NCBI RefSeq assembly: GCF_001413955.1
Contig: NZ_LCTZ01000002.1
Coordinates: 4,009,501 to 4,073,500 of the forward strand
DNA: 64,000 bases
Origin: Flagellimonas eckloniae
Lineage (GTDB): Bacteria > Bacteroidota > Bacteroidia > Flavobacteriales > Flavobacteriaceae
Direction: 5' to 3'
The position numbers and the translations under genes were made by a program. The notes beneath the pieces were generated by a model, which was not told the DNA's origin, did no database searches, and worked only from the letters and a program-made list of their open reading frames with translations. Below are positions 1 to 64,000 of the stretch, in pieces. Positions within the stretch are counted from its first letter, which is position 1. Each line of letters begins with the position of its first letter.

Positions 1-12
1 GCTTTAGTCTTA

Positions 13-846
13 TCAACCCTGCGCGGCATTGGATATCGCTTCCCATGCCTCCCATGTTGCCAACCGCTCATCGTAAGCCTTGCGTACGGAGGGCAATGTC
101 TGGTTGCCCAGGAAAAGTCGTAGAGGTGGCTGCTCTGCATCGACCACTTTGAAAATAGCCTTCGGGGTAGCGTTGGGGTTTCCCCTTTCCAAGTTTCGAA
201 GACCTTGCACAAATTGCCCTTTAAAGTCCGAGTAGATGTCAAGTCCATTGGCCATCTTTAATGATTCGGGACTGCCGAACTCGGTCGCATAGGAACCTGG
301 TTCAATAAGGGTTACTTTGATACCAAAGGCCTCCACCTCTGCAGCCAAACTTTCATGAATGGCTTCAAATGCCCATTTTGTGGAACAATAGTATCCGATT
401 ACAGGCATCGATTCAAGACCCAGACTACTTGATACGCCCAATATGTGACCTCCACCTTGTTTGCGCAACAATGGTAGCGCTGCCTGAATAACAGAGAGTG
501 CTCCAAAAATGTTGGTCTCGTAGAGTGCCCGGACATCGTCCAAACCTGATTCCTCGATCGTACCCACAAGTGAATAACCGGCATTGTTCAGAATGACGTC
601 CAATCTGCCAAAATGATTATACCCTTTCTCGAGTACAGCCTTTACCTGATCCGTCTTTGTCACATCGAGTGCTAAGGTGAGCACCTTTTCGCCGTACTTT
701 TCCTGTAAATCGGATATGCTCTCCAATCTGCGGGCTGTTGCCACGACTCGATCGCCGCGCTCGAGTGCGGCTTCCGTCCAAATACGTCCAAATCCACGGG
801 AAGAGCCCGTGATAAACCAAACTTTATTTTCTCTTTGATATTCCAT
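13..846 (-). CDS. SDR family NAD(P)-dependent oxidoreductase
   Basis: Classical short-chain dehydrogenase/reductase of 277 residues, predicted to be a cytoplasmic NAD(P)(H)-dependent oxidoreductase of unknown substrate. The Rossmann glycine motif TGSSRGFG is at residues 13-20, NNAG at 87-90, a serine pair at 139-140 and the catalytic YxxxK at Y153/K157. The frame is open 15 codons further upstream, but the ATG at 846 places the first beta strand at the usual distance from the N-terminus, so I prefer it. It is the most distal gene of a minus-strand series of three SDR genes. The long C-terminal part after the active site fits the extended-substrate-loop SDRs often annotated as generic oxidoreductases. 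Function beyond the family is not supported. Confidence 0.85.
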   Translation of the reverse strand: MEYQRENKVWFITGSSRGFGRIWTEAALERGDRVVATARRLESISDLQEKYGEKVLTLALDVTKTDQVKAVLEKGYNHFGRLDVILNNAGYSLVGTIEESGLDDVRALYETNIFGALSVIQAALPLLRKQGGGHILGVSSSLGLESMPVIGYYCSTKWAFEAIHESLAAEVEAFGIKVTLIEPGSYATEFGSPESLKMANGLDIYSDFKGQFVQGLRNLERGNPNATPKAIFKVVDAEQPPLRLFLGNQTLPSVRKAYDERLATWEAWEAISNAAQG

Positions 847-996
847 GATCTTAAATTTTAATGTTAGAACAATACAAAGTTCAATCATCACTTTTGCCCT
901 CTTGTAGCCGAATTGGGGAAGGATGTAGCCAAAGTGAGGAAGTTGGGTTTATCGAATAAATTGCATCAGTGATTCATTTCAACTATCGGTATGCTT

Positions 997-1749
997 TCAC
1001 TGTGTAGCACCACCATTTACCAATAGGTGTTGTCCATTTACAAAGGATGATAGATCACTGGCAAAAAATTCTGCTAGATTCGCTACATCTTCTACTTCTG
1101 CCAACCTACCCATGGGACAGCTTTCGATCAGCGATTTTCTTAATTCGGGATAAGCATTGGAATCAACGAATATTCCGGAATGATCTACTGCAAATGGAAT
1201 AATAGAGTTTACGGTAACACCTCGATGCCCTATTTCTTTTGAAAGAACATCCACCAGATAACGTGGTGTGGTTTTGCTTCCACCATATACAGCCATTCCC
1301 GGAACCGGAAAAGCCGTAGTACTCGAAGCGATGTAAATGATACGTCCGTTATCTTCGATGTTTTTAGCCGCCTGCTGCATGGTAAAATAAACTCCTTTGG
1401 TATTGATACTGAACAAACGGTCAAATTGTTCCTCCGTGAATTGCGTTACCGGTGTTTCTACCATTTCTATACCGGCATTGGCAACGACGATATCTATTTT
1501 TCCAAAGGCTTTTTTTGTTTGATTAAATAGTCTTTCAATGTCGGTTACTTTGCTGACATCGGCTTGTATAGCTATTGCTTTGACCCCCATGGCTTCAACA
1601 GTGGATAGTGTCTCTTCTGCTGATACCTTGTCTCTAGAATAATTGACGACGATATTTGCTCCAAGTGCTGCATATCTTTCCGCTATGGCTTTTCCCAAAC
1701 CTCTTGCAGAACCGGTAATCAAAGCTGTTTTATTTTGTAGTGTATTCAT
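997..1749 (-). CDS. SDR family oxidoreductase (FabG-like)
   Basis: Short-chain dehydrogenase of 250 residues. The cofactor motif TGSARGLG lies at residues 12-19, ANAG at 90-93, serines at 142-143 and the catalytic pair Y155/K159 in YGGSK. The length and the C-terminal ending (LVNGGATQ) match FabG-like classical SDRs that reduce keto groups or oxidise alcohols with NAD(P). It is separated by only 10 bp from the DUF1097 gene upstream and probably shares its transcript with that gene and the third SDR. Sequence similarity by eye to the SDR at 2254-2994 suggests an old duplication. The substrate cannot be read from the sequence. Confidence 0.85.
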   Translation of the reverse strand: MNTLQNKTALITGSARGLGKAIAERYAALGANIVVNYSRDKVSAEETLSTVEAMGVKAIAIQADVSKVTDIERLFNQTKKAFGKIDIVVANAGIEMVETPVTQFTEEQFDRLFSINTKGVYFTMQQAAKNIEDNGRIIYIASSTTAFPVPGMAVYGGSKTTPRYLVDVLSKEIGHRGVTVNSIIPFAVDHSGIFVDSNAYPELRKSLIESCPMGRLAEVEDVANLAEFFASDLSSFVNGQHLLVNGGATQ

Positions 1750-1759
1750 TGTTTATGTT

Positions 1760-2224
1760 TTAAAATTTTGTGTTTATGTATTTCAGTCCTGTATCATTGA
1801 TCAATGCGAAAATGACCCCTGTAACTATTGGAACAAGTAGACCCAATACGGGAATTACCTGTAGCTCTGGATGTACCCCAAAAAATATGATTAACCCTAG
1901 AAACCAAGCAGGGATGTTATTCAGCCCATTGATTTTTGTTACATATGCGAGCGAACCAATAAGGACAAAAACGGTCAATGGAAATCCCATTGCTCCCATG
2001 GCAGGCACAAGAAGACTGGCCATAGATTGTATGAGTACTCCGAGTAGTATTCCCAATATGATCTGTAAGAAACTGGGAACATATACTTTGATCGATTTTC
2101 CGAACAGGTAATAACTTATCCAGGCAAGAAACATAACCCATGTCGCCCATCCCATCGAAAATGAGATAAATACTGCCAATGCTCCGCATAGCCCCATAAC
2201 GAGGGCTGTTAAAAATGTTTTCAT
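1760..2224 (-). CDS. DUF1097 family inner-membrane protein
   Basis: A 154-residue, very hydrophobic protein with about four to five membrane-spanning segments (near residues 5-25, 53-75, 82-92, 106-118 and 122-143). The pattern, with a GLCGAL opening and a C-terminal VIFALIND segment, fits the DUF1097 family of small inner-membrane proteins, whose function is unknown (some relatives are suspected transporters). It sits between two SDR genes, 10 bp before one and 29 bp after the other, so it is probably cotranscribed with them. Its presence hints that the SDR cluster handles a small molecule that crosses the membrane, but that is inference only. Confidence 0.7.
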   Translation of the reverse strand: MKTFLTALVMGLCGALAVFISFSMGWATWVMFLAWISYYLFGKSIKVYVPSFLQIILGILLGVLIQSMASLLVPAMGAMGFPLTVFVLIGSLAYVTKINGLNNIPAWFLGLIIFFGVHPELQVIPVLGLLVPIVTGVIFALINDTGLKYINTKF

Positions 2225-2253
2225 AATATCTACTATTTAAATGATTGGAGCAG

Positions 2254-2994
2254 TTAAGCCATTGCTCCGTTGGCACCAATGTTCTGAGCAGAAATCCATT
2301 TTGCTTCATCACTGGCCAAAAAGGTTACAATTTTTGCAACATCCTCTGGCTCCCCAATACGATTGAAGGCTGATAAAGAAGCTAATCGATTAATTACTTC
2401 CTGTGGTTTTCCCTTTGTGAACAACGCAGTATTGGTAGGTCCTGGGGAGATTGAATTTACATTGATACCCCTGCTTCCCACTTCTTTTGCAAACACACGT
2501 GTCAACTGTTCAACGGCTGCTTTAGTAGCTACATAAGGTCCATAGGTAGGCAGCATGATTCTATTTACCGAAGTTGAAAAGTTGATGACACTTCCATTTT
2601 CTGCTAATTTTGTGGCAGCTTCGCGAAGTGTATTAAATACTCCTTTTACATTTACATCCAGTTGTTTTGCAAAATCCTCGTCGGTGGTATCTTTAATAAG
2701 CGTATTGATCATAATACCTGCATTATTGACCAACACATCAATTTTTCCGTAGTGGGCAATGGCAGTATCGAAAAGGCTTTTTACATCTTGTGCGTTGCTT
2801 ACATCAGCTTGTATGGCGACAGCATCCCCACCATTTGTTTTGATTTGTTTGACGACATCTTCAGCTGCTTCTGTACTACCGGAATAGTTAATAACCACTT
2901 TTGCTCCAGCCTTGGCCAAATGTAGTGCTACCTCTGCGCCAATACCTCTTGATGCACCTGTAATAAGTGCTACTTTGTTACTTAAATTTTTCAT
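2254..2994 (-). CDS. SDR family oxidoreductase (FabG-like)
   Basis: Short-chain dehydrogenase of 246 residues with TGASRGIG at residues 12-19, NNAG at 90-93, and catalytic Y154/K158 in YVATK. It ends in the typical QNIGANGAMA strand. It is the first gene of the SDR/DUF1097/SDR group on the minus strand. A good Bacteroidota -7 element (TACCTTTG) lies 27 bp upstream of the ATG, which supports this gene as the operon head. An AraC-type regulator encoded just upstream on the same strand is the obvious candidate regulator. Likely a 3-ketoacyl reductase-like or alcohol dehydrogenase-like enzyme; substrate unknown. Confidence 0.85.
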   Translation of the reverse strand: MKNLSNKVALITGASRGIGAEVALHLAKAGAKVVINYSGSTEAAEDVVKQIKTNGGDAVAIQADVSNAQDVKSLFDTAIAHYGKIDVLVNNAGIMINTLIKDTTDEDFAKQLDVNVKGVFNTLREAATKLAENGSVINFSTSVNRIMLPTYGPYVATKAAVEQLTRVFAKEVGSRGINVNSISPGPTNTALFTKGKPQEVINRLASLSAFNRIGEPEDVAKIVTFLASDEAKWISAQNIGANGAMA

Positions 2995-3021
2995 TTGTCT
3001 ATCTTTTTGAATTTATTGGAA

Positions 3022-3029
3022 CAAAGGTA
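3022..3029 (-). promoter_or_regulatory. Putative -7 promoter element (TACCTTTG)
   Basis: On the minus strand this octamer matches the Bacteroidota -7 consensus TAnnTTTG and lies 27 bp before the start of the SDR gene at 2994. No clear -33 TTTG is seen at the right spacing, which would fit a promoter that depends on an activator such as the neighbouring AraC protein (inference). Confidence 0.45.
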
Positions 3030-3114
3030 TTTAGGTACTATCCCTTGTTTGTTGCGAGGAATACAGTACTCGTTGTAAAATTTAAATAGAAGAGGGGACT
3101 AGAGGACTAACTCA

Positions 3115-4038
3115 TTAAATAGTATGCTCTTTTCTATATTGAACAGGCGATATTTCAGTGTGCTTTTTAAAAAAGTTGCTAAAATGGGCAGTTTCAGAGA
3201 ATCCCAATTTATAGGTTATTTCTTTGATGGGCATGGATGAATTTTGCAAGAGGGATTTGGCTTCAGAAATTGTTTTATCCGCAATCCAGGTAGTAACAGG
3301 TTTTCCTGTTTTGATTTTGATAATGTTACTTAAATAGTTGGGATGCAAGTTTTGTGCGTTGGCATAATCTTGAACCCTAAAAACGGTTTCCATTTTTCCC
3401 GTTATTAAATCACGATAATGTTTTTCAAGCAATCGTTTGAACGATTTGACGATTTGTGAACTTCTGTTTCCTTCATAAATGGGATTGTAATCCTGCCAAA
3501 AATAGGCTTTGATTTTATAGAGCATAACCGCCAACAAGTGCCCAACAATTCTATATGTATCGGTGGATTGATTAAGGTATTCGTTGTGGATATTTAGATA
3601 AACCTGTTCTACTTCGCCATAAAATTCATCACTTACAATTTTAGGACTGATGGTTTCAGTTAATAAAAATGGAAATGCAGAGAAGATTTCTTTGCTGATA
3701 TATTGTTTTAGAAATGTTTCATCAAAAGTAATCAGATAAATCTCCTCGATTTTTTCCCAACTGAATGTTCGGTAATTGCTCGGATTGGTAAAGTAGATGG
3801 AATGTGGTTCCACTGGAAAAGAGTGTTCGTCTATGGTATACTTTCCCTTGCCGTCTTTTACAAAAAGAAACGAAAAATAGTCGGGACGGAATGATGGGGA
3901 CTGATATGGAAGTGTAAAATTAATATCCTTCAAATTAAGGATAGCGAATCCTTCGGAAGGTTGAATTAAATCCACAGGTAGTCCCAAATGAAGATATAAT
4001 TCATAGAGTGACTTTGCCTCGGGACTTTCATTTTTCAT
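3115..4038 (-). CDS. AraC family transcriptional regulator
   Basis: A 307-residue regulator. Residues 1-150 form the variable N-terminal part expected to be a cupin-like ligand domain (it contains HSFPVEPHSIYFTNP, a common phrase in this region). Residues about 205-305 carry the AraC/HTH_18 double helix-turn-helix, ending with the conserved KEITYKLGFSETAHFSNFFKKHTEISPVQYR region at about 271-302. It probably binds DNA in the cytoplasm and controls the SDR/DUF1097 operon encoded just downstream on the same strand, 120 bp away. The inducer is unknown. Length and architecture are normal for the family. Confidence 0.85.
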   Translation of the reverse strand: MKNESPEAKSLYELYLHLGLPVDLIQPSEGFAILNLKDINFTLPYQSPSFRPDYFSFLFVKDGKGKYTIDEHSFPVEPHSIYFTNPSNYRTFSWEKIEEIYLITFDETFLKQYISKEIFSAFPFLLTETISPKIVSDEFYGEVEQVYLNIHNEYLNQSTDTYRIVGHLLAVMLYKIKAYFWQDYNPIYEGNRSSQIVKSFKRLLEKHYRDLITGKMETVFRVQDYANAQNLHPNYLSNIIKIKTGKPVTTWIADKTISEAKSLLQNSSMPIKEITYKLGFSETAHFSNFFKKHTEISPVQYRKEHTI

Positions 4039-4278
4039 TTCCCAGATTTACTTTGAATGTTACACTACATTGAGATGAAAGTTACTAGCAAATTTAAAGA
4101 ATCATGGTTAAAGGTTAAGTGATATATTAAGGTAGAACGGAAGTAAAGACAATGATTTTCATAAAACATTGGTTTTACGGAGCTCATTTAGGAAAATTTT
4201 GAAGTTGTGTTAAAAATGTCCCGTTCTTGCCTTCTAGCGTTTTGTTAAATTCAAATTTTATTATGACCAAAAACAATG

Positions 4279-4320
4279 AAACCTTGCAAATCTTAGATTT
4301 TACAAGGTTTTTTATTTGTT
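4279..4320. terminator. Strong hairpin, probable original terminator of tRNA-Arg
   Basis: Inverted repeat with an outer 8-bp stem (AAACCTTG / CAAGGTTT at 4279-4286 and 4303-4310), an inner AAATCT/AGATTT stem, and T-rich flanks on both sides. No gene ends here on either strand today. It lies 15 bp outside the left copy of the tRNA-Arg repeat, in the position expected for the terminator of the tRNA before the element inserted. Confidence 0.55.
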
Positions 4321-4334
4321 TGGAGTTTCCTCCC

Positions 4335-4381
4335 AGTGACCTCGACAGGATTCAAACCTGTAACCTTCTGAGCCGTAATCA
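4335..4381. repeat. attL: 47-bp partial copy of the tRNA-Arg 3' part
   Basis: These 47 bp are identical to 11597-11643, the segment of the intact tRNA-Arg(ACG) gene running from the anticodon stem through the variable region and T arm to the 3' end. Identity stops at both ends exactly (c versus a at 4334/11596; a versus g at 4382/11644). No 5' tRNA half is present here, so this is a duplicated attachment site and not a tRNA gene. It marks the left end of the integrated element. Confidence 0.93.
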
Positions 4382-4488
4382 AAATATAACGTTATTCTTC
4401 TTTTGGTTGAATTGTAGTGAAACCTTGTAAAACCCTATCATCAAAAGTTTTTGAGTTAATATCTTTTGGTATCTTTTTATATATTTTG

Positions 4489-4518
4489 TGGGCAAATCTG
4501 GGTAAATTGTGGGCAAAT
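4489..4518 (+). repeat. Three phased TGGGCAAAT repeats, candidate integrase arm sites (left)
   Basis: Direct repeats TGGGCAAAT (4489-4497), TGGGTAAAT (4499-4507) and TGGGCAAAT (4510-4518) are spaced 10 and 11 bp apart, about one helical turn, just upstream of the integrase start. The same word recurs in the same orientation near the right end of the element. This is the layout expected for arm-type binding sites of a tyrosine integrase, and such sites could also autoregulate int. Confidence 0.6.
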
Positions 4519-4529
4519 GTCAAATCACA

Positions 4530-5780
4530 ATGGATTATAAGATTTCAATTGTCCTGGATAAGCGCAGACAACTTAACAATTACAAATACCCAATCAAGGT
4601 TCGGATTTATTCAAACCTATTAAAGAAGGCGAAAAGGATTGGCACCAATCTTACCATGACTGAAAACCAATTTATCAATGCATGGGGTGTTTCTCCTGAC
4701 AAAGTAAAGAGTGAGTATAAAGCCAGCTATAGAATCCTTAGCGAGCTTTATAAACGAGCGGAAGCTGCTGCGGACTCCTTGGACTACTTCGACTTTGATA
4801 AGTTCAAGACAAAGCTTCTAAGGAAGGCATCCGATAAAACCAATGCTGCGTACCATTTTAACAAAACAATCAAGGAATTTGAATCTAAGGGTAGGATTGG
4901 AGCTGCATCTAGTTATAGATCTTCAATGATATCATTGCTCAAGTATGACAAAGAAAAGAATAGTGGTTCCGGTGATTCATTATCGTTTCATCAAATAACT
5001 CCTACATGGTTGGAGGATTATGAGTCTTATATGATTGATGATATGGGTAGAAGTATAACCACAGTTGCCATCTATACCAGAACACTAAGAGTAATTTTTA
5101 ATAATGCTATCCGTGCTAACGATTTAGAACCCAAGTACTATCCATTTGGTAAAGGTAAGTTCGAAATACCTGAAGAAAAAACCGTAAAAAAAACACTGAC
5201 CGGAAAACAAATAAAAGAGTTCTATCAGGCAAAATTGAATCCTTTAGAAGAAAAGGCAAGGGATTATTGGTTTTTCAGCTATGTTAGTCAGGGAATGAAC
5301 TTTAAGGATATTGCAATTCTGAAGTTTGAGAATATTCAAGATAGTAAGCTTGTCTATTACCGAGCAAAGACTAAAACAAAAAGAAGAACCAATATTAAGA
5401 AAATAGAAGTTCCGTTAAATCGGGAATCTCAAAGGATTTTAGAGTGCTATGGTACCAACTATCGAGAAGATGGATATGTCTTCCCGATTCTTCAAGATAA
5501 TGATACTCCAGAAGCTATTTTTCGGAAGGTCAACAACTTTATCCGGGCCACCAATCAACAGCTTAAGCGTATAGCTAAAAAGCTTGATTTTCCGAGCGGT
5601 TTTAGCACTTATTGGGCTAGACACTCGTTTGCAACTAATATGGTTAACAATGGGGCTAGTATTGAGTTTGTAAGTGAGGCTTTGAATCATAGTGATATAT
5701 CCGTTACCCAAAACTATTTAGATGGGTTTGAAGATGAAACTAAAAAGGATTTAATGGACAAACTATTAAACTTTGATTGA
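4530..5780 (+). CDS. int: Tyrosine-type site-specific integrase
   Basis: Bacteroidota-type tyrosine recombinase that would excise and integrate the surrounding element at tRNA-Arg. The ATG at 4530 gives 416 residues; an in-frame GTG at 4509 is also possible. Numbered from that GTG, an N-terminal arm-binding region (about 1-90) and SAM-like core-binding domain (about 110-205) precede the catalytic domain. Visible catalytic residues are R371 in WARHS, H394 in LNHSD and the nucleophile Y403 in QNYL. The HxxR histidine is replaced by Y (TYWARH). The usual first arginine after the GM motif is not obvious (QGMNFKDIA), as in other Bacteroidota integrases such as IntDOT. It is followed with a 1-bp overlap by the next gene. 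Confidence 0.93.
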   Translation: MDYKISIVLDKRRQLNNYKYPIKVRIYSNLLKKAKRIGTNLTMTENQFINAWGVSPDKVKSEYKASYRILSELYKRAEAAADSLDYFDFDKFKTKLLRKASDKTNAAYHFNKTIKEFESKGRIGAASSYRSSMISLLKYDKEKNSGSGDSLSFHQITPTWLEDYESYMIDDMGRSITTVAIYTRTLRVIFNNAIRANDLEPKYYPFGKGKFEIPEEKTVKKTLTGKQIKEFYQAKLNPLEEKARDYWFFSYVSQGMNFKDIAILKFENIQDSKLVYYRAKTKTKRRTNIKKIEVPLNRESQRILECYGTNYREDGYVFPILQDNDTPEAIFRKVNNFIRATNQQLKRIAKKLDFPSGFSTYWARHSFATNMVNNGASIEFVSEALNHSDISVTQNYLDGFEDETKKDLMDKLLNFD

Positions 5781-6451
5781 TGGATTCAACACGATTTAGT
5801 CACCTTCAGTTCATTGGATTAACCGCTAAAAATGCCGAAGACTATTATAAGCGGAAGTATAGGGAATGGGCAATACAAGTAGCAGATCGTATTTATCAAA
5901 ATGGGGAGTTATTAAACCCTAAAAGGACAAAGCTTTTTAAAGAAGTTGGGGGTGCTTTGTTTATGGGGCCAGCCCAAGTTGAATTGAAAAGCGATAATGT
6001 TGAGGTAAAGGAATTGGACTTTATTGAAATCGAAATCAGCCGAGTACAATCTGTCAAAGTTTCAAAAAAGTATAGTGTAAGGAAATTAAAGTATGAACAG
6101 TTTTTAGAACAAAAAAGGAATCAACTATCTCAAATTTTCGACTTGCCAGCTATCGAAATTGCTTTGATTTGCTCCATTGAACAAATTAGAGTTCACAAAG
6201 CTGTACCGCAAAATGAAGAAAAGAATTCTGAAGCTATCAGAGTGAGTAGCAAGTTTGGAAACATTGCACTTTCAACTCTTTATAGAGAATACCGTAATGT
6301 TTACCCAGAAGAACGTATTTATACCAAGTCTTTAATGAGGGTGCATACCCCCGAGATATTAAAAACCCATTTAGAAAACGTCTTGGAATATCTAAGTGAA
6401 CAAGGCAAGAAAAGAGCATCCCAATATTTATCAGATTTGAAGGTTCTTTAG
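5780..6451 (+). CDS. Unknown protein translationally coupled to the integrase
   Basis: A 223-residue protein with no motif I recognise. Its ATG shares one base with the integrase stop codon (TGATG), so the two are translationally coupled. It is charged and rich in lysine and glutamate, has no signal peptide or membrane segment, and contains a likely helical region around residues 95-130 and a basic C-terminus. The position directly behind int suggests a role in recombination, excision control or maintenance of the element, but nothing in the sequence proves it. The ORF is uninterrupted and has codon use like the integrase, so it is very probably a real gene. Confidence 0.75.
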   Translation: MDSTRFSHLQFIGLTAKNAEDYYKRKYREWAIQVADRIYQNGELLNPKRTKLFKEVGGALFMGPAQVELKSDNVEVKELDFIEIEISRVQSVKVSKKYSVRKLKYEQFLEQKRNQLSQIFDLPAIEIALICSIEQIRVHKAVPQNEEKNSEAIRVSSKFGNIALSTLYREYRNVYPEERIYTKSLMRVHTPEILKTHLENVLEYLSEQGKKRASQYLSDLKVL

Positions 6452-6518
6452 AAAGGTTACAAAAAGTTACTCCATAACCACTCCAAGACATACACATATT
6501 TGCTAAAAAATAGTAGAT

Positions 6519-6845
6519 ATGGATACTCCCACACTTGAACAAACACCAAAAATGTTACAGAGCCTAATCAATAGATTTGAAGGCTTTGAAAACAAACTAT
6601 CCAAATTTATTGCTCCAAATCATAAGCCTATTGAAATCCCAATAGGAATTGCTGAAGCTTCAAAGTTTTTAGGCCGTTCCAATCAAACTATTTACAAAGA
6701 TGTCCAATCTGGCAATATTCCCTATTACAAGAAAGGCGGGAAGCTCTATTTCCTGAAATCAGAATTGTTGGAGTGGGTGAAGTCTGGGAAGATGAAAACC
6801 AGCCTGGATTTATCCAATGACTTGGATAACGCATTAAGTAGATAA
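6519..6845 (+). CDS. Helix-turn-helix (excisionase/MerR-like) DNA-binding protein
   Basis: A 108-residue protein. Residues about 47-90 match the HTH_17 excisionase-type winged helix: IAEASKFLGRSNQTIYKDV, then IPYYKKGGKLYFLKSELLEWV, the classic sequence of helix, recognition helix and wing. The first 45 residues form a likely helical extension. Proteins of this kind act as recombination directionality factors or as small repressors in Bacteroidota elements. It lies 67 bp after the preceding gene, in the same direction as the integrase, and is closed by a strong terminator 5 bp after the stop. I infer that it controls excision of this island, either as the directionality factor or as regulator of int. 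Confidence 0.85.
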   Translation: MDTPTLEQTPKMLQSLINRFEGFENKLSKFIAPNHKPIEIPIGIAEASKFLGRSNQTIYKDVQSGNIPYYKKGGKLYFLKSELLEWVKSGKMKTSLDLSNDLDNALSR

Positions 6846-6850
6846 GAATA

Positions 6851-6890
6851 AAAAACCCTCCAACGGCCTGATTCGCCAGCGAGGGTTTTT
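6851..6890 (+). terminator. Rho-independent terminator after the int operon
   Basis: A perfect stem AAAAACCCTC / GAGGGTTTTT (6851-6860 and 6881-6890) with a 20-base loop and a run of T lies right after the HTH gene. It separates the integration module from the rest of the element. Confidence 0.85.
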
Positions 6891-7270
6891 AATAACGGTA
6901 ACTGCATGATAAAGTTAGTAATAAATCATATAGGGTAGATACTCTCAATTGGCATTATTGCCATGCAGGGAGTGATCTTTGACAGTGGTAACACTTCCCT
7001 AAGACATAAAAACAAAAAACAGAACGAAGCTATTCCAAATAGAAATGAGGCGAGAAGCAATTTTCTTGGAGTAGGGTAGATAAGAAAGGGTTAATCCGAG
7101 CAATGTCCAACCCCCGACAACTCGGTCTAAAGCGCAAAATACCTCTACGGAGTTTAAATAAAACCCACTTAATGGCGATTAGGTTCTTTTCTGCATTCCT
7201 TGGTTTCCTAGTATAAGTATTATGCGTAGGAAAGGGGGGTATGAGTACAAGCAAATAGAAAACCAAAACA
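6891..7270. other. Non-coding stretch with a 30-bp palindrome
   Basis: About 380 bp without a convincing gene between the int-module terminator and the five-gene operon. It contains an imperfect 30-bp palindrome at 7204-7233 (TTTCCTA / TAGGAAA arms, with an inner GTATAA / TTATGC stem) and a separate 7-bp inverted pair CTGCATG / CATGCAG further left. These could be an operator, a leader structure or an origin or packaging-like site. A minus-strand ORF here (7030-7332) runs into the next gene and has no family character. Confidence 0.5.
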
Positions 7271-7555
7271 ATGAAAAAAACAGAAAGTAAAAGACCGCTG
7301 ACCGAAGCACTTTTGAAGTTGATAAAGAGCAAAGGCCAATTGAAGATAGATGCTTCAGATGTTGTTAAGATTCATGATGATGGCAGCGTAACCATTAAAA
7401 TGGGCAATGACGAAATTTTAGCAATGCGTCTTTTGGAATTTACAAACAGTAAAGACCCTAAACAGGCAAAGGAAGCTGCTGAATTGGTTGCTTCCTATGT
7501 TCTGACCTATCCAAATAGAAAAGTTAAAGTAACATCAAGTAACAATGCCATTTGA
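7271..7555 (+). CDS. Small unknown protein, first gene of a five-gene island operon
   Basis: A 94-residue soluble protein. The N-terminal half is basic (KKTESKRPLTEALLKLIKSKGQ) and the middle carries a beta-like stretch (VVKIHDDGSVTIKMGNDEILAMRLLE) followed by helices with a DPKQAKEAAELVASYV segment. No family is recognised. It heads a compact plus-strand operon; the next gene overlaps its 3' end by 11 bp. The 30-bp palindrome about 38 bp upstream is a candidate regulatory site. The tight gene packing and small sizes are phage- or satellite-like, but the function is unknown. Confidence 0.7.
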   Translation: MKKTESKRPLTEALLKLIKSKGQLKIDASDVVKIHDDGSVTIKMGNDEILAMRLLEFTNSKDPKQAKEAAELVASYVLTYPNRKVKVTSSNNAI

Positions 7556-7892
7556 TAGTAAAACCGCTTCAGAAGCAGGGGCAAAATCTTCAAGGAAAGG
7601 AAGCCCAAATAAGACCACGGCATCAATACGTAGTAGAATTCAAAAGCTGGTTGATGCTGAATATGAAGCTGTATTGAGCGACTTAAAAGAGCTCTCTCCC
7701 AAGGACCGGGTGAATGCCTTCATTTCGATGTTGGAGTTTGTATTGCCCAAGCTGAATAGGAGCGAGATAGAGGACGTTTCGTTTGATGTACAAGATTTTC
7801 TTAGCCTGAGCAAAGAAGAGAGGTTACAACGGATTGCAGCCCTCGAAAAGAAGCAGATGAACAAAGAACTTAAAAAGTACTGCAATGGATGA
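7545..7892 (+). CDS. Small unknown protein with KGSPNKTT-type N-terminus
   Basis: A 115-residue protein starting inside the previous gene (11-bp overlap). Its N-terminus has a glycine/lysine motif SSRKGSPNKTTASIRSRIQ that resembles the start of DUF5681-like or small-terminase-like phage proteins, where such a segment is a basic tail before helical DNA-binding or oligomerising regions. The rest is mostly helical and charged, with ELSPKDRVNAFISMLEFVLPKLNR resembling a short helical pair. This is a suggestive resemblance and not an assignment. Its stop overlaps the next gene by 8 bp, implying translational coupling. Confidence 0.68.
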   Translation: MPFDSKTASEAGAKSSRKGSPNKTTASIRSRIQKLVDAEYEAVLSDLKELSPKDRVNAFISMLEFVLPKLNRSEIEDVSFDVQDFLSLSKEERLQRIAALEKKQMNKELKKYCNG

Positions 7893-8199
7893 TGAACAAA
7901 AACTTGAATTGATGAAAAGCTTGGTAGATGCACCGGAGCGTCCTGGGTACTTGCCAACGCCAAGCGTGTATGCGGATGACCCCTATGTTGAGGTGCCAAT
8001 CCAGGTCACAAAGTATGTGGAAGCATTGGAGGGCAAGATTGAACTGGAAGCCGATGGACGTATGAGAATTGATCACTACCTGAACCTATTGAAACAATAC
8101 AGTCTGGACCATCTGATGATATCAAAACCAACAGTATTCCAGACCTATTCAGAGGAACAAATTGAGGCAGTCCAAGACGGTATAAACGATAGTCATTAA
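7885..8199 (+). CDS. Small acidic unknown protein of the island operon
   Basis: A 104-residue acidic protein, overlapping the previous stop by 8 bp. The N-terminal third is proline- and aspartate-rich (DAPERPGYLPTPSVYADDPYV) and the remainder looks helical. No signal peptide, membrane segment or motif is recognised. It is the third gene of the five-gene unit. Because it is so tightly packed between two coupled genes, it is probably translated, but I cannot suggest a function. Confidence 0.62.
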   Translation: MDDEQKLELMKSLVDAPERPGYLPTPSVYADDPYVEVPIQVTKYVEALEGKIELEADGRMRIDHYLNLLKQYSLDHLMISKPTVFQTYSEEQIEAVQDGINDSH

Positions 8200-8215
8200 T
8201 AATTAAATCAAAACA

Positions 8216-8521
8216 ATGAAAGCAACTAAAAAGCATGCCGCTAGGCGATTATGGAAACCGAGGGCCGAACAAACGTTTCAGGATATCCTTGGACAAGAAT
8301 TGGTGTTCCCGGACTTGATAGCCGGGGAAGATCCCGCTGTGGGCGATACTGTCTATTTGGACGGCCAATTTGCAACAGGCACTTTCCTCATGCCAGGGGC
8401 CGAAACCATTATAGCAGAGGATGGGGAGGTAATCGAGGTGTTGGAGCCTACCGAAGAAACAGTTGGTTACGCCAAAAGAGTTATGAACAAAAGAAAGAAC
8501 AACAAAAAACGAAAATTATGA
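8216..8521 (+). CDS. Small unknown protein with DGxxxxGTFxMPGAETIxAEDGEVxEV motif
   Basis: A 101-residue protein with a basic N-terminus (KATKKHAARRLWKPR), a central beta-rich segment around residues 43-78 (GDTVYLDGQF followed by GTFLMPGAETIIAEDGEVIEVLEP) and a very basic tail (KRKNNKKRKL). The central phrase, short strands ending in DG-G-V-EV, resembles small carbohydrate- or capsid-decorating tails found at the ends of some phage proteins, but this is only a visual resemblance. Its stop overlaps the next start in ATGA, so the two genes are coupled. Confidence 0.6.
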   Translation: MKATKKHAARRLWKPRAEQTFQDILGQELVFPDLIAGEDPAVGDTVYLDGQFATGTFLMPGAETIIAEDGEVIEVLEPTEETVGYAKRVMNKRKNNKKRKL

Positions 8522-9126
8522 GCGCATCAGCAGAACTCAAACGTGAAATTTTGTGGGTAAACCATGATGGTATTGAAAAGACTTTAAGCCAATATAGTGC
8601 ATGGGCAGAACAAGCGAAATATGCTTTGGATCAAGCACAAAAGCTGCTCCCAGAACCTCTAAGTATTGAAGAAAGGGAGTTATTGCTTCATCAAGGTTGG
8701 AGCGCATTAGAAGGGCTTATTCGCACCGCTTACGGATTTCCAAAGGCAACGGTTGAATTTGTACTTTCAAGTCAAGGGCTGGATGGTAGTGTTGCAAAAG
8801 CGGCTTTTGACCTGGTACCTGGACGGCATTCGGCAGTTGGATTCGCTATCATCGATGGGGATGTACAAGTAAGTCCTGAAACGGTTAAAAAAGTAAAAGA
8901 CCGTAACCATCACTATGTGAAGAATGATATGCAATCCAATGCCCTCAATATGGCAAAGGACTTGTGCAAAACCCTGAACGCTGGTTTCGAGAACGGAGTT
9001 ATCAACATGGACGACCGAACTCGTTTGGTAAATGCGTTTTCAAAGTATTTAGAACTCACATCCGCAAGGAAGGAAGACCAGGTATTCGTTCCGGCGGTCA
9101 AGAGGATTGCTCAATTAAGAGCATAG
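8518..9126 (+). CDS. Unknown protein, last gene of the island operon
   Basis: A 202-residue soluble protein. The start chosen is the ATG at 8518, which overlaps the previous stop by 4 bp; the frame is open further upstream only as a shadow of the preceding gene. It is helical in the first half (LSQYSAWAEQAKYALDQAQKLL) and has a mixed central part with VPGRHSAVGFAIIDGDVQVS. I recognise no catalytic motif or domain. It closes the five-gene unit and is followed by a terminator 34 bp downstream. It is the largest product of the operon and therefore the best starting point for structure prediction. Confidence 0.7.
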   Translation: MSASAELKREILWVNHDGIEKTLSQYSAWAEQAKYALDQAQKLLPEPLSIEERELLLHQGWSALEGLIRTAYGFPKATVEFVLSSQGLDGSVAKAAFDLVPGRHSAVGFAIIDGDVQVSPETVKKVKDRNHHYVKNDMQSNALNMAKDLCKTLNAGFENGVINMDDRTRLVNAFSKYLELTSARKEDQVFVPAVKRIAQLRA

Positions 9127-9159
9127 TTAGGTTTACTTTTTAGATTTTTTGGTTTGGTG

Positions 9160-9190
9160 CCGTTCCCATTTATTTGGGAGCGGTTTCTTT
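9160..9190 (+). terminator. Terminator after the five-gene island operon
   Basis: Stem CCGTTCCCA / TGGGAGCGG (9160-9168 and 9175-9183, one G-T pair) with a short loop, followed by TTTCTTT. It sits just after the gene ending at 9126 and closes the operon. Confidence 0.75.
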
Positions 9191-9357
9191 AGTTTTACAA
9201 CATGAAATTTCCACAAGAAAAATTTGACGGCTATTTCTTTAGTTGCTAAACCTACTTTACTGTTCCTGAATGGCACTTTTAATATACTTAATGAATTTCT
9301 TGGGTTGATTGAACTATAAATTTCATTAGGTCTTCATTTCATTTTCTATTAATTTAC

Positions 9358-9652
9358 ATGTCCTCTAATTTCTACATGTATTACAACAATTGCATAAGTC
9401 GAGAGAAGGAATACCTTCAGAAATGGACTGAAGTTGATACCATATTAGGAAAAATTCCAGATGATTTGAAATTGACATATTTCGCTGTTAGTGCGTTTAG
9501 CCATCCACTTGCGAACAATCATCCAGGAGGTCCCTAATACCCTTGTAGCCAATAGGTCAGAGATAATAGATCCACTTCACTCTGAAGGGATTGGAATAGA
9601 TTACAAGAAAAAAACAAAAAAGGAAATTATGGTCTTTTATGTGGAAATTTGA
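9358..9652 (+). pseudogene. Frameshifted small ORF (or +1 recoded gene)
   Basis: An ATG at 9358 opens a 59-codon frame (MSSNFYMYYNNC...) that stops at TAA 9535-9537 directly after a GGT CCC codon pair. Read one base forward from the CCC, the sequence continues through NTLVANRSEIIDPLHSEGIGIDYK and a lysine-rich stretch to TGA at 9650-9652, giving about 98 residues in all. The two parts look like one protein. A CCC-T at a stop codon is a slippery context for +1 shifting, so it may be a broken gene, an assembly error or recoding. No family is recognised. The end overlaps the convergent membrane gene by about 26 bp. Confidence 0.45.
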
Positions 9653-9845
9653 ATGTAATATATTTTCTTATAATCAAAAGGGCGATAATAACAAAAACAG
9701 GATATCTCAGTGGAATCGAATTTGCAATTAACATATGATTAACCACTCCTATTTGGCCTAAAGTAAATTCCATTAGAATTAGTAACACGGAAAATACAAT
9801 TGCGAAAGACCCTGTAACCGACATTATATTAAGTAGCCTATTCAC
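9627..9845 (-). CDS. Small two-TM membrane protein of the island cargo
   Basis: A 72-residue protein (GTG start at 9845; an ATG seven codons later is also possible) with two membrane segments, about residues 8-28 (SVTGSFAIVFSVLLILMEF) and 48-62 (YPVFVIIALLIIRK), and a basic tail. It follows the PUA-like/TM gene by only 4 bp on the minus strand, so the two are almost certainly one transcript. No family is recognised. A short membrane protein next to a putative nucleotide- or modified-base-sensing protein would fit an effector or anchor role in a small two-gene system, but this is inference. Confidence 0.6.
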   Translation of the reverse strand: MNRLLNIMSVTGSFAIVFSVLLILMEFTLGQIGVVNHMLIANSIPLRYPVFVIIALLIIRKYITFKFPHKRP

Positions 9846-9849
9846 ATCA

Positions 9850-10845
9850 TTAATCCTTATCTAGTTCTTTGAGAACATCTATTAGTTCCGTTGGTTCTTT
9901 TATTTTCAGAGACTTCATATGTTTTTTCAACAACTTCTTTTTCGTCTGAATCTTACTGTTGGACTTTAAAAATTGACGTATTCTTTCAATAATGCCATCA
10001 GTTTGCACGTTTAAATTTACTTCCTCACTAATCTTTAAATCAAAATTTCCCCCGGCTAGACAAACAAAAATTATTCCTACAATTAAAATGCCAGAAATAG
10101 CATTTCCAGCCAATTCGATAAACCCAGGTGATTGTATTGCTAATTTTACGTCAAAGTCATTTGAATCTAAATCAAGCTCTTCTTCTTTGCAAAATTCATC
10201 AAAAACATCTAAAATTAGCCCTCCCATTTCAAACACACTTCTAGCCTTAACATCTTCTTCGGATTCTACGTTAAGAACCATGTGAGCTTCATCTTCTTTG
10301 ATAAAGAATGAGTTGATGATTTTATCAATGTAGGAATCATAAATATTCGCAGTGGTTATAGTATGATGTGAAAACATTAGTTTATATAGATTGGGATCAA
10401 GGGTATCCCTAGGGACGGTCTTTAGATATCTAATTTTTTTACGTTTGATATATGGACAATCGTAACTATCATTCAAATCATTGTAAGCGGCAGTTTGTGT
10501 AACTTCAACGAATGCAATTTCTTCGGAGTTTTCACTTGGAATTAGAACGATGTCATTTTTTTTAACTTCATATGCAAACCTCAATAGCTGTTTAGCAGTG
10601 TGTCCAGGTCTTTTCTCCTCGTCTTTATATTTATCCATAATGTTGAACTTCAAAATATTAACACCAGTATCATCTTTTGTGTTACCTTTTTGAATGTCCT
10701 TTAGGGAAATTTTGTTATAGCCAATCGCAATAAAGCCGCCCCTTAAAAAGGAGTCATAATATTTGCCACCATCTGCTCTAACTAACCAATAATTTCGATC
10801 ATCTTTAACCTTAGGTAGTTTGTTTAGTATTTCCTCAATTGTCAT
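9850..10845 (-). CDS. PUA/EVE-like N-terminal domain protein with a membrane segment
   Basis: A 331-residue protein. Residues about 18-45 (NYWLVRADGGKYYDSFLRGGFIAIGYN, read as separate strands) and NDIVLIPSE at 97-105 with IAFVEV at 110-115 resemble the PUA-like sensor fold seen at the N-terminus of Mrr-type and related restriction proteins. The middle (about 120-240) is unassigned. A hydrophobic segment at about 247-265 looks membrane-spanning, and a basic helical tail follows (KTKKKLLKKHMK near 300-311). It forms an operon with the 2-TM gene downstream. The combination of a PUA-like sensor and a membrane segment in an island cargo position suggests a defence function, but no nuclease motif is visible. 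The family assignment is tentative. Confidence 0.65.
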   Translation of the reverse strand: MTIEEILNKLPKVKDDRNYWLVRADGGKYYDSFLRGGFIAIGYNKISLKDIQKGNTKDDTGVNILKFNIMDKYKDEEKRPGHTAKQLLRFAYEVKKNDIVLIPSENSEEIAFVEVTQTAAYNDLNDSYDCPYIKRKKIRYLKTVPRDTLDPNLYKLMFSHHTITTANIYDSYIDKIINSFFIKEDEAHMVLNVESEEDVKARSVFEMGGLILDVFDEFCKEEELDLDSNDFDVKLAIQSPGFIELAGNAISGILIVGIIFVCLAGGNFDLKISEEVNLNVQTDGIIERIRQFLKSNSKIQTKKKLLKKHMKSLKIKEPTELIDVLKELDKD

Positions 10846-10940
10846 ATAATATTTTTGGTTTGGTTAGACGAAAAATATAAAACTTTATCTGTAAACAATG
10901 GATTTTAAAAAATAAAAGAAAGTATTTGATTAGATAAAAA

Positions 10941-10969
10941 TAAAAACCATCGTTTGACTATGGTTTTTG
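10941..10969 (-). terminator. Terminator-like hairpin
   Basis: Stem AAAAACCAT / ATGGTTTTT (10942-10950 and 10960-10968) with T-rich flanks. On the minus strand it lies downstream of the gene ending at 11114 and upstream of the gene starting at 10845, so it would separate the two cargo transcripts. Confidence 0.55.
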
Positions 10970-11113
10970 TTGTTAAAGAATTATATAAATTGCTTTTTAT
11001 TTCTAAAACTAATGACAAATTATCAATAATCTTAGATTTGTTCTCTAAAACTGAACTCAATAAAGAATGGTTATTAAGCCCGTATTACTTTCGAACATGT
11101 TTCCATTATCAAT

Positions 11114-11509
11114 TTAACTAAGGATTGCAATTAAAATCACTACAACAATTCCTATAACTGAAGCAATGGCTCCGACTTTAGTCCAGTTTATTGAACTTTT
11201 GGCACTTTTAATACCTTGACCATAGTTGCCAAAATTGTCACCCATATGTAAATTTCCTGAATTAACAATATTGGTTTGCCCAGCATGACTTATTACTGAG
11301 TGATTGTATTCAGCGTCAGCCAAGTTTTGACCTTTTTCAGCCATTTTGTAGCGTTTGAACTTACTAGACTTTTCTAATTTAAGAAAGCCACGAATATGGG
11401 CGTATTCCAACTTTTCCAAAAGTTCAGAATCGGAATCTTTTGTAATTGTATGGTTCTTGTTTTCTGCAATATATCTGACTGCATCGTCAATCATGTGGTC
11501 CTTACTCAT
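11114..11509 (-). CDS. Winged-helix-like protein with Asn/Gly-rich linker and C-terminal TM anchor
   Basis: A 131-residue protein in three parts. Residues 1-65 look like a small winged helix (DDAVRYIAENKNH, LLEKLEYAHIRGFLKL, KFKRYKMAEKGQNLA). Residues 76-98 are rich in Asn and Gly with the alternation TNIVNSGNLHMGDNFGNYGQ, typical of short beta-roll-like linkers. Residues 112-130 are one hydrophobic segment ending at the C-terminus, so the protein is probably tail-anchored in the inner membrane with its head in the cytoplasm. I do not recognise a named family. It lies at the right end of the integrated element, as a separate transcript from the PUA-like gene, and could be a membrane effector or regulator. 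Confidence 0.62.
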   Translation of the reverse strand: MSKDHMIDDAVRYIAENKNHTITKDSDSELLEKLEYAHIRGFLKLEKSSKFKRYKMAEKGQNLADAEYNHSVISHAGQTNIVNSGNLHMGDNFGNYGQGIKSAKSSINWTKVGAIASVIGIVVVILIAILS

Positions 11510-11531
11510 AAATCGAAATTTAATTATAAAA

Positions 11532-11551
11532 TGGGCAAGAACTGGGCAAAT
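11532..11551 (+). repeat. Two phased TGGGCAAAT-like repeats, candidate arm sites (right)
   Basis: TGGGCAAGA at 11532-11540 and TGGGCAAAT at 11543-11551, spaced 11 bp, match the words repeated upstream of the integrase at the other end and have the same orientation. They abut a hairpin and lie 46 bp inside attR. This fits a second cluster of integrase arm-type sites. Confidence 0.55.
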
Positions 11552-11595
11552 AATAAAGGGGCGTATTAAGAAAACTCTGTTAGCCCCTTTATTTT
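11552..11595 (-). terminator. Island-borne terminator behind tRNA-Arg
   Basis: A perfect 11-bp inverted repeat (AATAAAGGGGC at 11552-11562, GCCCCTTTATT at 11583-11593) lies directly downstream of the tRNA-Arg gene on the minus strand, inside the element. It can replace the tRNA terminator left behind near 4279-4320 when the element inserted. Confidence 0.6.
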
Positions 11596-11596
11596 A

Positions 11597-11643
11597 AGTG
11601 ACCTCGACAGGATTCAAACCTGTAACCTTCTGAGCCGTAATCA
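11597..11643. repeat. attR: 47-bp repeat inside the intact tRNA-Arg
   Basis: Identical to 4335-4381. This copy forms the 3' part of the functional tRNA-Arg gene, so the element restored the tRNA on integration, as is usual for tRNA-targeting integrases. Confidence 0.93.
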
Positions 11644-11672
11644 GATGCGCTATTCAGTTGCGCCACGAGGCC
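11599..11672 (-). tRNA. tRNA-Arg (anticodon ACG)
   Basis: A 74-nt cloverleaf reads on the minus strand. The acceptor stem GGCCTCG pairs with CGAGGTC (one G-T), followed by discriminator A; no CCA is encoded. The D arm contains GCGCAACTGAATAGCGC. The anticodon stem-loop is TCTGA-TTACGGC-TCAGA with anticodon ACG (wobble A likely read as inosine). The T arm is ACAGG-TTTGAATC-CTGT. Its 3' two thirds are the integration target of the element to its left. A -7-like TATATTTG lies about 15 bp upstream. Confidence 0.96.
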
Positions 11673-11686
11673 TTTTTAATGGGGTG

Positions 11687-11694
11687 CAAATATA
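11687..11694 (-). promoter_or_regulatory. Putative -7 promoter element of tRNA-Arg (TATATTTG)
   Basis: On the minus strand this matches TAnnTTTG and lies 14 bp before the mature 5' end of the tRNA, a suitable distance for a short leader. Confidence 0.5.
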
Positions 11695-11735
11695 TTTCTT
11701 TTTAAATTTACGACAAAACCTCATAACCAAAAATA

Positions 11736-12248
11736 ATGGATTTTGAACGCTACATTCGTGATATACAAGACTTTCCTCAACCTGGTGTCATTTTTAAGGA
11801 TATCACCCCTCTTTTAAAAGATCCTCAAGCACTTGTCCAAGCTTGTGAAACACTTTGCGGTATGGTTAAAGATTATGCTATTGACAAGGTAGTTGGTGTA
11901 GATAGCAGAGGTTTTATTTTCGCACCCTTAATTGCATCAAAACTCAATGCTGGTTTTGTTCCCGTACGTAAAAAAGGAAAATTGCCGTATAAAACAATCT
12001 CGGAGTCCTATTCCTTGGAATATGGTGAGGATACCCTGGAAATTCATACGGATGCAATACAAAAGGGCGAAAAAGTGTTAGTACATGACGACGTGTTGGC
12101 AACTGGCGGAACCGCAAATGCAGTTTGTAAACTAGTGGAAAAATTAGGGGGAGAAGTGGTGCAATGTAATTTTTTAATCCAGCTAACTTTTTTAAATGGT
12201 GCAGATAAGTTAAATGGTTATGATATAAAGGCTTTGCTCACTTATTGA
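11736..12248 (+). CDS. apt: Adenine phosphoribosyltransferase
   Basis: Purine salvage enzyme converting adenine and PRPP to AMP and pyrophosphate in the cytoplasm. The 170-residue length is normal for Apt. The N-terminus contains the family phrase DFPQPGVIFKDITPLL (residues 12-27), and the PRPP-binding loop VLVHDDVLATGGTANA is near residues 113-128, with VVGVDSRGFIFAP in the middle as in other Apt proteins. It is the first gene to the right of the tRNA-Arg and clearly belongs to the core chromosome. Its 3' end overlaps the small convergent gene at 12242-12388 by 7 bp. Confidence 0.95.
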   Translation: MDFERYIRDIQDFPQPGVIFKDITPLLKDPQALVQACETLCGMVKDYAIDKVVGVDSRGFIFAPLIASKLNAGFVPVRKKGKLPYKTISESYSLEYGEDTLEIHTDAIQKGEKVLVHDDVLATGGTANAVCKLVEKLGGEVVQCNFLIQLTFLNGADKLNGYDIKALLTY

Positions 12249-12388
12249 TCTAAAGCTTTTGTAGTTATAAAATAGCGCCAACCAATAATTGCCAACTGTA
12301 ACTTGGATGCCTTGGACAAATCCAATCCTTTTTTGGAATATGAAGGAAGGATAGCCTTGTTGATCCTAGCTAAAAGCTTATAGAGCAT
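12242..12388 (-). CDS. Short conserved flavobacterial protein (often labelled SsrA-binding protein)
   Basis: A 48-residue ORF between apt and the DUF885 gene. The sequence MLYKLLARINKAILPSY, SKKGLDLSKASKLQLAII, GWRYFITTKALD matches a short basic protein conserved in Flavobacteriaceae that databases often label SsrA-binding protein, although it is far too short to be SmpB. It is basic and contains the recognisable GLDLSKA and IGWRYF phrases. It ends by overlapping the apt stop codon by 7 bp in the opposite direction. Function is unknown; the conserved look and lack of any competing gene support that it is real. Confidence 0.75.
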   Translation of the reverse strand: MLYKLLARINKAILPSYSKKGLDLSKASKLQLAIIGWRYFITTKALDQ

Positions 12389-12450
12389 TGTTTGGAGTAT
12401 TGGTCATACAAATATAGCCAAGTTTGCAGTTTTCCAACCTTACGGACTAA

Positions 12451-12480
12451 AAGAAAGAAGGCGCTTTAACACCTTCTTAT
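12451..12480 (-). terminator. Terminator-like hairpin after the DUF885 gene
   Basis: AAGAAGG / CCTTCTT arms with a short loop lie 5-35 bp downstream of the DUF885 stop on the minus strand, followed by T-rich sequence. Confidence 0.5.
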
Positions 12481-12484
12481 ATTT

Positions 12485-14263
12485 TTAGCTATTCTCTTTG
12501 ATCCAATTAGTTATTTTATCCTCTAACAATGCAAGCGGAACACATCCGGTTTCCAAAATTTGATTATGGAATTGACGAATATCGAAATTATCTCCTAAGG
12601 CATTTTTTGCTTTTTCACGTAGTTCAATAATTTTCAATTGACCAATTTTATAGGATAATGCCTGTCCAGGGTTGGCCATATAACGTTCAATTTCAGAAGT
12701 GATGCTAGCTTCGGATTCAGCCTCATTGTCCAAAGAATATTGAATGGCTTCTTCACGTGTCCATCCTTTGGAATGCAAGCCGGTATCCACAACCAAACGA
12801 ACCGCTCTGTGCATTTCTGCCCCAAGCATACCAAAAAGTTGATAAGGATCTGTATAAAGACCCAATTCTGTTCCCAAGGATTCACTATAAAGTGCCCATC
12901 CTTCGCCATAACCACTATACCAAAGTGTTTTCCTGAATTTTGGAAGCACATCGCTTTCTTGCGTTAAGGATATTTGATAGTGATGCCCGGGAATAGCCTC
13001 ATGTAAGAACAAGGACTCATCTGAGTACACATTGTATTTGGTAACCTCGGGAATAGGCGTGTAAAAAATACCTGGACGGGTACCATCCAATGACCCTGGA
13101 TTGTATTCGGCACTAGCCGAATTTTCCCTGAATGCTTCTGTACGGCGAACTTCAAAAGGAGTTTTTGGTTTTACATCGAACAGTTTTTCTATCTGCGGTT
13201 TCATGCGGTCATGAATAGCATTGAAATTATTGATTACTTGTTGAGGGTCCGTGTACGGCATTAATTCTTTGTTGCTTCGAACAAAATCAAAGAAAGCTTT
13301 TAAATCTCCCTCAAAACCAACCTGATTTTTAATTTCTTCCATTTTAGACCGTATTCTTGCAACCTCACTTAGACCCAATTTATGAATCTCTGAAGCGGTC
13401 ATATTGGTGGTGGTATATTTTTTTATTTGATGTGCATAATAAGCATCACCATTTGGTTCTCCTTGTATACCGCTAGATTCCCTACCTACATTTGAATACT
13501 CATGCTTCATGAAATCATACAGTTTTTGATACGCAGGAATTACTTTATTGCTCACCATGTTTTGATATGCTTCCGTTAAAGCAGTTTTTTCATCCTCTGT
13601 AAAACCTTCAGGCAATTTTTTTATTGGTTGATAAAAGAGGTGCTTGTCCAAATCCTTTGTAGTAAGGGATTGTAGTTGGGGTAGTACTTTTTTGATCAAT
13701 GATTTTGGGAGTACATGACCTTTGGTCATTCCTTCTCTCATTTTTTCTTTAGCACTGGACATCCATTTTAGATACCCATCTACCCTTTTCATCCATTTTT
13801 CATAATCTTCAACAGTTGCAAACGGTTGTGCACTGGAACCACTGGCTAGTTGCCCCATAAATAGGTTGGTGGACCACATTTGGTCAATTGGAGTGAGATC
13901 TGCGTTAAAGTTGAACTCATTTAAGTTGATATCGCATTCCCAGTCCAAAATAGCCTTGCTCATTTGCTCACTTTCTGTAAGGTTTTCATCTGAAAATGCG
14001 GCAAGTTTATTTTTATAGCTTTCAAAGTGAGTTTTTGCTTTTTCTTCAAACTCATCTGAAAGGGCGTTTGTAAATACATCATCATAACGATGATCACCAG
14101 CCAATGTGGCGGTTATTGGATTTAGTTTTAACCCATCCTCATAATAGCTGTCCAATAAAGTGCTAAAATTGGCGCTGATGGTAGCAGATTCTTCTTTTTT
14201 GGGTTTCTCTTTGCAGGATTGAAAAACAACAAGGGCAAGAATTAAAATTGTTATTTTTTTCAT
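12485..14263 (-). CDS. DUF885 family lipoprotein (putative metallo-hydrolase)
   Basis: A 592-residue exported protein. The N-terminus is a lipoprotein signal (KKITILILALVVFQSC, cysteine about residue 17), so it is probably anchored in the periplasm-facing or outer membrane. The family signature HEAIPGHHYQ (HExxPGHH) in the C-terminal part, followed by GEGWALYSE, is the zinc-peptidase-like active site of DUF885 proteins. The ATG at 14263 is preferred over the TTG just before it. It stands alone on the minus strand between apt and a divergent secreted protein. The substrate is unknown; peptidase activity is inferred from the family only. Confidence 0.88.
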   Translation of the reverse strand: MKKITILILALVVFQSCKEKPKKEESATISANFSTLLDSYYEDGLKLNPITATLAGDHRYDDVFTNALSDEFEEKAKTHFESYKNKLAAFSDENLTESEQMSKAILDWECDINLNEFNFNADLTPIDQMWSTNLFMGQLASGSSAQPFATVEDYEKWMKRVDGYLKWMSSAKEKMREGMTKGHVLPKSLIKKVLPQLQSLTTKDLDKHLFYQPIKKLPEGFTEDEKTALTEAYQNMVSNKVIPAYQKLYDFMKHEYSNVGRESSGIQGEPNGDAYYAHQIKKYTTTNMTASEIHKLGLSEVARIRSKMEEIKNQVGFEGDLKAFFDFVRSNKELMPYTDPQQVINNFNAIHDRMKPQIEKLFDVKPKTPFEVRRTEAFRENSASAEYNPGSLDGTRPGIFYTPIPEVTKYNVYSDESLFLHEAIPGHHYQISLTQESDVLPKFRKTLWYSGYGEGWALYSESLGTELGLYTDPYQLFGMLGAEMHRAVRLVVDTGLHSKGWTREEAIQYSLDNEAESEASITSEIERYMANPGQALSYKIGQLKIIELREKAKNALGDNFDIRQFHNQILETGCVPLALLEDKITNWIKENS

Positions 14264-14558
14264 CAATTTAAGTATGATTTGTTAGAAAAATGTAAAATAG
14301 GTATATCAAACAAAATATGAATGTATCAAATTGCTAAAATTTTCTAAAAAAGAGTCCAGGCAGAACGGGAACTCAACCATCAATGTATTCTTATAAAAGT
14401 TCAAGTGATTTTCAAAGAATAGTACTAAAAAAGGCCAGTATAAAAAATTTCACTCAATAAAACTTCGGGTACACTCAGTCAAAGGTCAAACAGGCTCAAT
14501 AGACATTTTTTGGGTGGATTACCTTGTCTAGCTTCAACAAAAATTAAAATTTTTAAAG

Positions 14559-15860
14559 ATGAAGACAAAACTGAAATTTATATGGGTGCCTGCGCTGACA
14601 TTGGTTGGGATAGTGTTTTACGTTGCGCTAATGGCTTCTACGCCAAAAAGAACCTTACAGCCAGAGAAGGGTTGTGTATTTATGACCGTAATGGGTGAAC
14701 AATCATCCGAAGGTTTTGATCGATACAAGTCTGATCAGAACCTACAACTAGCAGTACGCGATGGACTTCAATGGTTATCCAAGGCGCAATTGCCCAACGG
14801 AGGCTATGGAGCTGGTGGCCATTCGGCCCAACACGTTAGAGACCCGCATGCTGTAAAGGCTGATCCAGCTACTACGGCTATGGTAGGTATGGCATTGTTA
14901 AGGAGCGGTACAACGCTAAAAAAAGGGATTCACGCCGAAAATCTTAAAAATGCGTTGGATTATCTACTGAACACTATAGAGAATGCAAATGATGACAGTC
15001 CTTACATCACTCAGGTTAGAAATACCCAGATTCAGACAAAACTAGGCGAAAATATTGATGCTGTACTTGCGGCACAGTTTCTTTCTAATGTTCTTGACAG
15101 AAATCTATCCGGTATGGATAGAAAAAGGGTTGTTCGTTGTTTGGGTATTTGTATTGCGCATATTCAAAATGGGACGGATGCGCATGGAAAACAAAGAGGC
15201 GCAGGTTGGGCCGGTGTTTTGCAGAGCGGAATGGCCAATAGTGCCTTGGAAGCGGCCCAAGCAGCAGGAGCTTCAGTGGATGAGGTGGTTATAGAAAGGT
15301 CAAGAAAATATCAAAAAGATAATTATAATGAGGAAGACGGTTCGGTTAAAACGGATGACGGAGCTGGAATTATGTTGTATGCTGTTAGTGGTAGCGTAAG
15401 AGCCAGTGCAAAAGAGGCAAGGAAGGCTAAAGCTGACATTAACAAAGCCAAAGCAGAAGGAAAGATAGCAGCTGATGCAGAAGTAAATGCGGAAACCCTA
15501 GAAGAAATAGGATATGCACAAGGTGAGGCTCAAAAATATGGTACTGCATACAAAATATACGAATCTGCTAAGGAAACTGCCCAAAGAGATGAGGTTTTGG
15601 ATGGCTTTGGGAATAATGGAGGAGAAGAGTTTTTAAGCTACCTGCAAACTGGTGAATCTTTGTTGGTTAGTAAGGATGATGATTGGAAAAAATGGTACGA
15701 TGGTATGAGTGGACGTATCCTAAAGATTCAAAATAAAGATGGCAGCTGGAATGGACACCATTGCATTACAAGCCCTGTTTTTTGTACTGCTACGAGCTTA
15801 CTTCTATTGACAGTGGAAGAAGACATTGCCTTTTTGCAAAAAATTGGGGAGGAAAAATGA
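14559..15860 (+). CDS. Secreted terpene-cyclase/prenyltransferase-fold protein
   Basis: A 433-residue protein with an N-terminal signal anchor (residues 8-26). It carries alpha-barrel repeats of the squalene-cyclase/prenyltransferase type: GLQWLSKAQLPNGGYGAGG at about 69-87, and near the C-terminus ILKIQNKDGSWNGHH at 387-401 followed by TATSLLLLTVE at 410-420. Residues about 280-345 are an Ala/Lys/Glu-rich helical insertion (ASAKEARKAKADINKAKAEG) not expected in cyclases. The DxDD acid motif of squalene-hopene cyclase is not seen, and the predicted extracytoplasmic location argues against terpene synthesis. It may bind protein or a cell-surface ligand. It stands alone, with no obvious operon partner. 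Confidence 0.7.
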   Translation: MKTKLKFIWVPALTLVGIVFYVALMASTPKRTLQPEKGCVFMTVMGEQSSEGFDRYKSDQNLQLAVRDGLQWLSKAQLPNGGYGAGGHSAQHVRDPHAVKADPATTAMVGMALLRSGTTLKKGIHAENLKNALDYLLNTIENANDDSPYITQVRNTQIQTKLGENIDAVLAAQFLSNVLDRNLSGMDRKRVVRCLGICIAHIQNGTDAHGKQRGAGWAGVLQSGMANSALEAAQAAGASVDEVVIERSRKYQKDNYNEEDGSVKTDDGAGIMLYAVSGSVRASAKEARKAKADINKAKAEGKIAADAEVNAETLEEIGYAQGEAQKYGTAYKIYESAKETAQRDEVLDGFGNNGGEEFLSYLQTGESLLVSKDDDWKKWYDGMSGRILKIQNKDGSWNGHHCITSPVFCTATSLLLLTVEEDIAFLQKIGEEK

Positions 15861-16327
15861 AAAGTGGTTTTGTGACCAGTGTAACAATTCCTAATTGTAT
15901 AATCAGTATTCCAAATAAAGTAATCATAGCGATTGGTTTTAAAGGTTAGACAAAAATGAACTCGATGAGCTGTATAAGCAACATCACCATAAACTTGACA
16001 ATTGTAATCATTGTGTTGATTGTTTTTAAGGGTTGATAAAACTGTTGAGAACCGGTTACGTTTTTTAATATAAAATGAGAATTATCATGTTTCCAAATTT
16101 TTGGAGCAAAATCAATACAATTGCATACAAGAGTGTAGGTTAAAAAATGAAATAGAATTTAGAATTTATGTGACTTCCTTTAATAATATTTAAAAATGAA
16201 ATATAAAATTCAATTTTAAGTAATAAAATGTAATAATTGAAGGGGTGTTTTTAACCTAATTTTGAAAACCAAGGGGCTTTTCGTTTAAAAAACTACCGTT
16301 TTTAGCGATTTCATTATTTTTCAAAAT
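15861..16327. other. Intergenic stretch without a convincing gene
   Basis: About 470 AT-rich bases between convergent genes. Only tiny hydrophobic reading frames occur (for example 15946-16011 on the minus strand), with no family character. I see no RNA gene. The stretch ends with the shared terminator at 16328-16360. Confidence 0.5.
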
Positions 16328-16360
16328 AAAAAACCGACTCCTAAGAAGAGTCGGTTTTTT
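16328..16360. terminator. Bidirectional terminator (M56 operon and convergent gene)
   Basis: A perfect stem AAAAACCGACTC / GAGTCGGTTTTT (16329-16340 and 16348-16359) with a 7-base loop and A/T tracts on both sides, 25 bp after the M56 gene stop. Confidence 0.85.
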
Positions 16361-16384
16361 AATTAAAATACATATCTATTTGGA

Positions 16385-17839
16385 CTATTTTTTCTTTTTG
16401 GTTACAATTTCAACTACTCCATTTTTTGCTTTTTCACCATATTTTTCAATAGCCTTTTCGCCTTTCAGAACACTCATGGTTTCAATTTGGTCAGCATCTA
16501 GTTTTTCAAATTGTTTTTTTGAGAATTCCTTTTCATCAATTATATAGAGGGGGTCTTCATCTCCATCATGATGTGTAAAGAAAAAACCATTACCTTTTTT
16601 ACTCTTTTTCACCTTGATTTTTTTGGAATGTGTTTCATCGTCATAAACATATATTGAATTTGGGCTGTGTCTAAATGAAGTTTTATTGCCTTGTCCAATT
16701 GCTATTTCATTGGTGGTAAGGTCGACAATAACATACATGGGTTTAATTGCTGAATTGGAATTGGAGCTATTTAAAGTGGCCGAGTTTTTTGGACCTTCAA
16801 CACTAATGGAGAAAGAAGTGATTTCGTCTTTGTCATTTCTCTGAAGCGTGTATGAAAAGTCGATTTTATCTTCCGCCAGATCTGACTTTATTTTGACAAG
16901 CTCATCATCAGAAGTATCCTTGTCGATAATAAGTTCGATTTTGGTATTTTCAGATGTAGGGCCGTCCGCATTTTCAAATGTATAAACCGTTTTTGTATTG
17001 AACCCAACAAGAAAAAGAGCCAATAAGGGTAAAATAACCAAACTTTTTAGGGTTTTGCGTTTTTTTGAGGGAGTCTGATTGATCATAACTATTCTTTTTT
17101 TGATTAATGAATTAAAAAATGGATTTACTATGGATAAATTCTGTTTGGATATACTTTGTGACAACAGAATATACTGGTATTGCTTCCTATTCTTTTTTAA
17201 GGAACTATTTTTGGTATCTGCCAAAAACTCTAGATTTTGCTTCAGAGCATTTTTGTAAAGCCAAGCAAAAGGGTTGAACCATTGGAATACTGAAATGAGC
17301 TCCACGCAAAGTATATCGACCGTATGTTTTTGAGTCGCATGCACCAACTCATGCGCAAGTATGGATTCCAATTCTTTTTCAGAATGTTTTTTTTGGTTAT
17401 AGATTACATACTTAAAAAAGGAGAAAGGTTGAACATCCATGGAGCTTTCAACATAAGTCACATTTTCCGTGATTTTCTTTTTGCCCAACTTTATAAAGGT
17501 AAGTACTGACCGAATTTGTACTATAAAGCGAGCTAAGAATATGGCAACACCTAAAAGATAGGTTACAATTAAAAAGTTTCGCAAAGTAGAAAAGGATTGG
17601 CTATCTACAATGACATCATTTCCCATGGTTGAATTTGTCCCAGCCATCATTTCGGCAGACAGGGTAATTGTAGTGGTGAGATGTATGAATGGAAGGATTG
17701 CTGAGGTAACCAATCCAATGACCAAAAACCATCTGTTGGCAGTAAACAAGGTTTCTTTTCTTAAAAATAAGTAGTAACAGCCAAGGAAAAGGGTTAATAC
17801 TCCCGCAGATTTTAACAGATAAATTAAAAAAGCTTCCAT
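16385..17839 (-). CDS. BlaR1-type M56 metallopeptidase with plug-like C-terminus
   Basis: A 484-residue inner-membrane M56 peptidase, the membrane partner of the BlaI repressor encoded directly upstream (no gap between the genes). Four hydrophobic segments lie near residues 5-25, 38-58, 88-106 and 268-285. The zinc site HELVH is at 163-167, with ENLEFLADTK-like text further on. Signal perception would trigger cleavage of BlaI. The C-terminal extracytoplasmic region has no penicillin-binding domain; it ends with IETMSVLKGEKAIEKYGEKAKNGVVEIVT, a copy of the short plug motif of TonB-dependent receptors that is common in Bacteroidota M56 proteins. The signal it senses is therefore not necessarily a beta-lactam. 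Confidence 0.88.
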   Translation of the reverse strand: MEAFLIYLLKSAGVLTLFLGCYYLFLRKETLFTANRWFLVIGLVTSAILPFIHLTTTITLSAEMMAGTNSTMGNDVIVDSQSFSTLRNFLIVTYLLGVAIFLARFIVQIRSVLTFIKLGKKKITENVTYVESSMDVQPFSFFKYVIYNQKKHSEKELESILAHELVHATQKHTVDILCVELISVFQWFNPFAWLYKNALKQNLEFLADTKNSSLKKNRKQYQYILLSQSISKQNLSIVNPFFNSLIKKRIVMINQTPSKKRKTLKSLVILPLLALFLVGFNTKTVYTFENADGPTSENTKIELIIDKDTSDDELVKIKSDLAEDKIDFSYTLQRNDKDEITSFSISVEGPKNSATLNSSNSNSAIKPMYVIVDLTTNEIAIGQGNKTSFRHSPNSIYVYDDETHSKKIKVKKSKKGNGFFFTHHDGDEDPLYIIDEKEFSKKQFEKLDADQIETMSVLKGEKAIEKYGEKAKNGVVEIVTKKKK

Positions 17840-18199
17840 CTAACCCTTGTTTTCAATGAGGTTTATAATCTCTTTTAGTTCCTCAACCGATATTTTTTCC
17901 TCCTTCGCAAAAAAGGACACCAAACTTTTATATGAATTATCATAATAGTCGGCGATGGTTGAATTGATGAATAACTTTCTATAAGCCTCTTTTGTGACTA
18001 TCGGAAAGTATCTATGGGTATTGCCAAAAGCTTCGTGCCCAGCATACCCCTTTTCTTCCAAGTTTCTCACGATGGTGGAAAGCGTGTTGTAATGTGGTTT
18101 TCCACCTTCTATTTCCTTTAAAATCTCCTTTACAAAAGCTTTTTCTAGCTTCCAGAGAATTTTCATCACATCTTCTTCCTTGTTGGTTAATTTTTGCAT
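17840..18199 (-). CDS. BlaI/MecI/CopY family transcriptional repressor
   Basis: A 119-residue penicillinase-repressor family protein: N-terminal winged helix (LTNKEEDVMKILWKLEKAFVKEIL, residues 3-26, then HYNTLSTIVRNLEEKGYAGHEAFG, 35-58) and a helical dimerisation tail. In the family, dimers bind palindromic operators and are cleaved by the membrane M56 protease, here encoded with no spacer downstream. Three evenly spaced ACTA-N6-TAGT palindromes lie immediately upstream (18228-18281) and are the probable autoregulatory operators. Confidence in the family is high; the regulon is unknown. Confidence 0.92.
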   Translation of the reverse strand: MQKLTNKEEDVMKILWKLEKAFVKEILKEIEGGKPHYNTLSTIVRNLEEKGYAGHEAFGNTHRYFPIVTKEAYRKLFINSTIADYYDNSYKSLVSFFAKEEKISVEELKEIINLIENKG

Positions 18200-18227
18200 T
18201 GTATTTTTTTATAATTCAAACATATTA

Positions 18228-18281
18228 CTATATTTTTAGTTAAACAACTATTTTTATAGTTATTTAACTATTTATTTAGTT
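18228..18281. promoter_or_regulatory. Three phased ACTA-N6-TAGT operators (BlaI-type)
   Basis: Three 14-bp palindromes, ACTA-N6-TAGT, at 18228-18241, 18248-18261 and 18268-18281, start exactly 20 bp apart. They sit 29 bp upstream of the blaI-like start and 68 bp upstream of the divergent antiporter start. Symmetry, spacing and position all fit binding sites for the BlaI-type repressor. Confidence 0.75.
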
Positions 18282-18348
18282 TTTATTTTTTTGAATTACT
18301 CCCTCACAACAACGAATCTTCATTTATATTTACGGCAAATTCTAGTTC

Positions 18349-19287
18349 TTGGGAAACCTTCTTTTTATCATCATAGGTCTTGTACTTCTTATTTTAGGAG
18401 GAAATTGGTTGTTGAAAGCGGCGGTCGCTCTATCACTTCGTCTTGCAATTCCAAAAATTGTTATTGGTATGACCGTGGTTTCTTTTGCTACATCAGCGCC
18501 TGAGCTCATTGTCAGTATTAAAGCTGCACTTGATGGGTTTCCTGATTTAGCATTGGGAAATGTTGTAGGCTCAAATATTGCCAATCTAGGATTAGTATTG
18601 GCCATCACTGTTATACTGGGAAGTATTGATGTTCGCAAAAGCTTTTATACCACGGATTGGCCTGTGATGATGGTAGCATCCTTACTTTTTGTTGGGTTTA
18701 TATATTTTGATGGCGTTCTTCAACAGTATGAAGGTATTATCATGGTCGTCTTTTTGTTTTTGTTCCTGATTTACCTACTCAGATTTCAGAAAACCGCTGT
18801 AGTGGATGAAATGCCTGAAGATGATATCCCTCTTCCTTTATATATGATTGTTTTGTTTTTGGGCATTGGTGGCACTGCCCTTTGGGGAGGTTCTGAACTA
18901 TTGATCAATGGTGCAGTGGGAATGGCTTCAACATTTGGCGTAAGCGATAGAATAATTGGTATTACCATTGTTTCTGTCGGCACTAGTATTCCTGAGTTGG
19001 CCGCATCCATAATTGCGATCATAAAAAAGGAAAAGGCCATCTCACTTGGAAATTTGATTGGCTCCAATATCTTTAACCTTTTGGCTGTTTTGGGAATTAC
19101 ATCAATAATTACTCCTATCACTGTAATGGACCAAGGCTTGCTTTCCAATGATATTTTCTGGATGTTGGGAATTTCTTTTTTAATACTTCCCTTGGTTTTC
19201 TTTCCAAAAGGATTACGATTGGGGTGGCGGGATGGTATAATATTGCTACTATTCTATGTTACATTTATCTATCTGACCATAAAATAA
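18349..19287 (+). CDS. Calcium/sodium antiporter (CaCA family)
   Basis: A 312-residue inner-membrane protein with about ten membrane helices and the two inverted alpha-repeats of the Ca2+/cation antiporter family: GMTVVSFATSAPELIVSI near residues 41-58 and GITIVSVGTSIPELAASI near 204-221. Each contains the acidic E of the ion site, and each is followed by G(N/S)xxGSN(I/F), namely LGNVVGSNIANL and LGNLIGSNIFNL. It resembles the YrbG type. The only start in reach is TTG at 18349, because a TAG lies two codons upstream. It is divergent from the BlaI/M56 pair, whose operators lie in the shared upstream region, so co-regulation is possible. Confidence 0.9.
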   Translation: MGNLLFIIIGLVLLILGGNWLLKAAVALSLRLAIPKIVIGMTVVSFATSAPELIVSIKAALDGFPDLALGNVVGSNIANLGLVLAITVILGSIDVRKSFYTTDWPVMMVASLLFVGFIYFDGVLQQYEGIIMVVFLFLFLIYLLRFQKTAVVDEMPEDDIPLPLYMIVLFLGIGGTALWGGSELLINGAVGMASTFGVSDRIIGITIVSVGTSIPELAASIIAIIKKEKAISLGNLIGSNIFNLLAVLGITSIITPITVMDQGLLSNDIFWMLGISFLILPLVFFPKGLRLGWRDGIILLLFYVTFIYLTIK

Positions 19288-19310
19288 AAGCCACCCTAAA
19301 AGGATGGCTC
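19288..19310. terminator. Bidirectional hairpin between antiporter and glutamine synthetase II
   Basis: AGCCACCCT / AGGATGGCT arms (19289-19297 and 19301-19309, one G-T pair) lie between the two convergent stop codons, with A- and T-rich flanks. Confidence 0.6.
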
Positions 19311-19339
19311 AATATTATATAACAACAATATATAATTTA

Positions 19340-20350
19340 CTATACGTTTGCAGATTTCACGGTCTTTATGATTCGTGCTGCAATTTTGTATGGATCTCCA
19401 TTAGAAGCTGGTCTTCTATCTTCCAACCATCCTTTCCATCCTTTTTCAACCGTCATAATTGGAATACGGATTGAAGCTCCTCTATCCGATACACCATAGC
19501 TAAAATCGTGTATGGAAGCGGTTTCGTGCAATCCTGTCAAACGCTGATCATTGAACTCACCATAAACGGCAATATGTTCAGCAGCTACAGGTCTAAACGC
19601 TTCGCAAATCTTTTCGTAAGTTTCTTTGGAACCACATGTTCTTAGGGTTGTATTGGAAAAGTTAGCGTGCATACCGGAACCATTCCAGTCACCTTTGATT
19701 GGCTTTGGGTGAAGTTCAATGTAGTATCCATAACTCTCGGTAAGTCTATTCAATAAATATCTGGCAACCCAAATTTCATCTCCTGCTTTCTGTGCACCTT
19801 TTGCAAACAATTGAAACTCCCATTGTCCTGCAGCTACCTCTTGGTTGATTCCCTCAAAGTTAAGTCCTGCATCGATACATTGGTTTGCGTGCTCTTCGAC
19901 CAAATCCCTGCCCCAAGTATTTCTTCCGCCAACAGAGCAGTAGTATAGCCCTTGTGGACCGGGGTATCCACCAATGGGGAAACCTAAGGGAAGTTGGGTC
20001 TCTGTATCCATGATAAAGTACTCTTGCTCAAAACCAAACCAAAAATCATTGTCCTCATCATCAATGGTGGCCCTTGAGTTTGATATATGAGGTGTGCCAT
20101 CTGCATTCAAAACCTCAGTCATAACCAAAAACCCATCTCTTCGCACAGGATCTGGATAAATGGCAACTGGCTTCAAAAGACAATCTGAAGAACCTCCTTC
20201 TGCTTGTTGTGTTGAACTTCCATCAAAAGACCACATTGGACAATCTTCCAATTTTCCACTAAAATCTTCTTCAACTTTAGTTTTACTTCTCAAGTTTGCG
20301 GTTGGTTCATATCCGTCCAACCAGATGTACTCTAACTTAGATTTACTCAT
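19340..20350 (-). CDS. glnII: Glutamine synthetase, type II
   Basis: ATP-dependent glutamine synthetase (glutamate + NH3 to glutamine) of the short eukaryote-like GSII class, 336 residues. Visible signatures are the N-terminal LEYIWLDGYEPTANLRSKT, WSFDGSSTQQAEG near residues 41-53, the catalytic domain with FGFEQEYFI and GWNGSGMHAN-type text (GDWNGSGMHAN), and the C-terminal DRGASIRIP. It is divergent from a second, type III glutamine synthetase 211 bp away. A TAAATTTG -7-like element lies 23 bp upstream of the ATG. Together with glnK-amt at 44-46 kb it forms the ammonium assimilation machinery of the window. Confidence 0.94.
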   Translation of the reverse strand: MSKSKLEYIWLDGYEPTANLRSKTKVEEDFSGKLEDCPMWSFDGSSTQQAEGGSSDCLLKPVAIYPDPVRRDGFLVMTEVLNADGTPHISNSRATIDDEDNDFWFGFEQEYFIMDTETQLPLGFPIGGYPGPQGLYYCSVGGRNTWGRDLVEEHANQCIDAGLNFEGINQEVAAGQWEFQLFAKGAQKAGDEIWVARYLLNRLTESYGYYIELHPKPIKGDWNGSGMHANFSNTTLRTCGSKETYEKICEAFRPVAAEHIAVYGEFNDQRLTGLHETASIHDFSYGVSDRGASIRIPIMTVEKGWKGWLEDRRPASNGDPYKIAARIIKTVKSANV

Positions 20351-20372
20351 AATTCCGGTAGTTATTTGTTCT

Positions 20373-20380
20373 CAAATTTA
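20373..20380 (-). promoter_or_regulatory. Putative -7 element of glnII (TAAATTTG)
   Basis: Matches TAnnTTTG on the minus strand, 23 bp before the glnII start. No clear -33 element is seen. Confidence 0.4.
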
Positions 20381-20533
20381 CGATTAACAAAAATATGTTT
20401 TTCATTCAATAATCTCTATTTTAACGGGTTAAAATCACAAACTACTGCCCATTATTTATATTACCCCTGTTTTGGATAGGGTTCAATGAAAAAAAAGTAA
20501 AATTTTGGAGATATATTATTAAATTGTTAATTG

Positions 20534-20541
20534 TAGCTTTG
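20534..20541 (+). promoter_or_regulatory. Putative -7 element of glnN (TAGCTTTG)
   Basis: Matches TAnnTTTG and lies 20 bp before the ATG of the type III glutamine synthetase. The upstream stretch is T-rich, but no well-placed -33 TTTG is seen. Confidence 0.4.
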
Positions 20542-20561
20542 TATTTTAAACAATATGTAGT

Positions 20562-22748
20562 ATGCCACGAACAAGATTTGATGCATTGGTAGAAAGTCGC
20601 AAAAGAAATTATCAGAATGTTGAAGAAACTGGCAAACGTTCTGAGCTTTTTGGTAAAAATGTGTTCAATGAAGAAAAAATGCTTCAATTTTTGACTAGGG
20701 AAGCATTTGATAAGGTGAAATCTGCCATTTTTCAAGGAAGTAAAATTGACAGAAAAATTGCAGATCAAGTTGCTGAGGGTATGAAGGCATGGGCTCTATC
20801 AATGGGTGCCACACATTACACACATTGGTTTCAGCCATTAACAGGCTCAACAGCAGAAAAACATGATGCGTTTTTCGACATACTTCCAGATGGAAGGGCA
20901 ATGGAAAAATTTGAAGGAGGGCAATTGGTTCAACAAGAACCTGATGCATCCAGTTTTCCAAGTGGTGGAATCCGAAATACATTTGAGGCTCGTGGTTACA
21001 CTGCATGGGACCCAACTTCTCCTGCATTTATTTATAAGACAACACTTTGTATTCCAACCATTTTCGTTGCCTATACTGGTGAGGCATTGGACAACAAGGC
21101 TCCCTTGCTTAGAGCATTGCACGCTGTAGACCAAGCTGCAACTGCGGTAACCCAATTTTTTGACAAGAACGTTCGTAAAGTATATGCTACTTTGGGATGG
21201 GAACAAGAATATTTTTTGGTTGACAAAGCGTTGGCGCATTCTAGATTGGATATTTTAATGACGGGAAGAACCTTGGTTGGGAATGCAGCTGCAAAAGGAC
21301 AGCAATTGGACGACCATTATTTTGGAGTGATTCCAAACAGGGCGTTAAGTTTTATGAGTGATTTGGAAAAGGAATGTACTAAGCTGGGCATACCGGTTAA
21401 AACCAGACACAATGAGGTGGCACCAAATCAGTTTGAACTTGCCCCCGTTTTTGAAGAGGCCAACCTTTCCGTAGATCATAATCTACTGCTTATGGATGTG
21501 ATGGAAGTAATTGCCGATAAGCATAATTTTTCGATTCTTTTTCACGAAAAACCTTTTGCAGGAGTTAATGGCTCAGGCAAGCATAATAATTGGTCTTTGG
21601 CAACAGATACAGGTGTTAATCTGTTAAGTCCTGGCACTACGCCAATGAAGAACCTCCAATTTCTGACCTTTTTTATCAATACCATTAAAGCAGTGGATAC
21701 TTATGAGGAACTGTTGCGGTCCTCCATAGCTTCTGCAAGTAACGACCATCGTTTAGGTGCAAATGAAGCACCTCCTTCTATTATTTCCATTTTTATTGGA
21801 GAACAATTAAGTAATGTTTTGGATGAATTGGAGGGTGTTTCCAAAGGAAAGTTGTCTCCACAGGAAAAAACGGAACTAAAACTCAATGTGGTTGGTAAAA
21901 TTCCAGAAATTTTATTGGACAATACAGATAGAAACAGAACCTCACCCTTTGCGTTTACGGGAAATAAATTTGAAATAAGGGGAGTAGGGGCAAAGACGAA
22001 CTGTGCCAAACCGATGACTATTTTAAATACCATTGTTGCCAAGCAACTAACGGAATTTAAAAAAGAAGTGGATGTATTGGTGGATAAAAAGAATTTGAAA
22101 AAGGACGAAGCAGTTTTCAATGTACTCCGGGAATATATCAAAACCTCAAAAAGGATTCGTTTTGACGGGGACGGTTATGGTATGGAATGGCAGGAAGAAG
22201 CCAGAAGACGAAAACTGAGCAACAATAAGAATACGCCAGAAGCTGTCCAAGTTCTTACATCAAAAGAGTGTATTGCGCTTTTCAAAGAGATGTCAGTTAT
22301 GAGTGAGGTGGAGCTTAGTGCACACCAAGAAGTAGAGCTTGAAACCTATATTTTTCATGTTCAGATTGAAGGTAGGGTATTGGGAGAAATGGTCTATAAT
22401 CATATAATTCCTGCTGCGATATGTTATCAAAACATTCTTTTGGAAAATATTAAAGGGTTAAAAGATGTTTATGGAGCGGCCCATAAGAAGGTTGCGGAGA
22501 GTCAACTGAACATTTTGGAGCAAATAGGGGAACATATTGTTGAAATCAAAAAATTGACGGATGATATGACTGCGGCTAGAAGACGTGCAAACGGGCTATC
22601 AACAATCAATAAAAAGGCCCAGGCCTATTGCAATACCATAAAGCCTTATTTTGAATCCATTCGCGAACAGTCCGATAAGCTTGAAAAGTTAATTTCAGAC
22701 GATTTATGGCCTTTTACCAAATACAGGGAACTATTGTTTGCTAAGTAA
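20562..22748 (+). CDS. glnN: Glutamine synthetase, type III
   Basis: Large GSIII-class glutamine synthetase of 728 residues, the usual length for the Bacteroidota enzyme, which forms dodecamers. Readable signatures include THYTHWFQPLTGSTAEKHDAF near residues 86-106, GWEQEYFLVD, KTRHNEVAPNQFELAPVFEEA, the ATP-site phrase GVNGSGKHNNWSL, and SNDHRLGANEAPPSIISIFIG. It makes glutamine from ammonium in the cytoplasm. It is divergent from glnII, so the two enzymes may be regulated from the same 211-bp region. Both are complete, with no sign of decay. Confidence 0.95.
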   Translation: MPRTRFDALVESRKRNYQNVEETGKRSELFGKNVFNEEKMLQFLTREAFDKVKSAIFQGSKIDRKIADQVAEGMKAWALSMGATHYTHWFQPLTGSTAEKHDAFFDILPDGRAMEKFEGGQLVQQEPDASSFPSGGIRNTFEARGYTAWDPTSPAFIYKTTLCIPTIFVAYTGEALDNKAPLLRALHAVDQAATAVTQFFDKNVRKVYATLGWEQEYFLVDKALAHSRLDILMTGRTLVGNAAAKGQQLDDHYFGVIPNRALSFMSDLEKECTKLGIPVKTRHNEVAPNQFELAPVFEEANLSVDHNLLLMDVMEVIADKHNFSILFHEKPFAGVNGSGKHNNWSLATDTGVNLLSPGTTPMKNLQFLTFFINTIKAVDTYEELLRSSIASASNDHRLGANEAPPSIISIFIGEQLSNVLDELEGVSKGKLSPQEKTELKLNVVGKIPEILLDNTDRNRTSPFAFTGNKFEIRGVGAKTNCAKPMTILNTIVAKQLTEFKKEVDVLVDKKNLKKDEAVFNVLREYIKTSKRIRFDGDGYGMEWQEEARRRKLSNNKNTPEAVQVLTSKECIALFKEMSVMSEVELSAHQEVELETYIFHVQIEGRVLGEMVYNHIIPAAICYQNILLENIKGLKDVYGAAHKKVAESQLNILEQIGEHIVEIKKLTDDMTAARRRANGLSTINKKAQAYCNTIKPYFESIREQSDKLEKLISDDLWPFTKYRELLFAK

Positions 22749-22825
22749 TTATTGCCAATGGGTATGTTACTTTCTTTCGCTCAAAAGAATAGAAATCATT
22801 CTATCATTAATTGATGGCTTTCTGT

Positions 22826-22833
22826 TATTTTTG
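22826..22833 (+). promoter_or_regulatory. Putative -7 element of purM (TATTTTTG)
   Basis: Matches TAnnTTTG, 14 bp before the purM ATG, which would leave a very short leader. Confidence 0.4.
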
Positions 22834-22847
22834 CCCAAACCAAATTT

Positions 22848-24023
22848 ATGTCTTCAGACACAAGTAAAAGATATGCCCAGCGAGGTGTTTCAGCATCAAA
22901 AGAAGATGTCCACAATGCCATTAAGAACATTGATAAAGGGCTTTTCCCTAAAGCTTTTTGTAAAATAGTTCCTGACTACCTTACTGGAGATGAAGATTAT
23001 TGTTTGGTAATGCATGCGGATGGGGCAGGAACAAAATCCTCTTTGGCATATATGTATTGGAAAGAAACCGGAGATGTTTCGGTTTGGAAAGGGATAGCCC
23101 AAGATGCACTTATTATGAACATAGATGATCTAATCTGTGTTGGAGCTACAGATAACATAATGCTTTCGTCTACCATTGGACGAAACAAAAACTTGATTCC
23201 TGGAGAAGTTATTTCTGCCATTATCAATGGAACAGAGGAATTGATTTCTGATTTACAAAAACACGGTATAACCATCCATTCAACGGGAGGGGAAACCGCA
23301 GATGTTGGTGATTTGGTCCGTACCATTATTGTGGACTCAACCGTAACCGCTAGAATTGAAAGAACTAAAGTGGTCGATAATGCCAATATTAAAGGGGGAG
23401 ATGTAATAGTAGGGTTGGCTTCTTTTGGTCAGGCCACCTATGAAACTGAGTATAATGGAGGTATGGGAAGTAACGGACTTACTTCGGCAAGACATGATGT
23501 TTTTGCCAAGTATTTGGCCAAAAAATACCCAGAAAGCTATGATGCAGCAGTGCCCGATGACCTTGTGTATTCAGGGAACACAAAATTAACGGATGCTACC
23601 GATTCACCATTGGATGCTGGAAAATTGGTGCTGTCGCCCACTAGAACTTATGCCCCGATCATTAAAAAAGTATTGGAAAAATATTCCGCAAAACAAGTCC
23701 ATGGAATGGTACATTGTAGTGGGGGAGCGCAGACAAAAATTCTTCACTTTGTAGAGGGTCTTCATGTCATAAAAGATAACCTGTTTCCTGTTCCACCATT
23801 GTTCAAGTTGATTCAGGAACAGTCAGGTACAGATTGGAAGGAAATGTACCAGGTTTTTAATTGCGGTCAAAGGATGGAATTATATGTTGATGGGCAGGTA
23901 GCGGATGATATCATATCCATTTCAAAAAGTTTCAACGTAGATGCCCAAATTATTGGTAGGGTAGAAAACGCGGAAGGTAAGAAATTGACTATCGAAAGTG
24001 AATACGGCAAGTTTGAATACTAG
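22848..24023 (+). CDS. purM: Phosphoribosylformylglycinamidine cyclo-ligase (AIR synthetase)
   Basis: PurM converts FGAM and ATP to aminoimidazole ribotide in de novo purine synthesis. The protein has 391 residues, longer than the roughly 345 of enterobacterial PurM but normal for the Bacteroidota form. It opens with SKRYAQRGVSASKEDVHNAI, followed by VMHADGAGTKSSLAYMYW, NMNIDDLICVGAT-type text, GGETADVGDLV and GLTSARHDVF. These match the AIRS N- and C-terminal domains. It stands alone between glnN and the Rieske operon and is probably transcribed from its own promoter at 22826. Confidence 0.92.
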   Translation: MSSDTSKRYAQRGVSASKEDVHNAIKNIDKGLFPKAFCKIVPDYLTGDEDYCLVMHADGAGTKSSLAYMYWKETGDVSVWKGIAQDALIMNIDDLICVGATDNIMLSSTIGRNKNLIPGEVISAIINGTEELISDLQKHGITIHSTGGETADVGDLVRTIIVDSTVTARIERTKVVDNANIKGGDVIVGLASFGQATYETEYNGGMGSNGLTSARHDVFAKYLAKKYPESYDAAVPDDLVYSGNTKLTDATDSPLDAGKLVLSPTRTYAPIIKKVLEKYSAKQVHGMVHCSGGAQTKILHFVEGLHVIKDNLFPVPPLFKLIQEQSGTDWKEMYQVFNCGQRMELYVDGQVADDIISISKSFNVDAQIIGRVENAEGKKLTIESEYGKFEY

Positions 24024-24069
24024 CATACGATTCAATCCAAATTAACGTTCTCTCTATAAACCCCGCGCT

Positions 24070-24510
24070 ATGGAAAGAAAAGAATTTTTAAAGAGTTTAG
24101 GAGCAGGTGCAGCCTTTGCACTAACATTCCCATGTGTTCATGGTTGTTCCAAGGATGATGTTACAGGTACTATTGTTGAAGAACCTACTGGAGTTGACTT
24201 TACCATAGACCTTACATCGGCAGAAGCGAATAATCTATCCACCAACGGTGGGTTTATTTTGCAAAATCTAGTTGTCATAGCCAAAAACCTTCAAGGTGAG
24301 TTTGTTGCTGCAAGTCAGGTATGTAGCCATGAATCTTATGACCAAGTTCGTTTTGTAAATCAAGATGGGGGAATATTTTATTGCGATGTCCACGGATCAC
24401 GTTTTGATCAGGATGGCATCCCATTAAATCAAGTTGATAGCAATCCTGCAAAAGCAATAAAAGTTTATAATACAGAGCTGGACGGAACAACCCTTCGCAT
24501 TTTCGAATAA
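24070..24510 (+). CDS. Rieske [2Fe-2S] domain protein, exported
   Basis: A 146-residue protein with an N-terminal export signal (residues 1-26; the VHGC at 23-26 is a weak lipobox, and the start resembles a Tat-like or lipoprotein signal). The Rieske cluster ligands are all present: C85-S-H87 and C105-DV-H108 in CSHESY and YCDVHGSRF. It should act as an electron carrier on the outside of the inner membrane. It begins a plus-strand series with a thioredoxin-like protein, ApbE, DUF4266 and DUF3570, so it probably serves that redox system. The partner donor and acceptor are not known. Confidence 0.88.
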   Translation: MERKEFLKSLGAGAAFALTFPCVHGCSKDDVTGTIVEEPTGVDFTIDLTSAEANNLSTNGGFILQNLVVIAKNLQGEFVAASQVCSHESYDQVRFVNQDGGIFYCDVHGSRFDQDGIPLNQVDSNPAKAIKVYNTELDGTTLRIFE

Positions 24511-24528
24511 TTTTTAAACCTTAAGTTT

Positions 24529-24963
24529 ATGAAATCACTATTTCCTATAGTGTTTTGTTTTGTTATAGGTAGTCTAAACGCACAATGGAAAGATAATTTT
24601 GCGGATGCGGTTAAGGTGGCCAATGAAGAGAACAAGCCTATTGTTTTGGTGTTTTCAGGTTCAGATTGGTGTGCACCCTGTATTAGATTCAAAAAGAAAA
24701 TTTTGGAATCGGAGGAGTTTAAAAACTATGCCAAGGCCAACTATGTAATCTACAATGCTGACTTTCCTAGAAAGAAGAAAAACCAGCTTCCTCTGGATAA
24801 ACTAAACGCAAACAAAACCCTTGCAGAAAAATATAATTCCACAGGGTATTTCCCTTTGGTGGTTATACTGGATAAGAAAGAATCCGTTTTGGGAAAGACT
24901 GGATTTAACACTAAAACTTCACCTGGGGAATATATCTCATTAGTTAATGATTTTATCCAATGA
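24529..24963 (+). CDS. Exported thioredoxin-family protein
   Basis: A 144-residue thioredoxin-fold protein with a signal peptide (residues 1-18, cleavage likely after LNA) and the active site C48-AP-C51 in SGSDWCAPCIRF. The start, in which DNFADAVKVANEENKPIVLVFSGSDWC precedes the CxxC, is typical of the Bacteroidota thioredoxin_7/DUF255-like group. It would act in the periplasm on disulfides or cofactor-bearing cysteines. It lies 18 bp after the Rieske gene and overlaps apbE by 4 bp (ATGA), so the three are one operon. A natural guess is that it keeps cysteines of the DUF4266 tail or of the Rieske protein reduced. Confidence 0.88.
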   Translation: MKSLFPIVFCFVIGSLNAQWKDNFADAVKVANEENKPIVLVFSGSDWCAPCIRFKKKILESEEFKNYAKANYVIYNADFPRKKKNQLPLDKLNANKTLAEKYNSTGYFPLVVILDKKESVLGKTGFNTKTSPGEYISLVNDFIQ

Positions 24964-25955
24964 GAGCCTTCCTTGTACTTTTTTGCAGCTTTTTTTTACT
25001 GTTTTCCTGGGGACAGGAGAACAAAGGTGTTGCTGTAAAAAGAATAATGAAATTGATGGGGACCCGGTTCGAGATAACTGTAATTGCTCCCAATGAGGAC
25101 ATTGGCTATATAAATATTGATGAGGCCGTATCGGAAATAGAGCGGATAGAGAAGATAATTTCTTCGTGGGATACATCATCAGAAACGGCATTGGTCAACA
25201 AGAATGCTGGGATAAAACCCGTGAGGGTAAGTCAGGAACTGTTTGGATTAATAGAACGTTCAAAAAGGATTTCAGAAATTACATCCGGAGCTTTTGATAT
25301 TTCCTATGCCTCAATGGACAAAATCTGGAAGTTTGATGGCACCATGAAGGGCAAACCTTCCGAATTTGAGGTAGAACGTTCTGTCGCCAAAATCGGCTAC
25401 AAGAAAATTATTTTGGATTCAGAAGAACAAACCGTTTATCTCTCACAATCTGGAATGCGTATTGGTTTTGGTGCCATTGGAAAAGGATATGCCGCTGATA
25501 AGGCCAAGGAACTTCTGATATCCAAACAGGTTAAAGGAGGTATTATAAATGCTTCAGGAGATTTAACCACTTGGGGAACAAAAGTGACAGGGGAAAGTTG
25601 GTTGATTGGCATCGCAAACCCGTTGAGTAAAGATAAGGTGTTCAGCTGGTTACCTGTTGTGGAATCTTCGGTTGCCACATCCGGAAACTATGAAAAGTAT
25701 ATTATGCTCAATGATGAAAAGTACTCCCATATCATAGACCCAAGAACGGGTTATCCTACCATCGGGGTCAATAGTGTTTCGGTATTTGCAAAAAATGCGG
25801 AACTATGTGATGCCTTGGCTACGGCTATATTTATTATGGGAAAAGATAGTGGAATCCATATGGTCAATCAAATTGATGGTGTAGAGGTAGTGGTGGTGGA
25901 TTCAGATAACAAAATCCATAAAAGCACCGGAATCCAATTCGATAAAAATCAGTAA
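24960..25955 (+). CDS. apbE: FAD:protein FMN transferase
   Basis: ApbE transfers FMN from FAD to a serine or threonine of exported target proteins. The 331-residue protein has a signal peptide (about residues 1-19) and the family phrases KLMGTRFEITV, GAFDISYASMDKIWKFDG, RIGFGAIGKGYAADKA and GYSHIIDPRTGYP-type text (YSHIIDPRTGYPTIG). These hold the Mg/FAD-binding acids. It overlaps the thioredoxin gene by 4 bp and is followed after 8 bp by DUF4266. No Nqr or Rnf subunit, the classical ApbE targets, is in the window, so the target is probably within this operon or elsewhere. Confidence 0.92.
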   Translation: MRAFLVLFCSFFLLFSWGQENKGVAVKRIMKLMGTRFEITVIAPNEDIGYINIDEAVSEIERIEKIISSWDTSSETALVNKNAGIKPVRVSQELFGLIERSKRISEITSGAFDISYASMDKIWKFDGTMKGKPSEFEVERSVAKIGYKKIILDSEEQTVYLSQSGMRIGFGAIGKGYAADKAKELLISKQVKGGIINASGDLTTWGTKVTGESWLIGIANPLSKDKVFSWLPVVESSVATSGNYEKYIMLNDEKYSHIIDPRTGYPTIGVNSVSVFAKNAELCDALATAIFIMGKDSGIHMVNQIDGVEVVVVDSDNKIHKSTGIQFDKNQ

Positions 25956-25963
25956 ATTTAAAT

Positions 25964-26173
25964 ATGTTGAAACCTCTTTTTTTCTTGGCTTTATTGATTT
26001 TTTCAAGCTCCTGTGTTGCTGTACGTGAATATGATAAAGCCTATATCAACGATATTGAAATGCAATTGGGGGCAAGGGCATCTGAACGTTTTGAAACGAA
26101 TTTTCAAATTTATAGAGAAGCTTCAGCAGGTGCCAATGGAGGAAAAACAGGTGGTGGCTGTGGCTGCAATTAA
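25964..26173 (+). CDS. DUF4266 small lipoprotein
   Basis: A 69-residue protein with a lipoprotein signal (LLIFSSSC, lipid-anchored cysteine at residue 17), a short conserved core (VREYDKAYINDIEMQL) and a C-terminus rich in glycine and cysteine: GANGGKTGGGCGCN. This is the DUF4266 pattern, and the family regularly sits between apbE and DUF3570 genes. The GG..GGGCGCN tail could be a metal- or flavin-binding tail. Function is not established. Spacing is 8 bp from apbE and 43 bp to the DUF3570 gene. Confidence 0.85.
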   Translation: MLKPLFFLALLIFSSSCVAVREYDKAYINDIEMQLGARASERFETNFQIYREASAGANGGKTGGGCGCN

Positions 26174-26216
26174 AAATTAAGACTTCAAATCCTAAGACTT
26201 AAATTACGGTAATCCA

Positions 26217-27518
26217 ATGCTCCAGCAATTTAAAAGCCCCATAAAAATAAGTTTCGTAATAGCATTCTTATGCATCGTTGGTTTTGGAAATGCGCAACAA
26301 AACAATACTTCCTATAAAAAGCGGGTCCTAGAGACAAGTGAAATAGATTTTTTGTTCAGTTATTACAGTCAAGACGGGCAGAACGCTGCGGTAACGGGAG
26401 GCGAGGGAACGGAAGAACTTACAGATGCGACCTCTACCATTGTTTTACGAATGCCCATGAATGCCAATGATGTTCTTACTGTTGATGTCGGTTTGTCTGC
26501 CTACACATCGGCATCTTCCAGCAATGTAAATCCCTTGGATGGAAATAATCTTAACACCACTCCTTTTGATGCCTCATCGGGCGAATCAAGAAAGGATCTT
26601 TTGGCTTATATAAATCCAAGCTATCAGCATAGTTCCGAGGATCGAAATTCTATATGGACAGCTAACGCCTATTTTTCAACGGAATACGATTATTTTTCCA
26701 TTGGTTTTGGGGGTAGTTACTCCAGACTTTTTAATGAAAAGAATACAGAAGTAACCATTAGCGGAAATGTCTTTTTAGATAAATGGAACGCTATTTACCC
26801 CATTGAATTACGGGATGGTTTTTTTGATAATCGGATTGTTGGAAATGGTACCTACAATCCCGTTTTTGCCGTGTTTGAAAAGGAGAATAGAAATTCATAT
26901 TCAGTATCATTAAATTTTTCCCAAATCCTAGCCAAGAAATTGCAAGGATCACTTTTCATGGATGTGGTCTCTCAAAACGGATTGTTGAGTACACCTTTTC
27001 AACGGGTTTATTTTGGGGATGCCGAAGATTTTTTCATTGATGATTTTCAGCTGGCTGATGATGTTGAGCAATTGCCGGACACTAGATTTAAAATTCCATT
27101 TGGAGGAAGATTGAACTATTATGTCACCGATATGATTGTTCTACGGACCTATTATCGTTTTTACTGGGATGATTGGGGGATTACATCCCATACCGCAAGT
27201 ATTGAAGCACCGGTTAAGATAACGGACAAATTTACGTTGTATCCCACATATCGCTATTATACCCAATCCGCTGCCGATTATTTTTATGCAAAAGAAGATG
27301 CGCAATCCACATTCGATTTTTATACTTCGGATTATGATTTGTCCGAATACGATGCACACCAATATGGTCTTGGCATTCAGTACAAGGATATTTTCACCAA
27401 TACCAAGATCTTGACCTTTGGACTAAAGACCATTGATTTGCGTTTTAGCAAGTACGACAGAAGTAATGGACTAAATGCTTCTATTGTTACGCTGGGGACC
27501 ACGTTTATCGGGAATTAG
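26217..27518 (+). CDS. DUF3570 outer-membrane beta-barrel protein
   Basis: A 433-residue protein with a signal peptide (about residues 1-26, ending GFGNAQ) and alternating beta strands across its whole length, ending in FIGN. The opening of the mature part, VLETSEIDFLFSYYSQDGQNAAVTGGEGTEELTDAT, is characteristic of DUF3570. It is likely an outer-membrane barrel working with DUF4266, ApbE and the Rieske and thioredoxin proteins encoded just upstream. A role as an outer-membrane conduit or scaffold for electron transfer is inference from the operon only. Confidence 0.88.
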   Translation: MLQQFKSPIKISFVIAFLCIVGFGNAQQNNTSYKKRVLETSEIDFLFSYYSQDGQNAAVTGGEGTEELTDATSTIVLRMPMNANDVLTVDVGLSAYTSASSSNVNPLDGNNLNTTPFDASSGESRKDLLAYINPSYQHSSEDRNSIWTANAYFSTEYDYFSIGFGGSYSRLFNEKNTEVTISGNVFLDKWNAIYPIELRDGFFDNRIVGNGTYNPVFAVFEKENRNSYSVSLNFSQILAKKLQGSLFMDVVSQNGLLSTPFQRVYFGDAEDFFIDDFQLADDVEQLPDTRFKIPFGGRLNYYVTDMIVLRTYYRFYWDDWGITSHTASIEAPVKITDKFTLYPTYRYYTQSAADYFYAKEDAQSTFDFYTSDYDLSEYDAHQYGLGIQYKDIFTNTKILTFGLKTIDLRFSKYDRSNGLNASIVTLGTTFIGN

Positions 27519-28164
27519 GCAATACGTAACCCTCTTTTTCCAAATCTTCTTGGATGTTTATCTGTTTGGAGTATCCATCCTTTAAAAGGTAAATCGTATT
27601 ACTCACTTCTAAGATATCCCGGTAGAAATGATCTGTGAGAAGAATAATTTTTCCCTTCTTCTCATAGTTAATAATTTCCTTGAATCTTTCAATATATATA
27701 GGTGCGATGAAAGAAAAGGGCTCATCCAGTAAAATAATTTTCTTTTTTTTGGTGATAATAAGATAGGTTTCCAGTACTCTAAGTTCTCCGCTTGAAAGTT
27801 GGGAAATTCGGTATTTTTTGTAAATCTCAAAACTTTTGAAGTTTTCAATAAACCTGTTCCAGTCGGCATTGAATAAATTAAAAGCGGTATCTACTTTTAG
27901 ATTTTTTGGTAGCAGTCGGTGTTGCGGCAGGTATGCGATGGAGTTTGATTGAAACAACGATTTTTTAATATTCTTCCCATCGACTCGTATGGTTTTATAC
28001 TTAGGTTTTAAGTTTCCAAATAGGATTTTCAGTAGGGAAGTCTTACCGCATCCATTTCTTCCCAAAATCCCTGTAACCTTTCCTTCCTGTGCACTCAGAT
28101 AAATACCATACAGTACCTTTCTCGACCCAAAACTCAGTTCTATGTTATCAATTTCAAGAATCAA
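27505..28164 (-). CDS. ABC transporter ATP-binding protein
   Basis: A 219-residue ATPase subunit with Walker A GRNGCGKTS near residues 34-42, signature LSSGELRVLE and Walker B IILLDEP. The start is a TTG at 28164 that overlaps the stop of the membrane gene upstream by 11 bp. The two genes form one small unit; no substrate-binding protein is nearby. Its size and partner suggest a simple ABC-2-like exporter or a membrane-integrity system. The 3' end overlaps the convergent DUF3570 gene by 14 bp. Confidence 0.88.
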   Translation of the reverse strand: MILEIDNIELSFGSRKVLYGIYLSAQEGKVTGILGRNGCGKTSLLKILFGNLKPKYKTIRVDGKNIKKSLFQSNSIAYLPQHRLLPKNLKVDTAFNLFNADWNRFIENFKSFEIYKKYRISQLSSGELRVLETYLIITKKKKIILLDEPFSFIAPIYIERFKEIINYEKKGKIILLTDHFYRDILEVSNTIYLLKDGYSKQINIQEDLEKEGYVLPNSR

Positions 28165-28462
28165 ATAAAAAAAAGGTTAGATAGATAATTAAAGTTGTAA
28201 TCACATCAAAAATGAAAGAAATCAGGAAGAGCATTGTTTTAGAGATGCCAAAATTCTGATAGAAGGTCAGTTCCTGTCTGTACTTAGTTTCTTGGAGTAT
28301 GATAAAAATTAATCCAAGCATCAATAACTTAAAACCCATAACCGAGGAAAATGGAGCTCTTGCATAAAACAGAATAATAGCAATTATACTGGAAACAAGA
28401 AGTATGATCCGATAAAAGAAAAAAATAAGATAGTAAGTTTTCAGGCGTAGTAAAGGATGCAT
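28154..28462 (-). CDS. Small membrane protein paired with the ABC ATPase
   Basis: A 102-residue protein with about three hydrophobic segments (residues 10-31, 38-56 and 76-99). It overlaps the ATPase gene by 11 bp. It is too short to be a complete ABC permease of six helices but could dimerise or be an accessory subunit. No family is recognised. Its upstream region is shared with the divergent prfA gene. Confidence 0.65.
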   Translation of the reverse strand: MHPLLRLKTYYLIFFFYRIILLVSSIIAIILFYARAPFSSVMGFKLLMLGLIFIILQETKYRQELTFYQNFGISKTMLFLISFIFDVITTLIIYLTFFLFDS

Positions 28463-28520
28463 AGCGTTTACTAAATGTACAAATTAATCGTAAATTCGCA
28501 TTCCTAACGCGGATTGATTT

Positions 28521-29597
28521 ATGCTAGACAAACTCAATATAGTAAAACAACGTTTTGACGAGGTTTCTGACCTTATAATTCAACCAGATATAATAGCGGA
28601 CCAAAAGAGGTATGTAAAGCTCAATAAGGAGTATAAAGACCTTAAGATGCTTGTTGATAAGCGCGATCAATATATTGAGTTAACAAACAATATTAATGAA
28701 GCAGAAGAGATAATTTCTGATGGAAGTGATGCGGAAATGTTGGAAATGGCGAAAATGCAATTGGATGAGGCCAAAGCAGGACTGCCAAAACTTGAAGATG
28801 AAATTAAGTTTTTACTGATACCCAAAGACCCGGAGGACGAGAAGAATGTGGTGATGGAAATTAGAGCGGGAACTGGGGGTGATGAAGCCAGTATTTTTGC
28901 CGGGGACCTCTATAGAATGTACGCCAAGTACTGCGAATCCAAAGGCTGGAAAACCAATATTATTGATTTAAACGAGGGGACCAGTGGTGGTTATAAGGAA
29001 ATTCACTTTGAAGTATCTGGTGAAGATGTTTATGGCACGCTTAAGTTTGAGGCCGGAGTACATAGGGTTCAAAGGGTCCCACAGACCGAAACCCAAGGAA
29101 GGGTACATACTAGTGCGGCAACAGTGATGGTAATTCCAGAGGCAGAAGATTTTGATGTGCAAATAGAGCCCAAGGATGTACGAATTGATTTTTTCTGTTC
29201 ATCGGGGCCTGGAGGGCAATCGGTGAATACGACATATTCTGCAGTACGATTGACCCACATTCCGACAGGTTTGGTGGCACAATGTCAAGATCAGAAGTCA
29301 CAGCATAAAAACAAGGAAAAAGCCTTTAAAGTGTTACGTTCTAGATTGTACGATTTGGAATTGGCAAAAAAACAGGAAGAAGATGCAGCCAAGCGTAATT
29401 CCCAGGTGAGTAGCGGTGATCGTTCAGCAAAAATTAGAACTTACAACTACCCGCAAGGACGAGTAACGGATCATAGAATTGGTCTGACACTCTATGATTT
29501 GCAAAATATTATCAATGGTGATGTACAGAAGATTATTGACGAATTAATGTTGGTAGAGAACACAGAAAAACTAAAAGAAGCATCGGAGATTTTTTAG
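28521..29597 (+). CDS. prfA: Peptide chain release factor 1
   Basis: RF1 ends translation at UAA and UAG. The 358-residue protein has the PCRF-type N-terminal domain, the codon-recognition tripeptide PxT as PQT (187-189) in [18 protein letters not shown], and the universal hydrolysis motif GGQ at 231-233 in SGPGGQSVN. The [11 protein letters not shown] text and total length are those of RF1, and RF2 would show SPF in place of PxT. It stands between the ABC pair and pyrF, on the plus strand, 59 bp upstream of pyrF. Confidence 0.96.
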
Positions 29598-29655
29598 CAT
29601 TAGTAGCTAGTATTGAATTAATTGTCAATTCGGGCGTAGTCGACAACCTTTGTAA

Positions 29656-30477
29656 ATGAAAATAGACCACTTAATTTCCCAAATCAAACAAAAAAACTCC
29701 TTCCTCTGTATTGGTTTGGATACAGATTTGGATAAGATACCCAAGCATCTCCTTAAAGAGGAAGATCCTATTTTTTCATTCAATAAAGCAATTATTGATG
29801 CCACGCATCAATTCTGTGTGGCCTATAAGCCCAATATTGCTTTTTATGAGGCTTATGGCCTAAACGGATGGAAATCCTTGGAACGGACAATGAAGTATCT
29901 GAATGCTGAATACCCTGAAGTTTTTACCATTGCAGATGCAAAAAGAGGGGATATTGGAAATACGTCTACTAGATATGCCAAAGCTTTTTTTGAAACCCTA
30001 AATTTTGATTCGATAACCATAGCTCCGTATATGGGAAGAGATTCAGTTGAGCCATTTTTGGAATTTGAAAACAAGCATACCATTTTATTGGCCTTGACCT
30101 CAAACCAAGGGGCTTTCGATTTTCAAACAAAAAATGTTGGTGAACATGAACTCTATAAGGAAGTTTTGGAAGTATCGAAAACATATAAGAATTCAGAAAA
30201 TCTAATGTATGTGGTTGGTGCAACCAAAGCATCTTACTTAAAGCAAATAAGACATATTATTCCGGAAAATTTCTTGTTAGTGCCAGGTGTAGGCGCACAA
30301 GGAGGAAGTTTGCAGGACGTATGTGCCTACGGAATGACTAAAGATGTTGGCCTATTGGTAAATTCTTCAAGAGGAATAATCTACGCTTCCCAAGGAGAGG
30401 ATTTTGCTATGGCAGCAAATAACAAAGCAAGAGGGCTGCAACAAGTAATGGAGATTGAATTGCGCAAACGGAATTAA
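29656..30477 (+). CDS. pyrF: Orotidine 5'-phosphate decarboxylase
   Basis: Final step of de novo UMP synthesis (OMP to UMP + CO2). The 273-residue length and the signature FTIADAKRGDIGNTSTRYA (around residues 90-108, with the catalytic D-x-K-x-x-D triad) identify the longer type 2 PyrF. Additional marks are SFLCIGLDTDLDKIP at the N-terminus and LVPGVGAQGG near 215-224. It follows prfA with a short gap, a gene order often seen in Flavobacteriaceae. Confidence 0.95.
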   Translation: MKIDHLISQIKQKNSFLCIGLDTDLDKIPKHLLKEEDPIFSFNKAIIDATHQFCVAYKPNIAFYEAYGLNGWKSLERTMKYLNAEYPEVFTIADAKRGDIGNTSTRYAKAFFETLNFDSITIAPYMGRDSVEPFLEFENKHTILLALTSNQGAFDFQTKNVGEHELYKEVLEVSKTYKNSENLMYVVGATKASYLKQIRHIIPENFLLVPGVGAQGGSLQDVCAYGMTKDVGLLVNSSRGIIYASQGEDFAMAANNKARGLQQVMEIELRKRN

Positions 30478-30481
30478 TAGT

Positions 30482-30676
30482 TTAAGCTAAATTCTCCAAT
30501 ATTTTTTTAATTGCCTGAGCCTTTTGCTTAAAAAATTCTCCCAAATTGGTATCCATGTAAGTCGTGTCAGCGGCTTTTTCAATAAAGCTTTGATATCTAT
30601 ATTCTAAAACCGATATGGCCTGATTTCCACTGGTGATTGGAGTAACTGCTCCAACTCTACAATATTGATTTTTCAT
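30482..30676 (-). CDS. Small conserved-looking unknown protein
   Basis: A 64-residue basic protein convergent with pyrF, with 4 bp between the stops. The sequence KNQYCRVGAVTPITSGNQAISVLEYRYQSFIEKA is well-formed and not low-complexity, and no other gene competes for this interval. I do not recognise a domain; there is no signal peptide or membrane segment. The ATG at 30676 is well placed. It is reported as a likely real small gene on coding character only. Confidence 0.55.
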   Translation of the reverse strand: MKNQYCRVGAVTPITSGNQAISVLEYRYQSFIEKAADTTYMDTNLGEFFKQKAQAIKKILENLA

Positions 30677-30853
30677 TTCTAAAGATTTGTTCTACCAAAG
30701 ATACGTTGAAAACAAGGTTTTGGACTACAAGAGAATTGTCTATACAACTAGAAATCAGGCACTTTATCTAAAAATTAACAAAAAACAAAGCGTGATGCCC
30801 ATGATCTTGCCATTTTCAAGGAAAAAATTAACGTACTTTTATAAAAAACAACT

Positions 30854-31633
30854 TTGCTTAATTATACCGCGTATCGGCATAAATCATCAGAACAGTGGGT
30901 TACATTTGTTCATGGTGCGGGAGGTAGTTCTACAATTTGGTACAAACAACTTAGGGATTTTAAAAAGCACTTTAATATTCTATTATTGGATTTAAGGGGG
31001 CACGGCAACTCAAAACCCAACATCAAGGATGCCTTTAATGATAAGTATACTTTTGATTCTATTACTGCTGATATCGTAGAGGTTTTGGATTATGAGGAAA
31101 TCGATAAATCGCATTTCATTGGCATTTCATTAGGCACAATTTTAATTCGAAATCTGGCTGAGAACTATTCCGGTCGAGTAAAGAGCATGGTAATGGGTGG
31201 TGCAATTATGAAACTTAATTTTCGCTCACAGTTACTTATGAGGCTGGGAGTGATTTTTAAATCTATAGTTCCTTATATATGGTTGTATAAATTTTTTGCG
31301 TTTGTGATCATGCCAAATAAAAACCATAAAGAATCTCGGCTGCTTTTTGTAAGAGAGGCTAAAAAACTATACCAAAAAGAATTTATAAGATGGTTTAAGT
31401 TAACCTCTGAAATTAACCCACTACTACGTTTTTTTAGAACGGTGGATATCAAGATTCCAACCTTTTATATCATGGGAGGAGAGGATTATTTGTTTTTACC
31501 CACCATTAAAAAAGTGGTTAATTCTCATGCTCAGTCCACATTATTTGTAGTTGAAGATTGCGGGCATGTAGTTAATGTGGAACAACCTATCATCTTTAAT
31601 AAAGAAGTAATAAACTACTTGCAAAATGTATAG
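30854..31633 (+). CDS. Alpha/beta hydrolase
   Basis: A 259-residue alpha/beta hydrolase fold protein with no signal peptide. Visible features are the oxyanion HG pair at residues 20-21 (FVHGAGGSSTIW), LDLRGHGNS at about 45-53, nucleophile S92 in GISLGT and the catalytic histidine in EDCGHVVNVEQP near the C-terminus. The start is a TTG at 30854. The DUF1579 gene downstream overlaps its end by 8 bp. The substrate is unknown; the fold includes esterases, thioesterases and dehalogenases. Confidence 0.85.
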   Translation: MLNYTAYRHKSSEQWVTFVHGAGGSSTIWYKQLRDFKKHFNILLLDLRGHGNSKPNIKDAFNDKYTFDSITADIVEVLDYEEIDKSHFIGISLGTILIRNLAENYSGRVKSMVMGGAIMKLNFRSQLLMRLGVIFKSIVPYIWLYKFFAFVIMPNKNHKESRLLFVREAKKLYQKEFIRWFKLTSEINPLLRFFRTVDIKIPTFYIMGGEDYLFLPTIKKVVNSHAQSTLFVVEDCGHVVNVEQPIIFNKEVINYLQNV

Positions 31634-32141
31634 TAATTATTGGAAACCTTTCTTGACAATATCAGTTTTTCTGATTTCTTTTTCCATCGGTGCGCAAGAT
31701 GAACAATCTTGCAACTGTTGTTCAGAAGAACATAAGGCATTTGACTTTTGGGTCGGTAACTGGGAGGTGACCAACGCAAATGGAGACATCGCAGGAAAGA
31801 ATAGTATTAGTAAAGAAGAGAACGGTTGTGTTATTCGTGAAAACTGGACCAGTGCCAAACCTGGTTACACGGGAACAAGCCTTAATTTTTTTAATACGGT
31901 TTCAAGGCAATGGCAACAGCTTTGGGTCGATAACGGCGGCTCGTATTTAAAACTAAAAGGTAATAGAATTGGAAATAAAATGATATTATCTTCTGATGAA
32001 TTTACAAAAGATGGTAAAAGCTATATAAATAGAATTACCTGGACAAAAAATGATGATGGTACAGTTAGGCAATTTTGGGAGGTTCTACAAGGAGATAAGG
32101 TGGTCAATATTGCTTTTGATGGATTATATAAAAGACAGTAA
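31626..32141 (+). CDS. DUF1579-like exported protein
   Basis: A 171-residue protein with a signal peptide (residues 1-23, ending in SIGAQ). The mature part matches the DUF1579/heme-binding-lipocalin-like pattern: EEHKAFDFWVGNWEVTNANG, then KNSISKEENGCVIRENW and LWVDNGGSYLKLKGNRIGNKMILSS, with the WxVGxW motif. Such proteins form a small beta-barrel and are of unknown function. It is probably cotranscribed with the hydrolase upstream (8-bp overlap). Confidence 0.8.
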   Translation: MYSNYWKPFLTISVFLISFSIGAQDEQSCNCCSEEHKAFDFWVGNWEVTNANGDIAGKNSISKEENGCVIRENWTSAKPGYTGTSLNFFNTVSRQWQQLWVDNGGSYLKLKGNRIGNKMILSSDEFTKDGKSYINRITWTKNDDGTVRQFWEVLQGDKVVNIAFDGLYKRQ

Positions 32142-32322
32142 AAAACAGCCCAACGCCAGTTGTGTTGATGACTAATTCAAATTGAATAGGAGAGAAATAT
32201 AAAAGAATGATTGTAACTGTCCGATGAGCTGTTTTAATGTATTAAGTTAGCCTATCTGAACCTATTTTTAGAAATACCTGATAAACCTTTCCATAGCCGA
32301 TTTAAGTTTACTTAGCCCAAAA

Positions 32323-33846
32323 CTAGACTCCTATCATATTTTTTTGATATTCTGTTGGAGTAAGTTGGGTGTCCTTTTTAAATGCTTTATTGAAAGTAAC
32401 CTTGTTATTGTAGCCAACTTCGTATGCAATATTGATAATGTTCAACCTTTGTGATGTGTCTTCCTGAAGTAGTTGTTTAGCCTCCGTTATTCGATACATA
32501 TTTACAAATTCATGAAAACTAACATCAAAATGCTCATTAATAATCTGAGAGGCGTTGTGGCGGGTGGTATTTAATTTTTGAGCCACCATATCGAGGTTTA
32601 TGTTGTTTTTTCTATAAATCTTTTCAACCGCAAAAAGATAAATAAGATTTTCTTTCAATTCATTTGATAAACTTGGGGTAAGTCCGGACTTTTTGTATTT
32701 ATCAAAAAACTTATGGGTATATGCAAATACACCATTTACCAAATTAGGTCTAACACTTGCTGAAAAACCTACAAAAAGAACCATAATCGCCATGCATACA
32801 TTTGGGACATGAATTGCCGCAGCGGTAAAACTATAAACAATTATTACAAGCCCAAATGTTATATAAGCAATAATATATGAGAAATGGATGTAATAAATAT
32901 TCCGTTGCCAATTTTTACTTTGGCTATTAAGGGTTTGGTCCTTTTTACTCTTAAGGTACAGTTTTCGAACAAAGAAACCATATATCATTAAAGAAATTGC
33001 CTTTGTCAAAATCAAAATTAAAAGCTCAGAGTCTATTGGCGCATCAACTCCAAGACTTGCTCTTTCTAGTAGTATTTTCAGTTTTTGATCAGAGGTTTGA
33101 AGAATATGAACGGGAATCACATAAAGTGCCAGTAAAACCGTTGGAATTAAATGTAGTAAATCCCTGGCCTTAAAAACATAAGAAAGTGTTATCCTTTTAA
33201 AATAAAAGTAGAGTAATGGACCATAGAGATACGAAAACAGAATGGACATTAAATAAGTATGCGGATATTCGAAATGGTAATTGGCAAGACTTATTGAAAT
33301 ATGTAAAATAAAAATGGAATTGATGAAAACAAATGCAGAAACAAGAATTTTTGCCTGTAAGTCTATGTTTTTGTTGACCAGTATAACAATCGAAATATAG
33401 AACCCAATTATAGAGACGTAAAGATAGACCAATGGCCAAAACCCCAACTGGGGTAGATAGCGCTGAGAAATTAAATTAAATTGCGGGGAATCTCTAATGT
33501 TATCAAACCCTTCATGCTGAATAAATGCAGCATTAAAATCAATCATGAGGTAGTCCTCCAGATAGTTTACAGATTCTTCAGGTATGTTAAGCGCAGCCTT
33601 ACTTAGTGCAAGTTTTTTAAGAACCCTCGTTTTTTGCAGATCAGGTTGACCGTTGAGGTTTTTTTCATAAATATCGATTGCTTTTTGATATCTATTTATA
33701 TTATAGTAGTAATCGGCCCATTTCAAAGAATCTTGAAATGAAATAGGCGAAACCGATGTAGAGCGCTCATTGATTTTAAAAGCAGTTCCGTAACCGAACA
33801 TGGCGAACAACAAGCATACAAGAACGAGTAGTTTTGAATGTCCCAT
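32323..33846 (-). CDS. Membrane-bound AraC-type regulator (7TM-HTH)
   Basis: A 507-residue protein typical of Bacteroidota signalling: N-terminal signal-like segment, a TPR-like helical part (WADYYYNINRYQKAIDIYEKNL, about residues 43-64), then about seven membrane helices from near residue 140 to 375, and a C-terminal AraC HTH_18 domain (about 405-500) with DMVAQKLNTTRHNASQIINEHF and INIAYEVGYNNKVTFNKAFKKDTQLTPTEYQ. It may respond to an extracytoplasmic or membrane signal and bind DNA from the membrane. The regulated genes are unknown. The gene stands alone. Confidence 0.88.
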   Translation of the reverse strand: MGHSKLLVLVCLLFAMFGYGTAFKINERSTSVSPISFQDSLKWADYYYNINRYQKAIDIYEKNLNGQPDLQKTRVLKKLALSKAALNIPEESVNYLEDYLMIDFNAAFIQHEGFDNIRDSPQFNLISQRYLPQLGFWPLVYLYVSIIGFYISIVILVNKNIDLQAKILVSAFVFINSIFILHISISLANYHFEYPHTYLMSILFSYLYGPLLYFYFKRITLSYVFKARDLLHLIPTVLLALYVIPVHILQTSDQKLKILLERASLGVDAPIDSELLILILTKAISLMIYGFFVRKLYLKSKKDQTLNSQSKNWQRNIYYIHFSYIIAYITFGLVIIVYSFTAAAIHVPNVCMAIMVLFVGFSASVRPNLVNGVFAYTHKFFDKYKKSGLTPSLSNELKENLIYLFAVEKIYRKNNINLDMVAQKLNTTRHNASQIINEHFDVSFHEFVNMYRITEAKQLLQEDTSQRLNIINIAYEVGYNNKVTFNKAFKKDTQLTPTEYQKNMIGV

Positions 33847-34211
33847 TTTTTGATTGTGAATTAGCTGCTTAAGTAAATTACAGAATTAGAAAATTCCAAA
33901 CGTTAAATAAGTCATAAAAAAAGTAAGCCCCGATAAGAATTTACTCTTTCAAATTCAATGCTCGCTATCAGATTAGGTCCAAATGTATTGATGGAAAATT
34001 GACCATATTAAAATGCAAAAACCGGTGCGAACACCGGTTTTAAACTAACTAACTCAAAAAAATGCTAACTCAGATAATCTTTTGCAAAATTCAATTATAA
34101 GCTATATACCAATGTTAATTTAACTTTAGGATTTTGTTATAATTGACATGTTTTACTAAGAAAAGAACGGTGATATATTTAACTTATTGCGTATACGGGA
34201 AAATTTTGTGA
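33847..34211. other. Intergenic stretch with one terminator-like hairpin
   Basis: About 365 AT-rich bases between minus-strand genes, without a convincing gene. It contains the perfect hairpin listed at 34017-34040 and otherwise nothing I can support. Confidence 0.5.
34017..34040. terminator. Perfect hairpin downstream of the DUF4197 gene
   Basis: A 10-bp perfect stem AAAACCGGTG / CACCGGTTTT with a CGAA loop, about 170 bp after the DUF4197 stop on the minus strand. Confidence 0.6.
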
Positions 34212-34916
34212 TTAATCTTGAAGAGCGAATACTTTTCTTAACAAATCTGTTGTCCTAGATGAAATCTTGGTCCGTATATCCTTTTCTTCAATTGCTATCA
34301 TAGTATAAACACCATCCAAAGCCTCCTGGGTTGTATAATCGGTTAAATCAGGGTTTACGTTCGAGGTAAGGGGTAGGTTATTATACTTGGTTATTATATT
34401 GCTCCAAATTTGATCTGCGCCAACTTTACTGAATGAGGTCTTTATAATTGGGTTGAATTTTTCATAGAGTTTAGTCTTGGTAGATTGTTCTAAATATATT
34501 GTAGCTGCATTGTCATTGCCCAACAGAATTTGCTTGGCATCACTAAAAGTAATTCCCTTTACGGCATCTACAAAAATTGGAGTAGCTTCATTAACAGCAT
34601 CTTCAGCAGCATTGTTCAAAATTCGGAGACCTTCATCTGCTAGGCTGCTAAGACCAACATCCCTAAGCGTTTTGTCCACTTTCTTTAACTCTTCAGGCAA
34701 CAAAATCTTAACGAGGTCATTTTTGAAAAAACCATCCTTAACGGACAATTTGTTCACTTGTTTTTCAATTCCAAGATTTAGGGCATCTCTAAGTCCTTGT
34801 GCAATTTCAGCGTTGCCAATGCCAGTTGTTCCTTGTGGTAATTGGTTTACAACTTGTTGCAGTTCGGTACAGCTTATAAGCTGAAAGGCCAGAAGGCCAA
34901 GCAGTAATTTTTTCAT
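34212..34916 (-). CDS. DUF4197 lipoprotein
   Basis: A 234-residue protein with a lipoprotein signal (MKKLLLGLLAFQLISC, lipid cysteine at 16). The mature part has the DUF4197 hallmarks: IAQGLRDALNLGIEKQVNKLS near residues 39-59, VKILLPEELKKVDKTLRDVGL, and TPIFVDAVKGITFSDAKQILLGNDNAATIYLE. Largely helical; function unknown, predicted to be periplasmic or membrane-anchored. It lies 68 bp downstream of purU on the same strand and could be cotranscribed, though a relationship in function is not evident. Confidence 0.88.
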   Translation of the reverse strand: MKKLLLGLLAFQLISCTELQQVVNQLPQGTTGIGNAEIAQGLRDALNLGIEKQVNKLSVKDGFFKNDLVKILLPEELKKVDKTLRDVGLSSLADEGLRILNNAAEDAVNEATPIFVDAVKGITFSDAKQILLGNDNAATIYLEQSTKTKLYEKFNPIIKTSFSKVGADQIWSNIITKYNNLPLTSNVNPDLTDYTTQEALDGVYTMIAIEEKDIRTKISSRTTDLLRKVFALQD

Positions 34917-34984
34917 GTTTAATAATTTATAGTTGAAGTGAAATTACTGTTATTAGTAAAACAATATGCCTTATGGAATAATAT

Positions 34985-35833
34985 TTAAGAAAAAATTACC
35001 GTCTTATTATTATAAACCATTGTTTTTCGCGCCACATGATGCTGTACAGCCTGGGAGAGCACAATTTTTTCCAAATCCCTGCCTTTGGTAATAAAATCTT
35101 TTATGGAATGTGAATGCGATACTGTTGTAACACCTTGCTCAATTATGGGCCCCGCATCTAATTCAGCGGTTACATAATGGCTTGTTGCCCCAATAATCTT
35201 AACACCACGTTCAAAGGCTGCATGATATGGTTTGGCCCCTGCAAAGGCAGGTAAAAACGAGTGATGGATGTTGATTATTTTTTGAGGATAAACATCAATG
35301 ACTTTTGAGGATAATATCTGCATGTATCGCGCCAAAACAATAAAATCTACATTGTATTCATTCAATAAATCCAGTTGCCGTTCTTCAGCAGTTTCCTTAG
35401 AGTCCTTGGTTACCGGAACGTGATAATATGGAATCTGAAATTGCTCGGCTATATAATTTAGATCCGGATGATTGCTCATGATAAAAGGAATGTCTACCAA
35501 TAACTCTCCAGATTTGTATCGGCTTAGCAGGTCATAAAGACAATGGTTGTACTTAGATACAAAAACGGCCATTTTGGGCCTTACACTATCGGTATATACC
35601 CCTAATTTCATTTGATACTTTTCCTCCAGACCCTTCTTAAACTCTTTTTTAAACTCCGGTAAACGGATGTTGTCTTCAAACTCACTTTCCAATCGCATAA
35701 AAAATACACCAGCTTCCTTATCAACGTGCTGATCTAGGTAAATAATATTTCCATTTTGTTCGTGGATGAATGTTGTTACCGCTTTAATAATACCAGATTG
35801 ATCCGGACAATGTATAAGTATCGTGAGTTTCAT
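34985..35833 (-). CDS. purU: Formyltetrahydrofolate deformylase
   Basis: PurU hydrolyses 10-formyl-THF to formate and THF and so balances the one-carbon pool and supplies formate to PurT. The 282-residue protein has an N-terminal ACT domain (about 1-80, LTILIHCPDQSGIIKAVTTFIHEQNGNI) and a C-terminal formyltransferase fold. It shows the active-site text IINIHHSFLPAFAGAKPY near residues 185-202 and GATSHYVTAELDAGPII near 213-229, which carries the catalytic N/H/D set. It is divergent from icmF. Confidence 0.94.
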   Translation of the reverse strand: MKLTILIHCPDQSGIIKAVTTFIHEQNGNIIYLDQHVDKEAGVFFMRLESEFEDNIRLPEFKKEFKKGLEEKYQMKLGVYTDSVRPKMAVFVSKYNHCLYDLLSRYKSGELLVDIPFIMSNHPDLNYIAEQFQIPYYHVPVTKDSKETAEERQLDLLNEYNVDFIVLARYMQILSSKVIDVYPQKIINIHHSFLPAFAGAKPYHAAFERGVKIIGATSHYVTAELDAGPIIEQGVTTVSHSHSIKDFITKGRDLEKIVLSQAVQHHVARKTMVYNNKTVIFS

Positions 35834-35975
35834 ACCTCTAATTTAACGCCATAAAATTATGATATTCAAAAAAAGCAACTGAAACTAACTTTAATTTTTA
35901 TAAAATTCTAACTAAAAACAATTATATGTTGCATTTTCTGTAAATTGCAAAGCAAAAACAGCTTAGTTATTGCTA

Positions 35976-38900
35976 ATGGAACAAATAAAGGCGTATCAAC
36001 CTAAAAATAAGATTAGAATTGTTACAGCGGCTTCGCTATTTGATGGTCATGATGCCGCTATCAATATCATGCGGCGTATAATTCAATCCACAGGTGTTGA
36101 GGTGATTCATTTGGGTCATGATCGGAGTGTAGCCGAGGTTGTAAATTGCGCCATCCAAGAAGATGCAAATGCTATAGCTATTACCTCATACCAAGGAGGA
36201 CACAATGAGTATTTTAGGTATATGTTCGATTTGCTCAAAGAAAGAAATGCCAATCATATTAAAATTTTTGGTGGGGGCGGTGGAGTTATCCTTCCTGAAG
36301 AGATTAAGGATTTGATGAATTATGGAATAGAACGAATCTATTCTCCAGATGATGGTCGTCAAATGGGACTCCAGGGAATGATTAATGATTTGGTTGAGCG
36401 TTGTGATACGGAAGTTCCTGATTTAAAGTTGAGCAAAGGCAAAAAACTGAATGAGCTACTAATAGAAAAAGATTCAAGCGTAATAGCCCGATTAATTTCT
36501 TTGGCTGAAAATAGGCACGACCGCTTTGAGGTTTTTGAGTCTGAGATAAACAAGAAAAATGGTCATGTTCCAGTTTTGGGGATAACTGGTACAGGAGGAG
36601 CGGGAAAATCCAGTTTGGTAGACGAATTGGTACGAAGGTTTTTGACCGATTTCCCCAAAAAACATATTGGAATAATTTCTGTGGACCCTTCCAAAAGAAA
36701 AACTGGAGGGGCACTGTTGGGCGATAGGATTAGAATGAATTCCATAAACAATGATCGTGTGTATATGCGTTCATTGGCTACCAGGCAATCAAACTTGGCA
36801 CTTTCCAAACATGTATCCGAGGCGGCTGAGGTGCTTAAGGCAGCCAATTTTGATTTAATAATTCTTGAAACATCGGGAATAGGACAATCCGATACCGAAA
36901 TCCTGGAACACAGTGATGTATCCTTGTATGTGATGACTCCTGAATTTGGAGCAGCTACACAGCTTGAAAAAATTGATATGCTGGATTTCGCCGATGTTGT
37001 TGCCATTAATAAGTTTGATAAAAGAGGCGCTTTGGATGCCTTGCGTGATGTGAAAAAGCAGTACATGCGAAATCAGGGTCTATGGGATGTTGATCAAGAT
37101 GATTTGCCCATTTTTGGGACAATTGCATCCCAATTCAATGACCCGGGAATGAATAGACTTTATAAGATTGTGATGGATACTTTGGTTAAAAAAGCTGACT
37201 CAAAGTTGATTTCAAATTTTGAAGTTGCAAATGAGGTAGCTGAAAAAGTATTCGTTATTCCTCCTTCTAGAACCAGATATTTGTCAGAAATAGCCGAGAA
37301 TAACAGAGCTTATGATAAAAACGTTGAGGAACAAGCGAGAGTAGCCCAAAAGTTGTTTGGCATTCATCAAACTATCCTATCTATCATTTCCGATGGGAAT
37401 GAGAATGGGCATCTAATAAAATCTGGCCTTGACCATGTGATGATTCTGAAACAAGTTCAGAATGAAGAACTTCCCTTCATTAAATTGCTATTGACTCAAT
37501 TTGATAAAGTGAAAATGAACCTTGACCCACACAACTGGGATTCCATTCTAAAATGGGAGCATACCATAAATAGGTATAAATCTGAACTATATTCATTTAA
37601 AGTAAGAGGTAAGGAAGTTAATATTGAAACACATACAAGATCACTTTCCCATAGCAAGATACCTAAGGTGGCGCTGCCCAAGTATAAAGCTTGGGGAGAC
37701 ATTCTTAAGTGGATTTTGCAAGAGAACGTTCCGGGTGAATTCCCATATACTTCCGGTTTATATCCTTTTAAAAGAGTTGGGGAAGACCCAACGCGAATGT
37801 TTGCGGGTGAAGGCGGTCCAGAACGCACTAATAGGCGTTTTCATTACGTGAGTCTGGATATGCCCGCCAAGCGGCTTTCAACAGCGTTTGATTCCGTAAC
37901 GCTGTACGGAAATGACCCAGACCATAGACCAGATATTTATGGAAAAATAGGAAATGCTGGAGTATCAATTTGTTGTTTGGACGATGCTAAAAAATTATAT
38001 TCTGGTTTTGATTTAAGTGATCCAATGACTTCCGTAAGCATGACTATCAATGGCCCCGCACCGATGTTATTGGCATTTTTCATGAATACCGCTATTGACC
38101 AAAATTGTGAAAAATATATCAAGGAAAAAGGGATAGAGCAGGAGGTGGAGCAGAAGATTTTATCAATATACAAAAAGAAAAAAAGTAAAAGACCTCGTTA
38201 TTATGGAGAACTTCCGAATGGAAACGACGGCTTAGGGTTAATGCTTTTAGGGGTTACAGGCGACCAAGTTTTACCTAAAAAAGTATATGAAGAAATCAAG
38301 ATAAATACCTTGAAGCAGGTTCGAGGTACAGTGCAGGCTGATATTTTAAAAGAGGACCAAGCACAAAATACGTGTATTTTTTCTACGGAGTTTGCACTAC
38401 GCCTTATGGGAGATGTGCAGGCATATTTTATTGAAAACGAGGTGCGTAATTTTTACTCGGTTTCCATATCAGGATATCATATTGCAGAGGCCGGAGCTAA
38501 CCCAATTACGCAATTGGCGTTTACATTGTCCAATGGTTTTACTTATGTAGAGTATTATTTGAGCAGAGGAATGGACATTGATAAGTTTGGTCCAAACCTT
38601 TCGTTCTTTTTTTCAAATGGGGTTGACCCAGAATATGCGGTAATAGGTAGAGTGGCTAGAAGGATTTGGGCTAAGGCAATGAAAGAAAAGTATGGGGCAA
38701 ATTCGCGCGCCCAAATGTTAAAGTACCATATACAGACTTCGGGGAGAAGTTTACATGCTCAGGAAATTGACTTCAACGACATCCGTACCACCTTACAGGC
38801 ACTGTATGCTATTTATGATAATTGCAATTCCTTGCACACGAATGCATATGATGAAGCCATTACCACACCAACGGAGGAATCTGTACGAAGGGCAATGGCT

Positions 38901-39422
38901 ATACAGTTGATTATTAATAAGGAATTGGGGTTGGCCAAAAATGAAAACCCATTGCAAGGTTCGTTTATAATTGAGGAATTAACGGATTTGGTTGAGGAAG
39001 CGGTTTTGGTGGAGTTTGATAGAATTACGGAAAGGGGAGGAGTACTTGGAGCAATGGAAACCATGTACCAACGTTCTAAAATTCAGGAAGAAAGCTTGCA
39101 TTATGAGACCTTGAAGCATTCCGGTAAATATCCCATTGTTGGTGTTAATACTTTTTTGAGTTCCAAGGGTTCGCCAACTATTTTGCCAACGGAGGTTATT
39201 AGAGCTGCAGACAAAGAGAAGAAAAATCAAATTGAAACCTTGCAAAATTTACATAGTAGAAACGAGTCCGATACGGAAATTCAATTGTTGGAGCTTCAAC
39301 GAACAGCTATCAACAATGAAAATCTCTTTGAGAAATTAATGGAAGTCACAAAATATTGCTCATTGGGTCAAATCACAAATGCATTGTTTCAAGTTGGAGG
39401 TCAGTACAGGAGAAATATGTAG
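35976..39422 (+). CDS. icmF: Fused isobutyryl-CoA mutase (B12 mutase with internal G-protein)
   Basis: A 1148-residue adenosylcobalamin-dependent acyl-CoA mutase. Residues 1-130 form the B12 domain: [11 protein letters not shown] at 21-31 has D23-x-H25 (H25 is the expected lower cobalt ligand), and a GGGG turn lies near 99-102. Residues about 195-420 form the MeaB-like GTPase chaperone with P-loop GTGGAGKS (205-212), ETSGIGQSD and NKFD. The rest is the substrate TIM barrel: [18 protein letters not shown] near 590, [16 protein letters not shown] near 830. This domain order identifies IcmF, not MCM. The ATG at 35976 is preferred over the TTG at 35970. It would isomerise isobutyryl-CoA and n-butyryl-CoA. 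Confidence 0.93.
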
Positions 39423-39443
39423 ATTTTCTAATGGGAAAATAGG

Positions 39444-39845
39444 CTAGTCATTTCCGTTTTGAAGAGACTTTCTCCATTTCTTAAAGGAACCCCTAAACGT
39501 TTTGATTTCTTTTCGTAAAAGATTCAAGTATTCTTTTTCTTTGATACCATCCCTCTCTAAACCATTGCAATAAGCCAAAATGTTTCGGGTCATGATATTT
39601 ATAAAGGTCATGCTTTTCATTCGAACAGAATACGAATTGCTGAGTGCAGCAAGTTCCACCTCTTTGGTAATAAGCACGGCATCTGTCATCAAGGATTGGG
39701 TAATGTCATCTCGAAAGCTGTCAATTTTACGCAAGGAAATTATTTCCTTATTATAAGCAAAATAGTTAGCTACAGCTTCGCTCAAATCTCGCAAAGCCAA
39801 TGATTTACGGTATACACCTAGAGAATTTAAGGAATTTCTCTTCAT
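39444..39845 (-). CDS. Unknown helical protein convergent with icmF
   Basis: A 133-residue basic, mostly helical protein: LGVYRKSLALRDLSEAVANYFAY at about residues 9-31 and several amphipathic helices after it. The arrangement resembles the small four-helix-bundle proteins found scattered in Bacteroidota genomes, but I cannot name a family. There is no signal peptide or membrane segment. Its stop lies 21 bp from the icmF stop. A divergent Lrp regulator lies on its other side. Confidence 0.65.
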   Translation of the reverse strand: MKRNSLNSLGVYRKSLALRDLSEAVANYFAYNKEIISLRKIDSFRDDITQSLMTDAVLITKEVELAALSNSYSVRMKSMTFINIMTRNILAYCNGLERDGIKEKEYLNLLRKEIKTFRGSFKKWRKSLQNGND

Positions 39846-39968
39846 TTTGTTTTAAAGCAATTTGTAACTATAAAATTACATATGAAAAAGATAATGTAAC
39901 TTTGGTTTAAAAAGTAGATTTATGTATCTGCTTTTGAATATAAGGTATTATTTGATTTTTCTTTGGAT

Positions 39969-40421
39969 ATGAAGATAGATGAGTTAAACTGGGAAATTCT
40001 TGGTTGTTTACAGCAAAATGCAAGGGAGTCTTTTGCCAATATAGGACGCAAAGTGGGGTTGACGCCTCCAGCTGTTGCGGAACGGGTAAAAAAGATGGAA
40101 GACCTTGGAATAATAGAAGGATACCAAACCAGTGTTTCGTATACTTTGGCTGGGCATCAATTAAAGGCAATAATCATGTTGCGGGCGTTTATGGGTAAAC
40201 TGAAGCCGTTTCTCAGTAAAGTAGAATCCTTTCAGGAAGTAATTAATTGTTATCGTATCACAGGTAATGAAAATATTATTATGGAGGTGGTACTCAAAGA
40301 TCAATCACATTTAGAAAAGTTTATTGATGAACTAATTAGCTATGGCGAATGCAGAACCCATATTGTGCTTTCCAATATTGTGAACCATGCCCCTATTAAA
40401 GCAAGTAAGGTTAGCATGTAA
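39969..40421 (+). CDS. Lrp/AsnC family transcriptional regulator
   Basis: A 150-residue regulator of the feast/famine family. It has an N-terminal winged helix (DELNWEILGCLQQNARESFANIGRKVGLTPPAVAERVKKMEDLGIIEGY, about residues 4-52 in helix-turn-helix register) and a C-terminal RAM/ligand domain (about 75-145, with LKPFLSKVESFQEVINCYRITGNENIIMEVV). It probably senses an amino acid and acts as a dimer or octamer. The ATG at 39969 gives the usual length; a TTG two codons before is less likely. Confidence 0.9.
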   Translation: MKIDELNWEILGCLQQNARESFANIGRKVGLTPPAVAERVKKMEDLGIIEGYQTSVSYTLAGHQLKAIIMLRAFMGKLKPFLSKVESFQEVINCYRITGNENIIMEVVLKDQSHLEKFIDELISYGECRTHIVLSNIVNHAPIKASKVSM

Positions 40422-40487
40422 ATTTCGATTAATTTTGTAGTATCATTGGATTTTTCTTTTTGGCTAGGTTTTTGTTGAGGAACTATT

Positions 40488-41903
40488 ATGAAAAAAATAT
40501 ACACTTCACTTTTTCTAATTACATTTTTGTTGCAACCTACAATTGCACAACAAATGGTCCTTAAAAAAGGAACGATTATAGAATCTTTGTCAATCAATGA
40601 TTCCATTGCAGAAACTTTTTCCCTTTACCTCCCAAAAGATTTTACTACGGATAAATTTTGGCCATTGTTATTGATTATGGATTTGGAGGGTAAGCCAAAA
40701 CAGACAATTTCCATGTTTGTGCAAGCTGCGGAGAAAGAAGGTTATGTGCTTGCGGCTCCTTCGGTAAAGGATAGTATTTCGTTAACGGACAACATGGTAA
40801 ACACAAGCAACGCATTTCGGAAAATTATCGAAATTCTGCCCATTCATAAAGATAGGGTATATGCGGGTGGAATAGATTCTGGAGCTCGTTTAGCTAGTCT
40901 GGTCCCAATTTTTATTAGAAATGTAAATGGGGTTGTATCCGTTAATGAGTCAATGGCGAACACGGATTTATTGAACAGTAAACGTACTTTTCATTTTATT
41001 GGAATTGTTGGAAAGAGAAATTTCAACTATATAGAAATGCTTAACCTGGAAAAGGTTTTGGATAGATTTCGGTATCCCAATCAAGTTTTGTTGGATGAGA
41101 ATGATGGCAAATGGCCAAATCAGAGTTATTTTAAAAAAGCTTTGCAATTGTTCACTTTAGCTGCAATGGGAAGGAAGTTTGTTGCCAAAGATTCCAGTTA
41201 TATCGAAAATGCGTTTAAAGAGGACATTGCCAAGGTGAATAGGTTCAAAAACTCAGGAAGATTATTGTTGGCAGAACAATATATGGCTGAAATGATGTCG
41301 ATTTACAGTGTACATAAAAACATGGATTCCTTAAGACAGGTACAAAAAGAGCTAAGAAAAAATAAAGTTTTTAGAGGAATGAAAAGAGCAGAAAGCGCGG
41401 CTTTTTTCAAAGAATCCCTGTTGAAGGAAGATTATCAATATTACATAGAGGAGGATGTCATCACCCATAATTTCAATAATTTAGGTTGGTGGAATTATCA
41501 AATGGCCGAGATACAAAAGTTTATCTCTGGAGTTAATCCCAATGAAAAGGAGATGGGTTACAGATTGCTTGGTTATGTAAACGCTTTAGCAGAAGACAAT
41601 ATTGAAATTGAGCTATCGGAGCCAGTAATAGATGAGGATGCCTTGGCATTTTTGTATATGTTAAAAACGATATTGGAACCGGATAATTTTGAATTTTATT
41701 TAAAAATAATATCCCTAAGTTCTAAAAATGAGGACTACGGAACCGCATTATTTTACTTGGAAGAAGCGCTAAAGAAAGGTTTTAATGATACGGATAAACT
41801 ATACGGTTTGGAGGATACCGCTTTGTTGCGGATAACACCAAAATTCAACAAGTTGGTTTCCCAATATTTAAAGGATGCGCGTTACGAGATTATTGAAGAA
41901 TAA
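40488..41903 (+). CDS. Exported alpha/beta-hydrolase-like protein with helical-repeat C-terminus
   Basis: A 471-residue protein with a signal peptide (residues 1-20, ending TIAQQ). Residues about 35-190 resemble the esterase/PHB-depolymerase-type alpha/beta fold (FSLYLPKDFTTDKFWPLLLIMDLEGKP; then KDRVYAGGIDSGARLASLVP). The nucleophile elbow is GGIDSGA instead of GxSxG, so catalysis is doubtful. The C-terminal half is helical with TPR-like text (EDYGTALFYLEEALKKGFNDTDKLYGLEDTALLRI). I infer a surface or periplasmic protein of unknown function. Its end overlaps the convergent DJ-1-like gene by 14 bp. Confidence 0.65.
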   Translation: MKKIYTSLFLITFLLQPTIAQQMVLKKGTIIESLSINDSIAETFSLYLPKDFTTDKFWPLLLIMDLEGKPKQTISMFVQAAEKEGYVLAAPSVKDSISLTDNMVNTSNAFRKIIEILPIHKDRVYAGGIDSGARLASLVPIFIRNVNGVVSVNESMANTDLLNSKRTFHFIGIVGKRNFNYIEMLNLEKVLDRFRYPNQVLLDENDGKWPNQSYFKKALQLFTLAAMGRKFVAKDSSYIENAFKEDIAKVNRFKNSGRLLLAEQYMAEMMSIYSVHKNMDSLRQVQKELRKNKVFRGMKRAESAAFFKESLLKEDYQYYIEEDVITHNFNNLGWWNYQMAEIQKFISGVNPNEKEMGYRLLGYVNALAEDNIEIELSEPVIDEDALAFLYMLKTILEPDNFEFYLKIISLSSKNEDYGTALFYLEEALKKGFNDTDKLYGLEDTALLRITPKFNKLVSQYLKDARYEIIEE

Positions 41904-42624
41904 GTTTTGGAACAGTATTTAAATCCCAATCAATAACAAGCCCACCAGCAAGCGACTCTGCAATCTCTTTTCCATAAAGGTGCTCACATAAATAGAGGGC
42001 AGCTTCAAAGCTTTTAGCCCCACCAGCAGAAGTAATAAATTTACCATCATGTACAAAAAGTACGCTATCCTTGACCCTCAGATGTGGAAACATGGTTTTG
42101 TAGGTGTCAATATCACTTGGAAAGGTTGTAGACACGACTTCATCTAAAAGACCAGCTTTTGCCAGTACAAAGGCTCCATCACAATGAGAAGTTACAAACA
42201 AAGCATCTTTACTCACTTTTTTGACAAAATTCAACATTATGGTATCCTTTAAATCCGTGTTTAAATGATGTTCAGCACTTGGTACTACCAGGATATCAAT
42301 ATCGGGAATGGAATCTTGGGTATAATCAAAGTCCGGTAGAATACGTACTCCCTCAAACGAAGTTATAGGTTCCAAAGTGTTGGCAACGGTAAACGTGTTC
42401 ATGGCCTTTATTCCCTTTCGGTATTGGGTATGCTGAAAAATATCATAAGGAGCAGTAAACTCTGTGTTGTAGACACCATCCATAAGTAAAAAGGCGACAT
42501 TATATTTATTGGAATCTATCTTTGGAAAAACTCTTTGCGTAGTGTCTGTTATAGTCTCATTTTTTTGACGCCCGCAGGAAACAATTAGAAGTAGAATAGT
42601 AAAAATGCAAATGTTTTTGACCAT
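41890..42624 (-). CDS. DJ-1/PfpI family lipoprotein
   Basis: A 244-residue glutamine-amidotransferase-like protein. The N-terminus is a lipoprotein signal (FTILLLIVSC, lipid cysteine at 17). The DJ-1/PfpI core starts at about residue 41 (YNVAFLLMDGVYNTEFTAPYDIFQ), and the nucleophile elbow is VTSHCDGAFVLAKAGLLD with C148, followed by TTFPSD and a C-terminal HLYG segment. The order resembles GlxA-type proteins without their AraC half. Its extracytoplasmic location is unusual for the family. The substrate is unknown. Confidence 0.85.
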   Translation of the reverse strand: MVKNICIFTILLLIVSCGRQKNETITDTTQRVFPKIDSNKYNVAFLLMDGVYNTEFTAPYDIFQHTQYRKGIKAMNTFTVANTLEPITSFEGVRILPDFDYTQDSIPDIDILVVPSAEHHLNTDLKDTIMLNFVKKVSKDALFVTSHCDGAFVLAKAGLLDEVVSTTFPSDIDTYKTMFPHLRVKDSVLFVHDGKFITSAGGAKSFEAALYLCEHLYGKEIAESLAGGLVIDWDLNTVPKLILQ

Positions 42625-42690
42625 CTGTCAAGGTATTTTATTAGTGATGCAATAGCTAAGGTACCATTATGAACGATTTCTACTATTTTT

Positions 42691-43350
42691 ATGGAAAAGA
42701 TTTTCAATATGAAATATGTATTTGGTGTGATGTTGTTTTTGATAGTTGGCTGTAAATCTGATAAAAAATACCACACTTCTACTGTTGATAAGGTTCAAAT
42801 TGAATCGAAGGCAATACAAGAAATATTATTGTTTCAGCGAGAACTGAATGAAACTTTTAAAAACCCTGATACATCACCGTTACCAGATAAATATCGAAAA
42901 AATTTTGAAGGGCTTGACTTTTTTGAACCGGATAGCACTTATATGGTAAGAGCAAGATTTGAACGAACGCCTGATGCGGTTCCTTTTTTGATGGGCACCA
43001 CCACCGAAGAAAAGAGGAGGGAAGTAGTATATGGTATTGCCTATTTTGAATTGAATGGGGCGAAACATAAACTTGAAATTTACCAAAGCCTCGATTTGAT
43101 GGACCAAGAGGAATATAAAGACTATTTATTTCTTCCTTTTTTAGATGAAACAAATGGAACTGAAACTTATGGGGGAGGACGTTATATCGATTTAACAATT
43201 CATGATAAGGATACCATTATCATTGACTTTAACAAGGCCTATAATCCCTATTGTGTGTATAATAAAAAGTACTCCTGCCCTCTAGTGCCAAGGCAAAATT
43301 ATTTGAGAACTAATATGAGAGCAGGAGTGAAAGACTTCAAAAAGGACTAA
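42691..43350 (+). CDS. DUF1684 lipoprotein
   Basis: A 219-residue protein with a lipoprotein signal (MKYVFGVMLFLIVGC; the ATG at 42709 may be the true start). The mature part carries the DUF1684 signatures: FQRELNETFKNPDTSPLP, GLDFFEPDSTYMVRARFERTP, YGIAYFELNGAKHKLEIYQS, LFLPFLDETNGTETYGGGRYIDL and IIDFNKAYNPYCVYNKKYSCPLVPRQNYL. The last phrase, with two cysteines, is diagnostic. Function is unknown; the fold resembles a small beta barrel. A terminator follows within 15 bp. Confidence 0.9.
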   Translation: MEKIFNMKYVFGVMLFLIVGCKSDKKYHTSTVDKVQIESKAIQEILLFQRELNETFKNPDTSPLPDKYRKNFEGLDFFEPDSTYMVRARFERTPDAVPFLMGTTTEEKRREVVYGIAYFELNGAKHKLEIYQSLDLMDQEEYKDYLFLPFLDETNGTETYGGGRYIDLTIHDKDTIIIDFNKAYNPYCVYNKKYSCPLVPRQNYLRTNMRAGVKDFKKD

Positions 43351-43383
43351 AAAAGCCTTAATCCCTAAGGAGTAAGGCTTTCT
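43351..43383 (+). terminator. Terminator after the DUF1684 gene
   Basis: AAAGCCTTA / TAAGGCTTT arms (43352-43360 and 43373-43381) separated by a short loop and followed by T's; also usable by the convergent porin gene. Confidence 0.7.
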
Positions 43384-43410
43384 ATTAGCATTAAAATGTA
43401 TTTTTTGGGT

Positions 43411-44451
43411 CTAGAAAGAGAAAATGGCGGCAATCAAGAAGGAAGATTGGCTATTTGTAAAACCTCCGTCACCATCATTGTAGGGTTCAAAATCATTGCC
43501 CCAGCTATCCAAACGAACTTCTGGTTTGATGATTAGGTTGTCTTTTGTGAAGCTACCAGTAAGTGTCAACCCAAGAACGTTTGAATCATCAGTAGCCGCA
43601 TCATCAGTAAACGTCACATACTCCCCACGTAACCCTATAGCAAAACTATCAGAGGTGGACAACTGTGGGTAAATGGCTGCACCGTAAAAACCGGTACCGG
43701 CTTCTGAGTTATCGTTATAAGCTGCATTGATTCCAAAGAAAAAGTCCTCAGAAAGGTCGAACCCACCAGTGTAGTCTACTTCGAATCCTAGACCACCATT
43801 TTTACCACTGTCATAGTAAAGGTTTAGGTATTGCCCATAAAAACCAAGTTGACCTCCCAAAGAATATTCACCTGTACCACTAATGTCATTGGTATCCCAT
43901 GGATTCATCACACCAAGCATTAAGCTTACATCATCAGACAAGGTAAAATCTGCTTTTACACCCAAATGTGAAAAAGGTCCATTGGAAAATAAGTAAGAGA
44001 CACTGTAGTTAAAGTTTGCTTGGGGAGCTATTACCTCATAACCCAAGAATGTATTAAAGCGACCCATTGTTAAAGTAGTACCTTCAGATACATTCCAGTA
44101 TACATATGCTTGGTTAATGATACCGTTCAATACATCATTTTCAAAAGTGGCTTCAGTACCTCTAGGTCCAAAAACTAAATCAACAACAACTCCTGTATCT
44201 CCCATATCGTAGCTACCAACTAAATTGGCCATACCCAATGCAAAACCAGTTTGGTTGGCAAATGAAGTAAAAGTTGAAGTGGTAGCTTCCCCTCCATCTT
44301 TAGTGGTCGTTCTGAAGTAAGCATCCACAGAACCGCTGATTTCCAACTTTGGAGATTCCTCTTCATCCTGTGCAAAAACAGCTGTTGATAGTAAAGCCAT
44401 TGCGGCAAAAGCTAAATTTTTTATGTATTTTGTATTTATAATCGTTTTCAT
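43411..44451 (-). CDS. Outer-membrane porin-like beta-barrel protein
   Basis: A 346-residue barrel protein with a signal peptide (ending AVFAQ, about residue 28) and alternating beta strands that finish in IAAIFSF, with the terminal aromatic needed for barrel insertion. The sequence (PKLEISGSVDAYFRTTTKD, GFALGMANLVGSYDMGDTGVVVDLVFGPRG, YWNVSEGTTLTMGRFNTFLGYEVI) matches the Bacteroidota porin/BBP2-like family that is commonly encoded beside ammonium transporters. It follows amt by 120 bp on the same strand. A role in ammonium uptake across the outer membrane is inferred from position. Confidence 0.8.
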   Translation of the reverse strand: MKTIINTKYIKNLAFAAMALLSTAVFAQDEEESPKLEISGSVDAYFRTTTKDGGEATTSTFTSFANQTGFALGMANLVGSYDMGDTGVVVDLVFGPRGTEATFENDVLNGIINQAYVYWNVSEGTTLTMGRFNTFLGYEVIAPQANFNYSVSYLFSNGPFSHLGVKADFTLSDDVSLMLGVMNPWDTNDISGTGEYSLGGQLGFYGQYLNLYYDSGKNGGLGFEVDYTGGFDLSEDFFFGINAAYNDNSEAGTGFYGAAIYPQLSTSDSFAIGLRGEYVTFTDDAATDDSNVLGLTLTGSFTKDNLIIKPEVRLDSWGNDFEPYNDGDGGFTNSQSSFLIAAIFSF

Positions 44452-44571
44452 ATCTTAATTATTTACGTGCTCTTACTTAAGAGCTTTAATTTGTTTTTTA
44501 ATTGAGTTTTGTAATTTGAAAAGGTTATATAACGGAGCGTTCTGCCAAACGCTCCGTTTCCTTTTTATTTA

Positions 44572-45828
44572 TTAGTGTTGATTCATTCTAAAGTCTGCAT
44601 AGGCATCCATTCCATGTTCGTGGATGTCCAGACCTTCCAATTCTTCTTTTTCGGAGACTCGTAGTCCAGATACTTTCTTGATGGTAAAGAGTATGATAAA
44701 TGCTGTTATGGAACAAAACGTAGCTGCTGCTCCAACACCTGCCAACTGCACCAAGAACTGGTCAAAACTGGCCAAGCTTCCAAAAATACCTACGGCCAAA
44801 GTACCCCAAATACCGCAAATCAAGTGAACGGCTACTGCTCCAACAGGATCGTCCAACTTTAATTTGTCTATAAGAGCTACACCAGCTACGATAATGATAC
44901 CGGCCAATAATCCGATGATAACAGCCTCGTTTGGAGACATTTGATCAGCACCAGCTGTAATACCTACCAAACCACCTAAGATTCCGTTTAAGAACATAGT
45001 TAGGTCGTAGTTTTTATATGCCAATAAAGAAGTTAAGAAAGCGGAAACACCACCGGCTGCTGCAGCCAAGGAAGTTGTTACCAATACCAGAGAAGTTAGT
45101 TCTGGGTCTGCTGAAAGAACAGATCCTCCATTAAATCCAAACCATCCCAACCAAAGTATCAAAACACCTGCTGCGGCAAATGGTAGACTATGCCCTGGAA
45201 TAGCTTTTGGCTTTCCATCTTCGCCGAATTTACCAATTCTAGCCCCAAGAAGGAAAATCGCAATCAATGCACCCCATCCACCAACGGAATGAACCAAAGT
45301 GGAACCTGCAAAGTCATAAAACCCTTCAGCTGAACCATAAGAAAGTGATGAAAGGAATCCACCACCCCATTGCCATGAACCTACAATTGGATATACCAAT
45401 CCTACGTAAACTATGGTGAAAATCATAAATCCACCAAGTTTAATACGTTCTGCAACTGCTCCAGATACAATTGTAGCTGCCGTTGCGGCAAACATTCCTT
45501 GGAATAAGAAATCTGTCCACCAAGTATATCCTCCATCTGCATAATCAGGAGTCATACCACCTTCAGGTGCTGCAATTCCAAAACCTGCAAACTTGAGAAA
45601 GCCCATATCCCCATCTTCAAAACCTGGGTACATTAGGTTAAATCCGCCTACATAATAAAGTAGTAAGCCTACACATATAATAAATACATTCTTAAATAAA
45701 ATATTAACGGTATTCTTTTGTCTGGTGAGACCGATCTCCAAAAAAGAGAAACCTAAGTGCATGAAAAACACTAGTCCGGTACAAATCATCATCCAAACAT
45801 TATTCGCTGTAAATAATCCTGCGTCCAT
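44572..45828 (-). CDS. amt: Ammonium transporter
   Basis: Amt/Rh-type channel of 418 residues with about eleven membrane helices, conducting ammonium across the inner membrane. Characteristic text includes NNVWMMICTGLVFFMHLGFSFLEIGLTRQKN at the N-terminus, the first pore histidine in STLVHSVGGWGALI and the second in AVHLICGIWGTLAVGIFG. There is also DPVGAVAVHLICG, with ADGGYTWWTDFLFQGMFAATAATIVSGAVAER. It lies 30 bp downstream of the P-II gene, whose product would block the channel when nitrogen is abundant. Confidence 0.95.
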   Translation of the reverse strand: MDAGLFTANNVWMMICTGLVFFMHLGFSFLEIGLTRQKNTVNILFKNVFIICVGLLLYYVGGFNLMYPGFEDGDMGFLKFAGFGIAAPEGGMTPDYADGGYTWWTDFLFQGMFAATAATIVSGAVAERIKLGGFMIFTIVYVGLVYPIVGSWQWGGGFLSSLSYGSAEGFYDFAGSTLVHSVGGWGALIAIFLLGARIGKFGEDGKPKAIPGHSLPFAAAGVLILWLGWFGFNGGSVLSADPELTSLVLVTTSLAAAAGGVSAFLTSLLAYKNYDLTMFLNGILGGLVGITAGADQMSPNEAVIIGLLAGIIIVAGVALIDKLKLDDPVGAVAVHLICGIWGTLAVGIFGSLASFDQFLVQLAGVGAAATFCSITAFIILFTIKKVSGLRVSEKEELEGLDIHEHGMDAYADFRMNQH

Positions 45829-45858
45829 ATCTTTAAATATTGTTAGTTATTTTGGTTT

Positions 45859-46197
45859 TTAGTTAATTCCAGCGCTTCCGCTTTCTTTGGTTCTAATTCT
45901 ATAAGCTTCAATCACATCAGATACGAAGATTTTTCCATCTCCGACATTGCCTGTTGCTGCTGTATCAACCAAGGTATCAACAGTTTTTTCTAAGAAGTCA
46001 TCAGATACCACTATGACCAAATACCTTCTTTGTATATCTGAGGTACTGTAAGAGATACCACGATACACATGTCCTTGTTTTTCATTTCCAACTCCAGTTA
46101 CATCCCAGTAACTAAAGAAGTTGACCTCAATTTCATGAAGTGCTTTTTTCACCTCATCAAATTTGGATTTCCTAATAATTGCCTCGACTTTTTTCAT
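45859..46197 (-). CDS. glnK: P-II family nitrogen regulator
   Basis: A 112-residue P-II protein that senses 2-oxoglutarate and adenine nucleotides and controls Amt. The fold starts with KKVEAIIRKSKFDEVKKALHEIEV, the T-loop is near residues 37-55 with GHVYRGISYS (holding the tyrosine at the position of E. coli Tyr51), and the C-terminal part is DGKIFVSDVIEAYRIRTKE. The gene heads a glnK-amt-porin unit. The T-loop tyrosine is present, but whether this organism uridylylates it cannot be told from the window. Confidence 0.92.
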   Translation of the reverse strand: MKKVEAIIRKSKFDEVKKALHEIEVNFFSYWDVTGVGNEKQGHVYRGISYSTSDIQRRYLVIVVSDDFLEKTVDTLVDTAATGNVGDGKIFVSDVIEAYRIRTKESGSAGIN

Positions 46198-46291
46198 AAT
46201 TAAGTAGTTAATTGATATGCCAAATATATGTTAAATCATCAAAGACCATCTATAATTAGAGGTAGTGGTCCAAATTTTTATGTTTATATAA

Positions 46292-46320
46292 AAAATACCC
46301 CTATAATTTTAGGGGTATAT
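46292..46320 (-). terminator. Terminator downstream of crcB
   Basis: ATACCCCTA / TAGGGGTAT (46295-46303 and 46310-46318), a perfect 9-bp stem with T-rich flanks, between the crcB stop and the glnK start. Confidence 0.65.
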
Positions 46321-46465
46321 TATTTTGAATGCAGTTTTATTAATTATTTGATGATTTTTCCTTAACATAACAATCAAAAAATCGATGTTTTTAACAGAAA
46401 ACATGAATTTTTATAAAATATGTTCAGATATTAACAAAAAGAAGTAGTAAAAATGAATTTTATAA

Positions 46466-46846
46466 CTAATCCACTAGTTTTGAAAGCCATAAACCAAAAG
46501 CGATGGCTAAAACCCCAACAGCAATACTGGCAATTGTATACATAGAAAAGTTGAACAAGTCGCTATTTTTGAGCAAACTATGTTTTTCAAAAGCAAATGA
46601 GGAGTATGTTGTAAATCCTCCACAAAACCCAGTGGCAAGAAATAAAGTGGTGTTTGTTGAAAGAAAATTACTTCTTGAAGAGAGTCCCAAGATAACTCCA
46701 ATTAAAAGACATCCTATAATGTTTACCAAGAAAGTGCCTAAAAAGAAATTTTGAAGTGTAGTATTCAGGGGTTTGGAAATTGCGTAACGAAGTACGCTAC
46801 CGAACCCACCACCTAAAAAAACAAGAAAAACCTGTTTCATACCCAA
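46466..46846 (-). CDS. crcB: Fluoride efflux channel CrcB/Fluc
   Basis: A 126-residue, four-helix membrane protein of the Fluc family, exporting fluoride as an antiparallel dimer. The signatures GGGFGSVLRYAISKPL (residues 12-27), GTFLVNIIGCLLIG (38-51) and GFCGGFTTYSSFAFE (73-87), which holds the conserved TTYS/F pore stretch, are all present. It is 9 bp downstream of a small membrane-protein gene on the same strand. I see no fluoride riboswitch upstream. Confidence 0.93.
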   Translation of the reverse strand: MGMKQVFLVFLGGGFGSVLRYAISKPLNTTLQNFFLGTFLVNIIGCLLIGVILGLSSRSNFLSTNTTLFLATGFCGGFTTYSSFAFEKHSLLKNSDLFNFSMYTIASIAVGVLAIAFGLWLSKLVD

Positions 46847-46855
46847 AGGTACAAA

Positions 46856-47038
46856 CTATACCGCTTTCTTGTATTCGGTTTCGGAAGACTGTTGTTGGGG
46901 GAATAATTTTGTAATTGAAGTCTCCGAAATTTTTTGAATTGGTTGTTTAAACTTTTCACTAGCACCATTAACACTGAAAATCAACAAAATTGCGTTGATA
47001 GCTAGCAAAACGAATAAAAGGGTGAAAAATGTTACCAT
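46856..47038 (-). CDS. Small single-TM protein upstream of crcB
   Basis: A 60-residue protein beginning at the ATG at 47038 (an in-frame TTG at 47065 extends it by nine residues). Residues 1-22 (MVTFFTLLFVLLAINAILLIFS) are one membrane helix, followed by a polar tail FKQPIQKISETSITKLFP. It lies 9 bp before crcB and is probably cotranscribed. No family name; the shape is common in Flavobacteriaceae genomes. Confidence 0.6.
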   Translation of the reverse strand: MVTFFTLLFVLLAINAILLIFSVNGASEKFKQPIQKISETSITKLFPQQQSSETEYKKAV

Positions 47039-47151
47039 TGCATTTACTAAACTAATGTTAAACAAAAGTACGTCTTTTCCTATAGTATACGAGTTGCTCT
47101 CTGATTAAAGTTGTAAAACTGTTAATTTTTGTGGCGTAGCCAATATTCTTG

Positions 47152-47340
47152 TTAATTTTTAAGAAAGTGTTTAATAATAAATAATATTATTATGAATGTG
47201 GCAAAGGAAATTAAAACCCATTTAACCCCTTTATAATTTTTTTTATGTGTCTTTTTATCCCTTTTATATGTTGAAACTATAACTCCTATAAACACAACTA
47301 CAAAAAGAGCAGTAAAAATTAACTGTCCGGTGCTGAACAT
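47152..47340 (-). CDS. Small two-TM protein
   Basis: A 62-residue protein with two hydrophobic segments (residues 5-23 and 43-60) separated by a basic loop KRDKKTHKKNYKG. It is divergent from the MazG-like gene at 47381, with 40 bp between the starts. No family is recognised. The positive loop predicts cytoplasmic orientation of the loop with both ends outside. Confidence 0.6.
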   Translation of the reverse strand: MFSTGQLIFTALFVVVFIGVIVSTYKRDKKTHKKNYKGVKWVLISFATFIIILFIIKHFLKN

Positions 47341-47380
47341 ATTTTATATTTTTACGCAAAGCTAAATCAAATCATATTCA

Positions 47381-47767
47381 ATGGAAAGTAAAATAAAGGC
47401 AGTAGAGCTGTTTCATAATTCTTTTGGCTTGGGAGTGCTGCATAAACCCAAGGCTAATTTAGGTGAGTCCAAGAATGCATTAAGGTTTAATTTAATGGAT
47501 GAAGAAAATAAAGAATACCTAGAAGCTGCAACAAACAATGATTTGGTGGAAGTTGCAGATGCTTTGGGAGATATGCTCTATATTCTTTGCGGTACCATAT
47601 TGGAGCATGGCATGCAATATAAAATAGAAGAAGTGTTTGCTGAAATACAACGAAGCAACATGAGCAAGTTGGACGAAAATGGAAAACCTATTTATAGGGA
47701 AGATGGAAAAGTGCTAAAAGGCCCCAACTATTTTAAACCCGATATACAAGGAGTTTTGGATAAATAA
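47381..47767 (+). CDS. MazG-like nucleoside triphosphate pyrophosphohydrolase
   Basis: A 128-residue all-alpha NTP pyrophosphohydrolase-like protein. The text NLMDEENKEYLEAATNNDLVEVADALGDMLYILCGTILEHG contains the EExxE and ExxD acids that bind magnesium in the MazG/HisE superfamily. Family members hydrolyse NTPs or dNTPs to NMPs, often as house-cleaning enzymes. The C-terminal phrase NGKPIYREDGKVLKGPNYFKPD is typical of the phage/Bacteroidota single-domain type. It is closed by a strong terminator shared with ilvE. Confidence 0.85.
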   Translation: MESKIKAVELFHNSFGLGVLHKPKANLGESKNALRFNLMDEENKEYLEAATNNDLVEVADALGDMLYILCGTILEHGMQYKIEEVFAEIQRSNMSKLDENGKPIYREDGKVLKGPNYFKPDIQGVLDK

Positions 47768-47795
47768 AAAAGTGCCTAAAAGGCACTTTTTTTTA
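47766..47795. terminator. Bidirectional terminator between mazG-like gene and ilvE
   Basis: AAAAAGTGCCT / AGGCACTTTTT stem (47768-47777 region and 47781-47790) with a 3-base loop and eight T's, overlapping both stop codons' downstream region. Confidence 0.85.
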
Positions 47796-47796
47796 A

Positions 47797-48861
47797 CTAT
47801 ACTTTGTATCTCCAACCAAACGTATCCGCTACTCGGTTGTACTGAATATCCGTTATTCGCTTTTTAAGAAGGGAAGCGTAGCTATTCTGCAATTCAGGTA
47901 GATCATAATCTGTATCCTTATAGCCAAAAGCTGAAATAGGGGAGATTACTGCGGCTGTTCCGGCACCGAACATTTCTTTTAATTCACCTGTTTTGGCAGC
48001 CTCAACAACTTCATGCACGGAAATTTTTCGAACTTCAGTAGCTATACCTTCTTCGTTGGCAATATCCAAAATACTTTTTCGTGTTATGCCATCAAGGATT
48101 CTATCGCTGGTTGGGCCTGTGATCAAAGTATCATTTATTCGAACAAAAACGTTCATTGCCCCAGCTTCTTCTATATATTCATGCGAATTATCATCAGTCC
48201 AAATAACCTGATTGTATCCTTTTTCTATGGCTAATTGTGTTGGATAAAATTGTCCGGCATAATTTCCACCAGCTTTAGCATAACCAACCCCACCATTTGC
48301 TGCTCTTGAATAATTTTCTTCAATTAATACTTTTACTTTTCCGGAAAAATACGCACCGGAAGGAGCAGTACATATAATAAATTTATATTCATCTGCTGGT
48401 GAAGCGTGAAAACCTGTTCCGGAAGCAAACATAAATGGACGAATGTATAAAGAGCTGCCTGGGTTTTGTGGAATCCAATCCTTATCCAATTGTAAAAGCG
48501 TGGTAAGTCCTTCCATAAAATACTCTTCAGGAAGTTCAGGTATGGCCAACCTTTTTGCAGATTTGTTCAAACGCTTAAAGTTTTCCAAAGGTCTGAACAA
48601 CCATGCATCCCCTGCCTCATCCTTGTAGGCTTTCATTCCTTCAAAAATAGATTGTCCGTAATGAAATATTTTCGCTGAAGGATCCAGACTTAGGGGTTGA
48701 TACGGGACAACTTTAGGTGCTTCCCATTTCCCATTTCTATAATCACATACAAGCATATGGTCGCTGTAGACACTTCCAAATGAAAGATTGTCAAAATCAA
48801 CATCCTGTATTTTGGAAGTTTTCGCTTTTTCTACTACCAAAGTGTTTGTCATTGTTCCCAT
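47797..48861 (-). CDS. ilvE: Branched-chain amino acid aminotransferase
   Basis: PLP-dependent class IV aminotransferase of 354 residues that makes valine, leucine and isoleucine from their keto acids, or begins their breakdown. The length and text are of the longer BCAT type: FGSVYSDHMLVCDYRNGKWEAPKVVPYQPLSLDPSAKIFHYGQSIFEGMKAYK, LYIRPFMFASGTGFHASPADEYKF, GVGYAKAGGNYAGQFYPTQLA (the lysine of AKAGGNYAG is the Schiff-base residue) and GTAAVISPISAFGYKD. It could feed the icmF pathway by linking valine to isobutyryl-CoA, though they are not adjacent. Confidence 0.93.
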   Translation of the reverse strand: MGTMTNTLVVEKAKTSKIQDVDFDNLSFGSVYSDHMLVCDYRNGKWEAPKVVPYQPLSLDPSAKIFHYGQSIFEGMKAYKDEAGDAWLFRPLENFKRLNKSAKRLAIPELPEEYFMEGLTTLLQLDKDWIPQNPGSSLYIRPFMFASGTGFHASPADEYKFIICTAPSGAYFSGKVKVLIEENYSRAANGGVGYAKAGGNYAGQFYPTQLAIEKGYNQVIWTDDNSHEYIEEAGAMNVFVRINDTLITGPTSDRILDGITRKSILDIANEEGIATEVRKISVHEVVEAAKTGELKEMFGAGTAAVISPISAFGYKDTDYDLPELQNSYASLLKKRITDIQYNRVADTFGWRYKV

Positions 48862-48969
48862 GCTAAAAAGAATTTGAACAGATAAAATTAGCTAATTATC
48901 CTAAGTTTTTAATGTTTTATTAATTTTAAATCATGTAATTCGTAAGTACAATCTTTATTTTTTTTAATT

Positions 48970-49434
48970 ATGAAAACATTTAACATTTTAGCTGCCATAT
49001 TCTTACTCTTTCAAATACAGACATACGGACAGAATGGTAGTTATGAAACTTATGGAGAGCCGTTTGAGAAAGCAACACATGTTGCTCAATATGAAGAAGT
49101 CTTGAATACAATCAATATAAAAGATACCGTTGCTACCCAATTTTCCGGAACTATTGTAGAAGTATGTCAGGCCAAAGGTTGTTGGATGAAGGTAAATTTA
49201 GACCAAGGCGAGCAGGTTTTTGTAAAATTTAAGGACTATGGTTTCTTTGTTCCTACTAATGTGGCCAATAGTAAAGTAGTTCTTAATGGTATTGCGTTTT
49301 CAGAGAAAGTTTCCATTGAAGAACAAAAACATTATGCGGAAGATTCAGGAAAATCAAAGGAAGAAATCTCAAAAATTAAGGCTCCAAAACGTACCCTTCA
49401 ATTTGAAGCTTCGGGTGTTTTAATTGCCAAGTGA
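48970..49434 (+). CDS. DUF4920 exported protein
   Basis: A 154-residue protein with a signal peptide (residues 1-20, ending TYGQ). The mature part has the DUF4920 hallmarks YGEPFEKATHVAQYEEVLN, VATQFSGTIVEVCQAKGCWMKVNLDQGEQVFVKFKDYGFFVPTN and the KEEISKIKAPKRTLQFEASGVLIAK ending. The CQAKGC pair of cysteines suggests metal binding or a disulfide. The fold resembles an OB-like small barrel. The mnmD gene follows almost immediately. Confidence 0.88.
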   Translation: MKTFNILAAIFLLFQIQTYGQNGSYETYGEPFEKATHVAQYEEVLNTINIKDTVATQFSGTIVEVCQAKGCWMKVNLDQGEQVFVKFKDYGFFVPTNVANSKVVLNGIAFSEKVSIEEQKHYAEDSGKSKEEISKIKAPKRTLQFEASGVLIAK

Positions 49435-49435
49435 T

Positions 49436-50098
49436 TTGAAGCGAAGAATTATAACAACGGGGGACGGTTCCAAAACAATTCAGATTGAGGATTGGGATGA
49501 ACAATATCATTCCAAACACGGAGCTATACAAGAAGCATATCACGTTTTTATAGAACACGGACTCCGATTATTTACAAATACCAAAATCAATATTTTAGAA
49601 ATAGGGTTTGGAACGGGTCTAAATGCCCTAATTACCTTTTTGGAAAGCGAGAAACTTTATCTTAAGATAAATTATACTGGAGTGGAGGCGTACCCGGTTG
49701 CCGCTGAGGAAGTGAATCAATTAAATTATATTTCGCAGCTTGAAACAGAGGTTTACCAAAAATATTTTGATGAAATGCATGCATCACCTTGGGAGAAGGA
49801 GGTTCAAATCGCAAAAACTTTTCAGCTTCTAAAGCAGAACAAGGATTTTAGGTCGATAAATGACATAAATCTGTTCAACCTTATTTATTTTGATGCTTTT
49901 GGTGCACGGGTACAACCAGAATTATGGACAGAAGAGGTATTTTTAAAAATGTATGAAGCATTACAAGTAAAAGGAGTTTTGGTGACCTATTCTGCCAAAG
50001 GTAGCGTTCGCAGGGCTTTACAAGCTGTCGGCTTTATTGTGGAACGCCTACCAGGACCACCTGGAAAACGGGAAATGCTTAGAGCCATCAAAGCTTAG
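49436..50098 (+). CDS. mnmD: tRNA U34 methyltransferase (MnmD)
   Basis: SAM-dependent methyltransferase that finishes the mnm5(s2)U34 wobble modification of tRNA. The 220-residue protein lacks the FAD oxidase half present in enterobacterial MnmC, as usual in Bacteroidota. Text such as TTGDGSKTIQIEDWDEQYHSKHGAIQEAYHVF, ILEIGFGTGLNALIT (SAM site, near residues 47-61) and FNLIYFDAFGARVQPELWTEEVF identifies it. I use the TTG at 49436, just after the previous stop, because it yields the family's usual KRRIITTGDG start; a TTG at 49424 would add four residues. Confidence 0.9.
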   Translation: MKRRIITTGDGSKTIQIEDWDEQYHSKHGAIQEAYHVFIEHGLRLFTNTKINILEIGFGTGLNALITFLESEKLYLKINYTGVEAYPVAAEEVNQLNYISQLETEVYQKYFDEMHASPWEKEVQIAKTFQLLKQNKDFRSINDINLFNLIYFDAFGARVQPELWTEEVFLKMYEALQVKGVLVTYSAKGSVRRALQAVGFIVERLPGPPGKREMLRAIKA

Positions 50099-50234
50099 GT
50101 CTTTGCAAATTTCATGTTAATTGGTACTGGGATTTTATGATAAATTTGTTTAAAGTTTAAACATTTGTGTTAAACCTAAATTAATGCCTCAAAAACAGAG
50201 AGTTAAACCATTAAGTTTGTTTCAAAATAACAAT

Positions 50235-51197
50235 ATGAAGGTATTGATTACTGGAGCCACTGGTTTAGTTGGAAATGCTATTGTTGAGGTGTTACACGAT
50301 AAAGGTATTGCAGTTAATTACCTTACCACTCGAAAGACAAAAATAGTTTCTTCCGAAGATTTCCAAGGGTTTTATTGGAATCCTGCCAAGGGTGAAATAG
50401 ACTTAGCTTGTTTTGAGAATGTTTCGGCTATTATTAATCTGGCCGGAGCAAGCATTGCTAAACGTTGGACAGAAGAATACAAGAAAAAGGTACTTTCAAG
50501 TAGAATAGACAGTCTGGAAACTTTGCACGATGCTTTAAAAGAAATCGACTCCTCAAAAATCAAGACTTTTGTTTCAGCATCGGCCATTGGAATTTATCCA
50601 GATTCCCTTCTTACCTTTTATGATGAAAATGAAACTGCCGTTGATGATAGTTTTTTAGGTAAAGTGGTCAGTGATTGGGAGGCTAAAATAGATGCGTTAA
50701 ATACATTTAATTTTAATGTTTCTAAACTTAGGGTGGGAATTGTTATGTCTGCCCAGGGAGGAGCATTGCCCAAAATGGCCAAACCTATACAAAATTATGT
50801 GGGCGCAGCTTTTGGAAGCGGAAACCAATGGCAATCTTGGATTCACATTGAAGATTTGGCACAAATGTTCGTCTTTATAATTGAAAAAGGCCTTGATGGT
50901 ACATTTAATGGTGTGGCCCCAAACCCAGTAACCAACTCCAAGATGACAAAAGTGTTGGCTAGAGTCCTGAATAGACCACTAGTACTGCCCAATATTCCAA
51001 AATTTGTTATGCAGTTTGTTCTGGGCGAAATGTCCTATTTGCTCTTTGCAAGTCAGCGCGTAAGTTGTAAACGCATTGAGGAAAAAGGGTTTAACTTTCA
51101 GCACCCTAACATTGGTGCTGCCCTTGAACAGTTATATCTTTCTAATGATGAGCATAGCCATTCCAAGGCCACTTCCTTAAACAAGGAGTTTGTGTAA
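50235..51197 (+). CDS. TIGR01777 family epimerase-like protein
   Basis: A 320-residue extended SDR-type protein of the TIGR01777/YfcH family (putative nucleoside-diphosphate sugar epimerase). MKVLITGATGLVGNAI is the Rossmann start; INLAGASIAKRWTEEYKKKVLSSRIDS, SASAIGIYPD and KLRVGIVMSAQGGALPKM follow in family order. The ATG at 50235 puts the Rossmann motif at the N-terminus; the frame is open 17 codons upstream without support. Function is unknown. A clear terminator follows. Confidence 0.9.
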   Translation: MKVLITGATGLVGNAIVEVLHDKGIAVNYLTTRKTKIVSSEDFQGFYWNPAKGEIDLACFENVSAIINLAGASIAKRWTEEYKKKVLSSRIDSLETLHDALKEIDSSKIKTFVSASAIGIYPDSLLTFYDENETAVDDSFLGKVVSDWEAKIDALNTFNFNVSKLRVGIVMSAQGGALPKMAKPIQNYVGAAFGSGNQWQSWIHIEDLAQMFVFIIEKGLDGTFNGVAPNPVTNSKMTKVLARVLNRPLVLPNIPKFVMQFVLGEMSYLLFASQRVSCKRIEEKGFNFQHPNIGAALEQLYLSNDEHSHSKATSLNKEFV

Positions 51198-51222
51198 GCT
51201 TTTAAGTTACTTATGAAATTAG

Positions 51223-51246
51223 AATCCGCCCCAGGCGGATTTTTTT
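51223..51246 (+). terminator. Terminator after the TIGR01777 gene
   Basis: ATCCGCC / GGCGGAT stem with a CCA loop followed directly by seven T's. Confidence 0.88.
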
Positions 51247-51263
51247 ATGATTTGTGGTGACAT

Positions 51264-51296
51264 TTTGACATTTTTAGACAATTGGCAGTACTTTTG
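51264..51296 (+). promoter_or_regulatory. grpE-dnaJ promoter (TTTG-N21-TACTTTTG)
   Basis: A TTTG at 51264-51267 and TACTTTTG at 51289-51296 are separated by 21 bases, matching the Bacteroidota -33/-7 pair. The -7 element lies 32 bp before the grpE ATG. Confidence 0.6.
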
Positions 51297-51328
51297 CCAT
51301 TTTACAAAAGGAAATAAAATCAAGTTAT

Positions 51329-51889
51329 ATGAGCAAGAAAAGTAAGGTTGAGGAAATGGAAGCGGAACTTAATGATTCGCAGACGATGGAAAGTCCTGAA
51401 CTGAGCGATGAAAATACAGATGTTGAGGAAAATGAAATGTCTGTAGAAGACCAATTGCGTGAGGATGTGGCAAAGGAAAAGGATAAGTTTCTAAGGCTTT
51501 TTGCAGAATTTGAGAACTTTAAGAAAAGAACTTCAAAGGAACGTATGGAGCTTTTTAAAACAGCTGGGCAAGAGGTGATAGTTTCTCTTTTACCCGTTTT
51601 GGACGATTTTGACAGAGCGTTGAAGGAAATTTCAAAATCCAAGGATAAAGAAATGGTCAAAGGGGTAGAGCTGATTAACAATAAACTAAAAGAAACCCTT
51701 AAAGGTAAAGGACTAGAGGAGGTTGAGGTAGGAGCAGGAGATGTTTTTGATGCTGAAGTACATGATGCCATTACCCAAATTCCAGCGCCCAATAAAAAAT
51801 TAAAAGGAAAAATAATAGATGTGGTCGAAAAAGGCTTCAAACTTGGAGACCGCATTATTCGACACCCAAAAGTGGTGGTTGGTAACTAA
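51329..51889 (+). CDS. grpE: GrpE nucleotide exchange factor
   Basis: Cochaperone that releases ADP from DnaK. A 186-residue protein with an acidic, low-complexity N-terminus (about 1-50), a long coiled-coil helix (KEKDKFLRLFAEFENFKKRTSKERMELFKTAGQEVIVSLLPVLDDFDRAL, about 51-100) and the C-terminal beta domain with VFDAEVHDAITQ and GKIIDVVEKGFKLGDRIIRHPKVVVG. It precedes dnaJ by 6 bp; dnaK is not in the window. Confidence 0.95.
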   Translation: MSKKSKVEEMEAELNDSQTMESPELSDENTDVEENEMSVEDQLREDVAKEKDKFLRLFAEFENFKKRTSKERMELFKTAGQEVIVSLLPVLDDFDRALKEISKSKDKEMVKGVELINNKLKETLKGKGLEEVEVGAGDVFDAEVHDAITQIPAPNKKLKGKIIDVVEKGFKLGDRIIRHPKVVVGN

Positions 51890-51895
51890 CTATAT

Positions 51896-53014
51896 ATGAA
51901 GGAGGATTTTTACGAAATATTAGGTATTTCCAAAGGCGCATCAGCTGCAGAAATTAAAAAGGCGTACAGGAAAAAGGCAATAGAATTTCATCCGGATAAA
52001 AACGCTGGAGATGCCAAAGCTGAAGAAATGTTTAAAAAAGCAGCAGAAGCTTATGAAATCCTGAGCGATCCAGATAAACGTGCCAAATACGATCAATTTG
52101 GCCATGCTGCTTTTGAAGGCGGCAATGGCTTTGGCGGTGGCGGTATGAATATGGATGATATCTTCAGTCAATTTGGGGATATTTTTGGGAGTGCTTTTGG
52201 TGGTGGTGGTTTTAGCGGCTTTGGTGGTTTTGGCGGCGGACAACGCCGAGTAAAGGGAAGTAACCTTCGGATTCGAGTAAAATTGACTTTGGAAGAAGTT
52301 GCAAATGGTGTTGAGAAAAAAGTAAAGGTTAGAAGAAAAGTACAGGCAGATGGCGTAACCTATAAAACATGTCCTACATGTAACGGTAGCGGTCAAGTCA
52401 CAAAAATTGCCAATACAATTTTAGGCAGAATGCAAACCTCTGCAACATGTAGTACTTGTGGAGGAGCTGGACAAACTATCGACAAAAGACCAAGTGGCGC
52501 AGATGCACAGGGGCTTAAAGTAGAAGAAGAAACCGTTTCCATAAAAATTCCACCAGGGGTGGAAGAGGGGATGCAGTTAAAAGTTACCGGAAAAGGTAAC
52601 GGAGCACCAGGAGATGGAATTCCAGGAGACCTATTGGTGGCCATTGAAACTATAGAGCATGATTCCCTCAAAAGAGAAGGGGATAATCTACATTACGATC
52701 TCTATATTAGTTTTTCAGAGGCTGTTTTAGGAAGTTCAAAAGAGATAGATGCCGTAAGTGGAAAAGTGAGGATAAAGTTGGAACCGGGAATCCAGTCAGG
52801 AAAAATTTTAAGGTTACGTGGAAAGGGAATTTCAAGTATCAATGGGTATGGCAGTGGAGATTTGTTGGTTCATGTGAATGTTTGGACTCCTAAAGAATTG
52901 AATAGGGAACAGAAAGAATTCTTTGAGCGCATGCAAAATGATGAAAATTTTGTACCAAAACCGGAAAAATCTGATAAATCGTTTTTTGAGAAGGTAAAAG
53001 ATATGTTCTCCTAA
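51896..53014 (+). CDS. dnaJ: Molecular chaperone DnaJ (reduced zinc domain)
   Basis: A 372-residue Hsp40 cochaperone: J domain with HPD at residues 32-34, a G/F-rich linker (about 73-118), central zinc region and C-terminal substrate domains. Only two CxxCxGxG repeats are present (C159-x2-C162 and C185-x2-C188), where E. coli DnaJ has four. The middle pair is missing, leaving one predicted zinc site. Bacteroidota DnaJ proteins are often like this, so I read it as normal for the lineage. It follows grpE by 6 bp and is cotranscribed. Confidence 0.95.
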   Translation: MKEDFYEILGISKGASAAEIKKAYRKKAIEFHPDKNAGDAKAEEMFKKAAEAYEILSDPDKRAKYDQFGHAAFEGGNGFGGGGMNMDDIFSQFGDIFGSAFGGGGFSGFGGFGGGQRRVKGSNLRIRVKLTLEEVANGVEKKVKVRRKVQADGVTYKTCPTCNGSGQVTKIANTILGRMQTSATCSTCGGAGQTIDKRPSGADAQGLKVEEETVSIKIPPGVEEGMQLKVTGKGNGAPGDGIPGDLLVAIETIEHDSLKREGDNLHYDLYISFSEAVLGSSKEIDAVSGKVRIKLEPGIQSGKILRLRGKGISSINGYGSGDLLVHVNVWTPKELNREQKEFFERMQNDENFVPKPEKSDKSFFEKVKDMFS

Positions 53015-53106
53015 CGATTAAAGCTTTCTGTTTAAATAAAAAACGTATATTTGAAGCTGATGTTGGGCAACTGACATCTAATTTTCTTTTTCATAGCAAT
53101 TTTTTT

Positions 53107-53142
53107 CCCATCCTTAGATTTTTTTAAGGGTGGGTTTTGTTT
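53107..53142 (+). terminator. Terminator after dnaJ
   Basis: CCCATCCTTA / TAAGGGTGGG stem (one G-T pair) with a T loop and a following TTTTGTTTTTTT tract, about 95 bp after the dnaJ stop. Confidence 0.75.
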
Positions 53143-53154
53143 TTTTGGATACCC

Positions 53155-53184
53155 TTGTCTTTTTGCTCAAATACATATCTTTGA
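53155..53184 (+). promoter_or_regulatory. Putative promoter (TTG-N19-TATCTTTG)
   Basis: TATCTTTG at 53177-53184 matches the -7 consensus, with a TTG 19 bp upstream. It ends 13 bp before the ATPase start at 53198. Confidence 0.45.
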
Positions 53185-53197
53185 AAAAATTGTTTAA

Positions 53198-54136
53198 ATG
53201 GATAACATCCTTGTTGCCAAAAATGTTTCCAAATCCTATGGAGACTATAAAGCATTGAGCAACATTTCGCTTGAAATACCCAAAAACTGCATTTACGGAC
53301 TTTTAGGACCCAATGGGGCCGGAAAAACCACCTTTATTAGAATAATAAATCAAATCACCTATCAAGATTCTGGAGAGATTTTGTTTAATGGTAGCCCTCT
53401 TATGCCAGAACATATTTCGATGATTGGTTATTTGCCAGAAGAGAGAGGACTTTACAAAAGCATGAAAGTTGGAGAGCAAGCATTGTACCTTGCACAACTT
53501 AAAGGGCTTTCTAAAAATGATGCAAAAAAACGATTAAAGTATTGGTTTGACAGATTGGACATAGGGGATTGGTGGAACAAAAAAATCCAGGAACTTTCCA
53601 AAGGAATGGCGCAAAAAATCCAGTTTATAGTAACTGTTCTCCATGAACCCAAACTATTGATTTTTGATGAGCCCTTTAGTGGTTTCGACCCTATAAATGC
53701 CAACATTATTAAAGATGAGATTCTTCAATTGAAAGAAAAAGGAACTTCAATCATATTTTCAACGCATCGAATGGAGTCTGTGGAAGAATTATGTGAATAT
53801 ATCGCCTTGATTCATAAATCGGAAAAAATACTGGATGGTAAACTATCCGATATAAAAAAGGCATATAAGAACAATATTTTTAGCGTTGGATTGGAGACGG
53901 AATTGAATGGAGATACCTTTATGAAAACCTTAGAAGAAAAGTATCATATACTTTCATCAAAATTTGATGCTAAAGAAAACCAATTGGATTTCACTGTCCA
54001 ATTGCCATCCAATACTACTACAGATATATTATCGGAACTTTCACGCCAAGCAAATATCAACCGCTTTGAAGAAACGATACCCTCGGCCAATGATATTTTT
54101 ATTCAAACCGTAAATAATAAAGAGAATGACAGGTAA
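53198..54136 (+). CDS. ABC-2 exporter ATP-binding protein (NatA-like)
   Basis: A 312-residue ABC ATPase with Walker A GPNGAGKTT near residues 37-45, Q-loop, signature LSKGMAQKIQF and Walker B LLIFDEPFSGFDP, followed by a C-terminal extension typical of NatA/DUF4162 ATPases. It overlaps the permease gene by 11 bp. The pair fits Na+ or drug efflux of the NatAB type, but substrate is unproven. Confidence 0.92.
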   Translation: MDNILVAKNVSKSYGDYKALSNISLEIPKNCIYGLLGPNGAGKTTFIRIINQITYQDSGEILFNGSPLMPEHISMIGYLPEERGLYKSMKVGEQALYLAQLKGLSKNDAKKRLKYWFDRLDIGDWWNKKIQELSKGMAQKIQFIVTVLHEPKLLIFDEPFSGFDPINANIIKDEILQLKEKGTSIIFSTHRMESVEELCEYIALIHKSEKILDGKLSDIKKAYKNNIFSVGLETELNGDTFMKTLEEKYHILSSKFDAKENQLDFTVQLPSNTTTDILSELSRQANINRFEETIPSANDIFIQTVNNKENDR

Positions 54137-55469
54137 GCTGGGGTTGATTATAAAACGGGAGTACCTGGCAAAGGTGAGAAACAAGTCATTTATAATAATG
54201 ACAATTCTAAGCCCTTTGTTAATTGTGGGAATGATTGTTTTGATTGCCTACCTGATTAGAATTAATGACAGTGAAAAGCGAGTGATTTCGGTCCTGAATG
54301 AAAGTGAGTTTTTGGATCACCAATTTAAGACCTCACAAAGTATGTCGTTTGTGCGTTTTCAAAACCTTTCTTTACAGGAAGCCAAGGACTCAACTAGTTC
54401 GTTGGGGTATTATGGTCTACTTTACATTCCAAAGGGAGCTAGTTTGGAACAGGCATCAAAATCAGCATTTTTGTATACCAAGGATAATCCGAATACCAAT
54501 GTTACACAGAGACTTGAAAGTGTTTTTCAAACCCAATTACGGCAAAAAAAACTGTCCAGACTAGGAGTGTCCTCTACACAGTTTCAAGATATTGAAGAGC
54601 CTTTTGAAATAAATCTGGCCACATTTGAAGGTGAGAAAAGTGTAAAAGGAATAAATGAGATTAAAGCGTTTATCGGGGGAGGATTTGGTTATGCCATTAT
54701 GATGTTCATTATTATTTATGGAGGTTTTGTAATGCGCAGTGTTATCGAAGAAAAAACCAGTAGGATTATTGAAGTAATCATTTCTTCCGTGAAACCATTT
54801 CAATTAATGTTAGGTAAAATAATTGGCACATCTTTGGCTGGAATCACCCAATTTACAATTTGGATTATCTCAGCATCACTTCTATTGTTTTTGGTGGTAT
54901 TGTTTTTAGATATTGATTTAAGTGCTATAGCAGCCGAAACTTCAATCGCACCCGAAACAATCGGCGGCATGGAGCAATTTCCCGTTTCTTCAAACAGTGA
55001 AATGATGCTTTACGCAAAGGAAATTTTAAATATTCCATGGATACTTTTAATCAGTTCCTTTTTGATATATTTTATTTTAGGGTATTTGATTTATAGTTCA
55101 ATTTATGCGGCTATTGGAGCGGCAGTGGATAATGAAACAGATACACAGCAATTTATTTTTCCAATAATACTGCCGTTAATGTTGGCTATCTATGTAGGGT
55201 TCTTTTCCGTTTTCAGTAATCCGCATGGACCAATTGCGGTCGGATTCTCACTGTTTCCACTTACTTCTCCTATTGTTATGCTTATGAGATTGCCAGGCGG
55301 AATTGGCGAAGGAGGTGTACCTTTGTGGCAATTAATACTGTCCATTGTTCTCCTGATTGGAACATTTTTGGGAATTGTATGGTTAGCGGCCAAGATTTAT
55401 AGAGTAGGCATATTAATGTATGGAAAAAGGCCTACATATAGGGAATTGTTCAGGTGGTTGAAATATTAG
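54126..55469 (+). CDS. ABC-2 type permease (NatB-like)
   Basis: A 447-residue membrane subunit: one helix at about 24-44, an extracytoplasmic domain (about 50-180), then five to six helices in the C-terminal half, with GGFGYAIMMFIIIYGGFVMRSVIEEKTSRIIEVIISSVKPFQLMLGKIIG, the characteristic ABC-2/NatB core. It overlaps its ATPase gene by 11 bp and is followed after 10 bp by an MscS channel gene, so the three may share a transcript. Confidence 0.9.
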   Translation: MTGKLGLIIKREYLAKVRNKSFIIMTILSPLLIVGMIVLIAYLIRINDSEKRVISVLNESEFLDHQFKTSQSMSFVRFQNLSLQEAKDSTSSLGYYGLLYIPKGASLEQASKSAFLYTKDNPNTNVTQRLESVFQTQLRQKKLSRLGVSSTQFQDIEEPFEINLATFEGEKSVKGINEIKAFIGGGFGYAIMMFIIIYGGFVMRSVIEEKTSRIIEVIISSVKPFQLMLGKIIGTSLAGITQFTIWIISASLLLFLVVLFLDIDLSAIAAETSIAPETIGGMEQFPVSSNSEMMLYAKEILNIPWILLISSFLIYFILGYLIYSSIYAAIGAAVDNETDTQQFIFPIILPLMLAIYVGFFSVFSNPHGPIAVGFSLFPLTSPIVMLMRLPGGIGEGGVPLWQLILSIVLLIGTFLGIVWLAAKIYRVGILMYGKRPTYRELFRWLKY

Positions 55470-55479
55470 GTTAATTATA

Positions 55480-56391
55480 ATGCAAGAAGAAGGCAACGAA
55501 ATAAAAGAAATCATTCAAGAAGATATTTGGGGCTCTGTCAAGGAATTCCTAAATCTGGGATTTCATTTAGGGGAAGGAGAAAAATCCATACACCTAACCG
55601 TTGGCTTGTTGTTGCTTTTGACCGTTGCTTTCATTGTTACCAAGTTTGTATTAAAATGGCTTAGACACCTGTTGACTAGAAAAATGGAACAGGAGGATAA
55701 ACTAAAATTCTCCAGTGTTTTCAAATTCATCAACTACGTAATATATGTGGTTGTGGTATTGGTGACCCTTAGTGCTGCGGGAATTGATATCACATTAATT
55801 ATTACAGCCTCTGCGGCCTTGTTCGTGGGGTTAGGGCTTGCACTTCAGGAATTGTTCCAAGACATTCTTGGAGGGATTTTCATTATCGTGGACAAATCTT
55901 TACAAGTTGGAGATATTGTTGAGGTTGATGGGAAAGTGGGCAAAGTTTTTGAAATAAAACTACGAACTACCCGGGCGCTTACTCGCGATGATAAGGTAAT
56001 CATTATTCCCAATCATAAGTTTATAAGCGATATTGTCCATAACTACACCCAAAACCATAAGACTACACGTGAGAAGGTAAGTGTTGGAGTTGCCTATGGT
56101 AGCGATGTTACATTGGTTACACAACTTTTGGAACAAGTTGCTGATGAAGAGAAACAAGTACTTAAAAAACCTAAACCATTTGTCCTTTTTGACGATTTTG
56201 GAGATTCTGCGCTGCTTTTTTCACTTCATTTTTTTACCAATGACAGTTTTGGTGATCCTAAAATAAAAAGTAATATACGTTACGCCATAAATACCAAGTT
56301 CATAGAAAATAACGTTAGCATTCCATTCCCACAAAGGGATGTTCATATAATCCAGCAAAAACCTCAAGAAAATAAAAACTTCGACTCGTAA
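55480..56391 (+). CDS. MscS-type mechanosensitive ion channel
   Basis: A 303-residue small-conductance mechanosensitive channel. Two to three membrane segments (about 43-62, 84-104 and 108-125) precede the pore helix text TASAALFVGLGLALQELFQDILGGIFIIVDKSLQVGDIVEVDGKVGKV, the MscS signature. The beta and C-terminal domains follow (VIIIPNHKFISDIVHNYTQNH). It would open on hypo-osmotic shock. It lies 10 bp after the ABC permease and may overlap the DUF6268 gene. Confidence 0.92.
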   Translation: MQEEGNEIKEIIQEDIWGSVKEFLNLGFHLGEGEKSIHLTVGLLLLLTVAFIVTKFVLKWLRHLLTRKMEQEDKLKFSSVFKFINYVIYVVVVLVTLSAAGIDITLIITASAALFVGLGLALQELFQDILGGIFIIVDKSLQVGDIVEVDGKVGKVFEIKLRTTRALTRDDKVIIIPNHKFISDIVHNYTQNHKTTREKVSVGVAYGSDVTLVTQLLEQVADEEKQVLKKPKPFVLFDDFGDSALLFSLHFFTNDSFGDPKIKSNIRYAINTKFIENNVSIPFPQRDVHIIQQKPQENKNFDS

Positions 56392-57268
56392 TACTACAAA
56401 CTGGATTTTTGGATTTTTCCTGGGGATATTTTTCTGCTGCTCAGGATTCGGTCAGAGTTCTGACATATTTAGATTGGAATATCTCAATATTCCTGAAAAC
56501 GATACCGGCATTAAAACACAACGCTACAGGTTTTTGTTTAATCTTCCTATAAAATTAAATGAGAAAAAGGACTATCTAATAACGGGTATGGAGTACAATA
56601 AACTTGATATTGGTTATTCACAAGATTTTCCTTTTGATAGAAGTGAATTGATTCGGTTTCATGTAGTTGATTTAAACGTGGGTTTTATAACCAAGTGGAA
56701 CGAGAATTGGAATTTGGTGACCATAATAACACCAAGATTGGCCTCCAATTTTACAAGTGGAACCATCACGGATGATTTCTTTTTTAATGCTACCGCTACA
56801 TTATGGAAAGAAAAGCCCAATGCAGAGAAGCCTTTTAGAATTGTCCTTGGTCTATCTTACAACAGTACCACAGGACTACCTGTTCCTTTGCCACTGATAA
56901 GTTACTACAAAAGATTTCACCCCAAGTGGTCCTATACCCTTGGAATACCAAGATCCAATTTTAAGTATCATATTTCCAAAAAGCATACGTTTGAAATGAC
57001 GATGCTATTTGATGGATATTTTATTAATATCCAAGAGAATATCGTTTTACCAGATAATCAATTAGGGTCAAAAATTTCGCTTTCCGCACTAGTTGGGGCC
57101 ATTGGTTACCAATACAATATATCAAAAAGAATGTCTCTCTATGTTTTGGGAGGGCGTTCATTGGAACAGGAAGGAAAGTTAAGGAATGATAAAAGAGGTG
57201 ATGTTTTTCTGTTAAATGATGAGTCAAACCTTTATCTTAGAACTGGGTTCAAGATTGGAATCTTTTAA
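56372..57268 (+). CDS. DUF6268-like outer-membrane beta-barrel protein, non-ATG start
   Basis: A beta-strand-rich protein (FRLEYLNIPENDTGIKTQRYRFLFNLPIKLNEKKDYLITGMEYN) ending in a barrel-like RTGFKIGIF, similar to DUF6268 porin-like proteins. The standard start in range, TTG 56474, cuts off the signal peptide. Upstream in frame, without a stop, lies KTSTRNTTNWIFGFFLGIFFCCSGFGQSS, a textbook signal peptide whose natural first codon is ATA at 56372, overlapping the MscS gene by 20 bp. A CTG at 56420 is the only other plausible start. The gene is 11 bp upstream of the NtrC-like regulator. Confidence 0.72.
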   Translation: MKTSTRNTTNWIFGFFLGIFFCCSGFGQSSDIFRLEYLNIPENDTGIKTQRYRFLFNLPIKLNEKKDYLITGMEYNKLDIGYSQDFPFDRSELIRFHVVDLNVGFITKWNENWNLVTIITPRLASNFTSGTITDDFFFNATATLWKEKPNAEKPFRIVLGLSYNSTTGLPVPLPLISYYKRFHPKWSYTLGIPRSNFKYHISKKHTFEMTMLFDGYFINIQENIVLPDNQLGSKISLSALVGAIGYQYNISKRMSLYVLGGRSLEQEGKLRNDKRGDVFLLNDESNLYLRTGFKIGIF

Positions 57269-57278
57269 ATAATAAAGT

Positions 57279-58442
57279 ATGTCAAAAATTTTGGTAATAG
57301 AGGATGAATCCGCCATTAGAAGGGTTTTGGTAAAAATATTGAGTGAGGAAAGCGATACCTATAATGTACAGGAAGCTGAGGATGGCCTAAAGGGTATTGA
57401 AGCAGTTAAAAAAGAAGACTTTGATTTGGTGTTGTGCGATATTAAAATGCCAAAAATGGATGGAGTTGAGGTACTTGAGGCGGCTCGGAAGATAAAACCA
57501 GAAATTCCTTTTATCATGATTTCCGGTCATGGCGATTTGGATACAGCCGTGAACACTATGCGCCTAGGGGCCTTTGACTATATATCCAAACCACCAGATT
57601 TAAACCGATTGTTGACAACGGTACGTAATGCCCTTGATCGCAAGGAATTGGAGGTTGAGAATAAAATCCTAAAAAAGAAGGTTTCCAAAAATTATGAAAT
57701 GGTTGGGGAAAGTGACTCCATAGAAGTCATTAAAGATATGATAGAGAAGGTGGCTCCTACAGATGCTCGAGTTTTGATTACCGGTTCCAACGGAACAGGA
57801 AAAGAATTGGTTGCGCACTGGTTACATGAGAAAAGTCCTCGTTATTCCGCTCCATTTATAGAGGTTAATTGCGCTGCAATTCCATCAGAATTAATTGAAA
57901 GTGAACTTTTTGGACATGTTAAAGGTGCATTTACATCGGCAGTGAAGGATAGGGCAGGTAAATTTGAAGCAGCAAATAAGGGCACAATTTTTTTAGATGA
58001 GATTGGAGACATGAGCCTATCGGCCCAAGCGAAGGTTTTGAGAGCATTGCAGGAAAATAAAATTTCCAGGGTTGGTTCCGATAAAGATATTAAGGTAGAT
58101 GTTAGGGTTCTGGCCGCGACCAACAAGGATTTAAAAAAGGAAATTGAAGATGGTAAGTTTCGAGAGGATCTGTATCACCGTTTGGCGGTAATTTTGATAA
58201 AGGTACCCGCATTAAATGAAAGGAGGGATGATATTCCCATATTGATTGACCATTTTTCAAAAAAAATAGCTTCAGAGCAAGGTACTTCACCAAAAGAATT
58301 TTCAAAAAAGGCAATCCAACTTTTAAAAGGATATGATTGGACAGGAAATGTTCGTGAACTCCGCAATGTTGTGGAGCGGTTAATCATATTGGGAGGCAAA
58401 GAAGTTTCTGAGGAAGATGTAAAATTATTTGCCAGTAAATAA
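57279..58442 (+). CDS. NtrC-type response regulator without DNA-binding domain
   Basis: A 387-residue protein: receiver domain (1-120) with phosphoacceptor D54, S82 and K104, then an AAA+ sigma-54 interaction domain (about 140-375) with Walker A GSNGTGKE (169-176), the L1 loop written GAFTSA (216-221) instead of GAFTGA, and Walker B IFLDEIGD (237-244). It ends at 387 without the usual Fis-type HTH. It may work from solution on sigma-54 promoters or have another role. Several Bacteroidota orthologues look alike, so the feature is probably lineage-typical. It is 10 bp after the DUF6268 gene. Confidence 0.9.
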   Translation: MSKILVIEDESAIRRVLVKILSEESDTYNVQEAEDGLKGIEAVKKEDFDLVLCDIKMPKMDGVEVLEAARKIKPEIPFIMISGHGDLDTAVNTMRLGAFDYISKPPDLNRLLTTVRNALDRKELEVENKILKKKVSKNYEMVGESDSIEVIKDMIEKVAPTDARVLITGSNGTGKELVAHWLHEKSPRYSAPFIEVNCAAIPSELIESELFGHVKGAFTSAVKDRAGKFEAANKGTIFLDEIGDMSLSAQAKVLRALQENKISRVGSDKDIKVDVRVLAATNKDLKKEIEDGKFREDLYHRLAVILIKVPALNERRDDIPILIDHFSKKIASEQGTSPKEFSKKAIQLLKGYDWTGNVRELRNVVERLIILGGKEVSEEDVKLFASK

Positions 58443-58443
58443 A

Positions 58444-59157
58444 TTAATCCAAAGAACAATCACCTAACTGCAAAAGTGCATCTTCTGCTATTGTCTTAAC
58501 GCGTTGGTGATATTGTTTTTTTGGCTCTGACAAACCTACGTTCATTAATTTTAATCGAGCTTCCTCATGTATTTTTGAGATAAACGCTTGAGCCTCCTTA
58601 CACGGTACTTCATTTACCACTTTGTCAAGAGAGCTTTCAAATCCAAGTAAGCAATTGTGCACATGTGTTCGTAGATGTTCGCCATGAGGCATAGGATCAT
58701 CAGTTTGGTGCTCTAAGGCATCCTTGGTATTTAGAACTAATACGTTGTTACCATAGGGGCTAGAGAAATCCTGTTCAAATTCTTTGAGGACATTAATACC
58801 AATAGTCGTACTCTCCAGAGCGATATGTAAATATTTTTTGGCGTCTTTTAAAGTAGGTTCTTTTGCACCTTTTTTTAGATAGTAAAGTGCTTTTTCAAGG
58901 CTTTCAATAGTTCCTTGGCAACCACAATCTATAAAGTTGAGTCTCGTCTTTTCAATTCCATTTATGGCCTTATAAGCATAATACTTTGACATTTCAAAAT
59001 CATTGGCAACAACTGCTTCCTGCATTTGATTTTTTATGTATTCAATATTGGAATTCGCGTACTCACATGCACTGCGAGATATAAAAGAAGACAGTATTAA
59101 TAGACTAATTACACCTATTATAAAGACTATAAAGAGAATAATCTTATTTTTTTTCAT
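58444..59157 (-). CDS. Membrane-anchored helical protein of unknown function
   Basis: A 237-residue protein with one N-terminal membrane helix (residues 5-27) and an extracytoplasmic helical domain containing several cysteines (C31, C78, C80 and others such as NEVPCKEAQ). Text like DAKKYLHIALESTTIGINVLKEFEQDF suggests helical bundles. No family is recognised. It is convergent with the NtrC-like gene (1 bp between stops) and divergent from ppk2. Confidence 0.65.
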   Translation of the reverse strand: MKKNKIILFIVFIIGVISLLILSSFISRSACEYANSNIEYIKNQMQEAVVANDFEMSKYYAYKAINGIEKTRLNFIDCGCQGTIESLEKALYYLKKGAKEPTLKDAKKYLHIALESTTIGINVLKEFEQDFSSPYGNNVLVLNTKDALEHQTDDPMPHGEHLRTHVHNCLLGFESSLDKVVNEVPCKEAQAFISKIHEEARLKLMNVGLSEPKKQYHQRVKTIAEDALLQLGDCSLD

Positions 59158-59336
59158 AACGCTAGATTTGGGACTTTGCGTCTTGTTATTCTCTCTAAAT
59201 TACGTTGGGGATTGGGTTAAGTTGAAAAAAAATCGATAAAGAACGATCTAAAACTATAAAACGTAAAAAGTATCGTTGAATGGTAGTTTTGTGTCGATGA
59301 TTGAAAAAATGGGTAAAAAAAGGTATATTCAGTCCT

Positions 59337-60221
59337 ATGGAAAACATAAAAATCGACCTATACAAGGCGAAAAACGCTACAAAACTTTCGGAAAAAAGCA
59401 CATTTGAAAATTTTAATAGTACAGATAAGGAGCTCAAAAAGAATTTGGAGGAAATTCGAGAAGATTTGGGCAAATTTCAGGACAAGTTGTATGCCCATGG
59501 AAAATACGGTGTTTTGGTTTGCTTGCAGGGAATGGACACTTCGGGCAAGGATAGTCTTATTCGAGAGGTTTTCAAGGATTTTAATGTCAGGGGAGTGCAA
59601 GTCCACAGTTTTAAGGTACCCACTGAATTGGAATTGAAGCATGATTATCTATGGCGTCACTATATTGCATTACCTGCGAGAGGTAAGTTCAGTGTTTTTA
59701 ATAGAACACATTACGAAAATGTATTGGTGACCAAAGTACATCCTTCCTATATTTTGGGTGAGAATATCCCGGGAGTTGATTCAGTTTCAGATATAAATGA
59801 AGCATTTTGGGAAAATCGATACCGACAAATCAATGATTTTGAAAGGCATATTGCCGAAAACGGCACTCTAATCTTTAAATTTTTTCTACATCTATCCAAA
59901 GAAGAACAACGACAACGATTGTTGCGAAGGTTACGGCTAAAGGAAAAAAATTGGAAATTCTCCCCAGGGGACCTAAAAGAGCGCAAATTATGGGATAAGT
60001 ATCAAGAATGTTATGAAGAGGCTATTAATAAAACTTCTCAACCCCATGCACCTTGGTTTGTAATTCCGGCAGACAACAAAAAGGCAGCCAGGGTCATAGT
60101 TGCATCAATTCTATTGGAATCGTTAAAAAAACACAAAGATATTGCCGAACCAGAGCTCGAAGAAAAAATAAAAGCTAAATTAGAAAGCTTTAAACAAGAA
60201 TTGGAAAAAGAAACCGAATGA
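59337..60221 (+). CDS. Polyphosphate kinase 2 (PPK2 family)
   Basis: A 294-residue PPK2-type kinase that transfers phosphate between polyphosphate and nucleotides. Walker A GMDTSGKDS is at residues 65-73 and the family text VQVHSFKVPTELELKHDYLWRHYIALPARGKFSVFNRTHYENVLV follows, then RQINDFERHIAENGTLIFKFFLHLSKEEQRQRLLRRL and APWFVIPADNKKAARVI. The ATG at 59337 is preferred; a TTG at 59301 would add 12 residues without support. The next gene overlaps by 4 bp. Direction of the reaction (AMP or ADP kinase class) cannot be told safely. Confidence 0.9.
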   Translation: MENIKIDLYKAKNATKLSEKSTFENFNSTDKELKKNLEEIREDLGKFQDKLYAHGKYGVLVCLQGMDTSGKDSLIREVFKDFNVRGVQVHSFKVPTELELKHDYLWRHYIALPARGKFSVFNRTHYENVLVTKVHPSYILGENIPGVDSVSDINEAFWENRYRQINDFERHIAENGTLIFKFFLHLSKEEQRQRLLRRLRLKEKNWKFSPGDLKERKLWDKYQECYEEAINKTSQPHAPWFVIPADNKKAARVIVASILLESLKKHKDIAEPELEEKIKAKLESFKQELEKETE

Positions 60222-61615
60222 GAATAGCCTTACTCCTAGCCATTTTATTGGTCAGTACCCCATTTTTTTCACAATCAGATGATGAAAAACAAATCAAGTT
60301 AATTTATGACCATGCTTTGACCAACGGCAAAGCATACGATTGGTTAAATTACCTTTCCAATCAAATTGGAGGTCGTCTTTCGGGATCCGTTCAGGCACAA
60401 CAGGCAGTTGATTATACCAAAGGCCAACTTGATTCTTTAGGGTTGGATAGGGTTTGGTTACAGCCCGTTATGGTTCCAAAGTGGGTAAGGGGCACTCCTG
60501 AATTTGCTTATATAGAAACCAAACCTGGACTTACCACAAATGTTCCCATTTGTGCACTTGGAGGGTCCGTGGCAACACCGGACGGAGGTCTCAAAGCCAG
60601 TATTATTGAAGTAAAAGGAATAGAAGATCTTGAAAAACTGGGGGAAGAAAAGATAGCTGGTAAAATAGTGTTTTACAATAGACCAATGGATGCCACCCAA
60701 ATAAGCACATTTGCTGCATATTCAGGTTGTGTGGACCAGAGATATTCCGGTGCGGCGGAAGCAGGGAAATATGGCGCTTTGGGGGTTATAGTCCGTTCCA
60801 TGAATTTACGCTTGGACGATTATCCACACACTGGCTCAATGAGTTATGGAGATACCCCGGTTTCAAATCGCATTCCTGCTGCTGCAATAAGTACCAAAGG
60901 AGCGGAGTTATTGAGCACTACGCTTACCTTAAACCCAGATATCAAATTTCATTTTAGACAAAGCTGCAAACAATACGAAGATGTAGAATCTTATAATGTT
61001 ATAGGTGAGATCAGGGGAAGTACATACCCCAATGAGGTAATGATTGTTGGCGGACATTTGGATTCTTGGGATTTGGGGGATGGTTCCCATGATGATGGTG
61101 CTGGATGTGTACAGAGTATGGATGTACTTCGTTTGCTAAAGGAAACAGGATACAAACCTAAGCGTACCTTGCGTGTTGTTTTGTTTATGAATGAAGAAAA
61201 TGGACTCAGGGGTGGAAACAAATATGCCGAAGTAGCTCGAAGAAAAAATGAAAAACATGTATTTGCGCTGGAAAGTGATTCGGGCGGATTTACTCCAAGA
61301 GGTTTTTCTTTTAACTGTTCCGAAGAAAATCTAAAACAAGTACAAAGTTGGAAAAGCCTTTTCGAGCCTTATTTGATCCATATGTTTGTAAAAGGGTTTA
61401 GCGGTGCTGATATTCGTCCACTTATGGATCAAGATTTGGTTTTGGCGGGGCTGCGACCAGATTCTCAACGCTATTTTGACCATCACCATGCTGAAAACGA
61501 TACGTTTGAACATGTAAACAAGCGAGAACTGGAGCTAGGTGCGGCCACTATGGCGAGTTTAGTGTATTTGATGGACAAATATGGTACAATACCGTCAAAG
61601 AAGATAAAGGGATAA
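60218..61615 (+). CDS. M28 family metallopeptidase (carboxypeptidase-like)
   Basis: An exported 465-residue peptidase with a signal peptide (residues 1-19, ending FFSQ). It contains a protease-associated-like insert (IAGKIVFYNRPMD, YSGAAEAGKYGALGVIVRS) and the M28 zinc site text MIVGGHLDSWDLGDGSHDDGAGC, FMNEENGLRGG (catalytic and zinc glutamates), and HHHAENDTFEHV, which holds the final histidine. It resembles plasma glutamate carboxypeptidase (carboxypeptidase Q). It is coupled to ppk2 by an ATGA overlap. Confidence 0.92.
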   Translation: MRIALLLAILLVSTPFFSQSDDEKQIKLIYDHALTNGKAYDWLNYLSNQIGGRLSGSVQAQQAVDYTKGQLDSLGLDRVWLQPVMVPKWVRGTPEFAYIETKPGLTTNVPICALGGSVATPDGGLKASIIEVKGIEDLEKLGEEKIAGKIVFYNRPMDATQISTFAAYSGCVDQRYSGAAEAGKYGALGVIVRSMNLRLDDYPHTGSMSYGDTPVSNRIPAAAISTKGAELLSTTLTLNPDIKFHFRQSCKQYEDVESYNVIGEIRGSTYPNEVMIVGGHLDSWDLGDGSHDDGAGCVQSMDVLRLLKETGYKPKRTLRVVLFMNEENGLRGGNKYAEVARRKNEKHVFALESDSGGFTPRGFSFNCSEENLKQVQSWKSLFEPYLIHMFVKGFSGADIRPLMDQDLVLAGLRPDSQRYFDHHHAENDTFEHVNKRELELGAATMASLVYLMDKYGTIPSKKIKG

Positions 61616-61673
61616 ATACACATAATCTCAGTGTAAACTTTGATGCAAATCAAAGAAGATATTTCTGATATTT

Positions 61674-62555
61674 TTATTTTTTCCTGTTTTGAGGCCAATT
61701 TATTTCTAGGATGTTTAATCCTTTAATATTTTGCTCCAAGACATATTGTACATCTTTATGTTCCACATGGCCCAAAACACCCCATGGACCTTCAAATCCG
61801 GAATTGATAAGCATATTGACCATACCTTTTTCTTGATTACCTTCTCCAATGGGTAAGATTTTAGGGCCTTCCTTCCTCATGCCATTCAAATTAACGGCGG
61901 TTAAATAGGGTTTTATCTTTTTTACAATTTGCGGAAAATCATCCAAATACTCATGGGCATGGTGAAAGTTATACACCATACGCAAATTACATTGTGGAAG
62001 CATTTTTATAAGCTCAACTTGATTGGAAGGATTGCCAAACCAACCTCTATGATTGTACAATGCTACGTTACAACCAATTTCTTTCGCCTTTGCATGTATA
62101 AATTTGATCATCTCCAATGCGAGGCCCATTGATTCCTCTTGAGTCTTGCCTTCAAAGAAGTTTGGGCTAAAACTTAACCATAGGGTTGTTTTAAGTTTTG
62201 AACGTTTTATGATCTCTAAAACACGATTATTTGCAGGACTTAGTTTACCGAAGGAGTCCCTTTTGGCATTCAGCCAAAACCAAACAGAAATAATCGCAAT
62301 CCTGTTTTCCTTTGCTAAGTCAAGCTCTTTTTCCATTTCATCCAGGTCCTTATTACGCCAATCATAAGCATATTTGGAAAACCCAAGGTCTTTTAGCATC
62401 TGTATTCGTTCAGCAGGAGATCTCTCTATGGAATCAAAGGCGACAATGCACCAGGGGTACATATTTTTGAGTGGTATGGTTTTCTCATTTTGGCATACAC
62501 ATAATTGTATGAAAAACAGAAGAAAGAGGAGTAGTGATGTAACATGTTTTTTCAT
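61674..62555 (-). CDS. Exported TIM-barrel (sugar-phosphate isomerase/epimerase-like) protein
   Basis: A 293-residue protein with a signal peptide (about residues 1-20, ending LCVC, with a possible lipid cysteine at 21). The body has the AP_endonuc_2/xylose-isomerase-like barrel pattern: RIQMLKDLGFSKYAYDW, IAIISVWFWLN, FIHAKAKEIGCNVALYNHRGWFGNPSNQVELI, YNFHHAHEYLDDFPQIV, INLNGM-like strands and HVEHKDVQYVLEQNIKGLN at the end. H and E residues at strand ends could bind metal. Substrate unknown; probably periplasmic sugar metabolism. Confidence 0.78.
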   Translation of the reverse strand: MKKHVTSLLLFLLFFIQLCVCQNEKTIPLKNMYPWCIVAFDSIERSPAERIQMLKDLGFSKYAYDWRNKDLDEMEKELDLAKENRIAIISVWFWLNAKRDSFGKLSPANNRVLEIIKRSKLKTTLWLSFSPNFFEGKTQEESMGLALEMIKFIHAKAKEIGCNVALYNHRGWFGNPSNQVELIKMLPQCNLRMVYNFHHAHEYLDDFPQIVKKIKPYLTAVNLNGMRKEGPKILPIGEGNQEKGMVNMLINSGFEGPWGVLGHVEHKDVQYVLEQNIKGLNILEINWPQNRKK

Positions 62556-62674
62556 GTTGATTCAATTTACCTAACCAAAGGTGTTAAGTTAAGAATACTA
62601 ATTGATAAAGATAAAAGCAGCAAAATCACCCCTCGAGATTAGGTTGTAAAGTGCTGTTTTCAATATTGTTAGGT

Positions 62675-63466
62675 TCAATGATTTTCAAATAGTTCCATAG
62701 TATAGTCTAACAAATCAGTTCCACCCCATTTCCCATGTCCAGGGATTACAATTTCTATTTTAGGGTATTTGGATTTTACTTTCTCTACTGTTTTTGACCA
62801 CTGTTCCAGATTGGCATCTCCAAGATACCCCTTGGAAGCCCCGACACTTTTAAGTAAACATCCACCAAAAAGGGCATTGTCTTCAGGAAAATATCCAATA
62901 ATATTGTCTTTGGTATGTCCTTCTCCGTAGTATTCCGCATAAACTTTTTTATCTCCAAGACTTAGCACAAAGTCTTCATCAAATTCGTGTATTGATTGTG
63001 GAAAGTCCTGTTGCCTGCTTTTAAGCATTTCTATGGTAAGTTTATGCGCATAGGACTGTATGTTTTGTTTTTCAAACTCTTCTATACCTCCAAAACAATC
63101 GGAATGAAAATGAGTAGGGATTACTGCTATGATTTTGCTAGCCATATTTTTTGAAACAAAATTCAGTAACTCTAGCGAACCTTCATTTGTAGTTGGTGTA
63201 TCAAAAACAACAGCCTTGGATTCGTTAATTACCAACATTCCATTACAGGCAACTTTACCAAAATCGTCTGTATCTAAATAGGAAATATGGGTATAAATAT
63301 GGTTGGATAACCTTGTTATGACCAAATTTTCGGTTTCATGGAGTATCTGGCCTTTTATTGACACTTCTGTCTTTTCATTTATTTCGGCGGCTTTGGTCGA
63401 AATTTGTTTGCAGGAGGTAACTAATACTACCACTATTAGAACATATATGTACTGGAATTTTCTCAT
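62675..63466 (-). CDS. Subclass B1 metallo-beta-lactamase (lipoprotein-like)
   Basis: A 263-residue MBL-fold enzyme with every B1 zinc ligand: H119-F-H121 and H184 for the first zinc; D123, C203 and H244 for the second (HFHSDC, GEGHTKDN, GGCLLKS, PGHGKWGG). K206 after the cysteine and the KGYLGDANLEQW stretch, with Y where many B1 enzymes have N233, resemble the BlaB/IND type. A lipoprotein signal (VTSC, cysteine 19) would anchor it to a membrane. It has no mobile context and no adjacent regulator, so it looks like a resident chromosomal enzyme. Activity on carbapenems is expected of the subclass but not shown here. Confidence 0.9.
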   Translation of the reverse strand: MRKFQYIYVLIVVVLVTSCKQISTKAAEINEKTEVSIKGQILHETENLVITRLSNHIYTHISYLDTDDFGKVACNGMLVINESKAVVFDTPTTNEGSLELLNFVSKNMASKIIAVIPTHFHSDCFGGIEEFEKQNIQSYAHKLTIEMLKSRQQDFPQSIHEFDEDFVLSLGDKKVYAEYYGEGHTKDNIIGYFPEDNALFGGCLLKSVGASKGYLGDANLEQWSKTVEKVKSKYPKIEIVIPGHGKWGGTDLLDYTMELFENH

Positions 63467-63471
63467 AAGAA

Positions 63472-63479
63472 CAAAGGTA
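63472..63479 (-). promoter_or_regulatory. Putative -7 element (TACCTTTG) very close to the B1 MBL start
   Basis: Matches TAnnTTTG on the minus strand, with 5 bases between the element and the ATG at 63466. With the usual -7 to start distance the transcript would begin at or beside the ATG, so the mRNA may be leaderless. Confidence 0.45.
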
Positions 63480-63523
63480 ATGCGGCTAACTTAACTTTCC
63501 GTAGCATGTAAATCAACAAGATT

Positions 63524-64000
63524 TTACATTTTGTTTTTAATCTCGTTTATAATGTCTGTGCTTACCCAAAAGATATCTTGGTTACTCGTATAGAACAAAT
63601 AGTTACCGTCCTTGCTTACAAAAGGGCAATATTCATAATTTTTAGTGTTTAGAGGCTCTCCCATATTTACTGCTGTGGTCCAACTGTCATCACTATTTTT
63701 AAAACTAATGTACAAATCGCCCTGTCCAAATCCATCGTCACGGGTTGAACAGAAGATAATATAGGATTCATCTGGCGCAATAAAAACATCTCCTTCATAA
63801 TTGGGTGTATTGATTGCATCGCCAAGGGGAATTGATTTTTGAAAGATACCACCCACATTTTTTGAGTAATAGATATCATGGTCATCTTTTTTTGAATTGT
63901 GACCATTGGATGAAAAATACATTGTGTCCTCATTGGTAAACGAAATGTAATATTCGTTCCCGTCTGTGTTTATGTTTGGACCTGCATTTATAGGCTCAGA
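63524..64000 (-). CDS. WD40-like beta-propeller protein, 5' part outside window
   Basis: The frame stays open from the stop at 63524 to the window edge at 64000, giving at least 158 residues of a protein whose N-terminus lies beyond it. The repeated phrases MYFSSNGHNSKKDDHDIYYSKNVGG, GDVFIAPDESYIIFCSTRDDGFGQGDLYISFKN and YEYCPFVSKDGNYLFYTSNQ are PD40/TolB-type propeller blades. The upstream in-frame text NAGPNINTDGNEYYISFTNEDTMYF is another blade. An internal ATG at 63922 is not the true start. Likely secreted. Confidence 0.82.
   Translation of the reverse strand, partial: SEPINAGPNINTDGNEYYISFTNEDTMYFSSNGHNSKKDDHDIYYSKNVGGIFQKSIPLGDAINTPNYEGDVFIAPDESYIIFCSTRDDGFGQGDLYISFKNSDDSWTTAVNMGEPLNTKNYEYCPFVSKDGNYLFYTSNQDIFWVSTDIINEIKNKM

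Follow-up and report, generated by a model that had tools for sequence, protein, structure and literature searches.

A probable phage satellite at a tRNA-Arg gene in marine Flavobacteriia

Introduction

Most of the phage satellites known so far are from Gram-positive cocci, enterobacteria and Vibrio, and tycheposons occur in Prochlorococcus. PICI/SaPI elements possess a pri/rep replication module and Stl- or AlpA-type control, cf-PICIs have their own capsid-forming gene set, and the backbones of PLE11 and the cf-PICIs are other than that of the element described here. Among the literature matches listed, the titles and abstract beginnings contained no description of satellites in Flavobacteriia or other Bacteroidota.

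According to the excerpts of their description (PMC10803314), phage-inducible chromosomal minimalist islands (PICMIs) of the Vibrionaceae are small marine satellites bounded by direct repeats; they have an integrase with an overlapping gene (iolg), an HTH protein of AlpA type (PF12728 is accepted by the PICMI model) and a slot in which defence genes are carried. We noticed a similar set of features in a 64-kb stretch of DNA from the genus Flagellimonas/Allomuricauda (the window). However, the excerpts also state that the PICMI model needs a primase (DUF3987/DUF5906), for which ten window ORFs gave no match, and place the PICMI prototype at fis (optional in the first search model) rather than at tRNA-Arg(ACG) as in the window; as far as they go, a typical PICMI is without a capsid-remodelling gene, whereas the window element has a predicted head-assembly domain. 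The element carries its own integrase and att sites, a general criterion for phage satellites. Judging from sequence comparisons, it is likely a phage satellite of marine Flavobacteriia and not an anonymous island or IME.

Results

The element is bracketed by a perfect 47-bp repeat enclosing 7,262 bp (Table 1). A random exact 47-mer pair in 64 kb has an expectation of about 2e-18, and when up to 3 mismatches were allowed the 46-bp repeat core was found at two sites in the host genome, which are the two repeat copies. ARAGORN detected a sole tRNA in the window and Rfam agrees; from the position of this call the repeat represents the 3' part of the tRNA from the anticodon arm onward plus one base. 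The exact copies and the tRNA call bear out the claim of an earlier note, made from the sequence alone, that the bracketing repeat is the 3' part of an intact tRNA-Arg gene, and the perfect repeat supports integration at this gene. The short repeat pair at the tRNA end is similar to the pair at the integrase end; both are candidate arm-type sites, and the TGGGCAAAT 8-mer occurs at further places in the window.

Table 1. Features of the element and its borders (positions in the window)
Feature	Position	Strand	Evidence or remark
Left flank, probably the scar (end) left by another integrative element using the same tRNA	4150..4334	.	
att repeat, integrase-end copy, tRNA 3' fragment	4335..4381	.	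exact repeat
TGGGCAAAT, two direct copies, candidate integrase arm-type sites	4489..4518	+	repeat family D1; putative function
Tyrosine-recombinase integrase, 416 aa	4530..5780	+	PF00589 1e-15, PF13102 4e-15, phrog_1 2e-32
Integrase-overlapping gene, 223 aa, no assigned function	5780..6451	+	1-nt overlap with integrase
Excisionase/AlpA-like HTH_17 protein	6519..6845	+	PF12728 6e-12
Mostly non-coding stretch with terminator-like hairpin	6842..6924	.	conserved with G004 element
Gene a, 94 aa	7271..7555	+	dN/dS 0.11 vs G015
Gene b, 115 aa, RKGSPNK-type	7545..7892	+	dN/dS 0.09 vs G015
Gene c, 104 aa, no assigned function	7885..8199	+	dN/dS 0.08 vs G015, 0.14 vs G045
Gene d, 101 aa, predicted stand-alone phage head-protease-associated domain	8216..8521	+	dN/dS 0.21 vs G015
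Gene e, 202 aa, protein common to sister elements	8518..9126	+	
Terminator-like hairpin 3' of gene e	9159..9184	+	
Hydrophobic ORF of 72 aa (by eye), 3' of the 331-aa cargo gene	9627..9845	-	
Cargo, 331 aa, candidate phage-defence protein	9850..10845	-	PADLOC, PDC-S02 models
Cargo, 131 aa, hydrophobic C-terminal segment (by eye), no assigned function	11114..11509	-	
TGGGCAAG/TGGGCAAA pair, tRNA end, candidate arm-type sites	11532..11551	+	putative function
att repeat copy within intact tRNA gene	11597..11643	.	exact repeat
tRNA-Arg(ACG), intact, integration target	11598..11672	-	ARAGORN, Rfam

The integrase (an alternative start at GTG 4509 is possible), the coupled ORF, the excisionase-like HTH protein and the five-gene operon named in the earlier note were all recovered using Pfam, TIGR01764 and the ORFs. 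Against TIGR01764 the HTH protein scores 32.6 bits, above the cut-off of 28.8, and as an AlpA/excisionase-type protein it may have a control role. The slot after the integrase is occupied by a gene in all nine elements compared; the 223-aa coupled protein has no blastp match among the slot genes of the other eight. The stretch following the HTH gene matches the G004 element at 83% over 84 columns, and there is no trace in the window element of the 285-aa gene that lies between HTH gene and operon in relatives. In all seven elements whose ends were sought and found (window, L011, L012, L081, L082, L013 and L083; L014, L090 and L091 are left out of this count) the integrase lies at the end opposite a tRNA or tmRNA gene, with short att repeats in several of them (14 bp in L081 and L082). 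The tRNA-distal integrase had been noted as unusual: the position is right, but as the layout is the same in 7/7 elements it is a trait of the group.

The operon a–e spans 7271-9126 and all five ORFs are intact. It recurs as a whole in two elements of the same genus (G015 and G045), both at tRNA-Arg(TCT), and genes d and e recur in a third (G004) at tRNA-Phe with a different integrase. Genes a–d are under purifying selection (dN/dS 0.08–0.21 vs G015); values were computable for these four and for c vs G045, synonymous sites being saturated in the other comparisons. In the G004 element, part of a 128-aa protein can be aligned with gene a at 30% identity, and gene b has a relative in a Bacteroides phage, a protein with the annotation DUF5681. 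Gene c gave no match in Pfam or PHROG and belongs with 6 protein clusters among 5.8 billion sequences. In IMG/VR no relative was confirmed for genes a, c, d and e.

Relatives of gene e were found at 7 loci in 6 of the 71 genus genomes. Its predicted fold is confident, with no significant structural match, and tblastn of 50,697 phage records gave no relative. Sister elements with a distant e relative carry recognisable phage genes: a terminase large subunit in G025 and in a second G045 element, a tape measure in G025 and, weakly, in G371 (3e-8; the same protein hits a coiled-coil SMC model too, at a score well under the model's cut-off), and a tail-region virion protein in G048, which resembles phi19:1 gp97, a protein adjoining the tape measure. 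At G149, gene e is present with no neighbouring phage structural gene recognised by eye.

When ten window ORFs were scanned against Pfam, relaxase and conjugation families gave no match; with Pfam and PHROGs there was likewise no match to a primase or rep, to a capsid or portal, or to a full virion gene set. Terminase_3 had no match in the host genome. For these ten ORFs the earlier statement that no relaxase or replication gene was recognised holds, and of the suggested “phage/ICE satellite” the phage satellite gains support, but not the ICE satellite, no relaxase having been matched (Pfam). An integrase and excisionase in a tRNA gene would also suit an IME or an island that depends on an ICE and moves by conjugation via an oriT, its phage-derived genes being incidental, and an oriT-only element is compatible with the searches made. 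We nevertheless regard this as highly improbable, given the virion and terminase genes of the sister elements and the missing relaxase and conjugation matches in the ten ORFs.

By sequence profile and predicted fold, gene d encodes on its own the domain found behind the ClpP protease domain of phage head-maturation proteases. Head proteases carrying this domain occur in flavobacterial phages of the Cellulophaga phi46:1 type. Five of the 71 genus genomes matched the d profile, comprising four such elements and one head protease (G047, E 9e-15), and among 346 genomes of the order four did so, the window genome and three with head proteases. Outside such elements the d profiles match head-maturation proteases only (four genomes), all four with ClpP domain and head-maturation-protease PHROG matches; in the elements seen in context d stands alone in 4/4. 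Profile A7 includes five proteins seen outside their genomic context (P0026, P0028-P0031), and profile A5 was built solely from the proteins of three elements whose context was seen. In a shuffle control 5/5 proteases scored 32–54 bits and 10,000 shuffles reached at most 10.6, a control that is not independent since four of the five had been found by the d profiles themselves. Foldseek with the predicted d fold returned 4 viral matches at E ≤0.001, one named XkdF protein, with more ClpP/XkdF-type proteins just under these. At rank 28 (E 0.075) the fold matches include a protein named as a putative tail protein, so that d may instead be a general domain of phage proteins and not a scaffold. A d profile search of the host genome gave no second copy of the domain. 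That the element holds no structural phage gene, as was first thought, is thus not quite right: no full virion set was matched among the ten ORFs, but in gene d the element has a relative of a head-protease domain.

Since d is phage-like and the integrase of phage type, one might think of a decayed prophage, whose phage ancestor lost everything except a few genes and a single piece of a head domain. This we consider very unlikely in view of a compact operon with intact ORFs a–e, present at different RNA genes with different integrases and with a–d under selection, and of the stand-alone d in each of the four elements.

The cargo of the element, which lies beside the tRNA, resembles phage-defence candidates. 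The N-terminal half of the 331-aa protein (residues 18-187) matches PDC-S02 models (PADLOC 2e-23), and the protein matches phrog_10226 (function not assigned) with 2e-67; its kin were found in 16 phage records, including three Streptococcus satellite phages. The neighbouring 72-aa ORF had no PHROG match at 0.01. With such cargo, and with no replication gene recognised among the ten ORFs (Pfam, PHROGs), the operon might be an anti-phage module and not one for transfer, d acting as a decoy or dominant-negative head-assembly domain in a rarely moving defence island. Satellite-encoded interference with tail assembly is known, as stated in the excerpts of PMC11364771. We think this unlikely, because the terminase large subunit of two sister elements is better suited to packaging than to decoy defence, and integrase and att repeats are present in 7/7 elements with ends sought. 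The anti-phage and satellite readings are compatible and not mutually exclusive.

Homology with G020, the closest relative found, ends at 4149, and the G020 locus has 4.4 kb of unrelated DNA in place of the left flank. The earlier note had proposed a search for an empty site joining the left flank directly to the tRNA. Among 29 tRNA loci of relatives, 7 have positions 4248-4334 or part of them directly adjoining the tRNA (alignments of 161–193 columns, 104 of these on the tRNA side; the 29 loci leave out 41 further genomes with a tRNA/apt match). In five of the seven an integrase ORF ends 180–230 bp left of the junction. An integrase ORF lies within 1.5 kb of the tRNA in 6 of 27 loci tested, with L030 (exact tRNA core absent) and L039 (119 bases of flank) left out of the 29; the match of L021 arises by construction, the integrase model having been built from seven including L021's own. 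Because of the integrase near the junction in 5/7 loci, the left flank probably represents the terminus of another element and not plain chromosome. The junction was found, but the site is empty of this satellite only.

Discussion

For the preferred reading as a phage satellite we propose the following course. Upon infection by a helper phage the integrase and the excisionase-like HTH protein would excise the element, and operon a–e would be expressed during the infection. Gene d, resembling part of the helper's protease-scaffold protein, would enter or compete in helper head assembly, whereby assembly may be redirected for the satellite and/or phage heads be spoiled. Packaging may be steered by gene b and perhaps gene a, and the element DNA would travel in helper-made particles before reintegrating in tRNA-Arg.

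More tentatively, a mosaic satellite group may exist in marine Flavobacteriia, with integrase, coupled gene, HTH protein and e as its core. Its members would attack the helper at different assembly steps with different borrowed parts (head protease/scaffold domain, tape measure, tail-region protein or terminase), and d would redirect capsids as a piece taken out of the protease-scaffold protein of the helper. If true, the Bacteroidota gain a satellite group with gene e as a recognisable marker and a testable capsid-redirection candidate akin to a protease-scaffold region, and the group joins the recent finding of tape-measure genes carried by satellites.

Among known systems, the window element differs from IMEs, PICI/SaPI and cf-PICIs in that relaxase, primase/rep, and capsid or portal, respectively, were unmatched in its ten ORFs. 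PLE11 and tape-measure-bearing cf-PICIs are satellites with a tape-measure gene of their own (PMC12987554, in its excerpts), as are the G025 sister and perhaps G371; the hosts differ, however, and the window element is without this gene. Tycheposons and VEIMEs, named in the excerpts of PMC11389934, are likened here as marine satellite-type elements, leaving gene content aside. Kin of the 331-aa cargo occur in the Streptococcus satellite phages Javan462, Javan339 and Javan325; Javan60, 61, 71, 76 and 79 carry a Clp-protease-like protein, whereas the window element has only the domain after the protease. As described in the excerpts of PMC5644958, SaPI1 CpmB resembles part of the helper scaffold and competes for capsid protein. 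CpmB matches the C-terminal helix of the scaffold, in contrast to gene d, which is predicted to fold as a small beta domain with a helix and resembles what lies behind the ClpP domain; likened by function only, CpmB is proposed as a possible functional model for gene d.

Ends of the element and its integration site

The 47-bp repeat that an earlier note on this sequence had placed at both ends of the element is exact, and by calculation its occurrence by chance is vanishingly unlikely. Its 46-bp core has no third place in the genome, even with up to 3 mismatches allowed. As also claimed there, one copy makes up the 3' part of the intact gene for tRNA-Arg(ACG), and an integrase gene, a second gene overlapping it, an excisionase-type HTH protein, the five-gene operon (genes a to e) and cargo on the opposite strand to the operon are all present between the copies. 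Genes within the operon are tightly spaced, neighbors overlapping by 4–11 nt with a 16-nt gap as the single exception.

The earlier note had further suggested looking for an empty site in relatives. The flank left of the element indeed meets the tRNA directly in 7 of 29 relatives' loci (genomes G033, G009, G021, G005, G052, G036 and G047), with 84–87% identity over 161–193 columns, 104 of these on the tRNA side. However, five of these loci have an integrase ORF 180–230 bp to the left, i.e. tRNA-proximal, whereas the group of the window element has its integrase tRNA-distal. For this reason the flank is more likely to be the remaining end of a different element than undisturbed chromosome. In two further genomes the 87-bp core of this flank is found far from the tRNA copy, as if marking the far end of other insertions. 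In G020, the closest relative found, homology ends at 4149, and the tRNA follows after 4.4 kb of other DNA; a second att copy was not found at this locus, nor an integrase up to 2.5 kb from the tRNA, and searches of G020 with genes b, d and e gave no match. Since other elements' ends or other DNA occupy the position in relatives, tRNA-Arg(ACG) is a reused site. At each junction the sequence 3' of the tRNA seems to supply its own hairpin, as though to stand in for the terminator of the tRNA. Beside tRNA-Arg(ACG) in other genomes, hairpins alike in form but not in sequence were seen by eye.

Features at the element and in related loci
Feature	Sequence	Position	Remarks
Probable scar-like end of another integrative element	window	4150–4334	
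Hairpin, left junction	window	4279–4310	
Hairpin, right junction	window	about 11558–11596	by eye
Operon a to e	window	7271–9126 (+)	
Two short overlapping ORFs	window	9358–9652	appearance of a broken cargo gene
87-bp core of 4150–4334	G050	2834943	tRNA copy at 2840590, 5.6 kb away
87-bp core of 4150–4334	G042	3141671	tRNA copy at 3156207, 14.5 kb away
DNA before the tRNA in G020	L050	12606–17009, reverse complement	NYN-like, sigma-factor-like and desaturase-like ORFs (by eye)
Element with gene-b relative	L014 (G022)	6638–9866	integrase, coupled gene, HTH_17

Layout and cargo

The integrase position, called unusual in the earlier note, proved to be shared within the group: the integrase lies opposite the intact RNA gene in all seven elements for which both ends were sought and located (the window element and loci L011, L012, L013, L081, L082 and L083). 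Cargo differs between elements. The N-terminal half of a 331-aa cargo protein of the window element matches PDC-S02 models, as does a protein in G149, and 16 phage records contain relatives of the 331-aa protein, three of these records being from Streptococcus satellite phages. When 10 proteins picked as cargo in relatives were scanned with PADLOC, 4 matched at 0.001 and 6 had no match; two of the four are protease-like and match just part of their models.

Conservation of the operon

Gene b had matches in 8 of 99 genomes, its own included, and two of the others carry the whole operon: G015 and G045, linked by their contigs to Allomuricauda amphidinii and Flagellimonas allohymeniacidonis, respectively. 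Both elements are located at tRNA-Arg(TCT), that of G045 (9.2 kb) ending in a 46-bp perfect repeat and that of G015 (7.2 kb) in an interrupted repeat (17+13 bp). Compared with G015, dN/dS is 0.11 for a, 0.09 for b, 0.08 for c and 0.21 for d; synonymous sites of e are saturated. An element of G004 at tRNA-Phe (14-bp repeat) retains d and e as well as a 128-aa protein alignable with a. Its integrase shares 58–63% identity with those of G048, G025 and a second G045 element, and 25% over 188 columns with that of the window. With d and e next to an integrase from a different clade, the operon passes from one integrase backbone to another. Gene b shows no more than kinship with a phage protein that carries the annotation DUF5681. 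In locus L014 the genes after a gene-b relative look by eye like type I restriction genes, and this element encodes a REP_ORF2-G2P replication protein (PF23343, 2e-8).

Gene d resembles a domain of phage head proteases

Gene d is kin of a phage head-assembly domain. Three d proteins, all from elements with examined genomic context, were combined in a profile that matched 5 of 71 genus genomes. Four of the matches are in such elements, and the fifth is a 398-aa protein of G047 with a ClpP domain, directly 3' of which lies a virion-protein-like ORF (phrog_1623, 6e-6). With a nine-sequence profile, 4 of 346 order genomes matched. One match is the window itself; the others are ORFs of G071, G291 and G405, all three of which have a ClpP domain, match head maturation proteases in PHROG and are followed directly by a 352–364-aa ORF (a PHROG of unknown function in two cases, without match in one). 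Scored directly, all five such proteases, including Cellulophaga phi46:1 gp01, reached 32–54 bits, compared with 10.6 bits for the best of 10,000 shuffles; four of the five came from the d profiles themselves, so that this score gauges strength rather than independence.

The matched part starts at residues 194–226, behind the protease domain. Because it sits between this domain and an apparent coiled-coil tail (by eye), we infer that it serves as a scaffold. Structure prediction (pLDDT 84) gives d a small beta domain and, at the C-terminus, a helix. Four viral structural matches reach E 0.001, with an unnamed 351-aa protein at rank 1 and an XkdF protein at rank 4, and shortly after these come more proteins of the ClpP or XkdF type, scattered among numerous unnamed proteins. 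Rank 28 is a putative tail protein, and d is perhaps a general phage domain. A separate listing of 30 out of 932 phage records includes Streptococcus satellite phages that encode a Clp-protease-like protein (MK448561, MK448605, MK448648, MK448654, MK448572); these are a further satellite group in which a relative of the head protease occurs.

Gene e and the sister elements

Sister elements share gene e as their marker. Its profile found 17 proteins among 5.8 billion, the window's own counted, 7 loci in 6 of the 71 genus genomes, and, besides the window, two loci in other genera (G149 and G371) among the 346 order genomes. A structure search with its model (pLDDT 92) gave no significant match. 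The G025 element (15.7 kb, 14-bp repeat) has an integrase at one end and tmRNA at the other, and includes genes for a tape-measure protein (PF20155, 3e-30) and a terminase large subunit (PF04466, 5e-12) as well as e and a gene of 121 aa. A 127-aa ORF, in the place expected for a small terminase, has no PHROG match. The second G045 element (tRNA-Ser, 18-bp repeat, 14.5 kb) combines e with a terminase large subunit. In the G048 element (tmRNA, 16-bp repeat, 12.2 kb) e adjoins a protein of 731 aa that is 36% identical, over 99%, to a virion protein located directly behind the tape measure in Cellulophaga phi19:1; its family is classed by PHROG as 'head and packaging', yet its phi19:1 neighbor is the tape-measure gene. 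In G371, e is accompanied by a protein that weakly matches tape-measure proteins (3e-8) and, at a score well under the cut-off, an SMC model. In G149 e lies beside defence-like genes, and no phage structural gene was recognised by eye.

Proposed function and comparison with known satellites

The att-paired ends, the conserved operon, the kinship of d and the company of e were observed directly, and a satellite life cycle is the most likely way in which the element works. Upon helper infection the element would be excised by the integrase and the HTH protein and operon a to e would be expressed; d might then contact the helper capsid protein or protease-scaffold, and the element would be packaged and transferred. 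Four scans of viral contigs (genes a, c, d and e; IMG/VR) confirmed no relative, and the own genome has no match to Terminase_3, the one terminase family covered. No satellite family from Flavobacteriia was among the literature matches listed; as these comprise titles and abstract openings with few subscription papers, this is no proof of novelty.

PICMI are the nearest parallel in layout, having an integrase-overlapping gene and an AlpA-type HTH (PMC10803314), although primase and site place the window element outside this family. The sister elements, through their tape-measure genes, come closest to PLE11 and cf-PICIs (PMC12987554). For gene d the nearest functional parallel is CpmB of SaPI1, which competes with the helper scaffold (PMC5644958).
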